In this document: piece by piece, positions 1 through 64,000 of the stretch
How positions within the stretch are numbered: the stretch's first letter is position 1
Layout: the number at the start of each line of letters is the position of its first letter
Assembly (NCBI RefSeq): GCF_006335115.1
Contig: NZ_VDMJ01000024.1
Location: forward strand, 182,852 to 246,851
Source of the DNA: Streptomyces sp. NP160
GTDB taxonomy: Bacteria; Actinomycetota; Actinomycetes; Actinomycetales; Quadrisphaeraceae
Length of the DNA: 64,000 nt
Direction of reading: 5' to 3'
Notes under the pieces: model-generated
Databases searched by the model: none
What the model was told of the DNA's origin: nothing
What the model saw: the letters and a program-made list of their open reading frames with translations, nothing else
Made by a program: the position numbers and the translations under genes

Positions 1-1
1 C

Positions 2-1414
2 CGGCTGGAGCTGCTCGCGGAGGTGACGAGGCAGCTGTCGGAGGTCACCGACGCGCAGGCCGCCGTCGACCGGCTGGCGCGACTGGTGGTCCCGGCGCTC
101 GCGGACTTCGCGATGGTCGCCGTGGTCGGCGACGACAGCGCCGTGGCGACGACGCAGACCACCGAGGACGACGGCGGCGGTCCGCCCGCCGCGCGCCGGC
201 GGCACGGCCTTCGCGACGTCGCCTGGTGGCACCACGACGACGCTCGCCGCGAGCTCGTGCGGACCATCGCCGAGCGCCGCCTGGCGGAGCTGGGCGACGG
301 TGGGCGGCAGCTGCTGCAGACGCTGCTCGGACCCGACGGCCTCACGGTGGCCGTGCCGGACACCGCCCCCCAGGGCACCACGGTGGCCGAGGCGCTCGCC
401 GAGCTCATGGCACCCGGCGAGGCGCGCGACGCCCTGCTCGAGCTGGCGCCCTCCTCGATGGCCACCTGGTCGCTGCGCAGCGGCGGTCGCACCCTGGGGC
501 TGCTGACGGTGGGGACCGACCCCGGGCGGGCTCCGCTGAGCCCGCGCGACGTCGACCTGGGTGCGGACATCGCCGCGCGCGCGGGGCTGGCGCTGGACCG
601 CTCCCGCCTGTTCCGCCAGCAGCGCGACCTCGCCGAGGGCCTGCAGCGCTCGCTGCTGACGCTGTCGCCGGGGGCCGTGCCCGACCACGTCACGGTCGCC
701 GTGCGCTACGTCGCCGCCGCCGAGGCCGCGCGCGTGGGCGGTGACTTCTACGACGTGTTCACCCAGCCGTCCGGTGCTGCGGTCGCGGTCATCGGTGACG
801 TCATGGGCCACGACACCGACGCCGCCGCCTCGATGGCGCAGCTGCGCTCGACCGTGCGCACGCTGGGGATGCTCACCGACGACGGTCCCGCCGAGGTGCT
901 GCGCCGCGCGGACGCGCTGATGCGCGCCTCGGGGATGGACACCACGGCCACGGCCGCGGTGGTCAGGCTCCCCGAGCCCCAGGCGCCCGCCCCCGAGGCG
1001 GCTCACGCGGCGGGCCAGGAGGCGGTCGACCCTTCGGAGGTCGACGCGGCGGCGGTCCTGGTGGAGTGGTCCAACGCCGGTCACCCCCCGCCGCTGGTGC
1101 TCGACGACGACGGCAGCGTCAGGCTGCTCACCGCGCCCGCCACGGACCTGCTGCTCGGGGTGGACCCCGGCACCACCCGGCGGCAGACGCAGCACCCGAT
1201 GCGCGTGGGCGCCACGCTGCTGCTCTACACCGACGGGCTCGTGGAGCGGCGCGACCAGCCCCTGCAGCAGGGCATCGCCCGGCTGCAGGAGGTGGTGGCG
1301 CGCGTGGCGCCGCAGGCCGCCGACCACCACCAGCTGCTCGACCTCGTGCTCGCGGAGATGCTCCCCGAGGTGGCCACGGACGACGTCGCCGTCGTGGCGC
1401 TCTGCCTCACCTGA
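2..1414 (+). CDS. GAF-SpoIIE-type PP2C phosphatase (5' end cut by window)
   Basis: The frame is open from base 2 with no stop upstream, and the residues before the first GTG (base 23) read like the continuation of a helix, so the N-terminus lies outside the window. The first ~190 residues resemble a GAF sensor domain. A short linker leads to a SpoIIE/PP2C domain (about residues 205-470) with all metal-binding motifs visible: GGDFYDVF, GDVMGHD, AGHPPPLVL, YTDGLVE and DDVAVV. Such proteins dephosphorylate STAS anti-sigma antagonists in partner-switching cascades. A STAS protein (9917) and an anti-sigma-type ATPase (7719) lie within 9 kb, but not in the same operon. The domain call is firm; the substrate is inferred. 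Confidence 0.9.
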   Translation, partial: RLELLAEVTRQLSEVTDAQAAVDRLARLVVPALADFAMVAVVGDDSAVATTQTTEDDGGGPPAARRRHGLRDVAWWHHDDARRELVRTIAERRLAELGDGGRQLLQTLLGPDGLTVAVPDTAPQGTTVAEALAELMAPGEARDALLELAPSSMATWSLRSGGRTLGLLTVGTDPGRAPLSPRDVDLGADIAARAGLALDRSRLFRQQRDLAEGLQRSLLTLSPGAVPDHVTVAVRYVAAAEAARVGGDFYDVFTQPSGAAVAVIGDVMGHDTDAAASMAQLRSTVRTLGMLTDDGPAEVLRRADALMRASGMDTTATAAVVRLPEPQAPAPEAAHAAGQEAVDPSEVDAAAVLVEWSNAGHPPPLVLDDDGSVRLLTAPATDLLLGVDPGTTRRQTQHPMRVGATLLLYTDGLVERRDQPLQQGIARLQEVVARVAPQAADHHQLLDLVLAEMLPEVATDDVAVVALCLT

Positions 1415-1451
1415 CCGGGACGCCGGTCGAGGTCGTCGACCTCCCCCTCGC

Positions 1452-1506
1452 GGGTGAGCGCTCCAGGGGCGTCTTCGTCCGGTCCTCGCCCCTGGACTGC
1501 TCACCC
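1452..1506. terminator. Long imperfect hairpin between convergent genes
   Basis: Two 20-base arms (1452-1471 and 1487-1506) pair with two mismatches around a 15-base loop. It lies in the 160-base gap between the tail-to-tail phosphatase genes and would serve as a terminator for both strands. No T-tract follows, as is usual in high-GC actinobacteria. Confidence 0.55.
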
Positions 1507-1574
1507 GGGAGAGCCGTCCCACCCGCAGCAGGAGGTCGGTGCGGTGACCGGGCTGGCCCCGCCGTCACCGAGGG

Positions 1575-2396
1575 TCAGAGGTGCTGGCCGTACCCGTCGG
1601 CGTCAGCGCCCCCGGCGGCAGCGCCCACCAGGCGCGGCGGGAAGGGGAGCACCTGGTCGTCCTGGACGACGGCGACGACGACGCAGGTGACGTTGTCCGT
1701 CGCTCCTGCCCGCAGCGCCAGCTCCACGAGGCGCAGGGAGCACACCCACGCTGACGGCTCCTCGTCCATGACCTGCTGCATCGTGTCCACCGAGAGCACC
1801 CCGGACAGGCCGTCGGAGCACAGCAGCCAGCGGTCGCCGACGTCCGCGGCGTGGCGGCTCAGCACCGGGGTGCTGTCGGATCCGGCGGTGCCGAGGCAGG
1901 CGGTGATGATGTTCCCCATGGGGTGCCCCTCGGCCTCCTCGGCCGTCAGGTGGCCTGCGTCGACGAGCTGCTGCACGTAGGTGTCGTCGCGGGTGACCTG
2001 CTGCAGCGGCCCGCCGAGCGGACGGCGGTACGCGCGCGAGTCACCGACGTGGGCGAGCACGACGTCGTCGTCGGTGGCCATGAGCGCCGTCAGCGTGGTG
2101 CCCATGCCGGCGGTCTCCGGGTGGTGGGCCACGTGCTCGAGGAGCGCCGCCTGGGCGCGGGCGACCGCGGCCTCCAGCGCCGCCGCCGCGTCCTCGCGGG
2201 GGTGCTGCTCGTCGTCGCGGTCGTCGAGGGGCAGCAGCTCCTCGATGACGATGGACGAGGCCACGTCGCCCGCGGCGCTGCCGCCCACGCCGTCGGCGAC
2301 CAGCGCCAGCCTCCGGCCGGCGTACCCGGAGTCCTCGTTGTGCGGCCTGACGGTCCCGCGGTCCGAGCGCGCTCCGGTGACGACGGCGAGGGGCAT
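1575..2396 (-). CDS. PP2C-family Ser/Thr phosphatase
   Basis: A soluble 273-residue protein phosphatase of the PP2C (PstP-like) fold. Seen in order: SDRGTVRPHNEDS near the N-terminus, LVADGVGGSAAGDVAS, LAHVGDSRAYR, LLCSDGLSGVL and GATDNVT, which together provide the aspartates for the two-metal centre. The start is the ATG at 2396, seven bases after a GGAG, chosen over an upstream in-frame codon because the PP2C domain begins there. There is no transmembrane segment, unlike classic PstP, and no neighbouring Ser/Thr kinase or FHA genes, so this is a stand-alone paralogue rather than the cell-division phosphatase. It converges on the SpoIIE-type gene. Confidence 0.9.
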   Translation of the reverse strand: MPLAVVTGARSDRGTVRPHNEDSGYAGRRLALVADGVGGSAAGDVASSIVIEELLPLDDRDDEQHPREDAAAALEAAVARAQAALLEHVAHHPETAGMGTTLTALMATDDDVVLAHVGDSRAYRRPLGGPLQQVTRDDTYVQQLVDAGHLTAEEAEGHPMGNIITACLGTAGSDSTPVLSRHAADVGDRWLLCSDGLSGVLSVDTMQQVMDEEPSAWVCSLRLVELALRAGATDNVTCVVVAVVQDDQVLPFPPRLVGAAAGGADADGYGQHL

Positions 2397-2459
2397 GTGC
2401 GGCTCCAGGTCACTCGACGGTGCGCTCGGGGGAGGCCGAGATCGACAGCCTCCCACGCT

Positions 2460-3362
2460 TCACGTCGACCGGCACGGGCCGGAGGCGTCCCCGTCCGGTC
2501 GGCGGGCCACGACGGCCTCGGCAGCTGCGACGAGCCGGTCGCGGTGCTCCGCCCGCCAGCGGCCCTCGGCGTCCAGCTCGTCGAGGTCGCCGCGTGCCAG
2601 GAAGGCGGCGAACGGCTCCACCCCCGCGCCTCCGAGGTGCACGAGGCGGTGCCGCTCGAGGTCGGACTGGTCCTCCAGCAGCTGGAACACCCGCGCCGGC
2701 TCCAGGGCGAGCTCCCGGCACCACAGACCGAACCGGTGCTCGACCTCCGCGTCCACCAGCGGAGCCTCCGCTCGGTAGCCGGTCATGGGGCGCAGCGGCA
2801 CGAAGGCCCAGGCGGCCTGCGCGGCGTCCCACCCGGGGGGCGCGGGTTCGGCGGTGTCCCAGTCGATGAGCGCCACGAGCTCGCCGTCGCGCCACACGGT
2901 GTTCCACGGGCCGAAGTCGCCGTGGCGCACCACCAGTCCCTCGCCCCAGCGCGGACCGCCCTGCCACACCGCACTGGGCGGCTCCTCGAAGGAGGCCAGC
3001 GCGTCCCCGAGCTCGCGCACCAGGCGCGCGACGGCCACCAGGCCGGCGTCGGAGCGCAGCGGCTCCGGCCACGGCCACCAGGCGGTGGTGCCCTCGACGA
3101 ACTCGAGCACCTCCCGTCCCTGCTCGTCGTGCCCCAGCGGGCGCGGCACCCGGTGGACCCCGGCTGCGCGGAGGTGGTGCAGCAGCGCGTGCACCGTCGG
3201 CGTCCACGGCGACGCGGTGCGGCGCACGGTGGCGCCCCTGCGCACCACCTCGGTCGAGCAGCCACCCCGGAGCGGCACCTCGGCGTCGTCGTCGAGCGAG
3301 GTGACCGCGTCGCGCTCGGCCGGGCGCTCGACCGTCAGGCCGCCGTCGGCTCGCTCCGCCAT
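2460..3362 (-). CDS. Aminoglycoside phosphotransferase-fold kinase
   Basis: A 300-residue protein of the APH/choline-kinase superfamily. The catalytic loop is HGDFGPWN (H147-N154) and the metal-binding IDWD is at 166-169; the N-terminal lobe is less clear. The substrate cannot be read from the sequence; the family includes antibiotic, choline and sugar kinases, so a resistance role should not be assumed. The start is the ATG at 3362, four bases downstream of the stop of the marR-type gene, so the two form a tight operon and are probably co-regulated. An in-frame upstream extension over the regulator gene was rejected. Confidence 0.85.
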   Translation of the reverse strand: MAERADGGLTVERPAERDAVTSLDDDAEVPLRGGCSTEVVRRGATVRRTASPWTPTVHALLHHLRAAGVHRVPRPLGHDEQGREVLEFVEGTTAWWPWPEPLRSDAGLVAVARLVRELGDALASFEEPPSAVWQGGPRWGEGLVVRHGDFGPWNTVWRDGELVALIDWDTAEPAPPGWDAAQAAWAFVPLRPMTGYRAEAPLVDAEVEHRFGLWCRELALEPARVFQLLEDQSDLERHRLVHLGGAGVEPFAAFLARGDLDELDAEGRWRAEHRDRLVAAAEAVVARRPDGDASGPCRST

Positions 3363-3366
3363 GCGG

Positions 3367-3843
3367 TCACCCTGGGGGAGCGGGAGGCGGTGCGTCGAGC
3401 GGTTTCCGGCCCTCGAGGGAGGCCGTGCAGGTGACGAGGTCCTCGCGGAGGCGCTGAGCCCCGACCTCACCGAGCGAGGCGAGCATCGCGGCCTCGACGT
3501 TCGCCACGTCAAGGCTCGCGCGGGCGAGCAGGTCCGCGCCCGCGGGCGTGAGCCGGGTGGGCAGGGCCCGTCCTGAAGGGGCCTGCGCCGGGCGGTCGAG
3601 CAGGCCGCGCTGCTCCAGCCCCTGCAGCGTGGTGTGCGCTGACTGGCGTGTGACGAAGGTGGCGCGGGCCAGGTCCGCCGCCGACATCCCGGGGCGGTGC
3701 TGCAGCTGCTCCAGGCACGCGTACTGGGGGACCGAGAGGTCGAGAGGGCGGAGCGCGTCGTCCATCGCCGAGCGGAGGGCGGCGGCGGCGCGCTTGAGCG
3801 CCAGCCCGACGGAGCTGTCCAGGTCGACCCGGCCTTGCGTCAT
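3367..3843 (-). CDS. MarR-family transcriptional regulator
   Basis: A 158-residue winged-helix regulator. Helix-turn-helix region: MSAADLARATFVTRQSAHTT, followed by the wing around RPAQAPSGRALPTRLT. The ATG at 3843 is preferred over an upstream GTG because it falls at the edge of a palindrome, as expected for an autoregulated gene. It is divergent from a VOC-fold gene (26 bases from one to the first repeat of the other) and leads a two-gene operon with the APH-fold kinase. The natural layout is that MarR represses both directions until a ligand binds. The ligand is unknown. Confidence 0.9.
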   Translation of the reverse strand: MTQGRVDLDSSVGLALKRAAAALRSAMDDALRPLDLSVPQYACLEQLQHRPGMSAADLARATFVTRQSAHTTLQGLEQRGLLDRPAQAPSGRALPTRLTPAGADLLARASLDVANVEAAMLASLGEVGAQRLREDLVTCTASLEGRKPLDAPPPAPPG

Positions 3844-3889
3844 GTCAGGAGTCTGACATACAGTCGTCGGTGTCAGTCCAGTTGACACC
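3842..3889. promoter_or_regulatory. Two palindromic MarR operator candidates
   Basis: Palindrome 1 (3842-3859) has 7-base arms ATGTCAG/CTGACAT around GAGT and overlaps the marR start codon. Palindrome 2 (3869-3889) has 7-base arms GGTGTCA/TGACACC around seven bases. The two share the core TGTCA/TGACA. They flank the likely -10 of the VOC gene, so binding would block both promoters. Confidence 0.65.
3859..3864 (+). promoter_or_regulatory. -10 candidate (TACAGT) for the VOC gene
   Basis: TACAGT fits the actinobacterial TAnnnT -10 and sits between the two MarR palindromes. Transcription would start near 3871, giving a ~32-base leader that contains the AAAGGAG ribosome binding site at 3890-3896. 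Confidence 0.5.
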
Positions 3890-3902
3890 AAAGGAGCATC
3901 CC

Positions 3903-4283
3903 GTGGCTGCTGTCACCGGTCCGGACTTCATCGCCCTGCAGGTCCGTGACGTCGCTGCGTCGGCGCACTTCTACGAGACCCGCCTCGGGCTGCGCCGGGC
4001 GCCGGGACCGCCCGGCGCCGTCGTCTTCGCCACCTCACCGGTCGCCTTCGCCGTCCGAGAGCCGCTCCCCGGCGTCGACCTCGACGCCGTGAGCCCGCGG
4101 CCCGGCGCCGGCGTGGCGCTGTGGCTCGCCGCCGACGACGCCCAGGTCCTCCACGACGACCTCACCGCCGCCGGCATCCCGGTGCTGCAGCCGCCGTTCG
4201 ACGGCCCCTTCGGCCGGACCTTCACGCTGGCCGACCCGGACGGCTACGCCATCACGGTCCACGGACCTGCCGCCGCGAGGTGA
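3903..4283 (+). CDS. VOC (glyoxalase/bleomycin-resistance) fold protein
   Basis: A 126-residue protein with the paired beta-alpha-beta-beta-beta modules of the vicinal oxygen chelate fold: FIALQVRDVAASAHFYETRL at the start and FGRTFTLADPDGYAITVHG at the end. The GTG at 3903 follows AAAGGAG with a six-base gap, so it is preferred over an in-frame GTG at 3870 that would place the start inside the operator. Known members are glyoxalases, dioxygenases and drug-binding proteins; the divergent MarR regulator suggests a response to a small toxic molecule. The precise substrate is unknown. Confidence 0.85.
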   Translation: MAAVTGPDFIALQVRDVAASAHFYETRLGLRRAPGPPGAVVFATSPVAFAVREPLPGVDLDAVSPRPGAGVALWLAADDAQVLHDDLTAAGIPVLQPPFDGPFGRTFTLADPDGYAITVHGPAAAR

Positions 4284-4593
4284 GTCGCGGTCCTGGCGTG
4301 AGCCGCGGCCACCAGGGGTGACGCAGCGAGCGCAAGGGCGTTCGGTGAGGCGCTGGATCTTCCGGGGCGAGCGCGTGCTCGCCTCGCCGTGGCGGTGGGT
4401 CGTCGTGGTGCTCGGCGTCGTCTTCGCCCTCTGCGGGCTCGCCGTCGCCTGGCCGGACGCCGGTGGTGTCTCCCGGAGCGGCGTCGCCGTCGCCGTCGTC
4501 GTCGCCCGCCCCTCGCCCTGCACCTCCCGGAGACCTCGACGGTCCCTTCCACCGCGAGCCGGGGCGACGTCGCGGGTGAGCGTCGCCGGCGCC
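4284..4593 (+). other. Gap with a possible broken small membrane gene
   Basis: From a GTG at 4345 a frame with strongly G/C-ending codons encodes RRWIFRGERVL and then one hydrophobic segment (WVVVVLGVVFALCGLAVAW). The codon bias collapses near 4530 and continues in the next frame to a stop at 4607 (ending RRRRLTGR). This looks like a ~85-residue single-span membrane protein with one base missing, or a chance open frame. No homology is recognised. Confidence 0.25.
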
Positions 4594-5628
4594 TCACAGG
4601 AAGGTGAGCGCCGACCCGTGCGGCGCCGCCAGGGCGAGCGGCGCGTCGTCGAGTGAGACGAGGAACGGTGAGCCGCCGTCGTGCTCGTGGGGCGGCTGGG
4701 GTGCGAGGTCGGGGAGGACGGCCCAGCCCTCCACCCCCAGCCGGTGGGCACCAGCCTCCTCGATCGCCTGCCGCACAGCGCTGCGCCCCTCCGCCCCCAG
4801 GTAGACCAGCGCCGCGCTGTGCGTCACGACGACGGCTCCTCGCCCGCGCCCGGCGACCTCGTCCAGGTGCCGGCGCGCCCGCGCGAGCAGCGGCGCGAGG
4901 TCGGTGGTCATGTCACCGGCCAGCACGGGCGGCCGGAGCCGGGCCGCGACGTCCAGGGCGAGCCTCAGCCGCTCCGCGCGCTCGGCGTGCTCCGGCCAGA
5001 CGAGGCACTCCAGCCAGCGGCGGGTGTCGGCGTCGGCCGGGTCCAGCGGGGACAGGTCGAGCCCCGCCCGCCAGGCGATGGCCGGGACGGCAGCCGGGAG
5101 CCGCTGCGCCGCCCCCAGCCCGTCGACCGCGCACGGCAGCTCGACGTCGCTGACCGCCGGCCCGACGAGGTGCTCACCGCCTCCCGGCAGCGCGTACCGG
5201 TACCGCCACGCGTCGTAGAGGAGGCAGAGGCCGGCGCTCGCGCCCACCTCGACCACGGCGAGCGGACCGTCGGTGCGAGCTGCCAGCTCGGCGAGGCCGG
5301 GCAGGAGCACCGCGCACCGGGCGGCCTCGTTGGTCTGCGTCGACCGCTGCAGCACCGTGGCGCGCACCTCGTCGCCGTGGTCGAGCAGCCACGCCAGGGC
5401 GGCGGCTGGGTCCTGGACGGGCGCGCCGTGCCAGCGCAGGGCACCGAACAGCAGGTTCGGCTGCGCCTTGCCCGCAGGGAGCGCGGCGAGCAGGTCGAGG
5501 GTCGCCTCGTCAGCGGCGACCGCCAGCGCCAGGCGCTCGTAGACGGCGGAGGACCCAGCGGCCTCGGCCCGGGCGAAGCCGAGGTACCGCGTCGACACCG
5601 CGTGCCTGGAGGACCCGTTCTCCGCCAC
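4594..5628 (-). CDS. DUF2332 family protein
   Basis: A 344-residue soluble protein recognisable as DUF2332 by the N-terminal run AGSSAVYERLALAVAADE, the QPNLLFGALRWH segment, the QTNEAARCAVLLPGL block and the later LVEVGASAGL-like glycine motif (VVEVGASAGLCLLYDAWRY region). The glycine motif resembles a methyltransferase-type nucleotide loop, but the function of the family is not known to me. Start GTG at 5628. It reads toward the VOC gene and is followed upstream by a SnoaL-like gene on the same strand, 119 bases away, so it may be co-transcribed. Confidence 0.8.
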   Translation of the reverse strand: MAENGSSRHAVSTRYLGFARAEAAGSSAVYERLALAVAADEATLDLLAALPAGKAQPNLLFGALRWHGAPVQDPAAALAWLLDHGDEVRATVLQRSTQTNEAARCAVLLPGLAELAARTDGPLAVVEVGASAGLCLLYDAWRYRYALPGGGEHLVGPAVSDVELPCAVDGLGAAQRLPAAVPAIAWRAGLDLSPLDPADADTRRWLECLVWPEHAERAERLRLALDVAARLRPPVLAGDMTTDLAPLLARARRHLDEVAGRGRGAVVVTHSAALVYLGAEGRSAVRQAIEEAGAHRLGVEGWAVLPDLAPQPPHEHDGGSPFLVSLDDAPLALAAPHGSALTFL

Positions 5629-5747
5629 AGGGGGAGTAGACCAGGCGGGTCGCTCGGGAGGCGGTCAGCGGCGCTCGAGGACGACGACGACCCGCTCGTC
5701 GTCAGCGCCGTCCGCGGCCACGCGGACATCCGTGCCGCGCTGGTCGA

Positions 5748-6167
5748 TCAGGTCTGAGCGAGGCCCTCGCCCACGAGCGCGTCGCGGACCACGGGGTACA
5801 GGTCTCCCCAGCACCCGATGATCTTGCCGTCGGCCACCCGGTAGAAGACCAGCTCCTGCGTGCGCACGGTCCGACCCGTCGGGGTGATGCCCTCGAAGAC
5901 ACCGGTGTGCGTGCCCTGGCCGACCAGGCGCACGGCGACGGTGTCGCCGTCGACCAGCACCTGCTGGGGCTCCCACCGGTAGTCGGGGAAGCCCGTGACG
6001 ACCGCGCGCACGCCCTCGACGTAGGCCGCCAGGCCGTCGACAGGGCCGGAGCCGCTGACCGACCCGTCCACGAACTCGCCGAGGTCGTCGACCCGGTGCT
6101 CGTTGCAGCAGGCGAGGTAGCGCTCGTAGAGGTCGAGCAGCTCGCTCCGGGACATCGCCACGCGCAC
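5748..6167 (-). CDS. SnoaL-like (ester cyclase/NTF2-fold) protein
   Basis: A 139-residue single-domain protein with the SnoaL pattern: an N-terminal helix (SRSELLDLYERYLACCNEHR), DGLAAYVEGVRAVVTGFPDY, a strand with VAVRLVGQGTHTGVFEGITP and a final EFFR-like LVFYRVADGKIIGCWGD. The family includes polyketide cyclases and many uncharacterised NTF2-like proteins. An ATG at 6155 is an equally good start; neither has a strong ribosome binding site. No polyketide genes are nearby, so the name ester cyclase is structural only. Confidence 0.8.
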   Translation of the reverse strand: MRVAMSRSELLDLYERYLACCNEHRVDDLGEFVDGSVSGSGPVDGLAAYVEGVRAVVTGFPDYRWEPQQVLVDGDTVAVRLVGQGTHTGVFEGITPTGRTVRTQELVFYRVADGKIIGCWGDLYPVVRDALVGEGLAQT

Positions 6168-6338
6168 GACGCTGCCACCCCGCCTCGAAGGTCACCACGC
6201 GGCGGGGCGGTCACGGGACGACGGGGCCTGTCGCTCCGCCTCGGACTGCGCCACGGTGGACCTGTTCGCGATCCGCGAAAGGGTGTCACCGACGACGGCT
6301 GCATCCGCACCGGCGTCGACAGGGCGCGCGTCCCGCTC

Positions 6339-6979
6339 GTGTACGAGCCGGTCGTCGAGGCGCTGGTCTCCGCCTTCGAGCGCCAGCGGTCCTCCTCGCC
6401 GTCGTCCCTCATCCTGTAGGGATCGGTGGCGACCGGACAGGCGCATCCGCCGCGCTCCGACGTCGACGTCGTGCTCCTGGGCCTTTCGCAGGCCACCGCC
6501 ACCGCTGTGGCCGCGCGGCTGTCCCATCGCTTCGCCGGCCTGTGCCGTGAGGTCGCCGCAGGCGCAGCGCGCCTCGAAGACCTCGAGGGCGACGACGACG
6601 AGGTGCACGGCAACCGCGTCTTCCTCCGGCACTACTGCGTTCTGCTCGCCGGCGACGACGTCACCGCAGGCTGGCCGCCGTTCCCCGCGGGCGCCCGGGC
6701 GGCGCGAGGCTCCAACGGCGACATCACCCTGCGGCTTCGCGGCTGGCGCCAGGACGCCGGGTCGCTCGACCAGGTCGACGCCGGGCTCGACCCGGCGCCC
6801 ACCGCTGGGGAGAGGTCGACCCGGCGGCCGCCGAGGACCTGGAGGGCCTGCTCGCCTGGGTCGACGGCGGCGTGACAGCCTCGGTGGGCGACGTCCACAG
6901 GGTCCTCGGACCCGATGGTCCGGTGCAGCGGATCGTCGACGCGCTCAGCGACCTGGTCGGTCTGCGGGCGGTCCGCTGA
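6339..6979 (+). pseudogene. Decayed nucleotidyltransferase-domain gene
   Basis: One frame reads VYEPVVEALVSAFERQ, then LIL, an amber TAG at 6417-6419, then GSVATGQAHPPRSDVDVVLL. That is the nucleotidyltransferase signature GS-x(n)-SDxD, normally preceded by an aromatic residue, so TAG has replaced a Tyr codon (TAC/TAT). The frame continues to about 6810, where coding character moves to another frame (EVDPAAAEDLEGLLAWVDGG, ending at TGA 6977-6979), as expected if one base is missing. Both lesions make a functional product unlikely. The gene overlaps the 3' end of the convergent GH16-like gene by 35 bases. The true start may lie upstream of the GTG used here; 6168-6338 holds nothing else I recognise. 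Confidence 0.75.
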
Positions 6980-7709
6980 GCGCGACGCGGTGCACGAGCG
7001 CCGACTTCGGGTAGTCGCTGACGGGCCCCGGCGGATCGGTCTCGAAGAGGTCGACCATGAGCTGGAGCGGGTACGGCAGGCGCTGGGGCGAGCTGTAGAC
7101 CAGCTGGCCCTCGCAGGAGACGCCCACGCCGTCGTCGTCCCAGCGGGCCGACCACGTGTGCCGCTCGCCGCGCCCCACGGGGACCACCACCTCGGTCATG
7201 TCCGTGACGAGGCGCGGGTCGTGGTGGGCCTTGATGCCGACGCGCGCCGTGCTGGACCGCTCGCCGACGGCCGAGGCGTCGAGCTCGACGACGCACACCT
7301 CACCGCTGTCGCGCTCGTCCAGGTGCTCCGTGCCGACGAGCCAGACTGCGAGCATGCAGCCGGGGTCGGTGCTGGCCGTCACGGTGACGTCGACCTGGCC
7401 GCTGGTGGGTGCCCACAGCACGCGCTCGGGCACCGCGGTCCTCACCACCAAGCCGTCCGGCCGGTGGCGGTGCGTGCCGCGCCGCGACCCCAGGGGACCG
7501 GAGGAGGTCGCGGTCTGCAGGTTGGACACCCGCAGCGGCGCGTCCTCGGGGCGCCAGTCCAGCTGGTCGGCGTCGATCCGGAGCCGCAGTCCGTCAGCGG
7601 TCAGCTCGTACCGGGCGCGGGAGCGCTCCGGCGTCGTCCACTGCGGCAGGTAGTGGTCGACCCACAGGTCGGGGTCCAGCCGCTCACCGGTGAAGTCGTC
7701 CTCGACCAC
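6945..7709 (-). CDS. Glycoside hydrolase family 16-like protein
   Basis: A 254-residue protein with a concanavalin-like profile: DDFTGERLDPDLWVDHYLPQ at the N-terminus, then repeated beta-strands (GQVDVTVTASTDPGCMLAVW, HTWSARWDDDGVGVSCEGQL). It resembles actinobacterial proteins annotated as GH16, but I cannot find the ExDxxE catalytic motif; the nearest stretch is GEVCVVELDASAVGE. It may therefore bind rather than cleave carbohydrate. There is no signal peptide, so it is probably cytoplasmic. GTG start at 7709 with a leaderless -10 directly upstream. Confidence 0.7.
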   Translation of the reverse strand: MVEDDFTGERLDPDLWVDHYLPQWTTPERSRARYELTADGLRLRIDADQLDWRPEDAPLRVSNLQTATSSGPLGSRRGTHRHRPDGLVVRTAVPERVLWAPTSGQVDVTVTASTDPGCMLAVWLVGTEHLDERDSGEVCVVELDASAVGERSSTARVGIKAHHDPRLVTDMTEVVVPVGRGERHTWSARWDDDGVGVSCEGQLVYSSPQRLPYPLQLMVDLFETDPPGPVSDYPKSALVHRVALSGPPADRPGR

Positions 7710-7715
7710 CGGCGC

Positions 7716-7721
7716 AACCTA
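7716..7721 (-). promoter_or_regulatory. Leaderless -10 (TAGGTT) of the GH16-like gene
   Basis: On the minus strand TAGGTT is followed by six bases and then the GTG at 7709, so the start codon would be the transcript 5' end. Confidence 0.65.
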
Positions 7722-8294
7722 CCCGGCGGCCGCCGTCCTGGTCACCGCGTGGAGAGCGGCGAAGCTCGGTGCTCCCGGAGGGCGCTGACCGGTCGGCGCC
7801 ACGCTCGCCTGCGACCGCGTGCGGCGCTCGCGCCAGGCGGCCCGCGTCAGGGGTTCGCCGCTGTGGGCCAGCGTGAACCACACCACGTGGCGCGCGCTGG
7901 GAGGTGCGCTGCCGCGCGCGTCGTCGTCGACCGTCTCGAGCTGGCTGCCCCAGCCGTCGGAGAGCAGCCCGAACAGCGGCAGACCGCGCCCCCCGAGGTG
8001 GCGGGTCGCGGGCATGTGGCTGCTCTGGCAGCGCGACGGCGGCAGCGGGGTCGTCCCGCCGTCGACCACCTCGATGCCGAGCTGCTGGTCGTCGTCGGCG
8101 ATGCGCACCAGGACGGGGGCCTCGGGCGCGTGGCGCACCGCGTTGGTCACGGCCTCGGTGGCCAGCAGGAGGGCCGCGTGGAGCACCTGGGGGTTCCACT
8201 GCGCACCGACCGCGGACAGGTGGGCGCGCACGGTGCGCGCGGCGCGGTCGTCGTGGGGGAGGGCGAGGAACGACCTCACGCACTCGGATCCCAT
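7719..8294 (-). CDS. Anti-sigma-type histidine-kinase-like ATPase
   Basis: A 191-residue GHKL ATPase of the RsbW/SpoIIAB type. N box EAVTNAVRHA, G1-like EVVDGGTTPL and G2-like LGGRGLPLFGLLSDGWG are visible, and there is no dimerisation/phosphoacceptor domain. Such proteins bind sigma factors or phosphorylate STAS antagonists. A STAS protein at 9917 and a SpoIIE-type phosphatase at the window start are candidate partners, but no sigma factor gene is nearby. The ATG at 8294 is chosen; in-frame extension to 8417 would add residues without family resemblance. Confidence 0.8.
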   Translation of the reverse strand: MGSECVRSFLALPHDDRAARTVRAHLSAVGAQWNPQVLHAALLLATEAVTNAVRHAPEAPVLVRIADDDQQLGIEVVDGGTTPLPPSRCQSSHMPATRHLGGRGLPLFGLLSDGWGSQLETVDDDARGSAPPSARHVVWFTLAHSGEPLTRAAWRERRTRSQASVAPTGQRPPGAPSFAALHAVTRTAAAG

Positions 8295-8465
8295 CGCGAC
8301 CGCCCTCGTTGCCGCAGCTGCCTCCCGACGAGGATGCTCGCTGTCCGTGACCGCGACCAGTCGAAACCGCTCGACGCGAGTGCTTCGTCTGTAAGGGCAC
8401 GGAGGGTGACACCTCACTCACCGTCACCCAGGCGGGGCGCGCCACGGCGGCGGGCTGGACGTCCA

Positions 8466-8493
8466 CCTCCGCGGGCGCAGCGCCCGGCGGAGG
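8466..8493 (-). terminator. Hairpin downstream of the Nudix gene
   Basis: CCTCCGC and GCGGAGG pair around an inner GGGCGC/GCGCCC stem with a one-base bulge. It lies 32 bases after the Nudix stop and would end that transcript before the ATPase gene. Confidence 0.5.
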
Positions 8494-8524
8494 AGGGTCA
8501 GGCAGCCCTGCCCCCGGAGTGCCG

Positions 8525-9019
8525 TCAGGCCACCGCTCCCGCGTCGTCGTCGATCTCGGCGAGCCCACCGGAGCCCAGCGCCGCGACAGCCGCACGGACC
8601 CGTCGGGAGAGGCTGTCGCCGCACAGCTCGTCGACGACGTCGAGGGAGGCGAACCGCGCCGATGCGAGCTCAGCCGCCGGCAGCTGCAGCACGGAGAGGT
8701 CGTCGAGCGTCCCGCCGTCGTAGAGCAGCCGCAGCGCGGGCGCGCCGGGGGAGCGGTCGGTCCAGTCCAGGCACAGCAGCCGGCCCACGCGCACGCCGCG
8801 CTCGCCGGGCGCGAGGCCGAGCTCCTCGGCGATCTCGCGCCGGCACGCCGCCCGCGGCGACTCCCCGGGCTCGACGAGCCCGCCGGGGACCTCCCACGTG
8901 GGCTTGTACGTCGGCTCCACGAGCAGCACGCCACCGTCGGGGCCGAGCACCACGGCGCCGGCCGCGGTGACCGGACGGGCGGCGGAAGCGAGCCACGGGG
9001 GGAGGTCCACGCGGGTCAT
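8525..9019 (-). CDS. Nudix hydrolase
   Basis: A 164-residue single-domain protein with an intact Nudix box (starting GGLVEPGE, ending REIAEELGL), so it should bind Mg2+ and hydrolyse a nucleoside diphosphate linked to some moiety. The domain starts at PVTAAGAVVLGPDGGVLLVE and carries YKPTWEVPGG before the box. ATG at 9019 follows the last in-frame non-coding stretch. It diverges from the GNAT gene (51 bases apart). The substrate cannot be deduced. Confidence 0.88.
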   Translation of the reverse strand: MTRVDLPPWLASAARPVTAAGAVVLGPDGGVLLVEPTYKPTWEVPGGLVEPGESPRAACRREIAEELGLAPGERGVRVGRLLCLDWTDRSPGAPALRLLYDGGTLDDLSVLQLPAAELASARFASLDVVDELCGDSLSRRVRAAVAALGSGGLAEIDDDAGAVA

Positions 9020-9070
9020 CCTGGTGCGCGCCCGTCCCCCTCGCCGCAGCCGGCCTGTGACCATCACCAG

Positions 9071-9669
9071 GTGACCGAGGTGAGCAGCACCGGTACCGCC
9101 CGGGCGTACGCGGCGAGCCTCCTCGTCGGAGACCTCGTGCAGCTGCGCGCCCTCGCCGAACAGGACCTGGCGCAGCTCGACGCCTGGTGGCAGGACGTCG
9201 CGCACGCTCCGCTGCAGCGCGGCGCCGTGGTCCCCCGGCCCCTCGGGACGGCGGTCGAGCAGTTCCGCAGCTGGAGCGCCAACGACGGCAGCACCCCCGA
9301 CGTCGGCTTCAGCGTGGTCGAGCGCACCACCGGGCAGCTCGCGGGCCACCTGACGCTGTGGGGAGCGGGCTGGGGGGACCGCTCCGCCGAGCTGGGCGTC
9401 CTGCTCGGGCCCGAGCACCAGGGCCGCGGCCTCGGTCCGGACGCCCTGCGGGTGCTGCTCCGGTACGCGTTCGACGAGCTGGGCCTGCACCGCGTGTCGC
9501 TCGAGGTGTGGGCCTTCAACGACCGCGCGCTGGCCGCCTACCGCCGCGCCGGGTTCACCGAGGAGGGCCGCTGCGCGAGGTCGCCTTCCACGCCGGCACC
9601 TGGCACGACCACGTGCTCATGGCCGTCCTGGAGCACGAGTGGCGAGCCCTGGGGGCGGACGGCCCCTGA
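9071..9669 (+). pseudogene. GNAT acetyltransferase gene with a frameshift
   Basis: From GTG 9071 the product follows the RimJ/RimL-type GNAT fold: VQLRALAEQDLAQLDAWW, then LGVLLGPEHQGRGLGPDALR (acetyl-CoA loop, QGRGLG) and LHRVSLEVWAFNDRALAAYR. After GFTEEGR (about 9570) the frame loses family sense, while the next frame gives LREVAFHAGTWHDHVLMAVL and stops at 9669, exactly how this family ends. One C missing from the GGCCGCTGCGC stretch explains it. Either the gene is freshly inactivated or the base was lost in sequencing. The fold and the site of the shift are clear; which explanation holds is not. Confidence 0.85.
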
Positions 9670-9770
9670 GGTGTCCCGGCCTGCCGCGAGGTGTCGGGAC
9701 CCTGCCGTGAGGTGTCGGAACCCAGGCCCGGTTCCGACACGTCCGGGCAGGGTTCCGACAGGAACAGGCA
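9668..9770. repeat. Intergenic ~21-base periodic repeat with core dyad (copy 1)
   Basis: Three degenerate direct units starting GAGGTGTC at 9668, 9688 and 9709 lead into a perfect 11-base stem (GTGTCGGAACC 9712-9722, GGTTCCGACAC 9730-9740) with a 7-base loop, then an inverted unit (GCAGGGTTCCGACAGG). The same design recurs downstream of rsmB. The hairpin could terminate transcription after the GNAT gene; the flanking units are unexplained. Confidence 0.6.
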
Positions 9771-9916
9771 GGGCCGCGCGGTGTCGGGCGGCGTGCGGCG
9801 GCTGGGGCAGCGTCGCCGCACCGTTGGCCTGCGAGGTGCCCTCCTGCCGCATGTGTGGTGAGGTGCCCCTCCTGCGTGCCGCGGCGTTGCGGGGCGCGGG
9901 GGGAGAGGAGAGCGGC

Positions 9917-10264
9917 ATGGACCTGCGCATCGACCACGACGTCCACGAGGGCGTGGACGTGCTGACCGTCCACGGAGACGTCGACCTGTACTCGGCGCCC
10001 GCCCTGCGCCAGCGCTTCGTCGACCTCCTGGGCGAAGAGCGCCACGACCTCGTGGTGGACCTCTCGCACGTCCCCTTCATCGACTCCCTCGGCCTGGGGG
10101 TGCTGGTGGGTGGCCTGAGGCGGGCGCGCAGCCTCGGAGGCGACCTGCGCCTGGCCGGCCCCACCGACCTCACCACGCGCGTGCTGCGCGCGACGGGGCT
10201 CACGAGCGCCTTCCACATCCACCCCGACGTCGAGACCGCCCTCGAGAACCCCCTCGCCGGCTGA
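9917..10264 (+). CDS. STAS-domain anti-sigma factor antagonist
   Basis: A 115-residue single STAS domain: LTVHGDVDLYSAPALRQRF, LVVDLSHVPFIDSLGLGVLV and a C-terminal amphipathic helix. Ser57 in FIDSLGLG is the expected phosphorylation site. By family, the unphosphorylated form captures an RsbW-type kinase and frees a sigma factor. The ATG at 9917 follows GGGAGAGGAG. It is monocistronic here, 100 bases or more from its neighbours; likely partners elsewhere in the window are the ATPase at 7719 and the SpoIIE-type phosphatase at the left edge. Confidence 0.9.
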   Translation: MDLRIDHDVHEGVDVLTVHGDVDLYSAPALRQRFVDLLGEERHDLVVDLSHVPFIDSLGLGVLVGGLRRARSLGGDLRLAGPTDLTTRVLRATGLTSAFHIHPDVETALENPLAG

Positions 10265-10403
10265 GGGGCCGGGACCGCCGGGTCAGGTCGAGCACGACCT
10301 GGTCCAGGCGGAAGCGCACACCAGCAGACCAGGAGGGTCGCGACCTGCGCACCGGCTCGGCGGGCGCCCGCGCGACCCGCTCGGTCCCACTCCGTCGGCG
10401 GAC

Positions 10404-12779
10404 GTGCCCGTCCCGGAGGCGGAGGGCGTGGCGGTGAGCGGCGAGCAAGCCCTGCCGGAGGGGCAGCGGCACCGCGGGTACGACGCCACGGGGAAGGCGA
10501 CCACGTCCGTGGAGGTGTCGGCGACGGCTGACACAGTGGGAGGCGTGGCAGCGGAGGCGGACGGGGCGGGCGAGCTCGCCCTCGACGTGGCCGTGCCCGC
10601 CCAGGCCCGCGCGAGGGCCGCGGCCGCGAAGGGGCGCAAGCGAGCGCCGAAGCCTCCTGAGCCGGTGGCAGAGGTGGACCCGGTGGCGCGCGTCGTCGTC
10701 GACGTCCCCCTGCCCCACCTCGACCGCGCCTTCGAGTACGCGGTGCCCGCCTCGATGGCCGAGACCGCCAGGCCCGGCGTGCGGGTGCGCGTCCGCTTCG
10801 CCGGGCAGGACGTCGAGGGCTTCCTGCTGACCCGGGAGCCGGTGGCCGAGCACACCGGGCGGCTCGCGCCGCTGCGCGCGGTGGTCTCCCCGGAGCCCGT
10901 GCTCGACGACGAGCTGCTCGGCACCTGCCGCGCCGTCGCCGACCGGTGGGGCGGCACCCTCGCCGACGTGCTCCGCCTGGCGGTGCCGCGCCGCCACGCC
11001 ACCACCGAGAAGACGACGGCGGAGCGCGCGGCCGCTCGCGAGGAGGGCGCAGACGCCCCGGTGCGCCAGGAGCGGCCAGCACCCCCCGACCCCCACGACC
11101 CGGCCGGCCCGTGGTCGCCCTACCCGGCGGGCGCGGCGCTGCTCGAGCGGCTCGCAGCGCCCAGCGCCACCGCTGGGGTGCGCGCCGTGTGGACCGCGCT
11201 GCCCTCGCGCGAGCCGTCGCAGGACTGGCCCGCAGCCCTGGCCGCCGCGGCGCAGGCGGCGCTGTCGGCGGGCAGGGGCGCGCTCATCGTCGTCCCCGAC
11301 CACCGGGACGTGGCCCGGGTCGACGCCGCGCTGACCGCCGCCCTCGGCGGCACCCGCTCGGACCCCCGGCACGTGCGCCTCACCGCGGACCAGGGACCCG
11401 CCGCCCGCTACGCCGCGTGGCTCGCGCTGCGGCGCGGTCACGTGCGCGTGGCCGTCGGCACGCGCGCCGCCGCCCTCGCTCCGGTCGCCGACCCCGGCCT
11501 GCTGGCCGTCTGGGACGACGGCGACGACCTGCACGCCGAGCCCCACGCCCCCTACCCCCACGTCCGCGAGGTGCTGGCGCTGCGGGCCGAGCGCACCGGT
11601 GCCGCGCTGCTGGTCGGAGGCCACAGCCGCACCGCCGAGGCGCAGCGGTGGGTGGAGTCGGGGTGGGCCCGCGCCGTCGAGGCGCCCCGCGAGGTGGTGC
11701 GCACGGCCTCACCGCGCGTGCTGCTGCCGGGCGACGACGTCGAGGCCGAGCGCGACGCCGCCGCCCGCTCCGCCCGCCTGCCCTCCCTGGCGTTCAGGAC
11801 GGCGCAGTCGGCGCTCGCGGGCCGCCTGCCGGGCCAGGCGCGTCCGGGGCCGGTGCTCGTGCAGGTGCCGCGCCGCGGCTACCTGCTCACGCTGCGCTGC
11901 GAGCACTGCCGCGCCCGCGCCCGCTGCCGCCGCTGCTCCGGCCCGCTGCAGCTCACCGGTGCCGACCAGCACCCCGTGTGCCGCTGGTGCGGCACGGACG
12001 ACCCGACGTGGACCTGCCCGCAGTGCCGCGGTGACCGGCTGCGCTCGGCCGTGGTCGGCGCCCGTCGCACCGCGGAGGAGCTGGGGCGCGCGTTCCCCGG
12101 CGTGCCCGTGAGGACCTCCGGCGGGGGAGCGGGCGTGCTGGAGGCCGTCGACGGGGAGCCCGCGCTGGTCATCAGCACGCCCGGCGCCGAGCCGGTGGCC
12201 GAGGGCGGGTACGCCGCGGCGCTGCTGCTGGACGGGTGGGCGGTGCTCGAGCGCGAGGAGCTGCGCGCCGCCGAGGAGGCCCTGCGGCGCTGGGCCGCGG
12301 CCGCCGCGCTCGTGCGCCCGCAGTCGGCGGGGGGCGCGGTGGTGCTGCTCGCAGCAGCGGGCGTGCCGCCCGTCGAGGCGCTCGTCCGGTGGGACCCGGC
12401 CTGGCACGCCTCGCGTGAGCTGGCCGAGCGCCGCGAGCTGGGGCTGCCGCCGGGGGCGGCCTTCGCCAGGCTCGACGGCCCCGCCGTCGCCGTCGACGCG
12501 CTGCTCGCTGCGCTGCACCAGGCGGACCCCGCGCTGGCGGGGCTGCCGCCGCACGCGGAGGTGCTCGGTCCGACGCCGCTGGAGCCCGACCGCCGAGCGG
12601 CCCGCGAGGGCGACGACGGCGGGCTGGCCGCGGTGCCGCGCGCGTTCGCGCTGGTCAGGGTGCCGCTCGCCGAGCGCCAGGCGCTCGCGAAGGCGCTGCA
12701 GGGCGCGGTCGCCGTCCGCAGCGCCCGCAAGGAGGCAGGGTCCGTGCGCGTCCAGCTCGACCCCGAGCACGTCGTCTGA
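10404..12779 (+). CDS. priA: PriA-like primosomal protein lacking helicase motifs
   Basis: A 791-residue replication-restart protein. The 3'-DNA-binding domain starts at VARVVVDVPLPHLDRAFEYA, and the zinc-binding module is complete (CEHCRARARCRRCSG ... CRWCGTDDPTWTCPQCRG, roughly residues 498-545). Where PriA should have GSGKT there is WTALPSREPSQDW, and the DEEH box is replaced by DDGDDLHAE, so ATP hydrolysis is not expected; this is the usual actinobacterial form. The first ~90 residues are low-complexity and the true start may be a later GTG (10434 or 10545). The 139-base gap after the STAS gene holds nothing clear. Confidence 0.88.
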   Translation: MPVPEAEGVAVSGEQALPEGQRHRGYDATGKATTSVEVSATADTVGGVAAEADGAGELALDVAVPAQARARAAAAKGRKRAPKPPEPVAEVDPVARVVVDVPLPHLDRAFEYAVPASMAETARPGVRVRVRFAGQDVEGFLLTREPVAEHTGRLAPLRAVVSPEPVLDDELLGTCRAVADRWGGTLADVLRLAVPRRHATTEKTTAERAAAREEGADAPVRQERPAPPDPHDPAGPWSPYPAGAALLERLAAPSATAGVRAVWTALPSREPSQDWPAALAAAAQAALSAGRGALIVVPDHRDVARVDAALTAALGGTRSDPRHVRLTADQGPAARYAAWLALRRGHVRVAVGTRAAALAPVADPGLLAVWDDGDDLHAEPHAPYPHVREVLALRAERTGAALLVGGHSRTAEAQRWVESGWARAVEAPREVVRTASPRVLLPGDDVEAERDAAARSARLPSLAFRTAQSALAGRLPGQARPGPVLVQVPRRGYLLTLRCEHCRARARCRRCSGPLQLTGADQHPVCRWCGTDDPTWTCPQCRGDRLRSAVVGARRTAEELGRAFPGVPVRTSGGGAGVLEAVDGEPALVISTPGAEPVAEGGYAAALLLDGWAVLEREELRAAEEALRRWAAAAALVRPQSAGGAVVLLAAAGVPPVEALVRWDPAWHASRELAERRELGLPPGAAFARLDGPAVAVDALLAALHQADPALAGLPPHAEVLGPTPLEPDRRAAREGDDGGLAAVPRAFALVRVPLAERQALAKALQGAVAVRSARKEAGSVRVQLDPEHVV

Positions 12780-12836
12780 CCTGGGTCAGGAGGTCCTCCG
12801 CATCGCCCATCGAGCGACCTCCGCCGCCGCGCTCGC

Positions 12837-12842
12837 TAGGTT
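12837..12842 (+). promoter_or_regulatory. Leaderless -10 (TAGGTT) of the DUF389 gene
   Basis: TAGGTT, six bases, then GTG at 12849. Confidence 0.65.
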
Positions 12843-12848
12843 CGCCCG

Positions 12849-13841
12849 GTGCTGCACCTGAGGATCGTCGCCCCGCCCCACCTCAGCGAGGCCGTGGCCG
12901 AGGTCGCCTCCGACGCCACCTGCAGCAACCTCGTGGTCCTTCCAGGGGCCGCGCGGCGACCCGCGGGTGACCTGCTGCTCTTCGACGTCGCCCGCGAGGG
13001 CGCTGACGCCGTGCTGCAGCGCCTGCGCCAGCTCGGGCTGCCGCGCGACGGCTCCATCGCCGTCGAGGACGTCGACCTGTCGGTCTCCCAGGCGGCGGAG
13101 GACGCCGAGCGCGCCGCCCCGGGCCACGGCAGCGACGCCCTGGTCTGGGAGGACCTCGCGGCGCGCACCCGCGAGGACTCGACCCTGTCCGCCAGCTACC
13201 TGGTCTTCTTCGCCGTCGCCACGGCGCTGGCCGGCCTCGCCGTCCTCACGGACTCCGCGATCCTCGTGATCGGGGCGATGATCGTCGGCCCGGAGTACGG
13301 GGCGCTGGCCGGGTTGTGCGCCGCCGTCGTCCTGCGCCGCACCCGCCAGGTGCGCCGCTGCGCGCTGGCGCTGCTGGTCGGCTTCGCCGTGGGGATCGCG
13401 GCCACGGTGGTGACCACGTGGGTGCTGGACGCCGTCGGCCTCATCAGCGCCGACATGCTCACCCGGGACCGGCCGCAGACGGGCTTCATCTACAACCCGG
13501 ACGCGCTGTCGTTCGTGGTGGCGTTCCTGGCCGGGATCGCCGGGATGCTCGCGCTGACGTCGGCGAAGTCCGGAGCGGTGGTGGGGGTGCTGGTCTCCGT
13601 GACCACCATCCCCGCCGCGGGCAACGCCGCCGTCGCTGCGACGTACGCGCTCAGCGCCGAGCCTGCGTCGAGGGCGGTCCTGCTGGAGCAGGCGTGGACG
13701 TCGGTCGAGCAGCTCCTCCTCAACACCCTCGGCATCCTCCTCGCTGGCGTGCTGACGCTGTGGGTCCAGCACGGCGTGTGGAGGCGCGTGGGACGCGCGT
13801 CCCGCGGCCAGCGCGCCCGGGTCACGACGCGGGCGTCCTAG
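12849..13841 (+). CDS. DUF389 membrane protein
   Basis: A 330-residue protein with an ~105-residue soluble N-terminal part (two ferredoxin-like halves are possible) followed by about six hydrophobic segments. The DUF389 hallmark SAILVIGAMIVGPEYGALAG is present, as is SVTTIPAAGNAAVAATYAL. The family is membrane-bound and of unknown transport activity. GTG start at 12849 with a leaderless promoter. It converges on the epimerase gene and is not part of an operon. Confidence 0.85.
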   Translation: MLHLRIVAPPHLSEAVAEVASDATCSNLVVLPGAARRPAGDLLLFDVAREGADAVLQRLRQLGLPRDGSIAVEDVDLSVSQAAEDAERAAPGHGSDALVWEDLAARTREDSTLSASYLVFFAVATALAGLAVLTDSAILVIGAMIVGPEYGALAGLCAAVVLRRTRQVRRCALALLVGFAVGIAATVVTTWVLDAVGLISADMLTRDRPQTGFIYNPDALSFVVAFLAGIAGMLALTSAKSGAVVGVLVSVTTIPAAGNAAVAATYALSAEPASRAVLLEQAWTSVEQLLLNTLGILLAGVLTLWVQHGVWRRVGRASRGQRARVTTRAS

Positions 13842-13872
13842 CCCGCGCACCGGCTGCGGGCCTCCCGCGGGC
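13841..13872. terminator. GC hairpin between convergent genes
   Basis: GCCCGCG (13841-13847) pairs with CGCGGGC (13866-13872); an alternative inner pairing uses GCGGGC at 13856-13861. It fills the 32-base gap between the DUF389 and epimerase stops. Confidence 0.4.
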
Positions 13873-13873
13873 C

Positions 13874-14755
13874 TCAGGGACGGAGGAGCTCCAGGTCCTC
13901 CAGCTGGCCGGGGTGTGTCGGCGTCCACCCCAGCACCTCGCGGGTGCGTGCGCTGGAGGCGGGCTGGTCCGTGGCGAAGATCGGACCGAACGGGCCGAAC
14001 TCCTCCACGGGCAGGGAGCGCACGGGCAGGCCGAGACGACGGCCGATGACCGCGGCGATGTCCGCCACCGGGTCGCCCTCGTCGGCCACGGCGTGCCAGG
14101 CGCTGCCCGCGGGCGCGCCCTCGAGCACCAGCCTGAACAGAGAGGCGGCGTCGGCCGCGTGCACGGCCGGCCAGCGCTGCGTGCCGTCCCCGGGGTAGCC
14201 CGCCACGCCGCTGCGGCGGGCGAGGTCGGCGAGCAGGCCGTTGAAGCCGCCCTGGCCGTCTGCGTGGACCGTGCGCGGCATCCGGACGGCTGCGGCGCGG
14301 ACCCCGCGGTCGGACAGGGCGAGGGCGGCGGCGACGGTGAGCGCGCGGCGCCCGACCGGGCCGTCGGTGGGCAGCGGGTCCGCCTCGGTGGCGACCCGGC
14401 CGGCCACCCACGGGGTGCCGGAGACGACGACGAGGGGGCGGTCGCTGCCGACGAGGGCCTGGCCGAGCGCGCCCAGGGCGGCCTCCTCCTCGAGCATCCC
14501 GCGCTCCACGGACGCGGCGCTGCCGTAGTCGCGGCTGAAGGCCAGGCTGATGACGCCGTCTGCGGCGTCGGCGCCGCGGCGCAGCGCGTCGAGGTCGGCG
14601 AGGTCGCCGCGCAGGGGGCGGGCCCCGGCAGCTGCGAGGGCGGCGCCGGAGGCGTCGGAGCGGGCCAGGGCTGTGACGGCGTGGTCGTGGGCGACCAGCT
14701 CGGTGACCACGGCGCTGCCGATGGTGCCGGTGCCGCCGGTGACGAAGACCTGCAT
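13874..14755 (-). CDS. NAD-dependent epimerase/dehydratase family protein
   Basis: A 293-residue extended-SDR protein. It begins MQVFVTGGTGTIGSAVVTEL, a Rossmann glycine motif, and later has SLAFSRDYGS, VVVSGTPWV and RMPRTVHADGQGGF. It lacks an obvious YxxxK pair in the usual place, so it may be an atypical reductase or NmrA-like sensor. ATG at 14755 follows GGGGG by seven bases. It is divergent from a TetR regulator with two copies of an operator-like sequence between them, so its expression is probably repressed by that regulator. Confidence 0.82.
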   Translation of the reverse strand: MQVFVTGGTGTIGSAVVTELVAHDHAVTALARSDASGAALAAAGARPLRGDLADLDALRRGADAADGVISLAFSRDYGSAASVERGMLEEEAALGALGQALVGSDRPLVVVSGTPWVAGRVATEADPLPTDGPVGRRALTVAAALALSDRGVRAAAVRMPRTVHADGQGGFNGLLADLARRSGVAGYPGDGTQRWPAVHAADAASLFRLVLEGAPAGSAWHAVADEGDPVADIAAVIGRRLGLPVRSLPVEEFGPFGPIFATDQPASSARTREVLGWTPTHPGQLEDLELLRP

Positions 14756-14814
14756 GACGTGCCCCCAGGTGTGGTGGCCGGGCGCGGGACGGCGCTCGGC
14801 TGCTCGAGCCGCGT

Positions 14815-14866
14815 GATGCGACTGATGTCTCATCACCGTACCGTGTGATGCGACAGGTGTCGCGTC
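14815..14866. promoter_or_regulatory. Duplicated TetR operator candidate
   Basis: Two 20-base copies of one partly palindromic site: GATGCGACTGATGTCTCATC (14815-14834) and GATGCGACAGGTGTCGCGTC (14847-14866). Shared form GATGCGAC-N4-GTCkCrTC. On the minus strand a TACGGT -10 for the epimerase lies exactly between them (14835-14840), and the plus-strand TAGGAT of tetR is four bases after copy 2. Confidence 0.7.
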
Positions 14867-14869
14867 GCT

Positions 14870-14875
14870 TAGGAT
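14870..14875 (+). promoter_or_regulatory. Leaderless -10 (TAGGAT) of the tetR-type gene
   Basis: TAGGAT, six bases, then GTG at 14882; it abuts operator copy 2. Confidence 0.65.
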
Positions 14876-14881
14876 CGGCTG

Positions 14882-15460
14882 GTGCCGAGATGGGAGCCCG
14901 GGGGGCGTGAGCGCCTGGTCGTGGCCGCCGTCGACCTCTTCACCGAGCAGGGCTACGACGAGACGACCGTCGCCCAGATCGCCGAGCGCGCCGGCATGAC
15001 CCGCAGCACGTTCTTCCGCCACTTCTCCGACAAGCGCGAGGTGCTCGTCGCCGGCCAGGAGGCGCTGAGCCGCCTGCTGGCCGAGGGGGTCGCCGACGCC
15101 CCCGCCGGTGCGACGCCCCTGCAGGCCGTGGGGGAGGGGCTGGCTCGCGCATCCTCGGCGATGGGGCCGCTCAACCGCGACCTGGGCCCGCGACTCCGCG
15201 CCGCCGTGGCCGCCAGCACCGAGCTCCAGGAGCGCGACGCGCTCAAGAGCGTCGGCATGGCGGCCGCCATGGCCGAGGCGCTCGCCGACCGCGGCGTGCC
15301 CGAGGTGACCGCGCACCTGGCCGCCGAGCTGGGCGTGCTGGCCTTCAAGCGCGGCTTCGCCGCGTGGTCGGAGGGGGACCCCACCACCGACGAGCCCCTG
15401 GCCCCGCACACCGCGGCGGCCCTCGCCGAGCTCGTCTCCGCCAGCGCCTCCCTCACCTGA
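14882..15460 (+). CDS. TetR-family transcriptional regulator
   Basis: A 192-residue repressor. The N-terminal DNA-binding domain is typical: LVVAAVDLFTEQGYDETTVA, then the recognition helix MTRSTFFRHFSDKREVL. The C-terminal ligand domain is helical and Ala-rich and does not reveal the effector. Start GTG at 14882, leaderless. It is divergent from the NAD-dependent epimerase gene, its probable target, and precedes fmt by 66 bases on the same strand, but fmt has its own promoter. Confidence 0.9.
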   Translation: MPRWEPGGRERLVVAAVDLFTEQGYDETTVAQIAERAGMTRSTFFRHFSDKREVLVAGQEALSRLLAEGVADAPAGATPLQAVGEGLARASSAMGPLNRDLGPRLRAAVAASTELQERDALKSVGMAAAMAEALADRGVPEVTAHLAAELGVLAFKRGFAAWSEGDPTTDEPLAPHTAAALAELVSASASLT

Positions 15461-15514
15461 CCGGCGGACCGCTCGGGCGGGCCTGCTCCCTGGGAGCCCT
15501 GGTGGGGCGGTCGG

Positions 15515-15520
15515 TACCGT
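15515..15520 (+). promoter_or_regulatory. Leaderless -10 (TACCGT) of fmt
   Basis: TACCGT, six bases, then GTG at 15527. Confidence 0.6.
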
Positions 15521-15526
15521 GACCCG

Positions 15527-16501
15527 GTGCGCATCGTCTTCGCCGGCACCCCCGCCGTCGCCGAGACGGCGCTGGAGGCGCTGCTCGCGTCCGACCACGA
15601 GGTGGTCGGCGTCGTCTCCCGGCCCGACACCGTCGCCGGGCGCGGGCGCCGCGCGCTGCAGAGCCCCGTGGTGGTCCGCGCGCTCGCCGCGGGCCTGCCC
15701 GTGCTGCAGCCCGCGCGCGCGTCGGACCCGGCGTTCCTCGAGGGCCTCGCCGCCCTCGAGCCCGACTGCTGCCCCGTGGTCGCCTACGGCGCGCTGCTCC
15801 CGCGGCCCGTGCTGGACGTGCCCCGCCTGGGCTGGGTGAACCTGCACTTCTCGCTGCTGCCGGCCTGGCGCGGCGCCGCCCCCGTGCAGCGCGCGGTGAT
15901 GGCCGGCGACGACGTCACCGGCACCACCACCTTCCTCCTCGAGGAGGGCATGGACACCGGCCCGGTGCTGGGGACGACGACGACGACCGTCGGGCCCCGT
16001 GAGACGTCCGGCGAGCTGCTCGGCCGCCTCGCCGCCGACGGGGCGAAGCTGCTGGTCGCCACGCTCGACGGGCTGGAGGCCGGCGCGCTGGTGCCGGTCC
16101 CGCAGCCGGCGGAGGGCGTGAGCCTGGCCCCCAAGGTGACCGTGGAGGACGCGCGCGTGCGCTGGGACGAGCCGGCGTTCGCCGTCGACCGCCGCGTGCG
16201 CGGCGTCACCCCGGCGCCCGGGGCGTGGACCACGGTCGTGCGGTCCACCGCCGAGGCCGGCGAGGCGGTGGAGCGCCTCAAGCTCGGCCCCGTGGAGCCG
16301 CTGGCCCCGGTAGCGCTGGCCACGGCCTCCGCGCCGCGCCTCGCCCCTGGAGAGCTGCTCGTCCAGGGCCAGGAGGTGCTGGTCGGCACGGCCACCGTGC
16401 CCGTGCGCCTCGGGGAGGTGCAGCCCGCGGGCAAGCGCGCCATGCCCGCGGCGGCGTGGGCGCGCGGCGCGCGGCTGGGCGAGGGGGAGGTCCTCGCATG
16501 A
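15527..16501 (+). CDS. fmt: Methionyl-tRNA formyltransferase
   Basis: A 324-residue enzyme that transfers a formyl group from 10-formyl-THF to initiator Met-tRNA. It opens [20 protein letters not shown] and carries the formyltransferase catalytic stretch [20 protein letters not shown] (Asn, His and Ser-Leu-Leu-Pro) followed by [16 protein letters not shown]-like [16 protein letters not shown]. The C-terminal OB-like domain runs from about residue 210. The stop overlaps the ATG of rsmB (ATGA), so the two are translationally coupled, as in most actinobacteria. Confidence 0.95.
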
Positions 16502-18087
16502 CGCCGCCCGAGCGCCGTCCGCAGCGAGGGCCCCAGCGCGGCGGCCCCGGGGGACCGCAGCGGTCCGGCCCGCGGCGCGGCCAGGGCGGCAGCGGTGGTC
16601 CTGGTGGTCCCGGCGGCCAAGGGCGGTCGTGGACGGCGAGCGCCCCGTCCGCGCGGCCGCGCAGCGGCGACCCCGCCCGGCGGGTGGCCTTCGACGTCCT
16701 GTGCGCCGTGGAGGAGCAGGACGCGTACGCCAACCTCGTGCTCCCACGCCTCCTGCGCGCGGCCCGGCTGGACGGACGCGACGCGGCCTTCGCCACCGAG
16801 CTCGCCTACGGGGCGCTGCGCGGTCGCGCCACGTACGACGCGGTGCTCGCCGCGTGCGTCGACAGGCCGCTGGCGCAGCTCGACCCGCCCGTGCTGGACG
16901 CGCTGCGCCTGGGCGCCCACCAGCTGCTGGCCACCCGCGTGGCGCCGCACGCCGCCGTCAGCGAGACGGTCGCGCTGGTCCGCGGGGCGATCGGCACCGG
17001 ACCGTCGGGCCTGGTGAACGCCGTGCTGCGACGGGTCGCCGAGCACGACCTCCCCACCTGGCTCGACAGGGTCGCGCCGCCGCTCGAGGGACCCGGCGCC
17101 GACGTGGTCGGGGCGCTCGCGGTCCGGGAGAGCCACCCGGCGTGGGTGGTGCGCGCGCTGCGCGAGGCGCTGGTGCTGGCGCGCCGCCCCGCCTCCGAGC
17201 TGCCGGACCTCCTGGCCGCCGACAACGCCCGCCCCCTCGTGGCGCTGGCCGCGCTCCCGGGGCTCGCCGAGCCGGCCGAGCTGCTGGCGGCCGGCGCGGA
17301 GCCGGGCCGCTGGTCGCCGCTGGCGGCGGTGCTCCCCGACGGCGACCCCGGCGACCTGCCCGCCGTCCGCGAGGCCCGCGCCCGGGTCCAGGACGAGGGC
17401 AGCCAGCTCGCGGCGCTGGCGCTGCTGTCCGCGCCGCTGCTCGGCCCGGGGGGCCAGCGGGGCCGGGACGAGCGATGGGCGGACCTGTGCGCCGGCCCGG
17501 GCGGCAAGGCCGCGCTGCTCGCGGCGAGCGCGGCGCAGCGCGGTGCGCGGCTGCTGGCCGTGGAGGTCGCGCCGCACCGGGCCAGGCTCGTGGAGCAGGC
17601 GCTGGCCGGCGTGACGGCCTCGCACCCCGGCACCGTGGAGGTGGTGTCCGGTGACGGCCGCGCCGTCGGGGCTGACCGGCCGGGACAGTTCGACAGGGTG
17701 CTCGTCGACGCCCCCTGCACGGGGCTCGGCGCGCTGCGGCGCCGCCCGGAGGCCCGGTGGCGCCGCAGCCCCGCCGACCTGGCGGAGCTCGCACCTCTGC
17801 AGCGGGAGCTGCTCTCCTCGGCGCTGGAGGCCGTGCGGCCCGGCGGAGTGGTCGCCTACGTCACCTGCAGCCCCCTCCCGGCGGAGACGCAGGCGGTGGT
17901 CGACGACGTCGTGCGCCGGTGGGCGAAGGACGGCGAGCAGCTGGAGGTGCTCGACGCCCCGGCCGTGCTGCGCGAGCTGGCCGGCGTGGAGGCGGGGACG
18001 GGCGACGGTGGCCTGCGCGCCCAGCTGTGGCCGCACCTCCACGGCACCGACGCCATGAGCACCAGCCTGCTGCGCCGCCCCCTCTGA
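16498..18087 (+). CDS. rsmB: 16S rRNA m5C967 methyltransferase (RsmB/Sun)
   Basis: A 529-residue rRNA methyltransferase. After ~55 residues of Gly/Arg/Pro-rich tail (possibly RNA-contacting), an NusB-like domain runs from [20 protein letters not shown] to about residue 215, then a Rossmann domain with [15 protein letters not shown] (SAM binding), [18 protein letters not shown] (Cys407) and [12 protein letters not shown] (Cys457). The two cysteines match the release and nucleophile positions of m5C RNA methyltransferases. ATG at 16498 overlaps the fmt stop. Confidence 0.94.
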
Positions 18088-18099
18088 GGGGCCCTTTCC

Positions 18100-18203
18100 A
18101 GGTCGGGCCGCCGGGACCCTTCGGAACTCTGCCGCAACAGGTCGGAACCCTGCCCCGGCGTGTCGGATCCCCGCCCCGGTTCCGACCTGACGCGGCAGGG
18201 TTC
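18100..18203. repeat. Intergenic ~21-base periodic repeat with core dyad (copy 2)
   Basis: Degenerate units with core GTCGGAACCCTGCC begin near 18119, 18140 and 18161, followed by an inverted unit. A perfect 12-base stem is formed by CAGGTCGGAACC (18138-18149) and GGTTCCGACCTG (18178-18189) around a 28-base loop. It clearly resembles the element at 9668 and follows rsmB, so it may end the fmt-rsmB transcript. Confidence 0.6.
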
Positions 18204-18262
18204 CGGCGGATCGGGCCGCGAGGCGGACCTGGGCGGAGGAGGCGTTCGGAGCGCAGCCCCCC

Positions 18263-18268
18263 TACGGT
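18263..18268 (+). promoter_or_regulatory. Leaderless -10 (TACGGT) of the small membrane gene
   Basis: TACGGT, six bases, then GTG at 18275. Confidence 0.6.
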
Positions 18269-18274
18269 CGGGGC

Positions 18275-18502
18275 GTGGCACGGGATGCGGGGACGGGCGG
18301 CAGCGGCACCGGACGGGCGTTCCGCAGCGCGCTCGTGACGATCGGGCTGGGCACGGTGCTCGCCGTCGTCGTCGGTCTGGTGGTGGGTCTGGTGCAGGGC
18401 GACGTCCCCCGCGGCCTCGCCTCGTGGGGCAGCCCGGTCTTCTTCGTGGCCGTGGTGGTGGCCGTCTACCTCGCCTACCGGTCCGGGGAGCGCCGCCGCT
18501 GA
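18275..18502 (+). CDS. Small two-span membrane protein
   Basis: A 75-residue protein with a polar N-terminus (MARDAGTGGSGTGRAFRSA), two hydrophobic segments (LVTIGLGTVLAVVVGLVVGL and PVFFVAVVVAVYLAYR) and a basic end (SGERRR). I do not recognise a family. The leaderless promoter, strict G/C third positions and position between rsmB and rpe support a real gene. It reads toward rpe with a 33-base gap. Confidence 0.7.
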   Translation: MARDAGTGGSGTGRAFRSALVTIGLGTVLAVVVGLVVGLVQGDVPRGLASWGSPVFFVAVVVAVYLAYRSGERRR

Positions 18503-18522
18503 GCGCGCGCCCTGCCGCTGGG

Positions 18523-18528
18523 TAGGTT
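18523..18528 (+). promoter_or_regulatory. Leaderless -10 (TAGGTT) of rpe
   Basis: TAGGTT, seven bases, then GTG at 18536. An in-frame TTG at 18527 lies inside the hexamer and is rejected as start. Confidence 0.65.
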
Positions 18529-18535
18529 GCGAGGC

Positions 18536-19189
18536 GTGGCCGTGACCATCGCCCCGAGCATCCTGTCCGCCGACTTCGCCAACCTCGAGGCCGAGCTGGG
18601 GCGCATCGCCACCGCCGACTGGGCCCACGTGGACGTCATGGACGCCCACTTCGTGCCGAACCTGACCTTGGGGCTGCCCGTGGTGCAGCGCCTGGCGCAG
18701 GTCAGCCCGGTGCCGCTCGACTGCCACCTCATGATCGCCGAGCCGGACCGGTGGGCCCCCTCCTACGCCGAGGCCGGCGCCCACTCGGTGACCTTCCACG
18801 CCGAGGCCGCCTCCGCCCCGGTCCGCCTGGCCCGCGAGCTGCGCGAGCGCGGCGCGCGCGCCGGCCTGGCGCTCAGCCCCGTGACCCCCGCCGAGCCGTT
18901 CCTGGACTGGCTGCCCGAGTTCGACATGGTGCTCGTCATGACCGTCGAGCCCGGTTTCGGCGGCCAGAGCTTCCTCGACGGCTGCCTGCCCAAGCTGCGG
19001 CGCCTGCGCTCGGCGGTCGAGGAGCACGGCCTGGAGGTGCGCCTGCAGGTCGACGGCGGCGTCTCCGCCGAGACCGTCGAGCGCTGCGCCGAGGCCGGAG
19101 CCGACGTGTTCGTCGCCGGCTCCGCCGTCTACGGCGCCGACGACCCCGCCGCCGCGATCGCCCGGCTGCGCCAGCTCGCGGGTGGGTGA
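18536..19189 (+). CDS. rpe: Ribulose-phosphate 3-epimerase
   Basis: A 217-residue TIM-barrel enzyme of the pentose phosphate pathway that interconverts ribulose-5-phosphate and xylulose-5-phosphate. Family motifs: [33 protein letters not shown] (metal His and Asp), [19 protein letters not shown] and VDGGVSAET (phosphate binding and catalytic Asp). GTG at 18536 is chosen from the promoter spacing; GTG 18542 is also possible. It completes the fmt-rsmB-rpe cluster typical of actinobacteria. Confidence 0.95.
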
Positions 19190-19229
19190 ACCCACCCGCA
19201 GGAGGACGACGACGTCCCGCGCCCGCCCC

Positions 19230-19235
19230 TAGGGT
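19230..19235 (+). promoter_or_regulatory. Leaderless -10 (TAGGGT) of the flotillin-like gene
   Basis: TAGGGT, six bases, then GTG at 19242. Confidence 0.65.
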
Positions 19236-19241
19236 CGCCGC

Positions 19242-20831
19242 GTGGACCTGACCCCGGTGCTCGTGCCCGCCGTGATCATCGGCGTGATCGTCGTCGTCGT
19301 GCTGGTGGTGGTCTTCTCCATCGCCCGGCGGTACAAGATCGCGAGCCCGTCCGAGGCGTTCATCGTCACCGGCCGCAAGGGCAAGGCGGTGACCAACCCC
19401 GAGACGGGCCAGGTGTCCACCGACCTGTCCGGCCAGCGGGTGGTCATGGGCGGCGGCGTCTTCGTCAAGCCGCTGGTCGAGCGCGTGCACGTGCTGTCGC
19501 TGTCCAGCCGCCGCATCTCGGTGAAGATCGGCGGGGCCGTGTCCAAGCAGGGCATCCGCCTCAACCTCGACGCCGTCGCCATCGTCAAGGTGGGCGGCTC
19601 CGAGGACAACGTCCGCGCGGCCGCGCAGCGCTTCCTGCACCAGCAGGACGAGATCGAGTCCTTCACGCAGGAGGTCCTCGCGGGCTCGCTGCGCTCCATC
19701 GTCGGCACGCTCACGGTCGACGAGATCATCCGCGACCGCGCCGCCTTCGCCGCGCAGGTGGCCGAGGAGTCCATCTCGTCGCTGAGCAACCAGGGCCTGG
19801 TGCTGGACACCTTCCAGATCCAGGACGTCTCCGACGACACCAACTACCTGCGCGACCTCGGCCGCCCCGAGGCCGCCGCCGCGGCCCGCAACGCCGCCAT
19901 CGCCGAGGCCGCCGCCCGTCGCGAGGCCAGCCAGGCCCAGGCGAAGGCCGACGAGGCCATCGCCGAGTCCCAGCGCGACCTCGACCTGCGCCGCTCCGCG
20001 TTCAAGGCCGACACCGACCGCGCCGCCGCCGACGCCGAGGCCGCCGGCTCCCTGGCCAAGGCCGAGCGCGACCAGGAGGTCCTCACCAGCCAGGAGCGCG
20101 TGGCCGAGCGGCAGGCGGCGCTGACGGAGCGCCAGCTGGACACCCAGGTCCGCAAGCCCGCCGACGCGGCCCGCTACCAGGCGGAGCAGGAGGCCCAGGG
20201 CCGCCGCAACGCCGAGATCTACCAGGCCGAGGGCGCCAAGGCCACGGCCATCGCCGAGGCGCAGGCCGAGGCCGAGCGCACCCGCCTGGCCACCGCCGCC
20301 AACGCCGAGCGCGCCACCACCTTCGCGAAGGCCGACGCCGACGCCGCCCGCGTGGCCGCCGCGGCCGCCGCTGAGAAGGTGCGCCTGGAGGGTGAGGCCG
20401 AGCTGGCCCGCCGCACCGCCATCGCCAACGCCGTCCGCGCCGAGGGGGAGGCGGAGGCTGCCGCCATCCGCGCCAAGGGCGAGGCGGAGGCCGAGACGCA
20501 GCGCCTGCGCGCGGAGGCGTTCGAGCGCTACGGCCAGGCCGCCACCACCCAGATGGTGGTCGAGGCGCTGCCGCTGGTGGCCCGCGAGCTCGCGGCGCCG
20601 ATGAGCGCGATCAGCGATCTCACCGTCATCTCCACCGACGGCGCGAGCGCGCTGTCCAAGGGCGTGGCCACCAACCTCACCGAGACCCTCGAGCTGGTGC
20701 GCCGCACCACGGGCGTCGACGTCGGCGCGCTCCTGCGCCGCGCCGGGGGAGCCGGTGGCAGCGCCGCGCCCGCCGCCGCGCCGGGCAGCGGCGAGGTGGT
20801 CACCGCTGCCAGCGCCGACGGCCAGGCCTGA
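19242..20831 (+). CDS. Flotillin-like SPFH/band 7 protein
   Basis: A 529-residue membrane scaffold protein. One N-terminal hydrophobic segment (residues ~6-28) precedes an SPFH domain beginning SPSEAFIVTGRKGKAV and containing RRISVKIGGAVSKQGI. From about residue 205 to 410 the chain is an Ala/Glu/Arg-rich coiled coil with repeated AEA and AEAER elements, as in flotillins. The C-terminal tail is Gly/Ala-rich. Flotillins organise membrane microdomains; no NfeD gene, the common partner, is next to it. It is monocistronic with its own leaderless promoter. Confidence 0.88.
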   Translation: MDLTPVLVPAVIIGVIVVVVLVVVFSIARRYKIASPSEAFIVTGRKGKAVTNPETGQVSTDLSGQRVVMGGGVFVKPLVERVHVLSLSSRRISVKIGGAVSKQGIRLNLDAVAIVKVGGSEDNVRAAAQRFLHQQDEIESFTQEVLAGSLRSIVGTLTVDEIIRDRAAFAAQVAEESISSLSNQGLVLDTFQIQDVSDDTNYLRDLGRPEAAAAARNAAIAEAAARREASQAQAKADEAIAESQRDLDLRRSAFKADTDRAAADAEAAGSLAKAERDQEVLTSQERVAERQAALTERQLDTQVRKPADAARYQAEQEAQGRRNAEIYQAEGAKATAIAEAQAEAERTRLATAANAERATTFAKADADAARVAAAAAAEKVRLEGEAELARRTAIANAVRAEGEAEAAAIRAKGEAEAETQRLRAEAFERYGQAATTQMVVEALPLVARELAAPMSAISDLTVISTDGASALSKGVATNLTETLELVRRTTGVDVGALLRRAGGAGGSAAPAAAPGSGEVVTAASADGQA

Positions 20832-20949
20832 GGCCCCGTCCCCGTCACGACGACCGCGCCGGCGAGAACCACCCGGTGGGCGCGGCGGCCGCACGTGGCC
20901 GATCACCCGACCAGCGGGGCCGGGGGACGGCGCGGGGGCGGGACGCCCG

Positions 20950-20955
20950 TAGGCT
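20950..20955 (+). promoter_or_regulatory. Leaderless -10 (TAGGCT) of hisE
   Basis: TAGGCT, eight bases, then GTG at 20964. Same hexamer and spacing as hisF. Confidence 0.65.
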
Positions 20956-20963
20956 GGCCGCTC

Positions 20964-21227
20964 GTGAAGTCGTTCGAGCAGCTCTTCGCCGAGCTGTCCG
21001 CCAAGGCCGCCGAGCGCCCCGCCGGCTCCCGGACCGTCGCCGAGCTCGACGCCGGCGTCCACACCATCGGCAAGAAGCTGGTGGAGGAGGCCGCGGAGTC
21101 GTGGATGGCCGCCGAGCACGAGGGCCCGCAGCGCGCCGCGGAGGAGATCTCCCAGCTGCTCTACCACGCGCAGGTCCTCATGATCGCCTCCGGCCTGTCC
21201 CTCGACGACGTCTACGAGCACCTGTGA
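20964..21227 (+). CDS. hisE: Phosphoribosyl-ATP diphosphatase
   Basis: An 87-residue all-alpha NTP pyrophosphatase for the second step of histidine synthesis. Motifs: [33 protein letters not shown] (metal-binding EExxE-type helix) and [16 protein letters not shown]. The GTG at 20964 is set by the leaderless promoter; an in-frame ATG further upstream would give an unrelated Gly-rich extension. The stop overlaps a GTG of hisG (GTGA). Confidence 0.93.
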
Positions 21228-22123
21228 GCAGCCCTGTGAGCACCGACAACTCCGCGCCGCTGCGCATCGCCGTCCCCAACAAGGGCTCGCTGTCCGAGCC
21301 CGCGGCGCAGCTGCTGCGCGAGGCCGGGTACGCCACCCGGCGGGAGGGCCGCGAGCTGGTGCTCGCCGACCCCGAGAACGGCGCGGAGTTCTTCTTCCTG
21401 CGCCCGCGCGACATCGCGCTCTACGTCGGCTCGGGCACCCTCGACGTCGGCATCACCGGCCGCGACCTGCTGCTCGACTCCCGCGCCGAGGCCGACGAGG
21501 TCATGCAGCTCGGCTTCGGCGCCTCGACGTTCCGCTTCGCCGGGCCCGCGGCCCGGGTCTCCGAGGGCCTGGACGTCTCCGGTCTCGCCGGCAAGCGGAT
21601 CGCCACGAGCTACGCGGGCCTGGTCGAGGACCACCTCGCCGCCGCCGGGGTCAGCGCGTCCGCCGTCGTCCGCCTGGACGGCGCCGTCGAGACCGCGGTG
21701 CAGCTGGGCGTGGCCGACGCCATCGCCGACGTCGTCGAGACCGGCTCCACGCTGCGCTCGGCCGGGCTGGCCGTCTTCGGCGAGCCGATCCTGCGCTCGG
21801 AGGCCGTGGTCATCACCCGCCGCGGCGCCGACGGCCCGGCCCGCCCGGCCGGCCTGGAGGTGCTGCTGCGGCGGATCCAGGGCGTGCTCGTGGCCCGCCA
21901 GTACGTCATGGTCGACTACGACGTGCCGCGCGAGCACCTCGACGCCGCGTGCGCGCTGACGCCGGGGCTCGAGTCGCCCACGGTGGCGCCGCTGGCGGAC
22001 CCGGCCTGGGCCGCGGTGCGCGCGATGGTGCCGAGGGCCGGCACCAACAAGGTCATGGACGACCTCTACGACCTCGGCGCCCGGGCCATCCTCGTCACGA
22101 CCATCCACGCCTGCCGCCTGTGA
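21224..22123 (+). CDS. hisG: ATP phosphoribosyltransferase
   Basis: A 299-residue enzyme for the first committed step of histidine synthesis (ATP + PRPP). Seen: [54 protein letters not shown] and the PRPP loop region [18 protein letters not shown]. The C-terminal ~75 residues form the ACT-like regulatory domain of the long form, so histidine feedback is expected. Start GTG at 21224 overlaps hisE; GTG 21236 is an alternative. Its stop overlaps the next gene (GTGA). Confidence 0.95.
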
Positions 22124-22569
22124 GCTCCTCCACGCCCTCGTCCGGAGACGCCGACCGCCTGCACGCGCCCTTCCGGCCGGTGCGCGGACCGCTCGTGAGC
22201 CGGGTGCTGGGCGTGGTGGCCGTGGTGCTGTTCACCGCGCTGGCCGCGTTCGTCGTGGAGCAGACGGTGTGGGACCGGCTGGGCTTCTTCGTGGTCGGGC
22301 TGGCGGTCATGGCGTTCTGCGAGATGCAGGCGCGGGTGGTCGCCGTGCCCGACGAGCGCGGGCTCTTCGTCCGCAACCTCGTCCACCGGCGGCGGCTGGA
22401 GTGGGCCGAGGTGGTGGGCGTCTCCTTCGGCGGCGGCCGTCCGTGGGTGCAGCTGGACCTGTCCGACGGCGACACGCTCGCCGTCATGGGCGTGCAGCGA
22501 GCCGACGGCGACCGCGGCGTGGCCGAGGCCGACCGCCTCGCGACGCTGGTCGCCCTCCACACCCGCTGA
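22120..22569 (+). CDS. PH-domain membrane protein downstream of hisG
   Basis: A 149-residue protein with two hydrophobic segments (VLGVVAVVLFTALAAFVVE; GFFVVGLAVMAFCEMQA) and a C-terminal bacterial PH-like domain (ERGLFVRNLVHRRRLEWAEV, then WVQLDLSDGDTLAVMG). GTG at 22120 overlaps the hisG stop by four bases. The hisE-hisG-PH order is common in actinobacteria, but its function is unknown; there is no sign that it acts in histidine synthesis. Confidence 0.82.
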   Translation: MSSSTPSSGDADRLHAPFRPVRGPLVSRVLGVVAVVLFTALAAFVVEQTVWDRLGFFVVGLAVMAFCEMQARVVAVPDERGLFVRNLVHRRRLEWAEVVGVSFGGGRPWVQLDLSDGDTLAVMGVQRADGDRGVAEADRLATLVALHTR

Positions 22570-22664
22570 CCGCACCCGCACACACCCGGTGCCGCGACCG
22601 GCGGCGGCGACCGGCGGCCGAGAGCCGTGATCGTCGTCGAGGGGTGGCTCCCAGGGACGGCACG

Positions 22665-22670
22665 TACGGT
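22665..22670 (+). promoter_or_regulatory. Leaderless -10 (TACGGT)
   Basis: TACGGT, six bases, then GTG at 22677. Confidence 0.6.
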
Positions 22671-22676
22671 GGCGCG

Positions 22677-23879
22677 GTGCCCGCCGCTCCGCACCAACGG
22701 GCCGCTGGCCTGCGGTGGGCCGCGGTGGTGGTCGGCACGGCGCTGCTGGTGACGGTCGCGCTCGTCGGCCGTCCCGCCTGGAGCGCCGGTGGCGGCAGCG
22801 AGCAGGAGGGCACCGAGGAGGTGCTCGCCCGCGCGGCCGCCTCGGCCGCGGTCCCGTTCACCGGCACCGCCACGAGCAGCGGCGCCCTGGGCCTGCCCGA
22901 CCTCCCGCGCCTCGGCGACGTCGCCGCGCTCGTCGGGGAGAGCACCCGCACCCGCACGTGGTGGGCCGACGAGCGGACCTGGCGCACCGACGTCCTCACC
23001 GCCACGGGGGAGCGCGGGCAGTACGCCTCCGGCGGGCAGCTCACCGGCTGGGACTTCGAGCGCGACGCCCTGACCGTGGGCGCCCCGCTGTCCGGCGCCC
23101 GCCTGCCCCGCGCCTCCGACCTCGTGCCGCCGGCGCTGGCCCGCTCGCTGCTCGCCGGCGCGTCTCCGGAGGCCGTCGCCGCCGACCAGCGCGCGACGGG
23201 CCTCGGGCAGCGCGTGGTGGCCGGTCGCCTGGCCGACGGGGTCCGGCTGCGCCCGTCCGCCGACGGCTCGGACGAGGCGGAGCTGTCCACGGTCGACCAC
23301 GCCGACCTGTGGGTCGACGCGGCCACCGGGCTGCCGCTCGCCGTCGAGGTCGTCGACGTCGTGGGCGGCCCGGTCCTCGCGAGCGCGTTCGACCAGGTCT
23401 CGCTCGGCGCGCCGGACCCCGCTGCCCTGACCGTCCCGGACCCGCCGGGCGCCGTCGTCCGCACCGCGGACGTCGACGTCGCCGCCGGTGCCGCGACCGC
23501 CGCCCCCTGGGTGCTGCCCGAGGAGCTGGCCGGGCTCCCCGCCCTGCAGGACCCGCTCAGCACCGGCGCCGTCGCCTACGGCACCGGGCTGCTGCGCCTC
23601 GCCGTGGTGTCGCTGCCCGCCGACCAGGGCCGGCAGGCCCTGGTCGCGGCCGAGTCCGCCGGCGCGGAGCCGCTCGACCCGGCGGAGCCCTCCCGCACCG
23701 GTGACGCGCGCACGGCGCTCGTGCGGGCCGGGGCGCTGAGCGCCGCGGTCGTCGTCGTCGACGGTCCCCGCCGGGACGGCGGCGACCGCGCCTACCTCGT
23801 CTCCGGCGCCGTGCAGCCCGAGCTGCTCACCCGCGCCGCCGCCCAGCTGGTCACCGAGCCTCCGGAGCGCCGTCCGTGA
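22677..23879 (+). CDS. Secreted/membrane-anchored LolA/RseB-like protein
   Basis: A 400-residue protein with an N-terminal signal anchor (LRWAAVVVGTALLVTVALVG) and an exported beta-rich body. The pattern of strands in FTGTATSSGALGLPDLP, TRTWWADERTWRTDVLTA and ADLWVDAATGLPLAVEVVD resembles the LolA/MucB-RseB lipid-binding fold. Similar genes precede an ABC ATPase and permease pair in actinobacteria, as here, so it may be the periplasmic-side partner of that transporter. The fold is inferred from pattern only. Confidence 0.7.
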   Translation: MPAAPHQRAAGLRWAAVVVGTALLVTVALVGRPAWSAGGGSEQEGTEEVLARAAASAAVPFTGTATSSGALGLPDLPRLGDVAALVGESTRTRTWWADERTWRTDVLTATGERGQYASGGQLTGWDFERDALTVGAPLSGARLPRASDLVPPALARSLLAGASPEAVAADQRATGLGQRVVAGRLADGVRLRPSADGSDEAELSTVDHADLWVDAATGLPLAVEVVDVVGGPVLASAFDQVSLGAPDPAALTVPDPPGAVVRTADVDVAAGAATAAPWVLPEELAGLPALQDPLSTGAVAYGTGLLRLAVVSLPADQGRQALVAAESAGAEPLDPAEPSRTGDARTALVRAGALSAAVVVVDGPRRDGGDRAYLVSGAVQPELLTRAAAQLVTEPPERRP

Positions 23880-23886
23880 TCCCCAC

Positions 23887-24843
23887 GTGAGAGACCTCGC
23901 CGTCGAGACGACCGGGCTCACCAAGCGCTTCGGGCGGGTGCAGGCCGTCACCGACGTCGACCTGCGCGTCGCCGAGGGAGACCGGTTCGGGTTCCTCGGG
24001 CCCAACGGCTCGGGCAAGACGACCACCGTGCGCATGCTGCTCGGGCTGGTGCTGCCCACCTCCGGGCGGGTCAGGGTGCTCGGCGGCCGGGTCCCCCAGG
24101 ACGCCGCCCGCGTGCTGCCGCAGGTCGGCGCCATGGTCGAGGGGCCGGCGGCCATCGGGCACCTGTCCGGGCGGGCCAACCTGCGCCTGCTCGACGCCGC
24201 CGTCCCCACCCCGGGAGGCCGCCGCACCCGCCGCCGCCGCGTGGAGGAGGCGCTGGAGGCGCTCGGCCTCGCGCAGGTGGGTCGCCGGCCCGTGCGCGCG
24301 TACTCCCTCGGCATGCGCCAGCGCCTCGGCATCGCCTCCGCGCTGGTGCGCCGCCCGCGCCTGCTCGTGCTCGACGAGCCCACCAACGGCCTCGACCCGC
24401 AGGGCATCGCCCTGGTCACCGACCTGCTGCTGGACCTGTCCGCGCAGGGGACCACGCTGCTCGTCTCCAGCCACCTGCTGAGCGAGGTCGAGCACCTGTG
24501 CACGCGGGTGGGCGTCATGGACCGGGGCCGCCTCGTGGTCCAGGACCACGTCGACGCCCTGCGCGCGCCCACCGGCAGGCTGCTCGTCACGCTCGCCGGT
24601 GCTGCTCACGACGACGGCGGGCGCAGCGGCGAGGCGGGTGCCGCTCTGGCCGGGCAGCTGCTGGGCCGGCGCCTGCTGGAGCCGCCGGCGGGTCACCGGC
24701 TCGTGGTCGCTGACTGCGGGGACGTCGTCGGCGACCTGGTCCGGGGCGGCCTCGCGGTCCGCGAGGCGGTGGTCGAGCGGCGCACGCTCACCGACGTCGT
24801 CCTGTCCCGCACCACCGCGGTCGGGGAGGGGATGGGCGCGTGA
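23887..24843 (+). CDS. ABC transporter ATP-binding protein
   Basis: A 318-residue ATPase of the DrrA/CcmA type. Walker A GPNGSGKT (38-45), signature YSLGMRQRLGIA (139-150; SLGMR in place of LSGGQ, as usual in this subfamily) and Walker B LLVLDEP (159-165) are intact. The C-terminal ~90 residues form the variable domain. GTG 23887 is seven bases after the preceding stop; its own stop overlaps the permease GTG. The substrate is unknown. Confidence 0.92.
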   Translation: MRDLAVETTGLTKRFGRVQAVTDVDLRVAEGDRFGFLGPNGSGKTTTVRMLLGLVLPTSGRVRVLGGRVPQDAARVLPQVGAMVEGPAAIGHLSGRANLRLLDAAVPTPGGRRTRRRRVEEALEALGLAQVGRRPVRAYSLGMRQRLGIASALVRRPRLLVLDEPTNGLDPQGIALVTDLLLDLSAQGTTLLVSSHLLSEVEHLCTRVGVMDRGRLVVQDHVDALRAPTGRLLVTLAGAAHDDGGRSGEAGAALAGQLLGRRLLEPPAGHRLVVADCGDVVGDLVRGGLAVREAVVERRTLTDVVLSRTTAVGEGMGA

Positions 24844-25676
24844 AGCTGGCGGCGCTGACCGGTGTGGAGCTGCGCAAGCTGGCGCTGCGCCCCCGGACCT
24901 GGGTGTCGGTGGGGCTGCTGTGCGCCCTGCCCGTCGTCGTCGCCTTCTTCCTCGCCACGAGCGAGCTGGCGCCACGGCCCGGGCAGGGGCCGGCCTTCCT
25001 CTCGGCGGTGCTCGGCAACGGCCAGCTGTACCCGGCGGCCGCGCTGGGCATCGTCGTCCCGATCTTCCTGCCGGTGGCGGTGTGCGTGGTCGCGGGTGAC
25101 GCCGTGGCGGGGGAGGCGCAGGCCGGCACGCTGCGGTACCTGCTGGTGCGGCCCGTCGGCCGGACCCGGCTGCTCGTGGCCAAGCTGTTCGCGGTGCTGG
25201 CGTTCACCTTCGGGGCGGTGATCGCCGTCGCGCTGGTCTCGTTCGCGGCGGGCACGCAGCTGCTGGGCACGCGCCCCGACGCGCTGGGGACGACGACGGC
25301 GTCGCTGAGCGGCACGTCGCTGTCCCCGCAGGAGCTGCTGGTGCGCACGCTGCTGGTGATGGCGTACGTGTCGGTCTCGATGCTGGGCGTGGCGGCGCTG
25401 GCGCTGCTGCTGTCCACGCTGGTCGACTCGCCCCTGGTGGCGGCGCTCGGCGGGCTGGCGCTGCTCGTGGCGAGCACCGTGCTGGTCGGGCTCGACGCCG
25501 CCTCGGCGGTGCACGACCTGCTGCCCACGCGGTACTGGCTGGCGTGGGTCGACCTCTTCCGGGACCCGGTCCTGTGGACGGACGTGCAGCGCGGCGTGCT
25601 CGTGCAGCTCGGGTGGGCCGGGGTGCTGCTGGCCGCGGCCTGGGCGTCCTTCACCACCCGCGACGTCACCAGCTGA
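24840..25676 (+). CDS. ABC-2 type permease
   Basis: A 278-residue integral membrane protein with six hydrophobic segments. It begins AALTGVELRKLALRPRTWV, a typical cytoplasmic start of ABC-2 permeases, and contains AGDAVAGEAQAGTLRYLLVR, the coupling region seen in this family (EAxxGTLRxLLxxP). GTG at 24840 overlaps the ATPase stop (GTGA). With the ATPase and the upstream anchored protein it forms a three-gene operon. Confidence 0.9.
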   Translation: MKLAALTGVELRKLALRPRTWVSVGLLCALPVVVAFFLATSELAPRPGQGPAFLSAVLGNGQLYPAAALGIVVPIFLPVAVCVVAGDAVAGEAQAGTLRYLLVRPVGRTRLLVAKLFAVLAFTFGAVIAVALVSFAAGTQLLGTRPDALGTTTASLSGTSLSPQELLVRTLLVMAYVSVSMLGVAALALLLSTLVDSPLVAALGGLALLVASTVLVGLDAASAVHDLLPTRYWLAWVDLFRDPVLWTDVQRGVLVQLGWAGVLLAAAWASFTTRDVTS

Positions 25677-25720
25677 CCGGGCGCCCGTCCTCCCTGACCC
25701 GCCAGACACGCACGTCCGTC

Positions 25721-25782
25721 GCACTCGCGCACCCCAGTGCGCCTTCGAGGGGTGCTGAAGGCGCACTCGGGTGCGCGAGTGC
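25721..25782. terminator. Long palindrome between convergent genes (family A)
   Basis: Two 26-base arms (25721-25746, 25757-25782) pair with one mismatch around a 10-base loop. It lies between the permease and lipase stops and can terminate both. The arm contains GCACTCGCGCACCCCAGTGC, nearly the same 20-base word that occurs twice at 46579-46640. Confidence 0.7.
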
Positions 25783-25798
25783 GGTGGTCACAGGGGCC

Positions 25799-26671
25799 TC
25801 ACCCGGCGAGGAGGGTGCGGCCGCGCTGGGTGAGGGCGTCGCAGTCGGAGGCCGGTGGCGCGGACTCGAGCACCGGCCCGTCCAGCGCCGCGTCCACCAC
25901 GCCGACGGCCAGCGGGTCCGTGACGAGGCCGCCGTGGTCGACGCGCGAGCTCGCGCACACCCGCTGCAGCTCCACGTCCACCGCGCCGCGCAGCGACGAC
26001 GCGTCCGCCGGCGGCACCACCACCTGGTCGGCGCTCGACCACGCGCTGGTCCAGCGCACCCCGTCGCCGGGCGTCTCCGGCAGCGTGCGCAGCAGCGAGC
26101 TGCCCGGCTCCAGCTGCTGGCACGCCAGCGGGCAGTCCTGCGGGGCGTTCACCGCCGCGAAGCGCGCGAGGTCCGTCCCCTGGTGGGGGGTGCCGAGCGT
26201 CACCACGCGGCGCACCGGCTCCCCGGCGCCGTCGCCGTCCAGCCACAGCCGGGCCACCACCCCGCCCGCCGAGTAGCCGACCACGTCGACCGACGGCGCG
26301 CCGGCGTCCACCGCGGAGCGCGCGGCGGCCTGCAGCGCGGCGGCCTGGTCGGCGAGGTCACCCGTGCCGTCACCGGCGGCCTGCACCACCACGACCTCGC
26401 GGCCCGCCGCCTGCAGCGCGCCGGCGAGCACCTGCAGCCCGCTCGTGCTGCCCCCGTACCCGGGCACCAGCAGCACCGTCCCCTGCACCGCCTGGTCCGC
26501 GGGCCCGGCGGAGCCGCTCTCGCCGGCGCGCCCGCCGTCGTCCCCGGCGACACCGGGCAGGGAGCCGCGACCGCCGAGCAGGAGCGCTCCCGCGCCCACC
26601 AGGACGACGACGAGGAGCGCGAGCAGGGCGATCGCCAGCCGGCGCCGAGGTGCCACCCAGCGAGCGTGCAC
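25799..26671 (-). CDS. Lipase-like alpha/beta hydrolase, membrane-anchored
   Basis: A 290-residue protein with an N-terminal signal anchor (LAIALLALLVVVLVGAGALLL) and a lipase fold: VLLVPGYGGSTSGLQVLA (oxyanion region), DVVGYSAGGVVARLWL (nucleophile Ser in GYSAG) and VTLGTPHQGTDLA, which is typical of triacylglycerol lipases and PGAP1-like esterases. The later Asp and His (VDHGGLVTDP) fit the triad. It is probably exported and tethered. It converges with the ABC permease and is divergent from mscS. Confidence 0.85.
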   Translation of the reverse strand: MHARWVAPRRRLAIALLALLVVVLVGAGALLLGGRGSLPGVAGDDGGRAGESGSAGPADQAVQGTVLLVPGYGGSTSGLQVLAGALQAAGREVVVVQAAGDGTGDLADQAAALQAAARSAVDAGAPSVDVVGYSAGGVVARLWLDGDGAGEPVRRVVTLGTPHQGTDLARFAAVNAPQDCPLACQQLEPGSSLLRTLPETPGDGVRWTSAWSSADQVVVPPADASSLRGAVDVELQRVCASSRVDHGGLVTDPLAVGVVDAALDGPVLESAPPASDCDALTQRGRTLLAG

Positions 26672-26745
26672 GACCGCGGGATCTTCTGCGACAGTGGATG
26701 CACCGCCCGCACCACCCGCCCCAGACCCGGAGGCCCTCCTCAGTC

Positions 26746-28203
26746 ATGCTCGACGCCTTCCTCGACCTCTTCAACGGCGACGAAGCCGCTGCGACCGCGC
26801 CCCTGACCGGGCTCCAATCGCTGCAGCTCGTCGCCGTCGCGGCGGGCGCGGCGCTCGGAGCACTGCTGCTGGGGATGGTGGTGCACGCCGTCGTCCTGCG
26901 GATCGGGCGCCGGTCCGTGATCGCGCGCACGCTGGCCGCGCGGCTCAAGGGACCCTTCCGCTGGATCCTCGTGACGCTGGCCGTGCAGCAGGTGTTCGTG
27001 CGCTCGACCGGCAACGACGGCTGGCTCCAGGCGATGCGCACCGTGCTGCTGCTGGCCGTCATCGCCTGCATCGGCTGGCTGCTGGCCAAGGTGGTGCTGG
27101 TGGTCGAGGACCTGCTCCTCGAGAAGTTCCGCGTGGACGTGGCCGACAACCGCCACGCCCGGCGCGTCCGCACCCAGATCATCTTCCTGCGGCGGATCGC
27201 GCTGCTGGTCATCGCGCTGCTCACCGTCGGCGCGATGCTGTGGACCTTCCCCGAGGCCCGCGTGGTCGGCACCGGGATCTTCGCCTCCGCCGGTCTGCTG
27301 TCCGTGGTGGCCGGCCTCGCGGCCCAGAGCTCCCTGAGCAACGTCTTCGCCGGCCTGCAGCTGGCCTTCACCGACGCGCTGCGCGTGGACGACGTCGTGG
27401 TGGTCGAAGGCGAGTGGGGCCGCATCGAGGAGATCACCCTCACCTACGTGGTCGTGCACATCTGGGACGACCGCCGCCTGGTGCTCCCCTCCACCTACTT
27501 CACCTCCACCCCCTTCGAGCACTGGACCCGCAAGGACTCCCAGCTGCTGGGCGTGGTGCTCCTCGAGGTCGACTGGCGCACCGACTTCGACGCCATGCGC
27601 GAGGAGCTGCACCGCGTGGTCGAGGCGGACGAGCTGTGGGACCACCGCGTGGTGGTGCTGCAGGTCACCGATGCCGTCAACACGTTCGTGCAGGTCCGCA
27701 TCCTCGTCTCCGCGCAGGACGGGCCCACGATCTTCGACCTGCGCTGCCACGTGCGCGAGGCGATGGTGCGCTGGCTCGTGGCGTCCAACCCCGAAGGGCT
27801 GCCGCGCCTGCGCCTGGCGCGCCCCGACGAGGAGGAGGCCGCCCAGGCCGCCCTGCGCGCCGAGCGCGTGCAGCCGGCGCCCGCCCCCGGCAGCCACGAC
27901 CCGAAGGCCCCTCGAAGGACGTCCGGCGTGCCGACGCCAGCCACGCAGGTGCTGCCGCCCGTGCAGCCCGACCGGCGCGACGACTCCCTCTTCACCGGCT
28001 CGATGGAGGCCGTCGAGCGGTCGCGGGCCTTCGCCGGGCCCAGCGAGGCCGAGCAGGCCGACAGGGTCGAGAGGATGCTCCGCGAGGAGCGCGAGCGCCT
28101 GGAGGCCGAGGAGCGCGAGGCCGTCAGGCGCCGGTTCCGCGAGGAGCCCGACCCGGCGCTCACCACCTCGGTGCTGCCCACCGTCCCCGAGAAGCGCCGC
28201 TGA
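26746..28203 (+). CDS. MscS-type mechanosensitive channel
   Basis: A 485-residue membrane protein with four to five hydrophobic segments, then the MscS pore and beta domain: FASAGLLSVVAGLAAQSSLS, NVFAGLQLAFTDALRVDDVV and RRLVLPSTYFTS. After the MscS core (about residue 350) there is a ~125-residue charged, coiled-coil-like tail rich in Glu and Arg that is not part of the core family. ATG at 26746 has no obvious Shine-Dalgarno. It is monocistronic. Confidence 0.9.
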   Translation: MLDAFLDLFNGDEAAATAPLTGLQSLQLVAVAAGAALGALLLGMVVHAVVLRIGRRSVIARTLAARLKGPFRWILVTLAVQQVFVRSTGNDGWLQAMRTVLLLAVIACIGWLLAKVVLVVEDLLLEKFRVDVADNRHARRVRTQIIFLRRIALLVIALLTVGAMLWTFPEARVVGTGIFASAGLLSVVAGLAAQSSLSNVFAGLQLAFTDALRVDDVVVVEGEWGRIEEITLTYVVVHIWDDRRLVLPSTYFTSTPFEHWTRKDSQLLGVVLLEVDWRTDFDAMREELHRVVEADELWDHRVVVLQVTDAVNTFVQVRILVSAQDGPTIFDLRCHVREAMVRWLVASNPEGLPRLRLARPDEEEAAQAALRAERVQPAPAPGSHDPKAPRRTSGVPTPATQVLPPVQPDRRDDSLFTGSMEAVERSRAFAGPSEAEQADRVERMLREERERLEAEEREAVRRRFREEPDPALTTSVLPTVPEKRR

Positions 28204-28255
28204 CCCCACTCCCCTCCGTGGTCATGGGCTTCCCATGCACGTCGGCCGTGAGGGC

Positions 28256-28320
28256 GACGACGGCGCGCCGCCGCCCAGCAACGCTCGCGCCTGCGGCAGC
28301 GTCTGACCGGTGATCGCCGC
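28256..28320. repeat. 65-base direct repeat, copy 1 (leader of lipoprotein A)
   Basis: Matches 29454-29518 at 59 of 65 positions by eye. It covers the sequence upstream of and including the GTG at 28310. The pair is best explained by a tandem duplication of leader plus gene. Confidence 0.75.
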
Positions 28321-29449
28321 CGCGGGTGGCGACCGGCGGAGGGCGGGGATCCGGGTGCGGCGTTCCAGGGCAGGGGCGGTCGGGCTGGCAGCGGGGGCGG
28401 TGCTCGCGGCGGCGCTCCTCACCGGCTGCGGAGGCGCCCCGCTGGCGGCAGAGTCGGGGCCGGAGATCAGCAGCGGGTCGTCGTCGTCGTCGCCTGAGCA
28501 GACCGCGCCGCTGTGGCCGGACCCGGCCCAGACGCTGGTGACCACGCCGAAGGGAGTCCGCCCCGCGGCGGAGCCGGTCGACGTGGTGGCGTTCCCCGAG
28601 ATCGAGTGGCTGGCGGAGGAGCGCGGGCTCACCCTCGAGCAGGCAGCGCAGGAGTTCCAGGACTCCCAGACCTACGGGCCCTGGTCCGAGCGCGCCAGGG
28701 CCCTGCTCGGCTCGCAGCTCTCCCAGGTCGCATGGCGCGATCCCGACGTCCCGGACGGGCGGCCGTACATCGCCTACCGCGGTGACCTGCCGCCGGAGCT
28801 GGTGACCCTGGCGGAGGAACTGCCGTTCCCGGTGGAGCTGCGGGGAGGCGCCGTCCTCACCGATGCCGAGCGCGAGCTGTTCCAGAACGCGGCTCTCGAG
28901 GCTTTCGAGGCCGACGTCGCTCCGCGGAACTGGGGCGGCGGTATGGATGCCCCCACCGGAGTGCTGCAGATCGACTACGTGGCTGAGGATGCGCGCAAGC
29001 GCGCCGACGACGCCACACGGCAACTGGTCATCGCCGCAGGGTCGGCCGCGGTCGGCCGTGAGGTACCGGTCACGGTGGAGTTCCTCACCGACGACCGCGA
29101 CCCCAAGACCACAGAGGCCGCTACCTGGTTCCTGCCGGCCGGATGGGTCGCTGACCCGTCAGCCACCAGCGTCGACGTGCTCGTCGAGGCCCAGGGGTGC
29201 ACCGGTGGGAAGGGAGCGGTGGGTCGCCTCGCGGACCCCGTCGTCGAGGTGACGCCGACGGAGGTGCGGATCTCCACCCCCGTCTACATCCTCAAGGACG
29301 GTCAGACCTGCCCCGGCCACCCGATGGCACCCCTGACCGTCGAGCTGGGCCAACCGCTGGGCGACCGGACGCTGGTCGACGTGAACGGCACCATCGACGA
29401 CGACACCGCCCCGCCCGGAGGCGGCGTGGTCATCCCGTCTGCCGGTTGA
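28310..29449 (+). CDS. Lipoprotein of unknown function (paralogue A)
   Basis: A 379-residue exported lipoprotein: basic N-terminus, hydrophobic core and lipobox LLTGC (Cys40), then a Ser/Glu linker. I do not recognise the family. Blocks shared with paralogue B are WPDPA-T-VTTP-G-RP, PFPVELRGGA, DDRDPKTTE, WFLPAG, DPSATSV and, near the C-terminus, VTPTEVRI and LGDRTLVDVNG. Two Cys (in QGCTGG and TCPGHP) are also conserved and could form a disulfide. GTG at 28310 has no Shine-Dalgarno but sits in the 65-base repeat. Confidence 0.8.
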   Translation: MIAAAGGDRRRAGIRVRRSRAGAVGLAAGAVLAAALLTGCGGAPLAAESGPEISSGSSSSSPEQTAPLWPDPAQTLVTTPKGVRPAAEPVDVVAFPEIEWLAEERGLTLEQAAQEFQDSQTYGPWSERARALLGSQLSQVAWRDPDVPDGRPYIAYRGDLPPELVTLAEELPFPVELRGGAVLTDAERELFQNAALEAFEADVAPRNWGGGMDAPTGVLQIDYVAEDARKRADDATRQLVIAAGSAAVGREVPVTVEFLTDDRDPKTTEAATWFLPAGWVADPSATSVDVLVEAQGCTGGKGAVGRLADPVVEVTPTEVRISTPVYILKDGQTCPGHPMAPLTVELGQPLGDRTLVDVNGTIDDDTAPPGGGVVIPSAG

Positions 29450-29453
29450 GGAC

Positions 29454-29518
29454 GACGACGGCGCACCACCGCCCTGCAACGCTCGCGCCTGCGGGAGCGT
29501 CTGACAGGTGATCACCGC
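29454..29518. repeat. 65-base direct repeat, copy 2 (leader of lipoprotein B)
   Basis: Second copy of the 28256-28320 sequence. It carries a perfect ACGCTC/GAGCGT dyad that is imperfect in copy 1, and a GGTGATCACC palindrome at the position of the copy-1 start codon. Confidence 0.75.
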
Positions 29519-29526
29519 GTCGGTCG

Positions 29527-30678
29527 GTGGTGCGGCGGTGGTGCGGCGGAGGCGGGGCGGACGTGGGGCGTTCCAGGGCACGAGCGGTCGGGTCGGCGGT
29601 GGTGTGCGCGGCGGCGCTGGGCACGGGGCTGGCCGGGTGCGCAGGTGCGGCTCAGCCGGGGCCTGCCGGCGGGGGAGCGTCGCGGTCGTCGTCCTCCTCA
29701 CCCAGCCCGCGCGCGACCTTCGCCTGGCCCGACCCCGCGCTGACGATCGTCACGACGCCGCGCGGCGAGCGCCCGCCCCTGGACCTCACGTGGGCGACCC
29801 CCGGGTCGCTGCAGGACCAGGTGGCGCAGGAGGAGGGCGTGTCGCTGGAGGAGGGCGCGCGGATCGTCCAGGACCAGGAGCTCATGGGCGTCTTCACCTA
29901 CGACGTCCAAGAGCGGTTCCTGGAGGCGTTCTCCACGTCCCACGCGGGTGACGAGACGTCGCAGGGCCGCCCCTGGGTCGCCTTCACCGGCACGGTGCCG
30001 CCAGAGGTCGTCGCGATGGCCGAGCAGCTGCCCTTCCCCGTCGAGCTGCGCGGCGGAGCCCTCGTCTCGGGCCACCGCAACGGCGTCGTCATCGACGCGG
30101 CGACGACGGCGTTCGCCGAGGACCTCGGGCTGGCCGAGCTGGGGCTGGTGCTGGGCGGCCACTTCGACGCGACCACCGGCGTGGTGACCATCGACTACTC
30201 CACGGACCTGCTGACCCGGCGCCCGGACGCCGGGACGGAGGAATCCGTCATCGCTGCGGCCCAGGGGGCCCTGGGGTGGGAGGCGCCCCTGTCGGTCCAC
30301 TTCCAGGCCGACGACCGCGACCCGAAGACCACCGAGCCCGCCGTCTGGTTCCTGCCCGCGGGCTTCGTACCCGACCCGTCCGCCACGAGCGTCACCGTGC
30401 TGGTCTACGAGCAGGGGTGCACCAGCGGCCAGGGCGCGGACGGCAACACGGCCCCACCGGAGGTCGACGTGACGCCGACGCAGGTGCGCATCGCCGTGTC
30501 GACGTACATCCGCAAGGGTGACCAGGGGTGCCCGAACCACCCGACGGCGCCGCTGGCCGTGGAGCTCGGGGAGCCGCTGGGAGACCGGCAGCTGGTGGAC
30601 GTCAACGGCCGCGTCGACGACGGCGTCGGCGAGGGCGTCGACCTGTGGGGCGACGTGCAGGTGCCGGCCGCCGGCTGA
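29527..30678 (+). CDS. Lipoprotein of unknown function (paralogue B)
   Basis: A ~383-residue lipoprotein with lipobox LAGC (Cys38 from this start), Ser-rich linker and the same conserved blocks as paralogue A, including PFPVELRGGA, DDRDPKTTE, WFLPAG, DPSATSV, QGCTSG and LGDRQLVDVNG. The position equivalent to the paralogue A start (GTG 29508) is out of frame because of a 10-base length difference, so the start has moved to 29527 or, giving a neater signal peptide, GTG 29563. It probably shares a transcript with paralogue A. Confidence 0.8.
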   Translation: MVRRWCGGGGADVGRSRARAVGSAVVCAAALGTGLAGCAGAAQPGPAGGGASRSSSSSPSPRATFAWPDPALTIVTTPRGERPPLDLTWATPGSLQDQVAQEEGVSLEEGARIVQDQELMGVFTYDVQERFLEAFSTSHAGDETSQGRPWVAFTGTVPPEVVAMAEQLPFPVELRGGALVSGHRNGVVIDAATTAFAEDLGLAELGLVLGGHFDATTGVVTIDYSTDLLTRRPDAGTEESVIAAAQGALGWEAPLSVHFQADDRDPKTTEPAVWFLPAGFVPDPSATSVTVLVYEQGCTSGQGADGNTAPPEVDVTPTQVRIAVSTYIRKGDQGCPNHPTAPLAVELGEPLGDRQLVDVNGRVDDGVGEGVDLWGDVQVPAAG

Positions 30679-30715
30679 CCCGGCCCTGCCCCCGTCCCAC
30701 CCCGTCCTGTCCCGT

Positions 30716-30778
30716 CCAGCATGCAGAAGTCCGCCCGCACGGGCCCTGAGCCGGGAGGGGGCGAGTTCTGCATGCTGG
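30716..30778. terminator. Palindrome between lipoprotein B and fic
   Basis: CCAGCATGCAGAA (30716-30728) pairs perfectly with TTCTGCATGCTGG (30766-30778); the inner region pairs partly. It sits between converging genes and can terminate both. Confidence 0.6.
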
Positions 30779-30797
30779 TCGGGACGGCCCGTCCCGG

Positions 30798-32033
30798 TCA
30801 GCGCGAGGAGCGCCGCCCGGCCCGGGCGGCGAAGGCGTCCAGCGCCGCCAGCACCTCGTCGGCCTGCCACAGCCGGCCCCGGTCGCGCCCGGTCGTCTCC
30901 CGCACCACGCCCGCCTCCACCAGCGGCGCGAGCGGCCGCGCGGCGTTGGCGGGGGAGATGCCCAGCTCGCGGGCGATGGTGGCGCTGTCGACCACGGGCT
31001 GGCGCAGCAGCAGGTCGGCCAGGCGCCAGGCGGCGGAGTCGCGGCGGGCCACCACCACGTCGTCCCACCGCGCCCGCGCCGCCCGCAGCTCCGCGGCCAG
31101 CTGCCGGCCGTTGACCACCGCCGCCAGCGCGCCGCGGGCGAGCACCTCGACGATCGGGTCGACGTCGCCTCCCCGGTACGCGGTCAGCGCGTCGAAGTAC
31201 CCGCCGACGTCCGTGAGCAGCCCGGCCGACACCGGGACCGTCACCCGTCGGGCCAGCCCCCGGCGCCGCAGCAGCGCGTGCACCAGCGCCCGGCCGGTGC
31301 GGCCGTTGCCGTCCGCGAACGGGTGGACCGTCTCGAACTGCGCGTGCGCCAGCGCCGCGTGCACGAGCACCTGCACGTCGCCGCGGGCGCTGAAGGCGAC
31401 CAGGTCGTCGATGAGCCCGGGCACGTCCTCGTGGTGCGGTGGCACGAACTCGGCCCCGTGCGGACCGTAGGTGTCCCCGCCGATCCACACCTGCTCGGTG
31501 CGCCACCGCCCCGCGATCGACGGCGCGCTCGCCTCCAGCAGCGCCCGCTGCATGGCCAGCAGCGCGTCGGGGGTCAGGTCGTCGGCCAGCGCCAGCGCCG
31601 CCTGCATCGAGCGCACGTTGCCCAGCACCAGCTCGGCGTTGCGGGTGGCGCCCCCACCCAGCTCGGCCACGGCGATGGCCCGCGCCCCCGACGTCAGCCC
31701 CTCGATCTGCGACGACGACGCCGACTCGCTGCGCAGCAGCAGGAACGGCAGCGGCCCCGACCCGCCGTCGTCGTCGTCGGGTCCCGCCGCGCCGCCGGCC
31801 TGCTCGGCGTCGAACCGGGCCACCTCGGCCGCCGCCTCCTCCGCCAGCGCCGACGCCGCCGCGGACACCTGCGGCGAGGCCTGCGCGATGAGGGGCACCA
31901 CGGCCGCCCGGTACGGCCCGCGGTGGCGCTCGCGGACCGAGCGGGGGACGAGGTCGGGCGGCAGCGTCGGCGTCCACGGCACGTCGCGGCTGCCCAGCGC
32001 GGGCCACCCCCGCCCCGTCGGATGTGAAGGCAC
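30798..32033 (-). CDS. Fic-family protein (class II, self-inhibited)
   Basis: A 411-residue predicted AMP-transferase. The catalytic loop HPFADGNGRTGR (237-248) matches HPFx(D/E)GNGRxxR fully. An inhibitory S/T-x-x-x-E-G motif is present as S107-G112 (SSQIEG), upstream of the Fic core, which is class II (intramolecular) inhibition. The C-terminal ~80 residues form a winged-helix domain (DSATIARELGISPANAAR), suggesting DNA binding or self-regulation. No antitoxin gene is adjacent. GTG at 32033 is leaderless. The target protein is unknown. Confidence 0.92.
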   Translation of the reverse strand: MPSHPTGRGWPALGSRDVPWTPTLPPDLVPRSVRERHRGPYRAAVVPLIAQASPQVSAAASALAEEAAAEVARFDAEQAGGAAGPDDDDGGSGPLPFLLLRSESASSSQIEGLTSGARAIAVAELGGGATRNAELVLGNVRSMQAALALADDLTPDALLAMQRALLEASAPSIAGRWRTEQVWIGGDTYGPHGAEFVPPHHEDVPGLIDDLVAFSARGDVQVLVHAALAHAQFETVHPFADGNGRTGRALVHALLRRRGLARRVTVPVSAGLLTDVGGYFDALTAYRGGDVDPIVEVLARGALAAVVNGRQLAAELRAARARWDDVVVARRDSAAWRLADLLLRQPVVDSATIARELGISPANAARPLAPLVEAGVVRETTGRDRGRLWQADEVLAALDAFAARAGRRSSR

Positions 32034-32052
32034 GCCCGGACGTTACCTTCAC
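32024..32052 (-). promoter_or_regulatory. fic start-site dyad with leaderless -10 (TAACGT)
   Basis: GTGAAGG (32024-32030) and CCTTCAC (32046-32052) are perfect inverted arms 15 bases apart. Between them, on the minus strand, lie the TAACGT -10 (32040-32045), six bases and the GTG start at 32033. A protein binding this dyad would block initiation; the winged-helix domain of Fic itself is one candidate. Confidence 0.6.
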
Positions 32053-32109
32053 TTCGGGTGCTAAGTGATGGTTGCGGCCCGGCGTGTCATCACATCGCTC
32101 ACCCGAAGT
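32051..32109 (-). terminator. Nested inverted repeat after the exporter gene
   Basis: Outer arms ACTTCGGGTG (32051-32060) and CACCCGAAGT (32100-32109) enclose inner arms GTGATG (32065-32070) and CATCAC (32088-32093). The outer arm includes the exporter stop codon. It probably ends the exporter transcript before fic. Confidence 0.5.
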
Positions 32110-33202
32110 TCTCCCCGGCCCGCGCCGGCACCCGGGCCAGCGCCGCGTCACCGTCGAGGCCCGCCACCTGCAGCAGGTCCACCGTCGCCGAGCGGACCTG
32201 CGCGAGGACGACGTCGGCCGACAGCGACGAGCGCGGCACCAGCACCGACGCCAGCCCCACCGCCGCCAGCGCGTCCACGGCGTCGTCGAGGCGGCGCCCC
32301 GCGCCGAGGTCCTCCGCGAGCCGCAGCGTCGCCGCGGCCAGCTGGTCGACCAGCTCCAGAAGCTCCTCCGGCACCACCTCGCTGCGCTCGGTGGCCACGG
32401 CCAGGCGCCGCGACAGCACCCGCACGTTGCGCACGGCCCGGTCCAGGGGCACCGCCAGCGCGCTGACCGCCCGCGCCCGCGCCGCGTGCTGCCCGCGGAA
32501 CGGGGTCAGCCGGGCCACGTCCACGCCCTCGCTGGCCGCCGCGCGCAGCAGGTCCAGGCGGCCCTGGGTGCCGCGGGCGTGCGCGAGGGCGTCACGGCCG
32601 CGCTCGACGTCGCCGTCCTTCGCCGCCGACGACGCCTCCAGCAGCAGGTCGGCCACCGTGGTGAGCACCTCCTGCGCCAGCACCACCGGACGCCGCAGCT
32701 GCCGGCGCGGCACCAGCGTGGCCAGCAGCAGCGCGACGGCGCCGCCGGTCGCGGCGTCGCTCCAGCGCCCCACGATCGCACCCGTGGTGGTCTGCTGGTA
32801 GAGGGTGACGAAGACGCCCTGGATGGCGATCTGGTTGATCATCAGGGTGCCCGCCCGGAGGAGGATGGCCACCGCCATCCCCAGCCCCACCACCAGCGCG
32901 ATCTGCCACGCGCCGGTGCCGAAGGCGCGCACCATGAGGTCGCCGACGAGCACCCCGATGGCCACCCCGACCACCACCTCGCCCACCCGCCGCAACCGCT
33001 GCCCGTAGGAGACGCCGAGCCCGAGGACCGCGGCGATGGGCGCGAAGATCGGCTGCTCGTGGCCGAGCAGGTGCCTGGCCGCCAGGTACGCCAGCCCGGC
33101 GCCCACGGCGCACAGCACGATGTGGGGGGCGTGCGCCCGCAGGCGGAGCAGCCGGCTGGCGACGTCGGCGCGCGCGTCGCGCCACCGGGTGCTCACCGCC
33201 AC
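32099..33202 (-). CDS. FUSC/aromatic acid exporter-family membrane protein
   Basis: A 367-residue protein. The first ~170 residues contain about five hydrophobic segments (HIVLCAVGAGLAYLAARHLL, PIFAPIAAVLGLGVSYGQRL, VGEVVVGVAIGVLVGDLMV, IALVVGLGMAVAILLRAG), matching the FUSC/YccS-like module. The rest is a cytoplasmic helical domain. By family it exports aromatic acids or related compounds, but the substrate is not shown. GTG at 33202; a CAGGAT hexamer six bases upstream may be a weak leaderless -10. Confidence 0.82.
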   Translation of the reverse strand: MAVSTRWRDARADVASRLLRLRAHAPHIVLCAVGAGLAYLAARHLLGHEQPIFAPIAAVLGLGVSYGQRLRRVGEVVVGVAIGVLVGDLMVRAFGTGAWQIALVVGLGMAVAILLRAGTLMINQIAIQGVFVTLYQQTTTGAIVGRWSDAATGGAVALLLATLVPRRQLRRPVVLAQEVLTTVADLLLEASSAAKDGDVERGRDALAHARGTQGRLDLLRAAASEGVDVARLTPFRGQHAARARAVSALAVPLDRAVRNVRVLSRRLAVATERSEVVPEELLELVDQLAAATLRLAEDLGAGRRLDDAVDALAAVGLASVLVPRSSLSADVVLAQVRSATVDLLQVAGLDGDAALARVPARAGENFG

Positions 33203-33229
33203 CCGTCCATCCTGCCCGGCGCTCGACCC

Positions 33230-33808
33230 TCAGGTGCGCAGCACGACGTCGGCGCGCTCCCGGGTGCCCTCGGCGGCGAACAGCACCCGCTCCTGCGCCG
33301 CCCACCGCTCCCAGTGCGGCCGGTACGCCTCACCGTCGCGCTCGATGCCGCGCCGCATGCGCACGTCGTCGTCGGCCTCCACCCACACCAGCGCGGTCAG
33401 GTGCGGGGCGCACGGACGCGAGCCGCACCCCACCCCCTCGACGACGACGATGTCGGCCGCGGGCACCGGAACCCGCTCCGCCCAGCGGTGCGCCACCCAG
33501 TCCCAGCGGTGGAACGCCGCCGGCGCGCCGGCGGTGAGGGGCTCGAGCACCTGCGCGGTGACCAGGCCGACCGCCTCTGCGAGCCCGTCCCAGCCGGGGT
33601 AGAGGTCGTCCATGTGGACCTTGGTGGCGCTCACCCCGCGGGCGCGGAGCGCCGCGGCGACGGCGGCAGCGAGCGTCGTCTTGCCGGAGCCGCTGGGCCC
33701 GTCGAGGGCGAGCACGCGCACCCCGCTCCGCCCGGCCTCGCGGTCGAGCACGAGGTCGGCAGCGGCCTCGGCTGCACCCGCGGTGTCGGCGCTGTTCGGC
33801 TCGGGCAC
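33230..33808 (-). CDS. Uridine kinase-like P-loop kinase
   Basis: A 192-residue P-loop protein. Walker A GPSGSGKTTL, a Lys-containing KVHMDDLYPGWDGL (the DDFY-like substrate motif of uridine/panthothenate kinase-type enzymes) and VVVEGVGCGSR (Walker B-like) are visible, with RMRRGIERDG as a lid. It may phosphorylate a nucleoside or another small alcohol; it is not a canonical Udk. GTG at 33808, leaderless. It reads away from hisF, with a long palindrome between them. Confidence 0.82.
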   Translation of the reverse strand: MPEPNSADTAGAAEAAADLVLDREAGRSGVRVLALDGPSGSGKTTLAAAVAAALRARGVSATKVHMDDLYPGWDGLAEAVGLVTAQVLEPLTAGAPAAFHRWDWVAHRWAERVPVPAADIVVVEGVGCGSRPCAPHLTALVWVEADDDVRMRRGIERDGEAYRPHWERWAAQERVLFAAEGTRERADVVLRT

Positions 33809-33814
33809 CCCGCC

Positions 33815-33820
33815 ACGCTA
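33815..33820 (-). promoter_or_regulatory. Leaderless -10 (TAGCGT) of the P-loop kinase
   Basis: On the minus strand TAGCGT, six bases, then GTG at 33808. Confidence 0.6.
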
Positions 33821-33830
33821 GCCACCCCAC

Positions 33831-33900
33831 CCCGCCGTGATCATGGACGTCCGCCACCCTCCGGGCCGTCCGGGTGGCGGGCGCCCATGATCACGGCGGG
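33831..33900. repeat. 29-base-arm palindrome between divergent genes
   Basis: Arms 33831-33859 and 33872-33900 pair perfectly except for a four-base internal loop; the outer 16 bases are CCCGCCGTGATCATGG. Unlike the other palindromes it lies between two divergent genes, upstream of both promoters, so a terminator role is unlikely. It could bind a protein or be a repetitive extragenic element. Confidence 0.7.
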
Positions 33901-33931
33901 TGGTTGGCGGAGGCGGGGCGAGCGGGCCGCC

Positions 33932-33937
33932 TAGGCT
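33932..33937 (+). promoter_or_regulatory. Leaderless -10 (TAGGCT) of hisF
   Basis: TAGGCT, eight bases, then GTG at 33946; identical to the hisE arrangement. Confidence 0.65.
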
Positions 33938-33945
33938 GGGCCGAC

Positions 33946-34728
33946 GTGAGCCTGGCCGTGCGCGTGATCCCCTGCCTCGACGTCGACGCGGGCCGCGTGG
34001 TCAAGGGCGTCAACTTCCGCGAGCTGCGCGACGCGGGGGACCCCGTGGAGCTGGCCGCCCGCTACGACGCGCAGGGCGCCGACGAGCTGGTCTTCCTCGA
34101 CGTCACCGCCTCCTCCGGCGACCGCGAGACCACCTACGACGTGGTCCGCCGCACCGCTGAGCAGGTCTTCATCCCGCTGACCGTGGGCGGCGGGGTGCGC
34201 ACCCCGGACGACGTCGACCGGCTGCTGCGCGCCGGCGCCGACAAGGTCGGCGTCAACACCGCCGCCATCGCCCGGCCGGAGCTGGTCCGCGAGATCGCGC
34301 AGCGGTTCGGCAACCAGGTGCTCGTGGTCTCCCTCGACGCCAGACGCGTTCCTCCGGGCTCGGCGCCCGCTGCGTCGACAGCGTCCGGGTACGAGGTCAC
34401 CACGCACGGCGGGCGCCGCGGCACCGGCATCGACGCCGTCGAGTGGGCCGAGCGCGTCGCGGAGCTCGGCGCGGGCGAGCTGCTGCTGAACTCCATGGAC
34501 GCCGACGGCACCAAGGCCGGCTTCGACCTGGAGATGCTGTCCGCGGTGCGCGCCCGGGTGGGTGTGCCGGTCATCGCCAGCGGCGGCGCGGGCGCGGTGG
34601 AGCACTTCGCCCCCGCGGTGGCGGCCGGGGCCGACGCCGTGCTGGCCGCGAGCGTCTTCCACTTCGGGCAGATGACCGTCGGCGACGTCAAGGCCTCGCT
34701 GGCCGCCGCCGGCCACCCCGTCCGCTGA
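33946..34728 (+). CDS. hisF: Imidazole glycerol phosphate synthase, cyclase subunit
   Basis: A 260-residue TIM barrel that uses ammonia from HisH to form imidazole glycerol phosphate and AICAR. Both catalytic Asp contexts are visible: [17 protein letters not shown] and VVSLDARRV, together with the phosphate-binding [11 protein letters not shown] and [12 protein letters not shown] short insertion ([13 protein letters not shown]) follows the second Asp strand, as in other actinobacteria. GTG at 33946. hisH and hisA are not in the window, and hisI is 14 kb away. Confidence 0.95.
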
Positions 34729-34795
34729 CGCCTCCGGAGCCCGGCCTGGGACCACGGGCTGCCCGCGGACCCGCCGCTCGCCCGCACCTGGCCCT

Positions 34796-34827
34796 CGCTC
34801 CCCGGCCGTGATCGCGGCCGGGGAGCG
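34796..34827. terminator. Bidirectional terminator hairpin after hisF
   Basis: CGCTCCCCGGCC (34796-34807) pairs perfectly with GGCCGGGGAGCG (34816-34827) around an eight-base loop. It separates the converging hisF and TIGR03085 genes. Confidence 0.7.
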
Positions 34828-34829
34828 GG

Positions 34830-35516
34830 TCACATCTGCTGGACCACGCCGGAGAAGGCCGCCACCGCGTCGTCGGGGCCGCTGACCTCCACCTGCGCCG
34901 CACCGCGACGGCCGGTGGCGTGCAGCACCAGCTCCTCCACCTCGCCGGCCACCACCACCTGGCGCTCGCGCCTCACCGCCACGAGCTGCGGACCCGCGGG
35001 CACCACGAGCACCACGCCCACCGGCGAGCGGCGGTAGACCAGCCGCGCCAGCCCCCGCAGGCCGCGCCACAGGGCCTCGCGCTGGCCGGGGCGCAGCTCC
35101 TCGGCGCTGGCCGGGTCGGCAGGGTCCCAGTCCGGCGCGGCGCGGCGCACGTCCTGCCCGTGCACGTAGAACTCCAGGCCGTTGGCCAGGGCCTCGACCG
35201 GCGGCAGCGCCTGCGGCGTCCAGCGCGGCGGCCCCGACCGGAACCGCTCGACCAGCTCGGGGAACGGCAGCGCCCGCAGCCGTCCCTCGACGGCGTCGGC
35301 GTGGGAGGCGGCGCGGGCCAGGGCCGGCACCCGGTCCGCGGCACGGTCGCCGAGCCGCTCGCCGAGCTGCCGCGCCACGAAGGCGTCGGGCCGGCCGTCG
35401 CGGACGACGAGGTGGACGGCGAGCTCTCGCGCGTCCCACCCCTCGCACAGCGTCGGGGCGTCGGGGCCGGCCTGGAGCAGCAGGTCGGCGAGGTGCGCGC
35501 GGTCAGGCCCGGTCAC
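34830..35516 (-). CDS. TIGR03085 family protein (DinB/maleylpyruvate isomerase-like)
   Basis: A 228-residue protein. The N-terminal four-helix bundle is typical of the DinB/MDMPI superfamily: HLADLLLQAGPDAPTLCEGW, LAVHLVVRDGRPD (metal-binding His) and a downstream helix with FYVHGQDVRRA (second His). Members are thiol- or metal-dependent and mostly uncharacterised; mycothiol dependence is known for relatives. GTG at 35516 is chosen because the bundle starts there. It is monocistronic and divergent from the ABC exporter pair. Confidence 0.82.
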   Translation of the reverse strand: MTGPDRAHLADLLLQAGPDAPTLCEGWDARELAVHLVVRDGRPDAFVARQLGERLGDRAADRVPALARAASHADAVEGRLRALPFPELVERFRSGPPRWTPQALPPVEALANGLEFYVHGQDVRRAAPDWDPADPASAEELRPGQREALWRGLRGLARLVYRRSPVGVVLVVPAGPQLVAVRRERQVVVAGEVEELVLHATGRRGAAQVEVSGPDDAVAAFSGVVQQM

Positions 35517-35613
35517 CGGAGCATCGTCGCGCGCCCGGTGCCGCACGGCACTGCGGGGCTCCCTGCGGGCGGCTGTCGGCGGCTCGTGTTTCGATACACC
35601 GAGTGAGCCGCCC

Positions 35614-37569
35614 GTGAGTCCCACCGCCAGTCCAGCTCAACGTCCCCGCGGCACGTTCCTGCCCGGCCTGGCCGTCCTCGCCCGCGGTGCCCGCGAGGAG
35701 CCGCGCCCCTTCGCGTGGGCGGTCTTCGGCAGCGTCGTCTACGGCGTCGGCACCGCCGGCAGCGGCTGGATGGTCGGCCGCGTCACCGAGGGCGTCGTCG
35801 TGCCCGCCCTGACCCCCGGCTCGTCGGCGTCCGTCACCACCGGCGACGTCTGGCTCGCCGGCGCCACCCTGCTGGCCATCACCGCGGTCACCGTGGTCGG
35901 CGTGCTCCTGAGGCGCATCTTCGCCGGCGCCACCATGTACGGCCTGCAGGCGCGCTACCGCCGCCTGCTCGCCCGCCGCTACCTCGACCTGCCGCTGAGC
36001 TGGCACCACTCCCACCCCGCCGGGCGCCTGCTGGCCACGGCCGCCTCCGACGTCGAGGCCACCTGGCAGGCCATGGCCGTGCTGCCGTTCGCGCTCGGCG
36101 TGGTCGTCCTCATCGGGGTGGCGGGCGCGGCGATGGTCGCGGCGGACCCGGTGCTCGGCGGCATCGGGCTCGTGGTGGTGCCGGCGCTCGTGGTGGCCAA
36201 CGCCGCGTACTCGCGGGCGATGTCGCCCAAGGTGCGCCGGGTGCAGCGCCTGCGGGGGGAGGTCTCCGCCGTGGCGCACGAGAGCTTCGAGGGCGCCTTG
36301 GTGGTCAAGACCCTCGGCCTCGCCGACGGCGAGGTCGACCGCTTCGCCCGCGAGGCCGGGCGCCTGCGCGACGCGAACGTGGCGGCGGGCCGCACCCGCG
36401 GCGCCTTCGACCCCGTCATCGAGGCGCTCCCGCAGCTGGGCACGCTGCTGGTGCTGGCCGTCGGGGCGGTCCGGGCGTCGAACGGCTCGGCGGACGTCGG
36501 CGACATCGTGCAGGTCGCGTACATGCTCAGCCTCCTCGCCTTCCCCGTGCGCGCCATCGGCTGGACCCTCGCCGAGCTGCCCCGCACCGTCGCCGGGGAC
36601 GCCCGCCTGCAGGCGGTCCTGCGCGAGAGCGCCACCACCGCGTGGGGCGGGCTGCGTCCCGACCGCACCGCCGCGCCCGCTGCGCCGGCCACGCGCGACC
36701 TCCAGCACCACCACCCCGTGCCGGTCCCCGACCCGACCGACGCCGACGACGACGACCCCGACGACGACGCGCGCCGCGGCACGCCCGCCGGCGCGTCCGC
36801 CGCCCGTGCCCCTCGGGCACCTCGAGCACCCCGTCCCGTGCTGTCGGGCGTCGACCTCGACCTGACCGCCGGGACCACCACCGCGCTGGTCGGTGGCACC
36901 GGCTCGGGCAAGTCGACGCTGGCGGGGCTGCTCGTGCGCCTGGTCGACCCCACGTCCGGGCAGGTGCTGCTGGACGGCGTGGACGTGCGCGAGCTCGCCG
37001 AGGGAGAGCTGGCGGGGGTCGCGGCGCTCGTGCCGCAGTCGACGTTCGTCTTCGACGACACGGTCCGCGGCAACGTCGCGCTCGGCCTGGACGTCTCCGA
37101 CGACGACGTGTGGGCCGCGCTGCGCCTGGCCCGCGCCGACGGCTTCGTCGCCGCCCTGCCCGACGGCCTCGACACCCGCGTGGGCGAGCGCGGCGCGTCG
37201 CTGTCCGGCGGGCAGCGCCAGCGGCTCGCCCTCGCGCGGGCGCTGGTGCGGCGTCCGCGGCTGCTCGTCCTCGACGACGCCACCTCCGCGCTCGACCCCG
37301 CCGTCGAGCGCGCCGTGCTCGACGGGCTGGGCGCCTCCTTCGACGGCGAGCAGGGCACCACCGTGGTGGTGGTCGCGTCCCGCCCGGCGACCATCGCGCT
37401 GGCCGACGAGGTGGTGCACCTCGAGCGGGGCCGGGTCGTGGACCGGGGCACCGCCGCCGAGCTGCTCGAGCGCGACGAGGGGTACCGCGAGCTGGTCTCC
37501 GCCTACGCCCGCGCCGCGCGCGAGCGCGCCGCCGCCACCAGCACGAGCGGTGAGGGGGGAGCCGCGTGA
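35614..37569 (+). CDS. ABC exporter subunit 1 (degenerate ATPase site)
   Basis: A 651-residue fused permease-ATPase. About six hydrophobic segments in residues ~20-330, an acidic/Ala-rich insertion (residues ~365-410), then the ATPase: Walker A GGTGSGKS (427-434), signature LSGGQ (530-534) and Walker B LLVLDDA (550-556), where Asp555 replaces the catalytic Glu. Its stop overlaps the GTG of subunit 2, so the two form a heterodimer. GTG at 35614 is 98 bases from the divergent TIGR03085 start. The substrate is unknown; the type includes lipid and drug exporters. Confidence 0.9.
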   Translation: MSPTASPAQRPRGTFLPGLAVLARGAREEPRPFAWAVFGSVVYGVGTAGSGWMVGRVTEGVVVPALTPGSSASVTTGDVWLAGATLLAITAVTVVGVLLRRIFAGATMYGLQARYRRLLARRYLDLPLSWHHSHPAGRLLATAASDVEATWQAMAVLPFALGVVVLIGVAGAAMVAADPVLGGIGLVVVPALVVANAAYSRAMSPKVRRVQRLRGEVSAVAHESFEGALVVKTLGLADGEVDRFAREAGRLRDANVAAGRTRGAFDPVIEALPQLGTLLVLAVGAVRASNGSADVGDIVQVAYMLSLLAFPVRAIGWTLAELPRTVAGDARLQAVLRESATTAWGGLRPDRTAAPAAPATRDLQHHHPVPVPDPTDADDDDPDDDARRGTPAGASAARAPRAPRAPRPVLSGVDLDLTAGTTTALVGGTGSGKSTLAGLLVRLVDPTSGQVLLDGVDVRELAEGELAGVAALVPQSTFVFDDTVRGNVALGLDVSDDDVWAALRLARADGFVAALPDGLDTRVGERGASLSGGQRQRLALARALVRRPRLLVLDDATSALDPAVERAVLDGLGASFDGEQGTTVVVVASRPATIALADEVVHLERGRVVDRGTAAELLERDEGYRELVSAYARAARERAAATSTSGEGGAA

Positions 37570-39365
37570 GCACCGCCACGGCCCCCGCCGCAGCGGCGCC
37601 ACCCGCCCCGGCGAAGCCCCGGGGCGTGGTCGCGCGCGCCCGCGAGCTGGCGCCGGAGGTCGCCCAGGGCCTGGGGCTGACCCTGGTCTTCGCCAGCATC
37701 ACCACGCTGGGCCGGATCGTCGTGCCCGTCGCGGTGCAGCAGACCATCGACTCCGGCGTCCGGGCGCCCGGAGGCGTCGACGCCGAGCGCGTGGCGCTCA
37801 TCACCGCGGCGGCCGCCGTCGTCGTCCTGCTGACGATGGGCACGTCGTGGCTGGTGAACTACCGGCTCTTCCGCGCCACCGAGGCGGGCCTCGCCAGCCT
37901 GCGGACGCGGGCGTTCGCGCACGTGCACCGGCTGGCGGTGCTCACGCAGAGCGGTGAGCGGCGGGGTTCGCTCGTCAGCCGCGTCACCTCCGACGTCGAC
38001 ACGATCTCCACGTTCCTGCAGACCGGCATGGTGGTGCTGGTGCTCGCCGTCGGGCAGCTCCTGCTCGCCACGGTGCTGATGTTCGTCTACTCCTGGCAGC
38101 TGGCGCTGCTGGTGCTGGCCTGCTTCGTGCCGGTGCTGGTGTTCCGCGGGCGCCTGCAGCGGCCTGTGACCCGCGCCTACCAGCAGGTGCGGCTGAGGAT
38201 GGGCGAGCTCCTCGGGTCGGTGTCGGAGACCGTGGTCGGCGCTGACGTCATCCGCGCGCACGCCGCCTCCGAGCGCAGCTGGCGCGCGGTCGACGCCGCC
38301 GTCGAGGCGCACCGCAAGCAGGCGGTGCGCGCACAGGTCGCCACCGCGTCGACCTTCTCCGTCGGCGTCTTCGTCTCCGGGCTCGTGCTGGCGCTGGTGG
38401 TCGTCGCCGGGACCCTGCTGGGTGTCGACGGCGACATCACGCTCGGCCGGCTGCTCGCCTTCCTGTTCATCATCGGGCTCTTCGTCATGCCGGTGCAGGC
38501 CGCCACCGAGGTCCTCAACGAGCTGCAGAACGCCCTCGCCGGCTGGCACCGCGTGGTGGAGCTCATCGACACCCCCGTCGTGGTGCCCGACCCGTCGCCG
38601 TCCGAGGCGGCGGCGCTGCCGGCGGGCCCGGTCGAGGTCCGGCTGGAGGGGGTGGGGTACACCTACCCCGGCACCAGCCGGCGCGTGCTCACCGGCGTCG
38701 ACCTCGTGCTCCCCGCCGGCTCGCGCATCGCCGTGGTGGGCGAGACCGGCTCAGGCAAGACGACGCTGGCGCGCCTGGTCACGCGCCTGGTGGACCCCGA
38801 CGAGGGCCGCGTGCTGCTCTCCGGCGTCGACGCCCGCCGCGTGCCCGAGGCGTCGCTGCACCGACGGGTGGTCGCGGTGCCCCAGGAGGGGTTCCTGTTC
38901 GACACCACCGTCGGCGACAACATCCGGCTGGGCCGTCCCGGGGCCACGGACGACGACGCGACCGCCGCCCTGTCCGAGCTGGGGCTCGAGCGCTGGCTGG
39001 AGCAGCTGCCCGACGGCCTGGACACGCCCGTCGGGCAGCGCGGTGAGCGGCTCAGCGCGGGGGAGCGGCAGCTCGTCGCCCTGGCGCGGGCCCACCTGGC
39101 CGACCCGGACCTGCTCGTCCTCGACGAGGCGACCTCCTCGGTCGACCCGGCCACCGAGGTGCGGCTGCAGCGGGCGCTGGAGCACGTGCTCAGCGGGCGG
39201 ACGTCCGTGGCCATCGCCCACAGGCTGTCCACGGCGGAAGCCGCCGACGTCGTGGTGGTGGTCGACGCCGGGCGGGTGGTGGAGGTGGGGCCTGCGGCCG
39301 AGCTGGCGCACGCGGGCGGCCCGTACTCGCGGCTGCACGCCGCCTGGACCGCCCAGCACGTCTGA
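37566..39365 (+). CDS. ABC exporter subunit 2 (canonical Walker B)
   Basis: A 599-residue fused permease-ATPase. Six membrane segments in residues ~35-310, then Walker A GETGSGKT (392-399), signature LSAGE (496-500, changed from LSGGQ) and Walker B LLVLDEA (516-522) with Glu521 present. With subunit 1 this gives one competent site (Walker motifs here plus LSGGQ from subunit 1) and one degenerate site, the known asymmetric heterodimer design. The GTG overlaps the previous stop by four bases. A GC-rich palindrome follows the gene. Confidence 0.9.
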   Translation: MSTATAPAAAAPPAPAKPRGVVARARELAPEVAQGLGLTLVFASITTLGRIVVPVAVQQTIDSGVRAPGGVDAERVALITAAAAVVVLLTMGTSWLVNYRLFRATEAGLASLRTRAFAHVHRLAVLTQSGERRGSLVSRVTSDVDTISTFLQTGMVVLVLAVGQLLLATVLMFVYSWQLALLVLACFVPVLVFRGRLQRPVTRAYQQVRLRMGELLGSVSETVVGADVIRAHAASERSWRAVDAAVEAHRKQAVRAQVATASTFSVGVFVSGLVLALVVVAGTLLGVDGDITLGRLLAFLFIIGLFVMPVQAATEVLNELQNALAGWHRVVELIDTPVVVPDPSPSEAAALPAGPVEVRLEGVGYTYPGTSRRVLTGVDLVLPAGSRIAVVGETGSGKTTLARLVTRLVDPDEGRVLLSGVDARRVPEASLHRRVVAVPQEGFLFDTTVGDNIRLGRPGATDDDATAALSELGLERWLEQLPDGLDTPVGQRGERLSAGERQLVALARAHLADPDLLVLDEATSSVDPATEVRLQRALEHVLSGRTSVAIAHRLSTAEAADVVVVVDAGRVVEVGPAAELAHAGGPYSRLHAAWTAQHV

Positions 39366-39380
39366 CCCGCGCCTTCTTGT

Positions 39381-39457
39381 CGCACTTTCCGCGGGAAGTG
39401 CGCCTAGCAGGCCCCTCCTTCTCGCACTTGCCGCGGACAGTGCGAGATGGAGGGGCC
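39381..39457. terminator. Palindromes after the ABC exporter
   Basis: A 22-base near-palindrome (CGCACTT ... AAGTGCG, 39381-39402) is followed by a strong hairpin: GGCCCCTCC-n-TCTCGCAC (39410-39427) pairs with GTGCGAGA-n-GGAGGGGCC (39440-39457) around 12 bases. It separates the exporter from the converging aldo/keto reductase. Confidence 0.6.
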
Positions 39458-39475
39458 GTCGGGTGGAGCGTGCGG

Positions 39476-40486
39476 TCAGGCGGGGCGCTGGTAGGGCGCG
39501 CTGGCCGCGGTCAGCGCCGGGTCGGACGCGACGACGTCGCCCAGCAGCTCGTCGATCTTCGTCATCACCTCGGCGGGCAGGCGCACGCCCGAGGCCTTGA
39601 CGTTGTCCGTGACCTGCTCGGGCCGGGAGGCCCCGATGATCGCGGCGGCCACGTTGTCGTTCTGGAGCACCCAGGCCACCGCGAGGGCCGCCATCGACAG
39701 GCCGAGGTCGTTCGCGACCGGCTTGAGCTCCTGCACGGCGGCGAGCACGTCGTCGCGCATCCAGCGGGAGATCATCTGCTGCCCGCCCTTGGTGTCCGTG
39801 GCGCGGCTGCCCTCCGGCGGCTGCTGGCCCGGCAGGTACTTGCCGGTCAGCACGCCCTGGGCGACGGGGGAGAAGACGATCTGCGACAGCCCCAGCTCGC
39901 GGGAGGTCGGCACGACCTGCCCCTCGATCACCCGGTACAGCGCCGAGTACTGCGGCTGGTTGGACACCAGGCGGAAGCCCGCCTGGGTGGCGAGGGCCTG
40001 GCCGGCGCGGATCTGGTCGGCGGTCCACTCCGAGACGCCGATGTAGAGCGCCTTGCCCGCGGCGACCACGTCGGCGAAGGCCGAGATGGTCTCCTCCAGC
40101 GGCGTCTCGTGGTCGTACCGGTGCGCCTGGTAGAGGTCGACGTAGTCCATGCCGAGCCGCTCGAGGCTGTTGTCGATGCCCTCGAGGACGTGCTTGCGCG
40201 ACAGGCCGACGTCGTTCTTCCCCTTGGGGCCGACCGGCCAGTACACCTTGGTGAAGACCTCGAGCGACTCGCGCCGCTCGCCCTTGAGCGCCTCTCCGAG
40301 GACGACCTCGGCGGCGCCGTTGGCGTACACGTCGGCGGTGTCGAAGGTCGAGATGCCCGCGTCGAGCGCGGCGCGCACGCACTGCGTGGCGACGTCGTTC
40401 TCGACCTGCGAGCCGTGGGTCAGCCAGTTGCCGTAGGTGATCTCAGAGATCTTGAGACCGCTGCGTCCGAGCTTCCTGAACTCCAT
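39476..40486 (-). CDS. Aldo/keto reductase (K+ channel beta-like)
   Basis: A 336-residue NADPH-dependent oxidoreductase. The tetrad is visible in order: FDTADVY (Asp, Tyr), VFTKVYW (Lys) and YQAHRYD (His); the C-terminal IIGASRPEQVTDNV binds the cofactor phosphate. The KLGRSGLKISEITYGNW start matches the YghZ/Kvbeta subgroup. ATG at 40486, with a TTGGAT six bases upstream as a possible leaderless -10. It lies alone between the exporter and the NAD operon, both of which it converges on or follows; the substrate is unknown. Confidence 0.9.
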   Translation of the reverse strand: MEFRKLGRSGLKISEITYGNWLTHGSQVENDVATQCVRAALDAGISTFDTADVYANGAAEVVLGEALKGERRESLEVFTKVYWPVGPKGKNDVGLSRKHVLEGIDNSLERLGMDYVDLYQAHRYDHETPLEETISAFADVVAAGKALYIGVSEWTADQIRAGQALATQAGFRLVSNQPQYSALYRVIEGQVVPTSRELGLSQIVFSPVAQGVLTGKYLPGQQPPEGSRATDTKGGQQMISRWMRDDVLAAVQELKPVANDLGLSMAALAVAWVLQNDNVAAAIIGASRPEQVTDNVKASGVRLPAEVMTKIDELLGDVVASDPALTAASAPYQRPA

Positions 40487-40534
40487 GCCCCCATCCAACC
40501 CCGTGGGGTGTGACGGCGCTCACCCGGTCTGACG

Positions 40535-41722
40535 TCAGAGGCGAGCGCGGGCCAGCGCGGTCGGCAGCGCGGACAGGAGCGCGTCGACGTCGGCGTCGGT
40601 GGAGCTCCAGCCCAGCGTGGCGCGCACCGACGTGCGCGCGGCGCCGGCCGGCCCGCCGTCCAGACCCATGGCCACCAGCACGTGGGAGGCGTCGTCGCTG
40701 TCCGCCGAGCACGCCGACCCGGACGAGCACGCCACACCCGCCAGGTCGAGCTCGGCCAGCACCACCTCGCCCGAGAGCCCCGGCAGCACGAACGACGCGT
40801 GGCCCGGCAGCCGCCCGGGGCCGGGAGCGGCGCCGGTGAGCTGCACGGAGACGCCCGCCTCCTCCCCGGCGGCCAGCACCCCGGCCACGAGCCGGCCGCG
40901 CAGCGCCTCCAGCCGCACCACCTCGTGCGGGCGACGCGCCGCCGCGGCGGACAGCGCCGTCGCGAGCCCCACGGCGGACGCCACGTCCACGGTCCCCGAC
41001 CGCCGGCCCCGCTCCTGCCCGCCGCCGAGCGCCACCGGCTCCAGCGGCGTCCCCGACCGCACCGCCAGCAGCCCCGAGCCGCGCAGCCCGCCCAGCTTGT
41101 GCGCTGAGACGCTCACCGCCGCGACCCCGCCCGCCGCGGACCCCAGTGACCAGAGCGCGCGCAGGTCGAGCACGCCGGCGCTCTGGACGGCGTCGACGTG
41201 CAGCGCCACCCCGCGCCGCGCGCACAGCTGCGAGACCTCGGCCAGCGGCTGCACCGTGCCGACCTCGTTGTTCGCGTGCATGACGGACACCAGGGCGGTG
41301 CGCTCGGTGACGACCGCTGCCAGGGCCGCCACGTCCACGCGGCCCTCGCCGTCGACCCCGACGACGTCGACGCGCCACCCGCGCCGTTCCAGCTCGCGCG
41401 CCGGTTCCAGCACCGCGGAGTGCTCGACGGCGGTGGTCACCAGGTGCCGATCGCGCCCGCGCGCGGCCACCACCGCCGGGGCGATCCCCAGCACGGCCAG
41501 ACCGTCGGACTCCGTCCCGCCGGAGGTGAAGACGACCTCCCCGGGCCGGCACCCGATCGCCGCCGCGGCGGTGGCCCGGGCCCGCTCCAGCCCCTCGCGG
41601 GCCTGCTGCCCCGGCGTGTGCACGGACGCCGGGTTGGCCGTGACCTGCACGAGGTAGGGCCAGACGGCCTCCAGCACCTCCCGCGTCGGCGGGGAGGTGG
41701 CGGCGTGGTCGAGGTAGTGCAT
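40535..41722 (-). CDS. Cysteine desulfurase of the NAD operon
   Basis: A 395-residue PLP enzyme of the NifS/IscS class. MHYLDHAATSPPTREVLEAV at the start, VFTSGGTESDGLAVLG, the PLP aldimine Lys in VSVSAHKLGGLRGSG and the persulfide Cys in CSSGSACSADSDD are all present. Its ATG overlaps the nadC stop (TGATG), making it the last gene of nadA-nadB-nadC-nifS. By context it most likely supplies sulfur for the 4Fe-4S cluster of NadA. That role is known for NifS-like proteins in other NAD operons and is an inference here. Confidence 0.93.
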   Translation of the reverse strand: MHYLDHAATSPPTREVLEAVWPYLVQVTANPASVHTPGQQAREGLERARATAAAAIGCRPGEVVFTSGGTESDGLAVLGIAPAVVAARGRDRHLVTTAVEHSAVLEPARELERRGWRVDVVGVDGEGRVDVAALAAVVTERTALVSVMHANNEVGTVQPLAEVSQLCARRGVALHVDAVQSAGVLDLRALWSLGSAAGGVAAVSVSAHKLGGLRGSGLLAVRSGTPLEPVALGGGQERGRRSGTVDVASAVGLATALSAAAARRPHEVVRLEALRGRLVAGVLAAGEEAGVSVQLTGAAPGPGRLPGHASFVLPGLSGEVVLAELDLAGVACSSGSACSADSDDASHVLVAMGLDGGPAGAARTSVRATLGWSSTDADVDALLSALPTALARARL

Positions 41723-42687
41723 CAGCCCGTGCGGGTGCGGACGGGCGCCACCTCGGCGTCGTCCCCGACGTCCAGGCCCACGTCCAGCGCCGCCGACGCC
41801 TGGGTGAGCCCGCCCACCGAGACCAGGTCGACGCCGGTGGCGGCGATCGCGCCGACGGTCTCGCGCCGCACGCCACCGCTGGCCTCGACGAGCACGCGAC
41901 CGCCGTGGGCGCGCTCGTGCTCGCGCACGGCGGCGACACCCGCGCGGAGGTCGCCGAGGGTGAAGTTGTCGAGCAGCACCCCGTCCACGCCGGCGGCCAG
42001 CACCGCGGGCAGCTGGTCGAGCCTGTCGACCTCCACCTCGACGAACGTGGTGTGGGGCACCCGCGCGCGCACCGCGGCCAGTGCCGCCGTCACGCCCGCG
42101 TCGCCGCCGGCCGCCGCCAGCACCGCCAGGTGGTTGTCCTTGACGAGCACCGCGTCGGACAGCGACCAGCGGTGGTTGCCGCCGCCCCCGCAGCGCACCG
42201 CGTGCCGCTCCAGCGCCCGCAGGCCCGGGGTGGTCTTGCGGGTGTCCACCACGCGGGCCGTGCCGCCGGCCGCGGCGACCAGGGCGACGTGCTCGGCCGT
42301 GGCCGTCGCGACGCCGGACAGGTGCTGCACGAGGTTCAGTGCGACGCGCTCGGCCCGCAGCACCGCCAGGGCGCTCCCGTGCGCCCGCGCGAGCACCTGC
42401 CCCGGCGCGATGCGGTCGCCGTCCTGCGCCAGGACCTCGACGACGACGGCGTCGGGGCCGTCCGCTGACGCACCCACCAGGCGCGACGCCTGGGCGAGGG
42501 CCTCGGCGAAGGCGCCGACCCCGGCGAGCACGCCCTCCTGGCGGGCCCGCAGCACGGCGGTGGTGGTCGCCGGGCCGCCGGGCAGCCCGGCCAGCAGCGA
42601 CTCGCTCGTGACGTCGCCCCACGGGGCGTCCTCCGCGAGGGCCCGCGCGACCACGTCGGCCAGGGCTCCCGCGACCGACCCGCTCAC
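41722..42687 (-). CDS. nadC: Nicotinate-nucleotide pyrophosphorylase
   Basis: A 321-residue quinolinate phosphoribosyltransferase that converts quinolinate and PRPP to nicotinate mononucleotide. Family blocks: EDAPWGDVTSE, RVALNLVQHLSGVATATA, DTRKTTPGLRALE (Lys and Arg that bind quinolinate), GGGGNHRWSLSDAVLVKDNH and VEVDRLDQLP. The N-terminus overlaps the nadB stop by four bases and the C-terminus overlaps the next gene. It is the third gene of the NAD operon. Confidence 0.95.
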   Translation of the reverse strand: MSGSVAGALADVVARALAEDAPWGDVTSESLLAGLPGGPATTTAVLRARQEGVLAGVGAFAEALAQASRLVGASADGPDAVVVEVLAQDGDRIAPGQVLARAHGSALAVLRAERVALNLVQHLSGVATATAEHVALVAAAGGTARVVDTRKTTPGLRALERHAVRCGGGGNHRWSLSDAVLVKDNHLAVLAAAGGDAGVTAALAAVRARVPHTTFVEVEVDRLDQLPAVLAAGVDGVLLDNFTLGDLRAGVAAVREHERAHGGRVLVEASGGVRRETVGAIAATGVDLVSVGGLTQASAALDVGLDVGDDAEVAPVRTRTG

Positions 42688-44360
42688 GCGGCGCTCCCCG
42701 GGACGGCGCTCAGCAGCACGTGGCGTGCGGGCTCGCGGCGCCCGGGGTGGTCGGTGCGGGCGTGCGCCCCGCGGCTCTCCTCGCGGGCCAGGGCCCCGGC
42801 GGCCAGCAGGGCGGCGACGTCGGTGAGCGCCCGGTCCTCGAGCGCTGCGACCGCAGCGGCACCGGGCCGGCCGGGAGGCGCGGCCGGGCCCGCGGGGCCC
42901 CCGGGCACCTCCGGGAGCGACGGGTCCTCCCGGTCGGTGCGCTCGTGCGAGGCGAGGGTCTTGGTGAGCAGCTCCAGGCCGCCGCGGTCGCGCAGCAGCC
43001 CGGCGTGCTCCCAGACCAGCTGCCGCAGCTCACCGCGGGGGAGCACGGCCGACGGCAGCTCGACCTCGAGCCGCACGTCGTCCGCGGCGGTCGCGGGGGC
43101 GGTCGGGGCGGGAGCGCCGGCGACGACCGCCGCCGCGGCCCGCGCCCCGAAGACGGCGCCCTCCAGCAGCGAGTTCGAGGCCAGCCGGTTGGCGCCGTGC
43201 ACGCCGCTGGAGGCCACCTCGCCGACCGCCCACAGCCCGGGCAGCGTGGTCCGGCCGTCGAGGTCGGTGAGCACGCCGCCCATCGCGTAGTGCGCTGCCG
43301 GGGTCACGGGGACGGGCTCGCGCGTCCAGTCGAGCCCGGCGGCGCGGGTGAGGGCGTCGATGCCGGGGAAGCGCGTCCGCAGCCCCTCGACCCCCGTCGC
43401 GTCGAGCAGCACGGGGGCCCCGCCCTGGGCGGCCATGGCTGCGGCGCAGGCGCGGGCGACCACGTCACGGGGCGCCAGCTCGTCGGTGAAGCGGTGGCCG
43501 GTGGCGTCGAGCAGGACGGCGCCCTCGCCGCGGACGGCCTCGGAGACGAGGAAGGTCCGGCCGTCGCGCCCGGTCCCGGCCGTGGGGTGGAACTGCACCA
43601 TCTCGACGTCGCGGGCCACCGCGCCGGCGCGCACGGCGGCCGCGAGGCCGTCGCCGGTGGCCACCGGCGGCGTGGTCGTGTGCGCGTGCACCTGCCCGTG
43701 GCCGCCGGTGGCCAGCACCACGGCGCGGGCGCTGACCACGAGGTCCTCCCCGCCCGGGCCGCGCAGCCGAGCGCCCGTCACGGTGGTGCCCGGGCCGTCG
43801 GGGGTCACCAGGGAGACGAGCGCGGTCCGCTCCAGCAGGGCGACCCGCGAGGCCCGCACCGCGGTGCCGAGGGCCCGGGCGACGTGGGCGCCGGTCGTGT
43901 CGCCTCCGGCGTGCACGATCCGCGGGCGCGAGTGCGCCGCTTCGAGCCCGCGGGCGCGGGTGCCGTCGGGACGGTGGTCCAGCTGCAGCCCGCGGCGCTC
44001 GAGGGCGGTGATGGCGCTGGCACCCGCGCCGCACAGCACGGCGACGGCCTCGGGCACGCAGAGCCCGTCGCCCGCGGCGAGGGTGTCCGCGACGTGCAGC
44101 GCCACCTCGTCGAGGGGGGCCCCCGCGGGCCGGCCAGCGGGACCGTCGAGGAGCACGGCGGCGATCCCGCCCTGCGCCCACGCCGTGGCCCCGTCGCCGA
44201 GCGCGGCCTTCGTGGCGACGGCCACGCGCGCACCCGGCTGGAGGCGGAGCACCTCCAGCGCGGTGGTCAGCCCGGCGATCCCCGACCCGACCACGAGGAC
44301 GTCGACGTCCAGGCGCTGCCCGGCGGGCGCGGCGCCCGCCGTCGTCGCCGGGGTCGTCAC
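42684..44360 (-). CDS. nadB: L-aspartate oxidase
   Basis: A 558-residue FAD enzyme that oxidises aspartate to iminoaspartate. The FAD motif VLVVGSGIAGLTTALEVL begins near residue 21; SRGASVARA-like region reads WAQGGIAAVLLDGPAG, and the catalytic domain has MVQFHPTAG and HYAMGGVLTDLDGRTTLPGL. A ~75-residue C-terminal extension with Pro/Gly linker follows the helical domain. It overlaps nadA and nadC by four bases each. Confidence 0.94.
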   Translation of the reverse strand: MTTPATTAGAAPAGQRLDVDVLVVGSGIAGLTTALEVLRLQPGARVAVATKAALGDGATAWAQGGIAAVLLDGPAGRPAGAPLDEVALHVADTLAAGDGLCVPEAVAVLCGAGASAITALERRGLQLDHRPDGTRARGLEAAHSRPRIVHAGGDTTGAHVARALGTAVRASRVALLERTALVSLVTPDGPGTTVTGARLRGPGGEDLVVSARAVVLATGGHGQVHAHTTTPPVATGDGLAAAVRAGAVARDVEMVQFHPTAGTGRDGRTFLVSEAVRGEGAVLLDATGHRFTDELAPRDVVARACAAAMAAQGGAPVLLDATGVEGLRTRFPGIDALTRAAGLDWTREPVPVTPAAHYAMGGVLTDLDGRTTLPGLWAVGEVASSGVHGANRLASNSLLEGAVFGARAAAAVVAGAPAPTAPATAADDVRLEVELPSAVLPRGELRQLVWEHAGLLRDRGGLELLTKTLASHERTDREDPSLPEVPGGPAGPAAPPGRPGAAAVAALEDRALTDVAALLAAGALAREESRGAHARTDHPGRREPARHVLLSAVPGSAA

Positions 44361-45706
44361 GGGACGACCGCCAGCATCCGCTCCAGCGCCGTGCGCGCGT
44401 GGGCGGCGGCCTCGTCCTGGACCACCACCCGGTTCACCACGTCGCCGAGCTCGGCCTCGGGCGCTCCAGCGGCCCTCCCGCGCTCCCGGTCAGCGAGCGA
44501 CTCCAGCACCCACGCGAGGTAGCCGGGGTGGATGCGGTACATGGTCGAGCAGGGGCAGATCACCGGGTCGAGGCAGGTGATGGTCTTGTCGGGGTGGGCG
44601 TCGGCGAGGCGGCGCACGAGGTTGATCTCGGTGCCGATGGCCAGGGAGGAACCGGCCGGGGCCGCCTCGACCGCCTTGATGATGAACTCCGTCGAGCCGG
44701 CCTGGTCGGCGGCGTCGACCACGGCCTGCGGGCACTCGGGGTGCACCACCACCTGCACGGACGGGTCGGCGGCGCGGGCGGCGTCGATCTGCGCGGTGGT
44801 GAAGCGCTGGTGCACGGAGCACCAGCCCCGCCACAGCAGCACGCGCGCGTCCACGAGGGCCTGGGGGCTGTTGCCGCCCATCGGCTTGCGGGGGTCCCAC
44901 AGGGGCATGAGGTCGGCCGGCACGCCCATGGACGTCGCGGTGTTGCGGCCCAGGTGCTGGTCGGGCACGAAGAGCACCCGGCGCCCGCGGGCGAAGGCCC
45001 ACTCCAGGACGGCCGTGGCGTTGGAGGAGGTGCAGACGATGCCCCCGTGCTCCCCGCAGAACGCCTTGATGGCGGCGGAGGAGTTCATGTAGGTCACCGG
45101 CACCACCTCGACCAGGCCGTCCTCGCCGGGCTGGTCGAGCGGGCGGCCGATCGCCGCCTCGAGCTGGTCCCAGCAGTCCTGGACGGCGTCGAGGTCGGCC
45201 ATGTCCGCCATGGAGCAGCCCGCGGCGAGGTTGGGCAGCACCACGGCCTGGTCGGGCCGGGTGAGCAGGTCGGCGGTCTCGGCCATGAAGTGCACGCCGC
45301 AGAACACGACGTACTTCGCCTCCGGCCGCTCGAGGCTCCGGCGGGCCAGGAGGAAGGAGTCGCCCGTGACGTCGGCGTGCGCGATGACCTCGTCGCGCTG
45401 GTAGTGGTGCCCGAGGACGACGACGGCGCTGCCGAGCTCGTCCTTGGCGGCGCGGATGCGCGCGTGGACCTCGTCGGCCTCCATGCGGCGGTAGCGCTCG
45501 GGGATCTGCTGCTGCACCGGGGTGTGCGCGGGCGCGGTGTCGACCACGGAGGCGCCGGGCCCGTACTCGGGGGCCGGCGCGGGCAGGCCGGGCAGGGCGT
45601 CGAGGGCGAACGGCTCGGCGGCGAGCCGCGCGTCGCAGGAGCTCACGGGCGCGCTGCTGGCGCCGGTGGGCGCGGAGCGGCCGAGGGTGACGGCGACGGA
45701 GACCAT
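44357..45706 (-). CDS. nadA: Quinolinate synthase
   Basis: A 449-residue iron-sulfur enzyme that condenses iminoaspartate with DHAP. Cluster cysteines fit VVFCGVHFMAETAD, GGIVCTSSNATAV and ICPCSTMYRIHPGY; GHHYQRDEVI is the N-terminal substrate motif. A ~70-residue Pro/Ala-rich N-terminal extension precedes the core. The ATG at 45706 follows GGAGG by ten bases. It is the first gene of the operon, 27 bases downstream of nrtR on the same strand, so the promoter may be upstream of nrtR. Confidence 0.95.
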   Translation of the reverse strand: MVSVAVTLGRSAPTGASSAPVSSCDARLAAEPFALDALPGLPAPAPEYGPGASVVDTAPAHTPVQQQIPERYRRMEADEVHARIRAAKDELGSAVVVLGHHYQRDEVIAHADVTGDSFLLARRSLERPEAKYVVFCGVHFMAETADLLTRPDQAVVLPNLAAGCSMADMADLDAVQDCWDQLEAAIGRPLDQPGEDGLVEVVPVTYMNSSAAIKAFCGEHGGIVCTSSNATAVLEWAFARGRRVLFVPDQHLGRNTATSMGVPADLMPLWDPRKPMGGNSPQALVDARVLLWRGWCSVHQRFTTAQIDAARAADPSVQVVVHPECPQAVVDAADQAGSTEFIIKAVEAAPAGSSLAIGTEINLVRRLADAHPDKTITCLDPVICPCSTMYRIHPGYLAWVLESLADRERGRAAGAPEAELGDVVNRVVVQDEAAAHARTALERMLAVVP

Positions 45707-45733
45707 GTCTGTGTTCCTCCGGACGGGACGGTT

Positions 45734-46456
45734 TCAGCCGAGCTCGGGACGGGACTGCCAGGGCGGGTAGCCGCCGGTCGCCCCACCGGGGGGCAGCACG
45801 GCGCGGTAGAGGCGGGCGGGGCGGTGCGCGGCGCCGGCGCGGACCTCGTCGGTGGCCTCGACGGCTCCGGAGGCGGCCACGCTGCGGCGGAAGTTGGCGG
45901 GGTCGAGGTGCTTCCCGAGCACGGCCTCGTGCACCCCGCGCAGCTCGGCCAGGGTGAACAGCTCGCCGAGGAAGTGCTGGGCGATGGCGGCGTAGCTGAC
46001 CTTGGTCCGCAGCCGCCACAGCGCGTAGTCGACGATCTCGGCGTGGTCGAAGGCCAGCTCGCCGACCGTGTCGGGCAGCCGGTCGGCCGGCGCCCAGCGC
46101 ACGTTCGGGCCGACCTCCACGGCGGCGGCCTCCGGTGCGCGGACCAGCGCGGTGTAGACCACCGACACCACCCGGCCGGTGGGGGAGCGGTGCGGCGCGC
46201 CGAAGGTGTAGAGCTGCTCGAGGTAGCTGGGGCGCAGCCCGGTGGTCTCGGCGAGGGTGCGGCGCGCGGCCGAGCTGAGCCGCTCGTCGGGGGTGACCCA
46301 GCCGCCGGGCAGCGCCCACCGGCCGTCGAAGGGCTCGCGGGTGCGGCGGACCAGCGGCAGGTGGAGCTGCGGGGTCTCGTCCCCGCAGCCCGCGGTGGTG
46401 CCGGGCAGCAGCGCCAGGATCACGGTGGAGACGGCGAGGTCGAGCGACGCGCCCAC
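45734..46456 (-). CDS. nrtR: Nudix-related transcriptional regulator of NAD genes
   Basis: A 240-residue protein with a Nudix domain followed by the NrtR C-terminal winged helix (FTLAELRGVHEAVLGKHLDP, ANFRRSV). The Nudix box is broken: the catalytic REUxEE segment reads RTLAETTGL, so hydrolysis is not expected and ligand sensing (ADP-ribose in known NrtR proteins) is. It sits directly before nadA-nadB-nadC, the standard target in this phylum. GTG at 46456. Two tandem copies of a 23-base sequence lie upstream. Confidence 0.9.
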   Translation of the reverse strand: MGASLDLAVSTVILALLPGTTAGCGDETPQLHLPLVRRTREPFDGRWALPGGWVTPDERLSSAARRTLAETTGLRPSYLEQLYTFGAPHRSPTGRVVSVVYTALVRAPEAAAVEVGPNVRWAPADRLPDTVGELAFDHAEIVDYALWRLRTKVSYAAIAQHFLGELFTLAELRGVHEAVLGKHLDPANFRRSVAASGAVEATDEVRAGAAHRPARLYRAVLPPGGATGGYPPWQSRPELG

Positions 46457-46499
46457 CGCGCACCCCCGCTCCTCGTGACGCCGACACCACGTCGACTCG

Positions 46500-46549
46500 T
46501 TCAGGTCAGCGCGACACTAACACCACTTCAGGTCGCAGCGACACGAACC
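46500..46549 (-). promoter_or_regulatory. Tandem 23-base repeat upstream of nrtR (operator candidate)
   Basis: Two direct copies 27 bases apart start at 46500 and 46527, each TTCAGGTC, three variable bases, then GCGACAC-n-AACm. A weak dyad is present within each copy. They lie 45-95 bases upstream of the nrtR start, where an autoregulatory operator for nrtR-nadABC is expected. Confidence 0.55.
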
Positions 46550-46578
46550 AGGTCGCGGGTGCACCCCCTCACGCACCC

Positions 46579-46649
46579 GCACTCGCGCACCCGAGTGCTG
46601 GTCCAGGTGCTCCTCGATGCGCACTCGCGCACCCGAGTGCGCATCGAGG
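46579..46649. terminator. Double palindrome after the Nudix-ABM gene (family A)
   Basis: GCACTCGCGCACCCGAGTGC occurs at 46579-46598 and again at 46621-46640; the second copy is the tip of a perfect 16-base stem (46612-46627 with 46634-46649, six-base loop). It follows the stop at 46657 on the minus strand and would be a strong terminator. The word is nearly identical to the arm of the 25721 palindrome. Confidence 0.65.
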
Positions 46650-46656
46650 AGGGGGG

Positions 46657-47466
46657 TCAGGGGCGCACGGCGCCCATCGGCACCAGCAGCTCGGCGCGGA
46701 TCGCACCGCCGGTCAGCTCCCGCACCCGGTCCAGGAACGCCGCCGTCGCCGGCCTGGCCTCGTGCGCGGCGTGGCCGCCCTCGGCGTACTCCTCGAAGAA
46801 CACCCGGGCCAGCGGCTCGCCCTCCACGGCGTGCACCACGTACGTCAGCGTGCCCGGCTCGTCGGCGGCGAAGCCCGGCAGCACGTCCGCCACCAGCTCG
46901 TCGAAGGCGGCCAGAGCCGCGGCGTCGGGCAGGTCGAAGCGGACGGCGATGGAGCGCGCCGGGGCGTGCGCGGCGTCGCGCGCCAGGGCGTCGCGCAGGA
47001 CGGCCCCGTGGTCGAAGGCCAGCCGCCCGCGGCCGCCCTCGCCGTCGTCGTCCTGCCCGTCCGCACCCAGCACCTCCGCCAGGGGCACCCAGGAGGCCTC
47101 CGCGGCGTCGTCCCCGCCGGTCACGTCCGCCGGGGCGCCACCGTCGGCGAGCCGCACCCACCAGGCGCTGCTGACCACCCGGCCGCGGGGGTCGCGCCCG
47201 GGCGCCCCGTAGACGCCCAGCTGGTGGAGCGCCACGTCCGCGAGGTCCAGCCCGGTCTCCTCGGCCAGCTCGCGCAGCGCGGCCACCTGCGGGTCCTCGT
47301 CGGGGTCCACGAAGCCGCCGGGCAGCGCCCAGCGGCCCGCGAACGGCTCGGCCCCGCGGCGGACCAGCAGCACCCTGTCGACACCGCCGGAGCGGTGGAG
47401 GGCCACGACGTCCGCGGTCAGCGCGGCGTTGGGGCGTGCTGTCGGCATCTCCTGCTGGTCGCTCAC
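46657..47466 (-). CDS. Nudix hydrolase fused to an ABM-like domain
   Basis: A 269-residue two-domain protein. N-terminal Nudix domain (residues ~15-165) with an intact box (GGFVDPDE ... RELAEETGL). The last ~100 residues (SIAVRFDLPDAAALAAFDEL, then GTLTYVVHAVEGEPLARVFF, FFEEYAEGGHAAHEA) have the ferredoxin-like pattern of antibiotic biosynthesis monooxygenase (ABM/YgiN) domains. GTG at 47466. It lies upstream of nrtR on the same strand but is separated by a terminator and the operator region. The fusion is unusual and no role can be assigned. Confidence 0.85.
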   Translation of the reverse strand: MSDQQEMPTARPNAALTADVVALHRSGGVDRVLLVRRGAEPFAGRWALPGGFVDPDEDPQVAALRELAEETGLDLADVALHQLGVYGAPGRDPRGRVVSSAWWVRLADGGAPADVTGGDDAAEASWVPLAEVLGADGQDDDGEGGRGRLAFDHGAVLRDALARDAAHAPARSIAVRFDLPDAAALAAFDELVADVLPGFAADEPGTLTYVVHAVEGEPLARVFFEEYAEGGHAAHEARPATAAFLDRVRELTGGAIRAELLVPMGAVRP

Positions 47467-47600
47467 GCGCGCCAGCCTCGCACCGGGCCCTCGGCGCGGC
47501 GCGCTGGCGCGAACGGGTGGATGACACTCGCCGACCTCGCTGCCCGTGACGTTGCGGTAGCAGCATGTGAGGGACATCCGCACCACAGAGGAGGACGGCG

Positions 47601-48074
47601 GTGCTCTGGATCACCCGCGAGCAGGTGCTCGCCGGCCGGCGCAGCACGGCCTGGTACCAGCTGGACGCCCTGGCGCACAGCAGGGACGCCGCCACGCGCC
47701 TGCGGGTCGCGAAGAACCCGTCGGCGCAGTCGGACGCGCTCTGGGTCCTCTCGCGCGACGAGGACCCGGAGGTCCGCGAGCAGGTCGCCCGCCGCGCCGA
47801 CGTCCCCAGGAAGCTGCTCGCCAAGCTCAGCGAGGACCCCAGCTCCGCGGTGCGCTCCGCGGTGGCCCGCAACGCCACCACCAGCGGTGAGGTGCTGCGC
47901 GCCATGGCCGAGGACCCCCACCACGGCGTCCGCTTCGCGGTGCAGGCCAGCCAGCGCCAGCGCCGCCGCGCCGCGGACGAGCGCGACGAGGCCGTGGCCG
48001 CCGAGCGCGCCACCGACGAGGTCCCCGAGCACGACGGGGCCGTCGCGCCGCAGTCCCTGGCCGCCACCGCCTGA
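47601..48074 (+). CDS. Leucine-rich variant (LRV)/HEAT-like repeat protein
   Basis: A 157-residue soluble protein with about four tandem helical repeats of ~24 residues: ATRLRVAKNPSAQSDALWVL, PEVREQVARRADVPRKLLAK, SAVRSAVARNATTSGEVLRA and GVRFAVQASQ. Each carries the VR-x-x-VA-x-N/R-x pattern of LRV repeats. A charged tail follows. GTG at 47601 follows GAGGAGGA. It precedes hisI by 42 bases on the same strand but no functional link is evident. It probably mediates protein contacts. Confidence 0.75.
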   Translation: MLWITREQVLAGRRSTAWYQLDALAHSRDAATRLRVAKNPSAQSDALWVLSRDEDPEVREQVARRADVPRKLLAKLSEDPSSAVRSAVARNATTSGEVLRAMAEDPHHGVRFAVQASQRQRRRAADERDEAVAAERATDEVPEHDGAVAPQSLAATA

Positions 48075-48116
48075 GCGCGCGCCGGGTGCTGCCGCCCGGC
48101 TGGGATGATGTCGGGC

Positions 48117-48496
48117 GTGAGCAGCGCCACCACCGGTGAGACCACCGGCTCTCCGCTCGACCCCGCCGTCGCCTCCCTGCTGAAGCGCGACGCCGCCGGC
48201 CTCGTGGCCGCGGTGGTCCAGGCCCACGACACCCGCGAGGTGCTCATGGTCGGGTGGATGGACGACGAGGCGCTGCACCGCACCCTCACCACCGGCCGCA
48301 GCTGGTTCTGGAGCCGCAGCCGCTCGGAGTACTGGCGCAAGGGCGACACCTCCGGTGCCGTCCAGCGCGTGCGCACGGTCAGCCTCGACTGCGACGGCGA
48401 CGCCGTGCTCGTCACGGTCGACCAGACCGGCGGCGCCTGCCACACCGGAGACCGCACCTGCTTCGACGCCCGCCCGCTGCTCGAGGAGCCGGCCCC

Positions 48497-48500
<4 letters not shown>
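48117..48500 (+). CDS. hisI: Phosphoribosyl-AMP cyclohydrolase
   Basis: A 127-residue enzyme for the third step of histidine synthesis. Motifs: [38 protein letters not shown], and the metal-binding DCDGDAVLV and CHTGDRTCF cysteines. GTG at 48117; an in-frame ATG at 48105 lies inside the presumed promoter region. The stop overlaps the trpE GTG, so histidine and tryptophan genes are joined in one transcript, as is common in actinobacteria. Confidence 0.95.
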
Positions 48501-50129
<1,629 letters not shown>

Positions 50130-50137
<8 letters not shown>

Positions 50138-50804
50138 CGAGCCGGTCCAGCAGCCCGACGGGGGGGCGGGACGCCGGCGACGGCGGGGACGGGCGCCCGT
50201 CGTCCTGCTCGGCCTCGTGGCGGGTGGCCTGCTGCTGGCCGCCAGTACGCAGCCCTGGGTGCTGGCGTCGCTGCCGGTGGGGCCCGGCGGCACCGCCCCC
50301 GACGTGCCCGTGAGCGGTCGTGACGCGGCCGCCGCGGTGCCGGCGCTCGGCGTCGTGGCGGTGGCCGGCTCGCTGGCCCTGTCGACGCTGCGCGGCGCCG
50401 GCCGCGCCGCCGCCGGTGCCCTGCTGGTGCTCGCGGGGCTGGCAGCGGTGGCGGCCGTCGTCGCGCTGCTGGCCGACCCGGTCGGCGCGGCGGTGGGGGC
50501 GGCCCGCGCCGCCACCGGCGTCGGGGAGGTCTCCGGTGCCCGGACCACCGCCTGGCCGCTGGCTGCGCTGCTGCCGGCGCTCGGCGTGGCGGCCTCCGGG
50601 GCGCTCGCCCTGTCCGCCGGGCGCACGTGGGGCAGCTCGGAGCGGTTCGAGGCGCCCAGCGCGGGGCTGGCCGCGCGCCCGGCGGCCCCGAGCCGCGCCG
50701 GCCTGTGGGACGGCCTCAGCCGCGGCGAGGACCCCACCGCCGACGCCGGGCCCGGGCCCGCCGACGGGTCGTCCGACGCGCCGCGCCGGGACCGGGCAGA
50801 ATGA
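50130..50804 (+). CDS. Trp biosynthesis-associated membrane protein
   Basis: A 224-residue protein of the TIGR02234 family, found next to trp genes in actinobacteria. Four hydrophobic segments are visible (PVVLLGLVAGGLLLAAST, VPALGVVAVAGSLALSTL, AAGALLVLAGLAAVAAVVAL, PLAALLPALGVAASGALALS), with STQPWV after the first, a family signature. It overlaps trpE by eight bases. Its biochemical role is unknown. Confidence 0.88.
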
Positions 50805-50871
50805 GCGTCGACGTCCCGACCCGGGGCCGCAGCCAGGTGGCGCAGCGCCCGCCCGCAGCACGAGGAGCGAG

Positions 50872-51156
50872 ATGAGCACCGACGCCGACAGCAACCCGAT
50901 CGTGCAGGCCCGCCGCGAGGAGGTCGAGGACCACATCGACCACGGGCACTCCGTCGCCGGGTGGACGGGCGCGGGCCTGGGCCTGCTGGGCTCGGCCATC
51001 GCGTCGGTCGCCGTCGTCCTCGCCCTGGTGTGGCTGTTCTGGGTCGGCATCGTGGTGATGCTGCTGGGCCTGCCCGCCGGCATCATCCTCAGCCGCGCCG
51101 GCAAGGGGCAGAAGCAGCACCCGCAGCAGCACGGCAAGCCGACGCCGGTGCGCTGA
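50872..51156 (+). CDS. HGxxPAAW-family small membrane protein
   Basis: A 94-residue two-span protein. The motif HGHSVAGWTG is a variant of the HGxxPAAW signature that defines a family encoded beside trpC in actinobacteria. Two hydrophobic segments follow (GLGLLGSAIASVAVVLALVW and WVGIVVMLLGLPAGIILS), then a basic Gln/His-rich tail. ATG at 50872 follows GAGGAGCGAG. It ends the hisI-trpE run; a terminator follows. Confidence 0.88.
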   Translation: MSTDADSNPIVQARREEVEDHIDHGHSVAGWTGAGLGLLGSAIASVAVVLALVWLFWVGIVVMLLGLPAGIILSRAGKGQKQHPQQHGKPTPVR

Positions 51157-51161
51157 CCCGC

Positions 51162-51219
51162 GCACGACGACGCAGGCCCGGTCACCAGCTGCACGCTGGT
51201 GACCGGGCCTCCGTCGTGC
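51162..51219. terminator. Strong terminator after the HGxxPAAW gene
   Basis: AGGCCCGGTCACCAGC (51174-51189) pairs perfectly with its complement at 51195-51210 around a five-base loop; an outer GCACGACG/CGTCGTGC pair (51162-51169, 51212-51219) extends it. It separates the converging HGxxPAAW and DUF4190 genes. A run of ten G follows at 51221-51230. Confidence 0.8.
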
Positions 51220-51233
51220 CGGGGGGGGGGCGG

Positions 51234-51758
51234 TCAGCTGCCCTGGCCGCCCAGCTGGCTCTCGAGGCACTGCTGGTAGCCGGCCTGGTCGTTGCTCTCG
51301 ATGTACTGGTTGCAGTCAGCCGTCTGGCTGAAGAAGAAGGCCCCGAGGGCGATGAAGGCGATGCTCACCATGAGCCCGAGGACACCCAGGACCACGCCGG
51401 TGATCGACGCGCCCCGGTTGGTCGCCAGACCCCGCTTGACGCGCCGCGCGCCGATGATCCCGAGGACGATCGCCACCAGGCCGAGGATGATCCCGCCGAA
51501 GACCGTGAAGCTGAGCAGGAGGGCGAGGATGCCGATGATCAGGGCGGCCAGCCCGACGCCGTTCTTGGGGGCGGGCCGGTCGTAGCCGCCCTGCCCGGCG
51601 TAGGCGGGGTAGCCCTGCTGGGGGGCGGCCGGGTAGCCCTGCTGCGGGCCCGCCGGGGCGGACTGCTGCCACGACGGCTGCGAGCCGGACGGGCCCGACG
51701 CGCTCGAGCCGGTGCGCGGCGGCTGGTCGGACGTGCCGTAGGGGTCCTGCGTGCTCAT
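51234..51758 (-). CDS. DUF4190-type membrane protein
   Basis: A 174-residue protein. The first ~65 residues are Gln/Pro/Gly/Tyr-rich ([20 protein letters not shown]), a disordered linker. Two or three hydrophobic segments follow ([58 protein letters not shown]), the DUF4190 pattern, then a short extracellular tail with two Cys. ATG at 51758 follows GAGGAGAGGG. It interrupts the trp cluster on the opposite strand. Confidence 0.85.
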
Positions 51759-51889
51759 GGGGCCCTCTCCTCGTCTGTGCGCGCCGCTGGCGAGCGGCCT
51801 CTTCCCGCCACGGTAGCGATCTTGCGGCGGACCGCCTCTCGATCAGCACCCGGACGGGGAGAGCGGACGGGGGTGCTCCCGGCGCGGAC

Positions 51890-51895
51890 TACCCT
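51890..51895 (+). promoter_or_regulatory. Leaderless -10 (TACCCT) of trpC
   Basis: TACCCT, six bases, then GTG at 51902. It implies that trpC-trpB-trpA-lgt has its own promoter. Confidence 0.6.
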
Positions 51896-51901
51896 GGCCC
51901 C

Positions 51902-52734
51902 GTGAGCGTGCTGGAGGAGATCCTCGCCGGCGTCCGGGAGGACCTGGCCGAGCGCCAGGCCGCCACGTCGCTGGACGAGCTGAAGGAGGCCGCGCGCCGG
52001 GCCCCGTCGGCGCGCAGCGCCCTGGAGGCGCTGCGGCCCGGCGGCGACGACCGCGGCCAGGTGACCGTCATCGCCGAGGTCAAGCGGTCGAGCCCGAGCA
52101 AGGGCGCGCTGGCGCCCATCGAGGACCCGGCGGCCCTCGCCAAGGAGTACGAGGCGGGCGGGGCCAGCGCCATCAGCGTGCTGACCGAGCGCCGCCGCTT
52201 CGGCGGCAGCCTCGACGACCTGCGCGCGGTGCGGGCCGCCGTCGACGTCCCGGTCCTGCGCAAGGACTTCGTCGTGTCCAGCTACCAGGTCTGGGAGGCC
52301 CGTGCGGCCGGCGCCGACCTGGTGCTGCTCATCGTGGCCGCCCTGGAGCAGGAGGCCCTGGTGTCCCTGGTCGAGCGCATCCACTCCCTGGGCATGTGCG
52401 CGCTCGTGGAGGCGCACGACGAGGCCGAGGTGGACCGCGCCGTCGCCGCCGGGGCCCAGCTCATCGGCGTGAACGCGCGGAACCTCAAGACCCTCGAGGT
52501 CGACCCCACCACCTTCGCCCGCTGCGCGCACCGCATCCCCGACTCGGTGGTCAGCGTCGCCGAGTCCGGCGTCCGCTCCGCGCACGACGTGGTCGAGCAC
52601 GCCCGCGCCGGCGCCGACGCGGTGCTCGTGGGGGAGGCCCTCGTCACCGGGCGCGACCCCCGCACGGCCGTGGCCGACCTGGTCGCCGCCGGCTCCCACC
52701 CGTCGCTGCGCGCGGTCTCGCGCAGCGGCAGGCC

Positions 52735-52738
<4 letters not shown>
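51902..52738 (+). CDS. trpC: Indole-3-glycerol phosphate synthase
   Basis: A 278-residue TIM barrel. Catalytic blocks: [17 protein letters not shown] (Glu and Lys), [36 protein letters not shown] (Lys), [23 protein letters not shown] and [12 protein letters not shown]. It ring-closes CdRP to indole-3-glycerol phosphate. GTG at 51902, leaderless. The stop overlaps the trpB start (GTGA). Confidence 0.96.
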
Positions 52739-54056
<1,318 letters not shown>

Positions 54057-54060
<4 letters not shown>

Positions 54061-54908
54061 GCACCACCGACCTGCCCGCCGCCACCGCCGCCGGGGCGAC
54101 CAGCGCTGGGCCGAGCAGCGCCTTGGCGATCGACGCCGCCCGCGACGCCGGCCGTCCGGCGCTGGTCGGCTACCTGCCGGCCGGCTTCCCGGACCAGCGC
54201 GGCTGCGTGGACGCGCTGCGCGCCTCCGTGGCCGCGGGCCTCGACGTCATCGAGCTGGGCCTGCCCTACTCCGACCCCGTCATGGACGGCCCCGTCATCC
54301 AGGCCGCCGCGGAGGCGGCGCTGCGGGGCGGCACCCGGATCCGCCACGTGCTGGAGTCCGTGGAGCAGCTCGCCTCCGCCCCCGACGGCGAGCGCGCCCC
54401 GGTGCTCGTCATGAGCTACTGGGCCCCGGTGCTGCGCTACGGGGTGGCCGCCTTCGCGCGCGACCTCGCGGCCGCCGGCGGTGCGGGGCTCATCACCCCC
54501 GACCTCGTCCCCGACGAAGCGGGGGAGTGGCTGGGCGCCAGCGACGCGCACGGGCTCGAGCGCGTCTTCCTCGTGGCCCCCTCCTCCACCCCGGCCCGGC
54601 TGGCCTCCACGGCGGCGGCCTGCCGCGGCTGGACCTACGCCGCCTCCACCATGGGCGTCACCGGCACCCGCACCTCGGTCGGCTCGGCCGCCGAGGGCCT
54701 GGTGGCGGCCGTCCGCGGCGCCGGCGCCGAGCGGGTCTGCGTGGGCCTGGGCGTCTCGACCGGCGAGCAGGCGGCCGAGGTCGGCGCCTACGCCGACGGT
54801 GTGATCGTCGGTTCCGCGCTGGTGCGCGCCCTGTCCGACGACGGCGTCCCGGGCCTGGAGCGCGTCGTCCGCGACCTGGCCGCCGGCGTCGCCGGCGCCC
54901 GCGGGTGA
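54057..54908 (+). CDS. trpA: Tryptophan synthase alpha subunit
   Basis: A 283-residue TIM barrel that cleaves indole-3-glycerol phosphate and channels indole to TrpB. The catalytic acid pair is in [36 protein letters not shown] and [12 protein letters not shown] are also typical. A ~20-residue Ala/Thr-rich N-terminal extension precedes the barrel. GTG at 54057 overlaps trpB and the stop overlaps lgt. Confidence 0.96.
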
Positions 54909-55930
54909 CGTCCGTGCTGGAGGTCGCGGGCGTGCTCGCCTCCATCCCCAGCCCGTCCCAGGGCGTGTGGCACCTCGGCCCGGTGCCCCTGCGCGCCTAC
55001 GCCTTCTGCATCCTCGCCGGCATCGCGCTGGCGGTGTGGCTGACCGACCGCCGCTGGCGCGCCCGCGGGGGCCTGCCCGGCCAGGTCGCCGACATCGCCC
55101 TGTGGGCCGTGCCCTTCGGGATCGTCGGCGGGCGGCTCTACCACGTGGTGTCCTCCCCGGAGGCGTACTTCGGGGAGGGCGGCGACCCGGTCGCGGCCCT
55201 GTTCGTCTGGAACGGCGGCCTGGGCATCTGGGGGGCCGTCGCGCTGGGCGCCCTCGGCGCGTGGATCGGCTGCCGCGCCGTGGGGGCGCGGTTCTCCTCC
55301 TACGCCGACGCCCTCGCCCCGGGCCTGCTGCTGGCCCAGGCCGTCGGCCGCTTCGGCAACTGGTTCAACCAGGAGCTGTACGGGCGGCCCACCACGCTGC
55401 CGTGGGCGCTGGAGATCAGCCCCGAGCACCGCGAACCCGGCTACGAGGACGTCGCGACCTACCACCCGACGTTCCTCTACGAGGCCCTCTGGAACGTGGC
55501 CGCGGCCGGGGTGCTCGTCTGGGCGCAGCGCCGCTTCCGACTGGGCCACGGCCGGGTCTTCTTCGGCTACGTGGTCCTGTACACCCTCGGTCGCGTGTGG
55601 ATCGAGGCCCTGCGGATCGACCCGGCCGAGCAGGTCCTGGGGCTGCGGCTCAACATCTGGACCTGCCTCGTGGTCGGTCTGGCCGGCGTGGTCGCCTTCG
55701 TCGTGAGCGCCCGCCGCCACCCCGGCGTGGAGGCCTCGGTGCTCGTGCCCGCCCGCTCCGCGTCCTACCGGGAGGCCCAGGCAGCCGCCTCCGGTCCCAC
55801 CGGCGGGGCCGGTGAGGAGGAGTCCGCCTCCGCCGCCGCGTCCCGCGAGGCCACCGGTGGGGGCGCCGCGGCCGACCGCCAGGAGGAACCGTCCGGTGGA
55901 CGGGACACAGCGTCTCGCGATGTGAGATAG
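54905..55930 (+). CDS. lgt: Prolipoprotein diacylglyceryl transferase
   Basis: A 341-residue membrane enzyme that attaches diacylglycerol to the lipobox Cys of preprolipoproteins. About seven hydrophobic segments and the family signature [16 protein letters not shown] are present, along with [11 protein letters not shown] and the TFLYEALWN region. The C-terminal ~75 residues form a disordered Ala/Ser/Gly/Glu tail, common in actinobacteria. GTG at 54905 overlaps trpA. It would process the two lipoproteins encoded at 28-30 kb. Confidence 0.95.
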
Positions 55931-55944
55931 CAGTCACGTCCTCG

Positions 55945-55977
55945 AGCACCGGAGAGGTCCCTCGCCGGTGCTATCGT
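55945..55977 (+). promoter_or_regulatory. gltB promoter region with dyad
   Basis: TATCGT at 55972-55977 is a good -10; it gives gltB a leader of roughly 130 bases, unlike the leaderless genes. AGCACCGG (55945-55952) and CCGGTGCT (55965-55972) form an eight-base dyad overlapping it, which may be an operator or the end of the lgt transcript. Confidence 0.45.
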
Positions 55978-56115
55978 CCGTGTCAGCGTGCCGGGCCAGC
56001 GCCGTCCCCGCTCGACGACCCAGTCACCACCAGTCGATCAGCAGCAGCACTGCCGCCAGCCCCGAGACCACACCCGGCGGGCTCTGCCCGCCGGCCAGCC
56101 CCGAGGACGGTCACC

Positions 56116-59100
56116 ATGGCCCCCACGCGCGACACCTCCCGCGCACTGCAGCGCTTCTCCGCGCAGCCGAGTGCGCAGGGCCTGTACGACCCCGCCGCGG
56201 AGAAGGACGCCTGCGGCGTCGCCTTCGTGGCCAACCTCCGCTCGGGCGCCACGCACGAGGTGGTGGAGCAGGCGCTCACGGCCCTGCGCAACCTCGACCA
56301 CCGCGGCGCCGTCGGCGCCGAGGTCGACAGCGGCGACGGCGCGGGCATCCTCCTGCAGGTGCCCGACGCGTTCCTGCGCGCCGTCTGGGCCGAGCAGGGC
56401 GACCCGTCCGGGGCGGAGCTGCCGCCCGCGGGCCAGTACGCCGTCGGGCTGGGCTTCCTGCCCGACGACGACGGCGAGGAGGCCATCGCCAAGGCCGAGA
56501 TCGCCGCTACCGCGGCCGAGGAGGGCCTGCGCGTCGTCGGCTGGCGCGAGGTGCCGGTCACCGCGTCCCTGGTGGGCCACACCGCCCGCTCCTGCATGCC
56601 CCGCTTCCGCCACCTCGTCGTGGCCGGCGCCGGTTCCAAGGCCGGCGTCTCCGGCGTCGAGCTCGACCGCCTGGCGTTCGTGCTCCGCAAGCGCGCCGAG
56701 CGCGAGCTGGACGTCTACTTCGCCTCCCTGAGCAGCCGGACGCTCGTCTACAAGGGCATGCTCACCACCGGCCAGCTCGAGCCGTTCTTCCCAGACCTGT
56801 CCGACCGCCGCCTGGCCACCCAGCTGGCGATCGTGCACTCGCGCTTCTCCACGAACACCTTCCCCAGCTGGCCGCTCGCGCACCCGTTCCGCTACATCGC
56901 CCACAACGGTGAGATCAACACCGTCCGCGGCAACCGCAACTGGATGCGCACCCGTGAGAGCCAGCTCGCCACCGACCTCATCGAGGGCGACCTGTCGCGG
57001 CTGTTCCCGGTCTGCACCCCCGGCGCCAGCGACTCGGCCTCCTTCGACGAGGTCCTCGAGCTGCTGCACCTGACGGGCCGCTCGCTGCCCCACGCGGTCC
57101 TCATGATGATCCCCGAGGCGTGGGAGAACCACGCCCAGATGGACGAGGCGCGGCGGGCCTTCTACGCCTTCCACTCCACCTTCATGGAGCCCTGGGACGG
57201 GCCCGCGGCGGTGACCTTCACCGACGGGCGCCTCATCGGCGCCGTGCTCGACCGCAACGGCCTGCGCCCCTCCCGCTACTGGGTCACCGACGACGGTCTC
57301 GTCGTCCTGGCCAGCGAGGTGGGCGTGCTCGACATCGCGCCCGAGCGCGTGGTCAGCAAGGGCCGCCTTCAGCCGGGGCGCATGCTCCTGCTCGACGTCG
57401 GCACCGCCGACGAGCCGGGCCGGATCATCCCCGACGAGGAGGTCAAGGGGCAGCTCGCCGCCGAGCACCCCTACGCGGAGTGGCTGGCCGAGGGCATGGT
57501 CGAGCTGCCCGACCTGCCCGAGCGCGAGCACGTGCTCCACACCCACGCCTCCGTGACGCGGCGCCAGCAGGCGTTCGGCTACACCGAGGAGGAGCTGCGC
57601 CTCATCCTCGCGCCGATGGCCGCCTCCGGCGCGGAGCCGGTGGGGTCCATGGGCACCGACACGCCGATCGCGGTGCTGTCCGAGCGGCCCCGCCTGCTCT
57701 TCGACTACTTCACCCAGCTCTTCGCCCAGGTCACGAACCCGCCGCTGGACGCCATCCGCGAGGAGGTCGTCACCAGCCTGGGCGTCGTGATGGGCCCGGA
57801 GTCGAACGCCCTGGGCGCGACGCCGGAGCACTGCCGCCAGCTGCGCCTGCCGTTCCCGGTGATCGACAACGACGAGCTCGCCAAGATCACCCACATCGGC
57901 ACCGAGGGCAGGCTGGAGGGCTTCACCACCCACCGGGTCCGCGGCCTGTACCGCGTCGCGGGCGGCGGTGAGGAGCTCGAGCGCCGTCTGCGCGAGATCT
58001 GCGCCGAGGTCTCCGAGGCCATCGCCGGCGGCGCGCGCTTCGTGCTCCTGTCCGACCGCGACTCCGACGCCGTCTGGGCGCCGATCCCCTCGCTGCTGCT
58101 CACCAGCGCCGTCCACCACCACCTCATCCGCGAGAAGACCCGCACCCAGGTCGGCCTCGTGGTGGAGGCCGGTGACGTGCGCGAGGTGCACCACGTCGCG
58201 CTGCTCATCGGCTACGGCGCGGCCTGCATCAACCCGTACCTGGCCATGGAGTCCGTCGAGGACCTCTGCCGCCACGGGCTGCTGGAGGGGACCGACCCCC
58301 AGCAGGCGGTGCGCAAGCTCATCTACGCGCTCGGCAAGGGCGTGCTCAAGGTGATGTCCAAGATGGGCATCTCGACCGTCGCCTCCTACCGCGGCGCCCA
58401 GGTCTTCGAGGCCATCGGCCTGTCCCAGGAGCTGGTCGACCGCTGGTTCACCGGCACCACCACCCAGCTGGGCGGGGTCGGCATCGACGTCATCGCCGCC
58501 GAGGTGGCCGCCCGGCACGCCCGGGCCTACCCCGTCGAGGGCGCGGCCCCGGCGCACCGCCGCCTCGACGTGGGCGGCGAGTACCAGTGGAAGCGCGAGG
58601 GCGAGCCCCACCTGTTCGACCCGGAGACGGTCTTCCGCCTCCAGCACGCCACCCGCGCGCGCCGCTACGACGTCTTCCGCCAGTACACCGAGCGCGTCGA
58701 CGACCAGTCCGAGCGCCTCATGACGCTGCGCGGCCTGTTCTCCTTCAAGGACGCCGCCGCGACCGGCCGCCAGCCGGTGCCGCTGGACGAGGTCGAGCCG
58801 GTCAGTGAGATCGTCAAGCGCTTCTCCACCGGCGCGATGAGCTACGGCTCCATCTCCGCCGAGGCGCACGAGACCCTCGCCATCGCCATGAACCGGCTCG
58901 GCGCCAAGTCGAACACCGGTGAGGGCGGCGAGGACGTCGACCGCCTGCTCGACCCCGAGCGCCGCAGCGCCATCAAGCAGATCGCGTCGGGCCGGTTCGG
59001 CGTCACCAGCGCCTACCTCACCCACGCGACCGACCTGCAGATCAAGATGGCGCAGGGCGCGAAGCCGGGCGAGGGCGGGCAGCTGCCCGGCCCGAAGGTC

Positions 59101-60774
59101 TACCCGAACATCGCGAAGACCCGTCACGCGACGCCGGGCGTGGGCCTCATCTCCCCGCCGCCGCACCACGACATCTACTCCATCGAGGACCTCGCCCAGC
59201 TCATCCACGACCTCAAGAACGCCAACCCCGCGGCGCGCGTGCACACCAAGCTCGTGTCCGAGGTCGGCGTCGGCACGGTCGCGGCGGGCGTGGCGAAGGC
59301 CCACTCCGACGTCGTCCTGATCTCCGGGCACGACGGCGGCACGGGCGCGGCCCCGCTGACCTCCCTCAAGCACACCGGCGCCCCGTGGGAGCTGGGCCTG
59401 GCCGAGACCCAGCAGACGCTGCTGCTCAACGGCCTGCGGGACCGGGTCAGCGTCCAGGTCGACGGCCAGCTGAAGACCGGCCGCGACGTCGTGGTGGCGG
59501 CGCTGCTCGGCGCCGAGGAGTACGGCTTCTCCACCGCCCCGCTCGTGGTCAGCGGCTGCATCATGATGCGCGTCTGCCAGCTCGACACCTGCCCGGTGGG
59601 CGTGGCCACGCAGAACCCGGTGCTGCGCGAGCGCTTCACCGGCAAGCCCGAGTTCGTGGTGACGTTCTTCGAGTACCTGGCCGAGGAGGTGCGCGAGCAC
59701 CTCGCCGCGCTGGGCTTCCGCAGCCTCGACGAGGCGGTCGGCCAGGTCGGCTCCCTCGACGTGCGCCGCGCCGTGGAGCACTGGAAGGCCTCGGGCCTCG
59801 ACCTCTCGCCCGTGCTCGCCGACGTGGAGGTCGCCGACGGCGCCGCGCGCCGCCAGACCTCCGCGCAGGACCACGGCCTGGAGAAGGCGCTGGACCACCA
59901 GCTCATCGCGGCCAGCCGCGCTGCGCTCGACAGCGGGGAGCGGGTCAGCGCGACCTTCTCCATCCGCAACGTCAACCGCACGGTCGGCACGATGCTCGGC
60001 CACGAGGTCACCAAGAGCTTCGGCCCCGACGGCGCCCCGGACGGCACCGTCGACCTCACCCTCGTGGGGTCGGCGGGCCAGTCGTTCGGCGCGTTCCTCC
60101 CGGCCGGCGTCACGCTGCGGCTCGTGGGCGACGCCAACGACTACGTCGGCAAGGGCCTGTCCGGCGGCCGCGTGGTCGTCACCCCGCACGAGGCCGCGCC
60201 GTTCGCCGGCGCGGGCGCCGTGGACAACGTCATCGCCGGCAACACCGTCGGCTACGGCGCCACCTCCGGCGAGGTGTTCCTGTCCGGCCGGGTGGGCGAG
60301 CGGTTCGCCGTGCGCAACTCGGGCGCCTCCATCGTGGTGGAGGGCACGGGCGACCACGCCTGCGAGTACATGACCGGCGGCGTCGTCGTCGTCCTCGGCG
60401 CCACCGGCCGCAACGTCGGCGCGGGCATGTCCGGCGGCACGGCCTACGTGCTCGACCTCGTGCCCGAGAAGCTCAACGCGGCGGCCGTGCGCAGCGGCGA
60501 GCTGACCTCCCGCCCGCTGGCCGAGGGCACCGACGCCGAGCGCGGGCTCGTCGCGCGGCTGCTGGCCCGCCACCTCGAGGAGACCGGCTCCGCCGTGGCC
60601 TCCTCGCTGCTCGAGGGCGGCGCGCTCACGAGCGAGGCGCTGAGCAGGTTCACCGCACTCGTCCCGCGCGACTTCGCGCGCGTCACCGCGCTGCGCGAGG
60701 CCGCCACCGCCGAGGGGAACGACCCCGACGGCGCCGACGTCTGGCAGCAGATCATGGAGGCCGTCCGTGGCTGA
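56116..60774 (+). CDS. gltB: Glutamate synthase large subunit
   Basis: A 1552-residue enzyme that takes the amide of glutamine to 2-oxoglutarate. A ~32-residue propeptide ends before Cys33 ([11 protein letters not shown]), the amidotransferase nucleophile. The FMN/synthase domain has the [12 protein letters not shown] stretch, [14 protein letters not shown] and the Cys cluster [15 protein letters not shown]; the C-terminal beta-helix is Gly-rich ([30 protein letters not shown]). ATG at 56116 follows GAGGACGG. The stop overlaps gltD by eight bases. Confidence 0.97.
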
Positions 60775-62248
60775 CCCCCGAGGGTTCCTCACCACCCCCG
60801 TCCGCGAGAACGCCCCGCGCCGCCCGGTGCCGGTGCGCATCAAGGACTGGCGGGAGGTCTACGAGCCGGTCGAGCCCGGCGTGCTGTCCCGCCAGGCGGG
60901 GCGCTGCATGGACTGCGGCATCCCCTTCTGCCACAACGGCTGCCCGCTGGGGAACCTCATCCCCGAGTGGAACGACCTCACGCGCCGCGGCGACTTCCGC
61001 GAGGCGATCGAGCAGCTGCACGCCACCAACAACTTCCCGGAGTTCACCGGCAAGCTCTGCCCCGCCCCGTGCGAGGCGGCGTGCGTGCTGGGGATCAACC
61101 AGGACCCGGTGACCATCAAGCTGGTCGAGGAGTCGATCATCGAGCGCGCCTGGGACGAGGGCTGGGTGCAGCCCCTGCCCCCGGAGCGCCTCACCGGCAA
61201 GACCGTCGCCGTCATCGGCTCCGGCCCGGCCGGCCTGGCGGCCGCCCAGCAGCTCACGCGCGCCGGCCACACCGTGGCCGTGTACGAGCGCGACGACGCC
61301 CTGGGCGGGCTCATGCGCTACGGCGTGCCCGAGTACAAGATGGAGAAGCGCCACATCGACCGGCGCATCAAGCAGATGGAGGCGGAGGGCACCCGCTTCC
61401 GCACCGGCGTCGACGTCGGCGGAGACGTCGACGCCGCCCGCTTGGCGGACCGGTACGACGCCGTCGTCATGGCCGTGGGAGCGCTGCAGCCGCGCGAGCT
61501 GGACGTCCCCGGGCGCCAGCTCCACGGCGTGCTCCAGGCGATGGAGTTCCTGCCGCAGGGCAACAAGCTGGCCCTGGGCCAGCCCGTGCCCGACTCCGTG
61601 CCCGCCGAGAAGCGCCTCACGGCCGAGGGCAAGGACGTCATCATCATCGGCGCCGGCGACACCGGCGCGGACTGCCTGGGCACCGTGCTGCGGCAGAACC
61701 CGAGGTCGGTGACGCAGCTGGCCATCGGCCCGACCCCGCCGCCGGACCGCACGGGCAACCAGCCGTGGCCGACCTACCCGCTGGTGTTCCGCACCTCCTC
61801 GGCCCACGAGGAGGGCGGGGAGCGCGTCTACACCGCCTCCACCACGGAGCTGGTGGACGACGGCCAGGGCGGTGTCGCGGCGCTGCGCATGGTCGAGGTG
61901 GTCCGCCACCCGGACCGCACCTACACCGTGGTCGAGGGCTCCGAGCGCGAGCTGCCGGCCCAGCTGGTGCTGCTGGCGCTGGGCTTCTCCGGCGTCGAGA
62001 AGATGCCCATGGTGGAGCAGCTGGGCCTGGAGGTCGGCCGTGACGGCGCGCTCGTGCGCGACGAGGGCTGGCAGTCCTCGCGCCCGGGCACGTTCGTGGT
62101 GGGCGACGCCGGCCGCGGCGCCAGCCTCATCGTGTGGGCGATCGCCGAGGGCCGCGCGTGCGCGGCCGCCGTCGATGAGTTCCTCACCGGGCGCCCGAGC
62201 ACGCTGCCGGCTCCCGTCACGCCGTCCGCGAGGCCGCTCGTCGTCTGA
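60767..62248 (+). CDS. gltD: Glutamate synthase small subunit
   Basis: A 493-residue FAD/NADPH protein that feeds electrons to GltB. N-terminal cysteine clusters [17 protein letters not shown] and [11 protein letters not shown] ligate 4Fe-4S centres, [20 protein letters not shown] binds FAD and [15 protein letters not shown] binds [24 protein letters not shown] is the final FAD loop. GTG at 60767 lies inside the gltB 3' end, so the two are translationally coupled. Confidence 0.97.
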
Positions 62249-62343
62249 CCCCCTGTCCGGGGGAGCCCCGCGCGGCCGCTGGTCGGCCGTCCGGGGTGAA
62301 CGGCGTGTGAACGCTCACACGCTCGGAGCAGGTGCTGGTCGCG

Positions 62344-62373
62344 CCGGGCGCCCCCCAGGTCGGGGGCGCCCGG
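62344..62373 (+). terminator. Terminator hairpin between gltD and pyk
   Basis: CCGGGCGCCCCC (62344-62355) pairs perfectly with GGGGGCGCCCGG (62362-62373), loop six bases. It lies eight bases before the pyk -10, so it isolates pyk from gltBD read-through. Confidence 0.7.
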
Positions 62374-62381
62374 TGCGGGCC

Positions 62382-62387
62382 TAGGGT
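62382..62387 (+). promoter_or_regulatory. Leaderless -10 (TAGGGT) of pyk
   Basis: TAGGGT, seven bases, then ATG at 62395. Confidence 0.65.
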
Positions 62388-62394
62388 TGGGCCC

Positions 62395-63816
62395 ATGCGC
62401 CGCGCGAAGATCGTCTGCACGCTGGGGCCCGCACTGGACACCCCGGAACGGATGGCAGCCGTCATCGAGGCCGGGATGGACGTCGCCCGCCTCAACATGT
62501 CCCACGGCGACCAGGCCGACCACCTGCGTCGCTACAACCTGGTCCGCAAGGCCAGCGATGCCTCCGGCCACGCGGTCGCGATCCTCGCCGACCTGCAGGG
62601 CCCGAAGATCCGCCTGGGCCGGTTCACCGACGGACCGCACCTGCTGGCCGTCGGTGACAGCTTCACCATCACCACCGAGGACGTGCCGGGCACCAAGGAG
62701 ATCTGCTCGACCACGTACAAGGGCCTCGCCGGTGACGTGGCCCCGGGCGACCCGCTCCTCATCGACGACGGCCGCGTGGGCCTGGAGGTCGTCTCCGTCG
62801 ACGGCCCCCGCGTCCACACGAAGGTCGTCGTGCCGGGCCCGGTCTCCAACAACAAGGGCATCAACCTGCCCGGCGTGGCCGTGAGCGTGCCCGCGCTGTC
62901 CGAGAAGGACGCCGACGACCTGCGCTGGGCCCTCAAGACCGGCGTCGACTTCATCGCCCTGTCCTTCGTGCGCTCCGGCGCCGACATCCACGACGTCCAC
63001 GCGATCATGGACGAGGTGGGCGTCCGTCGCCCGGTCATCGCCAAGGTCGAGAAGCCGCAGGCCGTGGCGGACCTCGAGGGCGTCGTCGCCGCCTTCGACG
63101 GCGTCATGGTCGCCCGCGGCGACCTGGGCGTGGAGCTGCCGCTGGAGCAGGTGCCGATCGTGCAGAAGCGCGCGGTGGAGATGTGCCGCCGCAACGCCAA
63201 GCCGGTCATCGTGGCCACCCAGATGCTCGACTCGATGATCAGCGCCCCGCGCCCGACGCGGGCCGAGGCCAGCGACGTCGCCAACGCCGTCCTCGACGGC
63301 GCTGACGCGCTGATGCTGTCCGGTGAGACCAGCGTCGGCGAGTTCGCCATCGAGACCGTGCAGACGATGGCCAGGATCATCGCGAACACCGAGAAGGAGG
63401 CGCTCGACCGCATCCGCCCCCTCGGCACCACCCCCCACACCCAGGGCGGTGCGGTGACGTGGGCGGCCCGCGCGATCGCGGAGAACATCGGCGCCAGCCA
63501 GCTGGTCACCTTCACGGTCTCCGGCGACTCCGCCCGCCGCATGGCGCGGCTGCGCTCCCCGATCCCGGCGCTGGCGTTCACGCCGGATGCGGCCACCCGC
63601 AACCAGCTCGCGCTGACGTGGGGCACCGAGCCGTTCCTGGTGCCGTTCGTCAACACCACTGACGACATGGTCGCCCAGGTCGACAAGGCCCTGCTCGACA
63701 TCCACCGCGTCGACGAGGGGTCCACGGTCGTCATCTGCGCCGGCTCGCCCCCCGGCAAGGTCGGGTCCACCAACGCGGTCCGCGTGCACCGCGTCGGGGA
63801 CGCCAAGAACGAGTAG
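62395..63816 (+). CDS. pyk: Pyruvate kinase
   Basis: A 473-residue glycolytic enzyme converting PEP and ADP to pyruvate and ATP. Visible: RRAKIVCTLGPALDTPERM, LNMSHG, ILADLQGPKIRLG (with the B-domain following), VIAKVEKPQAV (catalytic Lys), VMVARGDLGVELPLE and the signature region PTRAEASDVANAVLDGADAL. The C-terminal allosteric domain is present; there is no extra PEP-utiliser domain. ATG at 62395, leaderless. An in-frame upstream GTG would run through the terminator and is rejected. Confidence 0.96.
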   Translation: MRRAKIVCTLGPALDTPERMAAVIEAGMDVARLNMSHGDQADHLRRYNLVRKASDASGHAVAILADLQGPKIRLGRFTDGPHLLAVGDSFTITTEDVPGTKEICSTTYKGLAGDVAPGDPLLIDDGRVGLEVVSVDGPRVHTKVVVPGPVSNNKGINLPGVAVSVPALSEKDADDLRWALKTGVDFIALSFVRSGADIHDVHAIMDEVGVRRPVIAKVEKPQAVADLEGVVAAFDGVMVARGDLGVELPLEQVPIVQKRAVEMCRRNAKPVIVATQMLDSMISAPRPTRAEASDVANAVLDGADALMLSGETSVGEFAIETVQTMARIIANTEKEALDRIRPLGTTPHTQGGAVTWAARAIAENIGASQLVTFTVSGDSARRMARLRSPIPALAFTPDAATRNQLALTWGTEPFLVPFVNTTDDMVAQVDKALLDIHRVDEGSTVVICAGSPPGKVGSTNAVRVHRVGDAKNE

Positions 63817-63827
63817 GACGACGACGC

Positions 63828-63874
63828 CGAGGGGCCGGGTCGGGCGCAGCCGCTGCGCCGGACCCGGCCCCTCG
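63828..63874. terminator. Terminator after pyk
   Basis: CGAGGGGCCGGGTC (63828-63841) pairs perfectly with GACCCGGCCCCTCG (63861-63874), loop 19 bases that itself folds (GCGCAGC/GCTGCGC). Twelve bases after the stop. Confidence 0.75.
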
Positions 63875-63923
63875 CCGTCGTGAGGACCGGGCCCGAGGGC
63901 ACTGCGCCGCGCTCCACCGCGTG

Positions 63924-63979
63924 ACCGTGGACGCTGTCCTCCCGCGTGGGCGACCAGACCGGAAGGCAGCGTCCACGGT
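63924..63979. repeat. Palindrome at the right edge
   Basis: ACCGTGGACGCTG (63924-63936) and CAGCGTCCACGGT (63967-63979) are perfect inverted arms 30 bases apart. The gene beyond the window is unknown, so a terminator for a converging gene cannot be told from an upstream element. Nothing else is seen from 63875 to the end. Confidence 0.5.
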
Positions 63980-64000
63980 GCGGCGGCGCCCGCCCTGGCG

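Follow-up and report, generated by a model that had tools for sequence, protein, structure and literature searches.

Organisation of the locus

The window, a 64,000-nucleotide stretch of DNA from contig C104, belongs to a member of the genus Quadrisphaera whose draft genome (4.77 Mb in 186 contigs) is 98.25% complete. On its forward strand it carries a nucleotidyltransferase gene remnant (6264–6979), set among frames at 1575–2456, 3367–3891 and 3870–4283, genes for a DUF2332 protein (4594–5628) and a SnoaL-like protein (5748–6167), a conserved reverse-strand gene with no Pfam match at E ≤ 0.001 (6945–7709; 86% identity in two congeners) and a gene for a HATPase protein (7719–8417). Seven neighbouring frames are 74–89% identical to those of the congener G001, each in one frame and with their order kept; the frame at 1575–2456 is matched over only 206 of its 293 residues, and the locus ends there. 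The gene order is the same in G001 and partly the same in G002 and G004, pointing to an old chromosomal locus and not a recent insertion. The 3′ end of the gene at 6945–7709 overlaps the end of the remnant by 35 bases.

A forward-strand GNAT acetyltransferase gene (9074–9660; Acetyltransf_3, E 1.1e-21) is one base short near 9574 when compared with all three congeners examined, and its last 25–30 codons lie in another frame after the missing base. This shift is plausibly either further decay or a sequencing error.

A nucleotidyltransferase gene in three segments

Homology with the relatives starts at 6264, upstream of position 6339, where an initial annotation made from the DNA alone had placed the beginning of the pseudogene, and an alignment with congeners divides the remnant into three parts. 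The N-terminal segment (6264–6416, 51 codons) is 62–67% identical to three congeners and runs into an in-frame amber codon (TAG, 6417–6419). The nucleotidyltransferase core segment that follows (6420–6764, GSVATG...SDVDV) has an intact frame and 69–72% identity to the three congeneric orthologues. The C-terminal segment (6797–6979; 54–61% identity) is in a shifted frame and covers positions 200–257 of a profile built from six relatives. Read in the forward frame 6246+3n, the sequence runs ...SSPSSLIL, TAG, GSVATGQAHPPRSDVDVVLLGL..., without a shift across the stop, just as first described, and then stays open to 6875. The C-terminal piece, GAHRWGEVDPAAAEDLEGLLAW...VGLRAVR, ends at a TGA (6977–6979) in a frame different from that of the core, so the change of coding frame initially claimed for this part is also real.

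Searched against the organism's own genome, the six-relative profile recovers both pieces side by side and in the correct order, with E values of 1.3e-71 for the piece containing one TAG and 1.4e-11 for the other, a pairing far above chance. The catalytic motif GSVATGQAHPPRSDVDV is present in the remnant and agrees with the GS...D-x-D motif of the Pfam family NTP_transf_2 (PF01909).

Lesions in the gene

The amber codon lies directly 5′ of the GS motif. In a profile alignment of 19 relatives, from which all motif residue counts were taken, the G and both D residues of the GS...D-x-D motif are kept throughout and the S in 18 (L030 has P), while Tyr, which the amber codon replaces here, precedes GS in 16; the other three are L033 (Asp), L037 (Thr) and L041 (Asn). 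This upholds the view of a nucleotidyltransferase pseudogene in which an amber codon has taken the place of an aromatic residue, as does the uninterrupted copy in three of the five other congeners. The L033 sequence (G432:C360:3928-4680) combines its Asp with several odd changes at conserved places, and may itself be decaying or come from an error-prone assembly.

A second lesion lies between two conserved Trp codons (6744–6806). This interval is 62 nt long here, versus 153 nt in G001 and G002 and 156 nt in G004. The net loss of 91 nt (94 nt relative to G004) is not divisible by three and therefore shifts the frame. The missing block, LGRRxARKTLLAxAGLVSVHDSTWTTDR, comprises around 30 codons and is conserved in the congeners; its motifs were found in none of the six frames of the window. 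In a model of an intact relative (pLDDT 68.7) the lost block includes the longest helix, 171–194. An independent frame-shifting defect had been described near 6810; the defect stands, and its site and kind are revised to the net 91-nt loss in the 6744–6806 interval. The idea of a single-base slip near 6810 was rejected, since in the congeners an entire conserved block occupies this place.

The third lesion, which the initial annotation overlooked, concerns the start codon. A GTG is aligned at 6264–6266 in five of six full-length relatives, and the window has GTT, which is not a start codon. Loss of the start is no more than probable, because the start codon of the relatives was assigned by conservation only and the sixth relative (L015) is without a GTG at this position.

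Relatives and distribution

Searching 99 related genomes with the segment 3′ of the TAG yielded three strong matches beside the window, all from Quadrisphaera and with 68–71% identity, and one weak match in G015 (E 5e-4). With the six-relative profile, four of six Quadrisphaera genomes gave a match (the window's own, G001, G002 and G004), and G003 and G005 gave none at E ≤ 0.001. From end to end, no interruption occurs in the copies of G001, G002 and G004, and so the comparison with close relatives that had been proposed as a check does reveal intact copies. The Quadrisphaera orthologues (L009, L010 and L013, the last being the Q. granulorum DSM 44889 copy, also represented by the same protein from G002) share the gene neighbourhood, fully in G001 and partially in G002 and G004. 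Unlike the remnant, they are open from GTG to stop, have Tyr before GS and contain the KTLLAAAGLVSVHD(S/A)TWTTDR block.

Beyond Quadrisphaera, scanning named genomes gave three relatives with 50–51% identity, one each from an Ilumatobacter MAG, a Rhizobacter MAG and Ornithinimicrobium sediminis. Of 396 sampled genomes from the phylum, 13 (counting the window's own) had matches at E ≤ 1e-20, which, taken with the four of six genomes in the genus, indicates a patchily distributed family. A profile search of the organism's own genome detected no second copy at E ≤ 1, and an intact copy elsewhere in that genome was rejected on this ground. DNA-level matches elsewhere in the genome span 34–117 bases at 70–88% identity; these are not copies and were taken for chance similarity of GC-rich DNA. 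Among the listed matches in the Quadrisphaera genome literature, no title is on this gene.

Family and fold of the intact relatives

The remnant, read through the stop as X, scores 20.8 bits against NTP_transf_2 (E 5e-4), marginally under the cut-off of 21 bits; the segment 3′ of the TAG alone scores 14.1 bits and the orthologue L009 22.6 bits. All six relatives match this family at E ≤ 1 (best 2.1e-6), and no other Pfam family is matched. The NCBIfam MntA model also aligns to all six members (best E 0.00043), with 20 bits for L009 and 16.8 for the remnant against a cut-off of 60, and the ANT models each align to one member of the six, with best E values of 0.029–0.19 (0.029 for ANT_9). The PADLOC candidates PDC-M05A and PDC-S09 gave weak matches, confined to the nucleotidyltransferase part. 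Assignment as an MntA type VII antitoxin, ANT(3'')/ANT(9) or Hailong HalB was rejected, as the curated scores were not reached, and the three libraries searched contained no matching curated subfamily model for the intact family.

The intact Q. granulorum relative was modelled from four sequences with moderate confidence. Foldseek returned no match to this model at E ≤ 0.001 (best E 0.092), AadA and ANT(4') standing at the top of the weak ones. The top rows of VIA-align were AAD(9) (6sxj; Z 8.6, rmsd 8.2, 198 aligned) and AadA (5luh_A; Z 8.0, rmsd 8.5, 205 aligned), and a Z of around 8 at an rmsd above 8 is middling by the tool's own scale. The intact relative may share a two-domain layout with AadA and AAD(9), from which it differs by its 10–18% identity and the large rmsd. 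At the domain level, VIA-align pairs the N-terminal domain with the MNT antitoxin 8xeo_B (Z 5.7, rmsd 3.1, 89 aligned) and the C-terminal part with HEPN chains, among them 7bxo_D (Z 7.2, rmsd 3.4, 110 aligned). The family has its nucleotidyltransferase motif in common with MntA and other minimal nucleotidyltransferases; an intact member is one fused protein, in contrast to an MntA-type nucleotidyltransferase with a separate HEPN partner.

On the basis of this model, the intact protein most likely works as a two-domain nucleotidyltransferase of AadA/AAD(9) layout, and the intact relatives probably use an NTP to nucleotidylate an acceptor. A more speculative idea, to which we give a low probability, is that they form a little-described, patchy family of nucleotidyltransferases fused to a HEPN-like helical domain with a C-terminal signature of its own (ARKTLLAxAGLVS, DSTWTTDR), whose loss here, together with its absence in two of the five congeners, might reflect a dispensable, condition-specific role, for example in drug modification or defence. 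The intact family might merit an assay.

Inactivation of the gene

With uninterrupted orthologues in close relatives and disabling lesions here, the remnant is almost certainly a true pseudogene, derived from a single-copy chromosomal two-domain nucleotidyltransferase gene at a conserved Quadrisphaera locus and inactivated in this species. The ancestral protein would have had about 265 residues, with an N-terminal Pol-beta-type nucleotidyltransferase domain and a C-terminal helical domain. The amber codon stands just before the catalytic GS motif, the net loss of 91–94 nt removes a conserved block and shifts the frame, and a non-start codon occupies the place where relatives probably start, so that the locus presumably yields no working enzyme. 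After the amber codon, the longest in-frame product would have to begin again at GTG 6426, which lies within the GS motif, and it would leave the proper frame short of the C-terminal domain. The case for true decay had initially been argued from two independent defects; that argument holds, and the probable start lesion strengthens it. This is ordinary gene decay of an ordinary bacterial enzyme gene. The remnant matters little beyond annotation, in which an automatic pipeline could place two or three short hypothetical genes here.

An intact gene might seem broken through assembly or sequencing errors. The draft genome has 186 contigs, the one-base shift in the nearby GNAT gene might be such an error, and the amber and start-codon changes are single-base lesions that could arise during assembly. 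A net 91-nt loss is not an error of this type, however, the flanking genes are intact, and three lesions of different kinds (a loss of 91 nt, an amber substitution and a lost start) fall within one gene, making this explanation very improbable. Slighter still is the chance that the core segment has taken on a new use as a shorter gene, such as the 149-aa frame running from GTG 6426 to 6875. That frame is indeed open, but equally long open frames occur on both strands throughout the GC-rich window, and the product would be without the G-S of the catalytic motif and would have at least 20 residues at its end out of the family frame.

We attach the least probability, close to none, to the proposal of a gene still in use, its amber codon being read through by suppression or recoding. 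The clean frame on both sides of the TAG and an unchanged dN/dS would suit such a reading, but suppression at the TAG leaves the deletion, with its frame shift and removal of a conserved block, and the loss of the start codon. Recoding is also without support from the tRNA complement, as none of the 44 tRNA genes, all read by ARAGORN, has a CUA anticodon; a missing tRNA is still conceivable in a genome that is 98.25% complete.

Age of the decay

For the pseudogene, the ratio dN/dS against the three congeners was 0.39–0.44, and among the uninterrupted congeners it was 0.38–0.40, giving no signal of relaxed selection in this set of four sequences. The unchanged ratio suggests that most of the divergence predates inactivation and accumulated under selection. 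Of 57 columns that are invariant in six relatives, the remnant differs at 5, each time drastically (Y to stop, D to G, F to S, F to L and W to R). In the corresponding leave-one-out test, L009 and L013 each had 1 changed column of 58, L010 and L016 each 4 of 61, and L014 14 of 71. With three non-Quadrisphaera copies as the reference, the remnant was changed at 13 of 73 columns, L009 at 10 of 73, L010 at 11 of 72 and L013 at 9 of 73. The test does not cleanly separate the remnant from the uninterrupted copies, and the relaxation signal is weak, which fits a recent inactivation. Judged from these sequence comparisons, the gene was probably inactivated recently on the scale of the genus. The lesions could be dated by sampling strains, and the locus offers a clean example of decay, since it is uninterrupted in congeners.

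What the first reader, a model, noticed from the sequence alone, without database searches (positions are those of the whole stretch)
28256..30678. Tandem lipoprotein paralogues of unknown family with duplicated leaders
The two ~380-residue lipoproteins share many blocks and conserved Cys, and each is preceded by a 65-base leader (59 of 65 identical). In copy B the ancestral start is out of frame and translation must begin further in. I recognise no domain. Leaders are more alike than parts of the genes, which suggests that the leader is under selection or was duplicated or converted recently.
Basis: partly seen in the sequence, partly recalled or inferred. Interest (0 to 1): 0.65.

Follow-up and report, generated by a model that had tools for sequence, protein, structure and literature searches.

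The report
Lipoproteins built like protease pro-regions
Two neighbouring bacterial surface lipoproteins carry a domain that looks like the detachable helper/inhibitor segment of a secreted protease but have no protease, and the near-identical stretch before each gene is best read as a stress-type promoter, not a random repeat.

Summary
In detail: two tandem lipoprotein genes (A 28355-29449, B 29563-30678; 49% identical proteins), each with the same leader (59/65). The genome is a Quadrisphaera; five other species of the genus have the family, in the same place between mscS and a Fic-type gene where checked. The leader is not a general repeat: only two full copies in the genome. It carries AAC-N17-CGTCT, the layout of Streptomyces sigma-E (ECF) promoters, in all 11 gene copies; the same motif precedes other lipoprotein genes (4 of 18 further sites, chance about 7e-9). 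The real start codon is the downstream GTG in both copies, so copy B is not odd. No sequence family matches, but the N-terminal domain hits pro-regions of chymotrypsin-like (S1) proteases by profile, and its AlphaFold model finds the alpha-lytic protease pro region first in the PDB. No protease domain follows; a small beta domain does. In related genomes each domain also sits on a membrane protein beside a SigE-family sigma factor. N and C domains have been swapped between paralogues. Best reading: envelope-stress lipoproteins that bind an extracytoplasmic S1 protease, as inhibitor or chaperone. Fold, promoter layout and swapping rest on data; protease binding is inferred.

The parts
28256..28277 (+). 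Conserved block upstream of the -35-like element, copy A
   Evidence: GACGACGGCGCG(C/G)CGCCGCCC(T)GC kept before most family genes of six species
28278..28307 (+). ECF-sigma-type promoter A: GCAACG (AAC 28280-28282), N17 after AAC, CGTCTGAC (CGTC 28300-28303)
   Evidence: same layout as sigma-E promoters in PMC6767563
28314..28332 (+). Possible 5'UTR hairpin A, covarying but weak
   Evidence: 86% of cells paired, 4 of 8 pairs with two-sided changes; single-sequence folds not better than shuffles
28355..29449 (+). Lipoprotein A; start GTG 28355 with GGAGGG at 28338-28343
   Evidence: start position conserved in 11 copies, upstream GTG not in frame in several
28427..28429 (+). Lipobox cysteine A (LTG-C)
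   Evidence: sequence; invariant
28514..29092 (+). N-domain A: alpha-lytic-protease pro-region-like fold
29090..29113 (+). Conserved linker DDRDPKTT at the end of the pro-region-like fold
   Evidence: DDRDP.TT near-invariant
29114..29446 (+). C-domain A: small beta domain with two Cys and PLGDRTLVD motif
   Evidence: also in other actinobacterial lipoproteins; low-confidence beta model
29454..29475 (+). Conserved block upstream of the -35-like element, copy B
29476..29505 (+). ECF-sigma-type promoter B: GCAACG, N16, CGTCTGAC (CGTC 29498-29501)
29512..29530 (+). Possible 5'UTR hairpin B
29563..30678 (+). Lipoprotein B; start GTG 29563 with GGAGG at 29548-29552
29638..29640 (+). Lipobox cysteine B (LAG-C)
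   Evidence: sequence
29725..30305 (+). N-domain B (beta type)
30310..30675 (+). Linker and C-domain B

Best explanation
A and B are membrane-anchored extracytoplasmic lipoproteins of a two-domain family found so far only in Quadrisphaera. The leader of each gene is its own promoter for an ECF (sigma-E-like) sigma factor, so both genes should switch on with the same envelope-stress signal. The N-terminal domain has the fold of the pro region of alpha-lytic protease, without a protease attached. Pro regions of that fold bind their S1 protease, as folding helper and (established knowledge) as inhibitor, with the pro C-terminus in the active site. I therefore propose that these lipoproteins bind an S1 protease at the cell surface in trans, most likely as an inhibitor or regulator, with the near-invariant DDRDPxTT linker where the pro C-terminal tail would lie. 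Different N types (alpha, beta, gamma) would suit different partners, and the C domain, swapped between paralogues, would be a separate binding module. Supported by data: promoter-like motif and its lipoprotein association, start codons, pro-region homology, domain swapping. Inferred: sigma dependence, protease binding and its direction (inhibitor or chaperone).
For: Leader: AAC-N17-CGTC before all 11 copies; absent by chance in the window; the sigma-E table of S. coelicolor shows the same layout, e.g. GGCAACG...CGTCTT (PMC6767563); four of 18 non-family sites lie within 70 nt upstream of other lipoprotein genes, base rate 0.0012; the DUF4349 lipoprotein gene has a TGCAAC-N17/18-CGTC element just before its ATG in all six genomes. 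N-domain: a profile made only from Quadrisphaera lipoproteins hits the pro-region of a TAGHC/GDSGGP protease (L114, E 9e-11; Trypsin by Pfam) and of L097; with those added the profile finds more S1 proteases (L151, L152, L155, L158) and stand-alone lipoproteins. Model residues 30-222 mostly pLDDT 75-97; Foldseek ranks 1, 2, 4-8 are alpha-lytic pro region, prob up to 1.00; second look 3pro_D Z 7.8, rmsd 3.7, 147 of 152 residues. ECF link: in L110 the same N-domain is the outer part of a one-TM protein beside a SigE-family sigma gene; in L090 the C-domain likewise. Pro C-terminus across the active site in alpha-lytic protease: PMC2829044. Precedent for a stand-alone propeptide as inhibitor: SUB1-ProM (PMC6993865).
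Against: No direct evidence of protease binding, lipidation or transcription start. The AlphaFold model rests on 5 sequences (pTM 0.58); Foldseek E is 1.2e-3 and Z 7.8 is below the level that excludes a common arrangement on its own. No PF02983 match. The only S1-like enzymes seen in the genus are HtrA/MarP types and a small S1-like lipoprotein without pro region, with no ECF motif upstream; no cognate alpha-lytic-type protease was found. The motif has few further sites, so the sigma factor was not identified.
Confidence: 0.45

Rival explanations
1. The pro-region fold has been turned into a sensor or feedback module of ECF signalling that no longer binds a protease; the lipoproteins tune an envelope-stress pathway, as the lipoprotein CseA influences sigma-E activity in Streptomyces.
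For: Both domains occur on membrane proteins next to SigE-family sigma genes; the genes have ECF-type promoters and other lipoprotein genes share the motif; CseA precedent.
Against: No sequence link to CseA was tested or seen; no sigma gene next to the pair; the pro-region homology itself points to proteases.
Confidence: 0.3
2. The lipoproteins are variable surface decoys or receptors (against foreign proteases, phage or predators), kept as ancient types and reshuffled.
For: Flanking genes are about 75-97% identical between species while A/B copies at the same place are 45-58%; alpha, beta and gamma N types are retained in different pairs and C-domains are swapped.
Against: Within alpha and beta types conservation is ordinary (74-88%); no partner known.
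Confidence: 0.15
3. The leaders are alike only because of recent duplication or gene conversion.
For: 88% identity next to strongly diverged genes.
Against: Own A/B 0.88 equals own A/G004A and own A/G001B; G001A/G001B is only 0.79 while own B/G001B is 0.91.
Confidence: 0.05
4. The leader is a structured regulatory RNA rather than a promoter.
For: A short 5'UTR helix shows some compensatory changes.
Against: No credible Rfam match; folds no better than shuffles; the most conserved part lies upstream of the expected start of transcription.
Confidence: 0.1

Closest known systems
Pro region of alpha-lytic protease (PDB 2pro, 3pro, 4pro; Pfam PF02983)
   Same: Predicted two-lobed alpha/beta fold over nearly the whole pro region; profile homology to pro-regions of actinobacterial S1 proteases
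   Different: Lipid-anchored, no protease domain behind it, extra C-terminal beta domain, no PF02983 match
Stand-alone propeptide-like inhibitors (e.g. SUB1-ProM, a subtilisin propeptide-like protein, PMC6993865)
   Same: A pro-domain fold encoded apart from a protease
   Different: Other protease and propeptide class; inhibition here untested
Sigma-E (ECF) regulon of Streptomyces coelicolor, including lipoproteins such as SCO4471 (PMC6767563)
   Same: AAC-N17-CGTC promoter layout, lipoprotein targets
   Different: Other genus; sigma factor not identified; the sigE-cseABC operon is reported as absent outside Streptomyces
DUF4349 lipoproteins
   Same: Carry the same kind of promoter element in all six Quadrisphaera genomes
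   Different: Unrelated protein domain

Membership tests
Alpha-lytic protease pro region | Two-lobed alpha/beta pro-region fold | tested here: met
   (predicted model; top hits 4pro, 3pro, 2pro; 147 of 152 residues aligned)
Alpha-lytic protease pro region | Match to Pfam PF02983 | tested here: not met
   no Pfam match in any of 8 members (one distant stand-alone relative, L115, E 0.065)
Alpha-lytic protease pro region | Sequence homology to pro-regions of S1 proteases | tested here: met
   (L114, L097)
Alpha-lytic protease pro region | Followed by an S1 catalytic domain | tested here: not met
   the remaining ~120 residues are a different beta domain
Alpha-lytic protease pro region | Catalyses folding of and inhibits its protease | not testable with these tools
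   needs biochemistry
ECF sigma-E-type promoter | AAC and CGTC separated by 17-18 nt close upstream of the gene | tested here: met
ECF sigma-E-type promoter | Transcription from this site depends on an ECF sigma factor | not testable with these tools
   no expression data
Bacterial lipoprotein | Signal peptide with lipobox and Cys | tested here: met
   n-region RRSRAG, hydrophobic stretch, L(T/A)GC, invariant Cys in all members; lipidation itself not testable
General genomic repeat | Leader found next to many unrelated genes | tested here: not met
   only two full copies in the genome

The most novel reading that the evidence does not exclude
Quadrisphaera uses detached, lipid-anchored pro regions as trans-acting regulators of an envelope S1 protease inside an ECF sigma circuit: the same domain serves as stress-induced lipoprotein and as sensor on the sigma-linked membrane protein, with specificities reshuffled by domain swapping.
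Probability: 0.15. Interest if true: 0.75.

Novelty: new variant of a known kind. Interest (0 to 1): 0.5.

Why it matters
Pro regions are normally cut off and destroyed after folding their own protease. A family in which the fold is kept as a permanent, stress-induced surface lipoprotein, and also as the outer domain of a sigma-factor-linked membrane protein, would point to proteases being controlled in trans at the actinobacterial envelope. It also gives a fold to proteins that no family database searched here names.

Tried and rejected
Pfam, NCBIfam, PHROGs and PDB by sequence: nothing significant over the domains. Rfam over the region: only chance miRNA hits. Sigma-70 promoter and terminator scan: none. 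C-domain fold: second model mean pLDDT 61.5, PDB matches not significant, weakly Ig/FNIII-like. Search of own sigma genes for the same promoter upstream: no clear autoregulated ECF, one AAC-N16-CGTC before L076. Weak own-genome hits L003 and L004 are chance (signal-peptide region of an unrelated lipoprotein, and an overlapping frame). The genus S1-like proteases that were read showed no pro region. Leaderless translation from GTG 28310 / 29508 rejected because its frame is not conserved. Papers on DUF4349 with sigma factors or on Quadrisphaera lipoproteins: none held.

Full report
What is there. The window lies in a Quadrisphaera genome (record titles of two genomes of its genus; window = G000:C104:182852-246851). 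Genes A and B are tandem, 49% identical, with leaders identical at 59 of 65 positions. Five further species carry the family; four of them as a tandem pair and one (G003) as one intact copy plus a distant copy with two apparent frameshifts. The copies sit in the same place between an mscS gene and a Fic/winged-helix gene (shown for G002 and G003). In 297 genomes of the order no other genus has the full two-domain protein.

The leader. Aligning all 11 intact copies shows a constant GCAACG-like element, a 17-base spacer after AAC, and CGTCT. Information per column is 2 bits at the two bases before AAC and at the bases flanking CGTC, and 0.6-1.3 bits in most of the first half of the spacer. AAC-N17-CGTC is the layout of sigma-E promoters in S. 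coelicolor, e.g. hrdD GGCAACCCTCAGGCGGTACGGGC-CGTCTT (PMC6767563). In six genomes the motif with up to one mismatch occurs 27 times: nine are family leaders, and four of the other 18 lie just upstream of other lipoprotein genes (own L033; the DUF4349 lipoprotein in G003 and G005; a PD40-repeat lipoprotein in G002), against a measured rate of 0.0012 for random positions (P 7e-9, or 1.3e-6 counting the orthologous pair once; the lipoprotein rule was widened once so that it would count L033, and with the stricter rule three of the four still passed). The DUF4349 gene keeps a TGCAAC-N17/18-CGTC element in all six genomes. So the leader reads as an ECF-type promoter. Which sigma factor uses it is unknown.

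Start codons. The GTG at the end of the leader (28310, 29508) is in frame in some copies and not in others, and absent in G005A. A second GTG, 48-61 nt after CGTC, with a purine-rich GGAGG-like site before it in most copies and the signal peptide behind it, is in frame in all. It is the likely start in both A and B.

Selection on the leader. A and B share 45% of silent third positions but 88% of the leader. Leaders of different species are as alike as leaders of one genome, so purifying selection explains the pattern better than recent conversion.

The protein. There is a lipobox, a serine-rich linker, an N-domain (about residues 54-246 of the precursor), the linker DDRDPxTT, and a C-domain with two cysteines. 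A profile made only from the lipoproteins' N-domains hits the region in front of a TAGHC/GDSGGP S1 protease (L114, E 9e-11) and L097. Stand-alone lipoproteins with the same domain occur in other actinobacteria (L115-L119; L153, L156; the profile includes two protease pro-regions, so its protease hits are not fully independent). The AlphaFold model is good for this domain and poor for the C-domain; Foldseek places the alpha-lytic protease pro region at ranks 1, 2 and 4-8, and a second aligner covers 147 of 152 residues of 3pro_D (Z 7.8), whereas the other rows of similar Z cover only about 70-80 residues. Z alone would not settle it; sequence and structure point the same way independently.

Wider setting. 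In Q. granulorum (L110) the N-domain is the outer part of a one-TM protein beside a SigE-family sigma gene (TIGR02983 just over its cut-off), and in L090 the C-domain ends a similar protein beside another SigE-family sigma gene. The C-domain alone is common in actinobacterial lipoproteins.

Evolution. N-domains fall into alpha, beta and gamma types; each genome with a pair holds two of the three. C-domain trees reject the alpha and beta N-clades (p-AU about 1e-5 each): G005B has a beta N-domain with an alpha-like C-domain, and G004A an alpha N-domain with a C-domain nearest own A. The domains have been exchanged between paralogues.

How it most likely works. Inferred: envelope stress activates an ECF sigma factor, both lipoproteins are made and anchored outside the membrane, and their pro-region-like domain binds an S1 protease, as inhibitor or folding helper. 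Binding has not been shown. The main rival is a sensor or feedback role within the ECF pathway without protease binding.

Noticed in passing
30723-30773: An inverted repeat TGCAGAAGTC...GAGTTCTGCA of total length 51 between B and the Fic-type gene. The same arms at a fixed total length of 51-52 with unrelated middles occur 3 times in this genome and 18, 5 and 2 times in three other Quadrisphaera genomes, none in the reversed-pattern control: a dispersed palindromic element of unknown nature.
   Followed up: partly
L110 (Q. granulorum G002:C19) and L090 (G072): SigE-family sigma genes next to one-TM proteins whose outer parts are the N-domain or the C-domain of this family.
   Followed up: partly
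L144 from 1198 (own genome C116:26200-26655 region); L142, L140, L145, L146, L149: A lipoprotein with an S1-protease-like domain (TNAHVV, GSSGS) and no pro region, in all six Quadrisphaera genomes: a candidate partner.
   Followed up: partly
L082 7700-9100 (Q. sp. INWT6): A distant extra copy of the family read in three frames: two apparent frameshifts, so a pseudogene or sequencing error.
   Followed up: no
28314-28332 and 29512-29530: A short 5'UTR helix with compensatory changes across species but no unusual stability.
   Followed up: partly
L033 938-1462 minus strand: Another lipoprotein of no known family (175 aa) directly behind the only other exact copy of the promoter motif in this genome.
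   Followed up: partly
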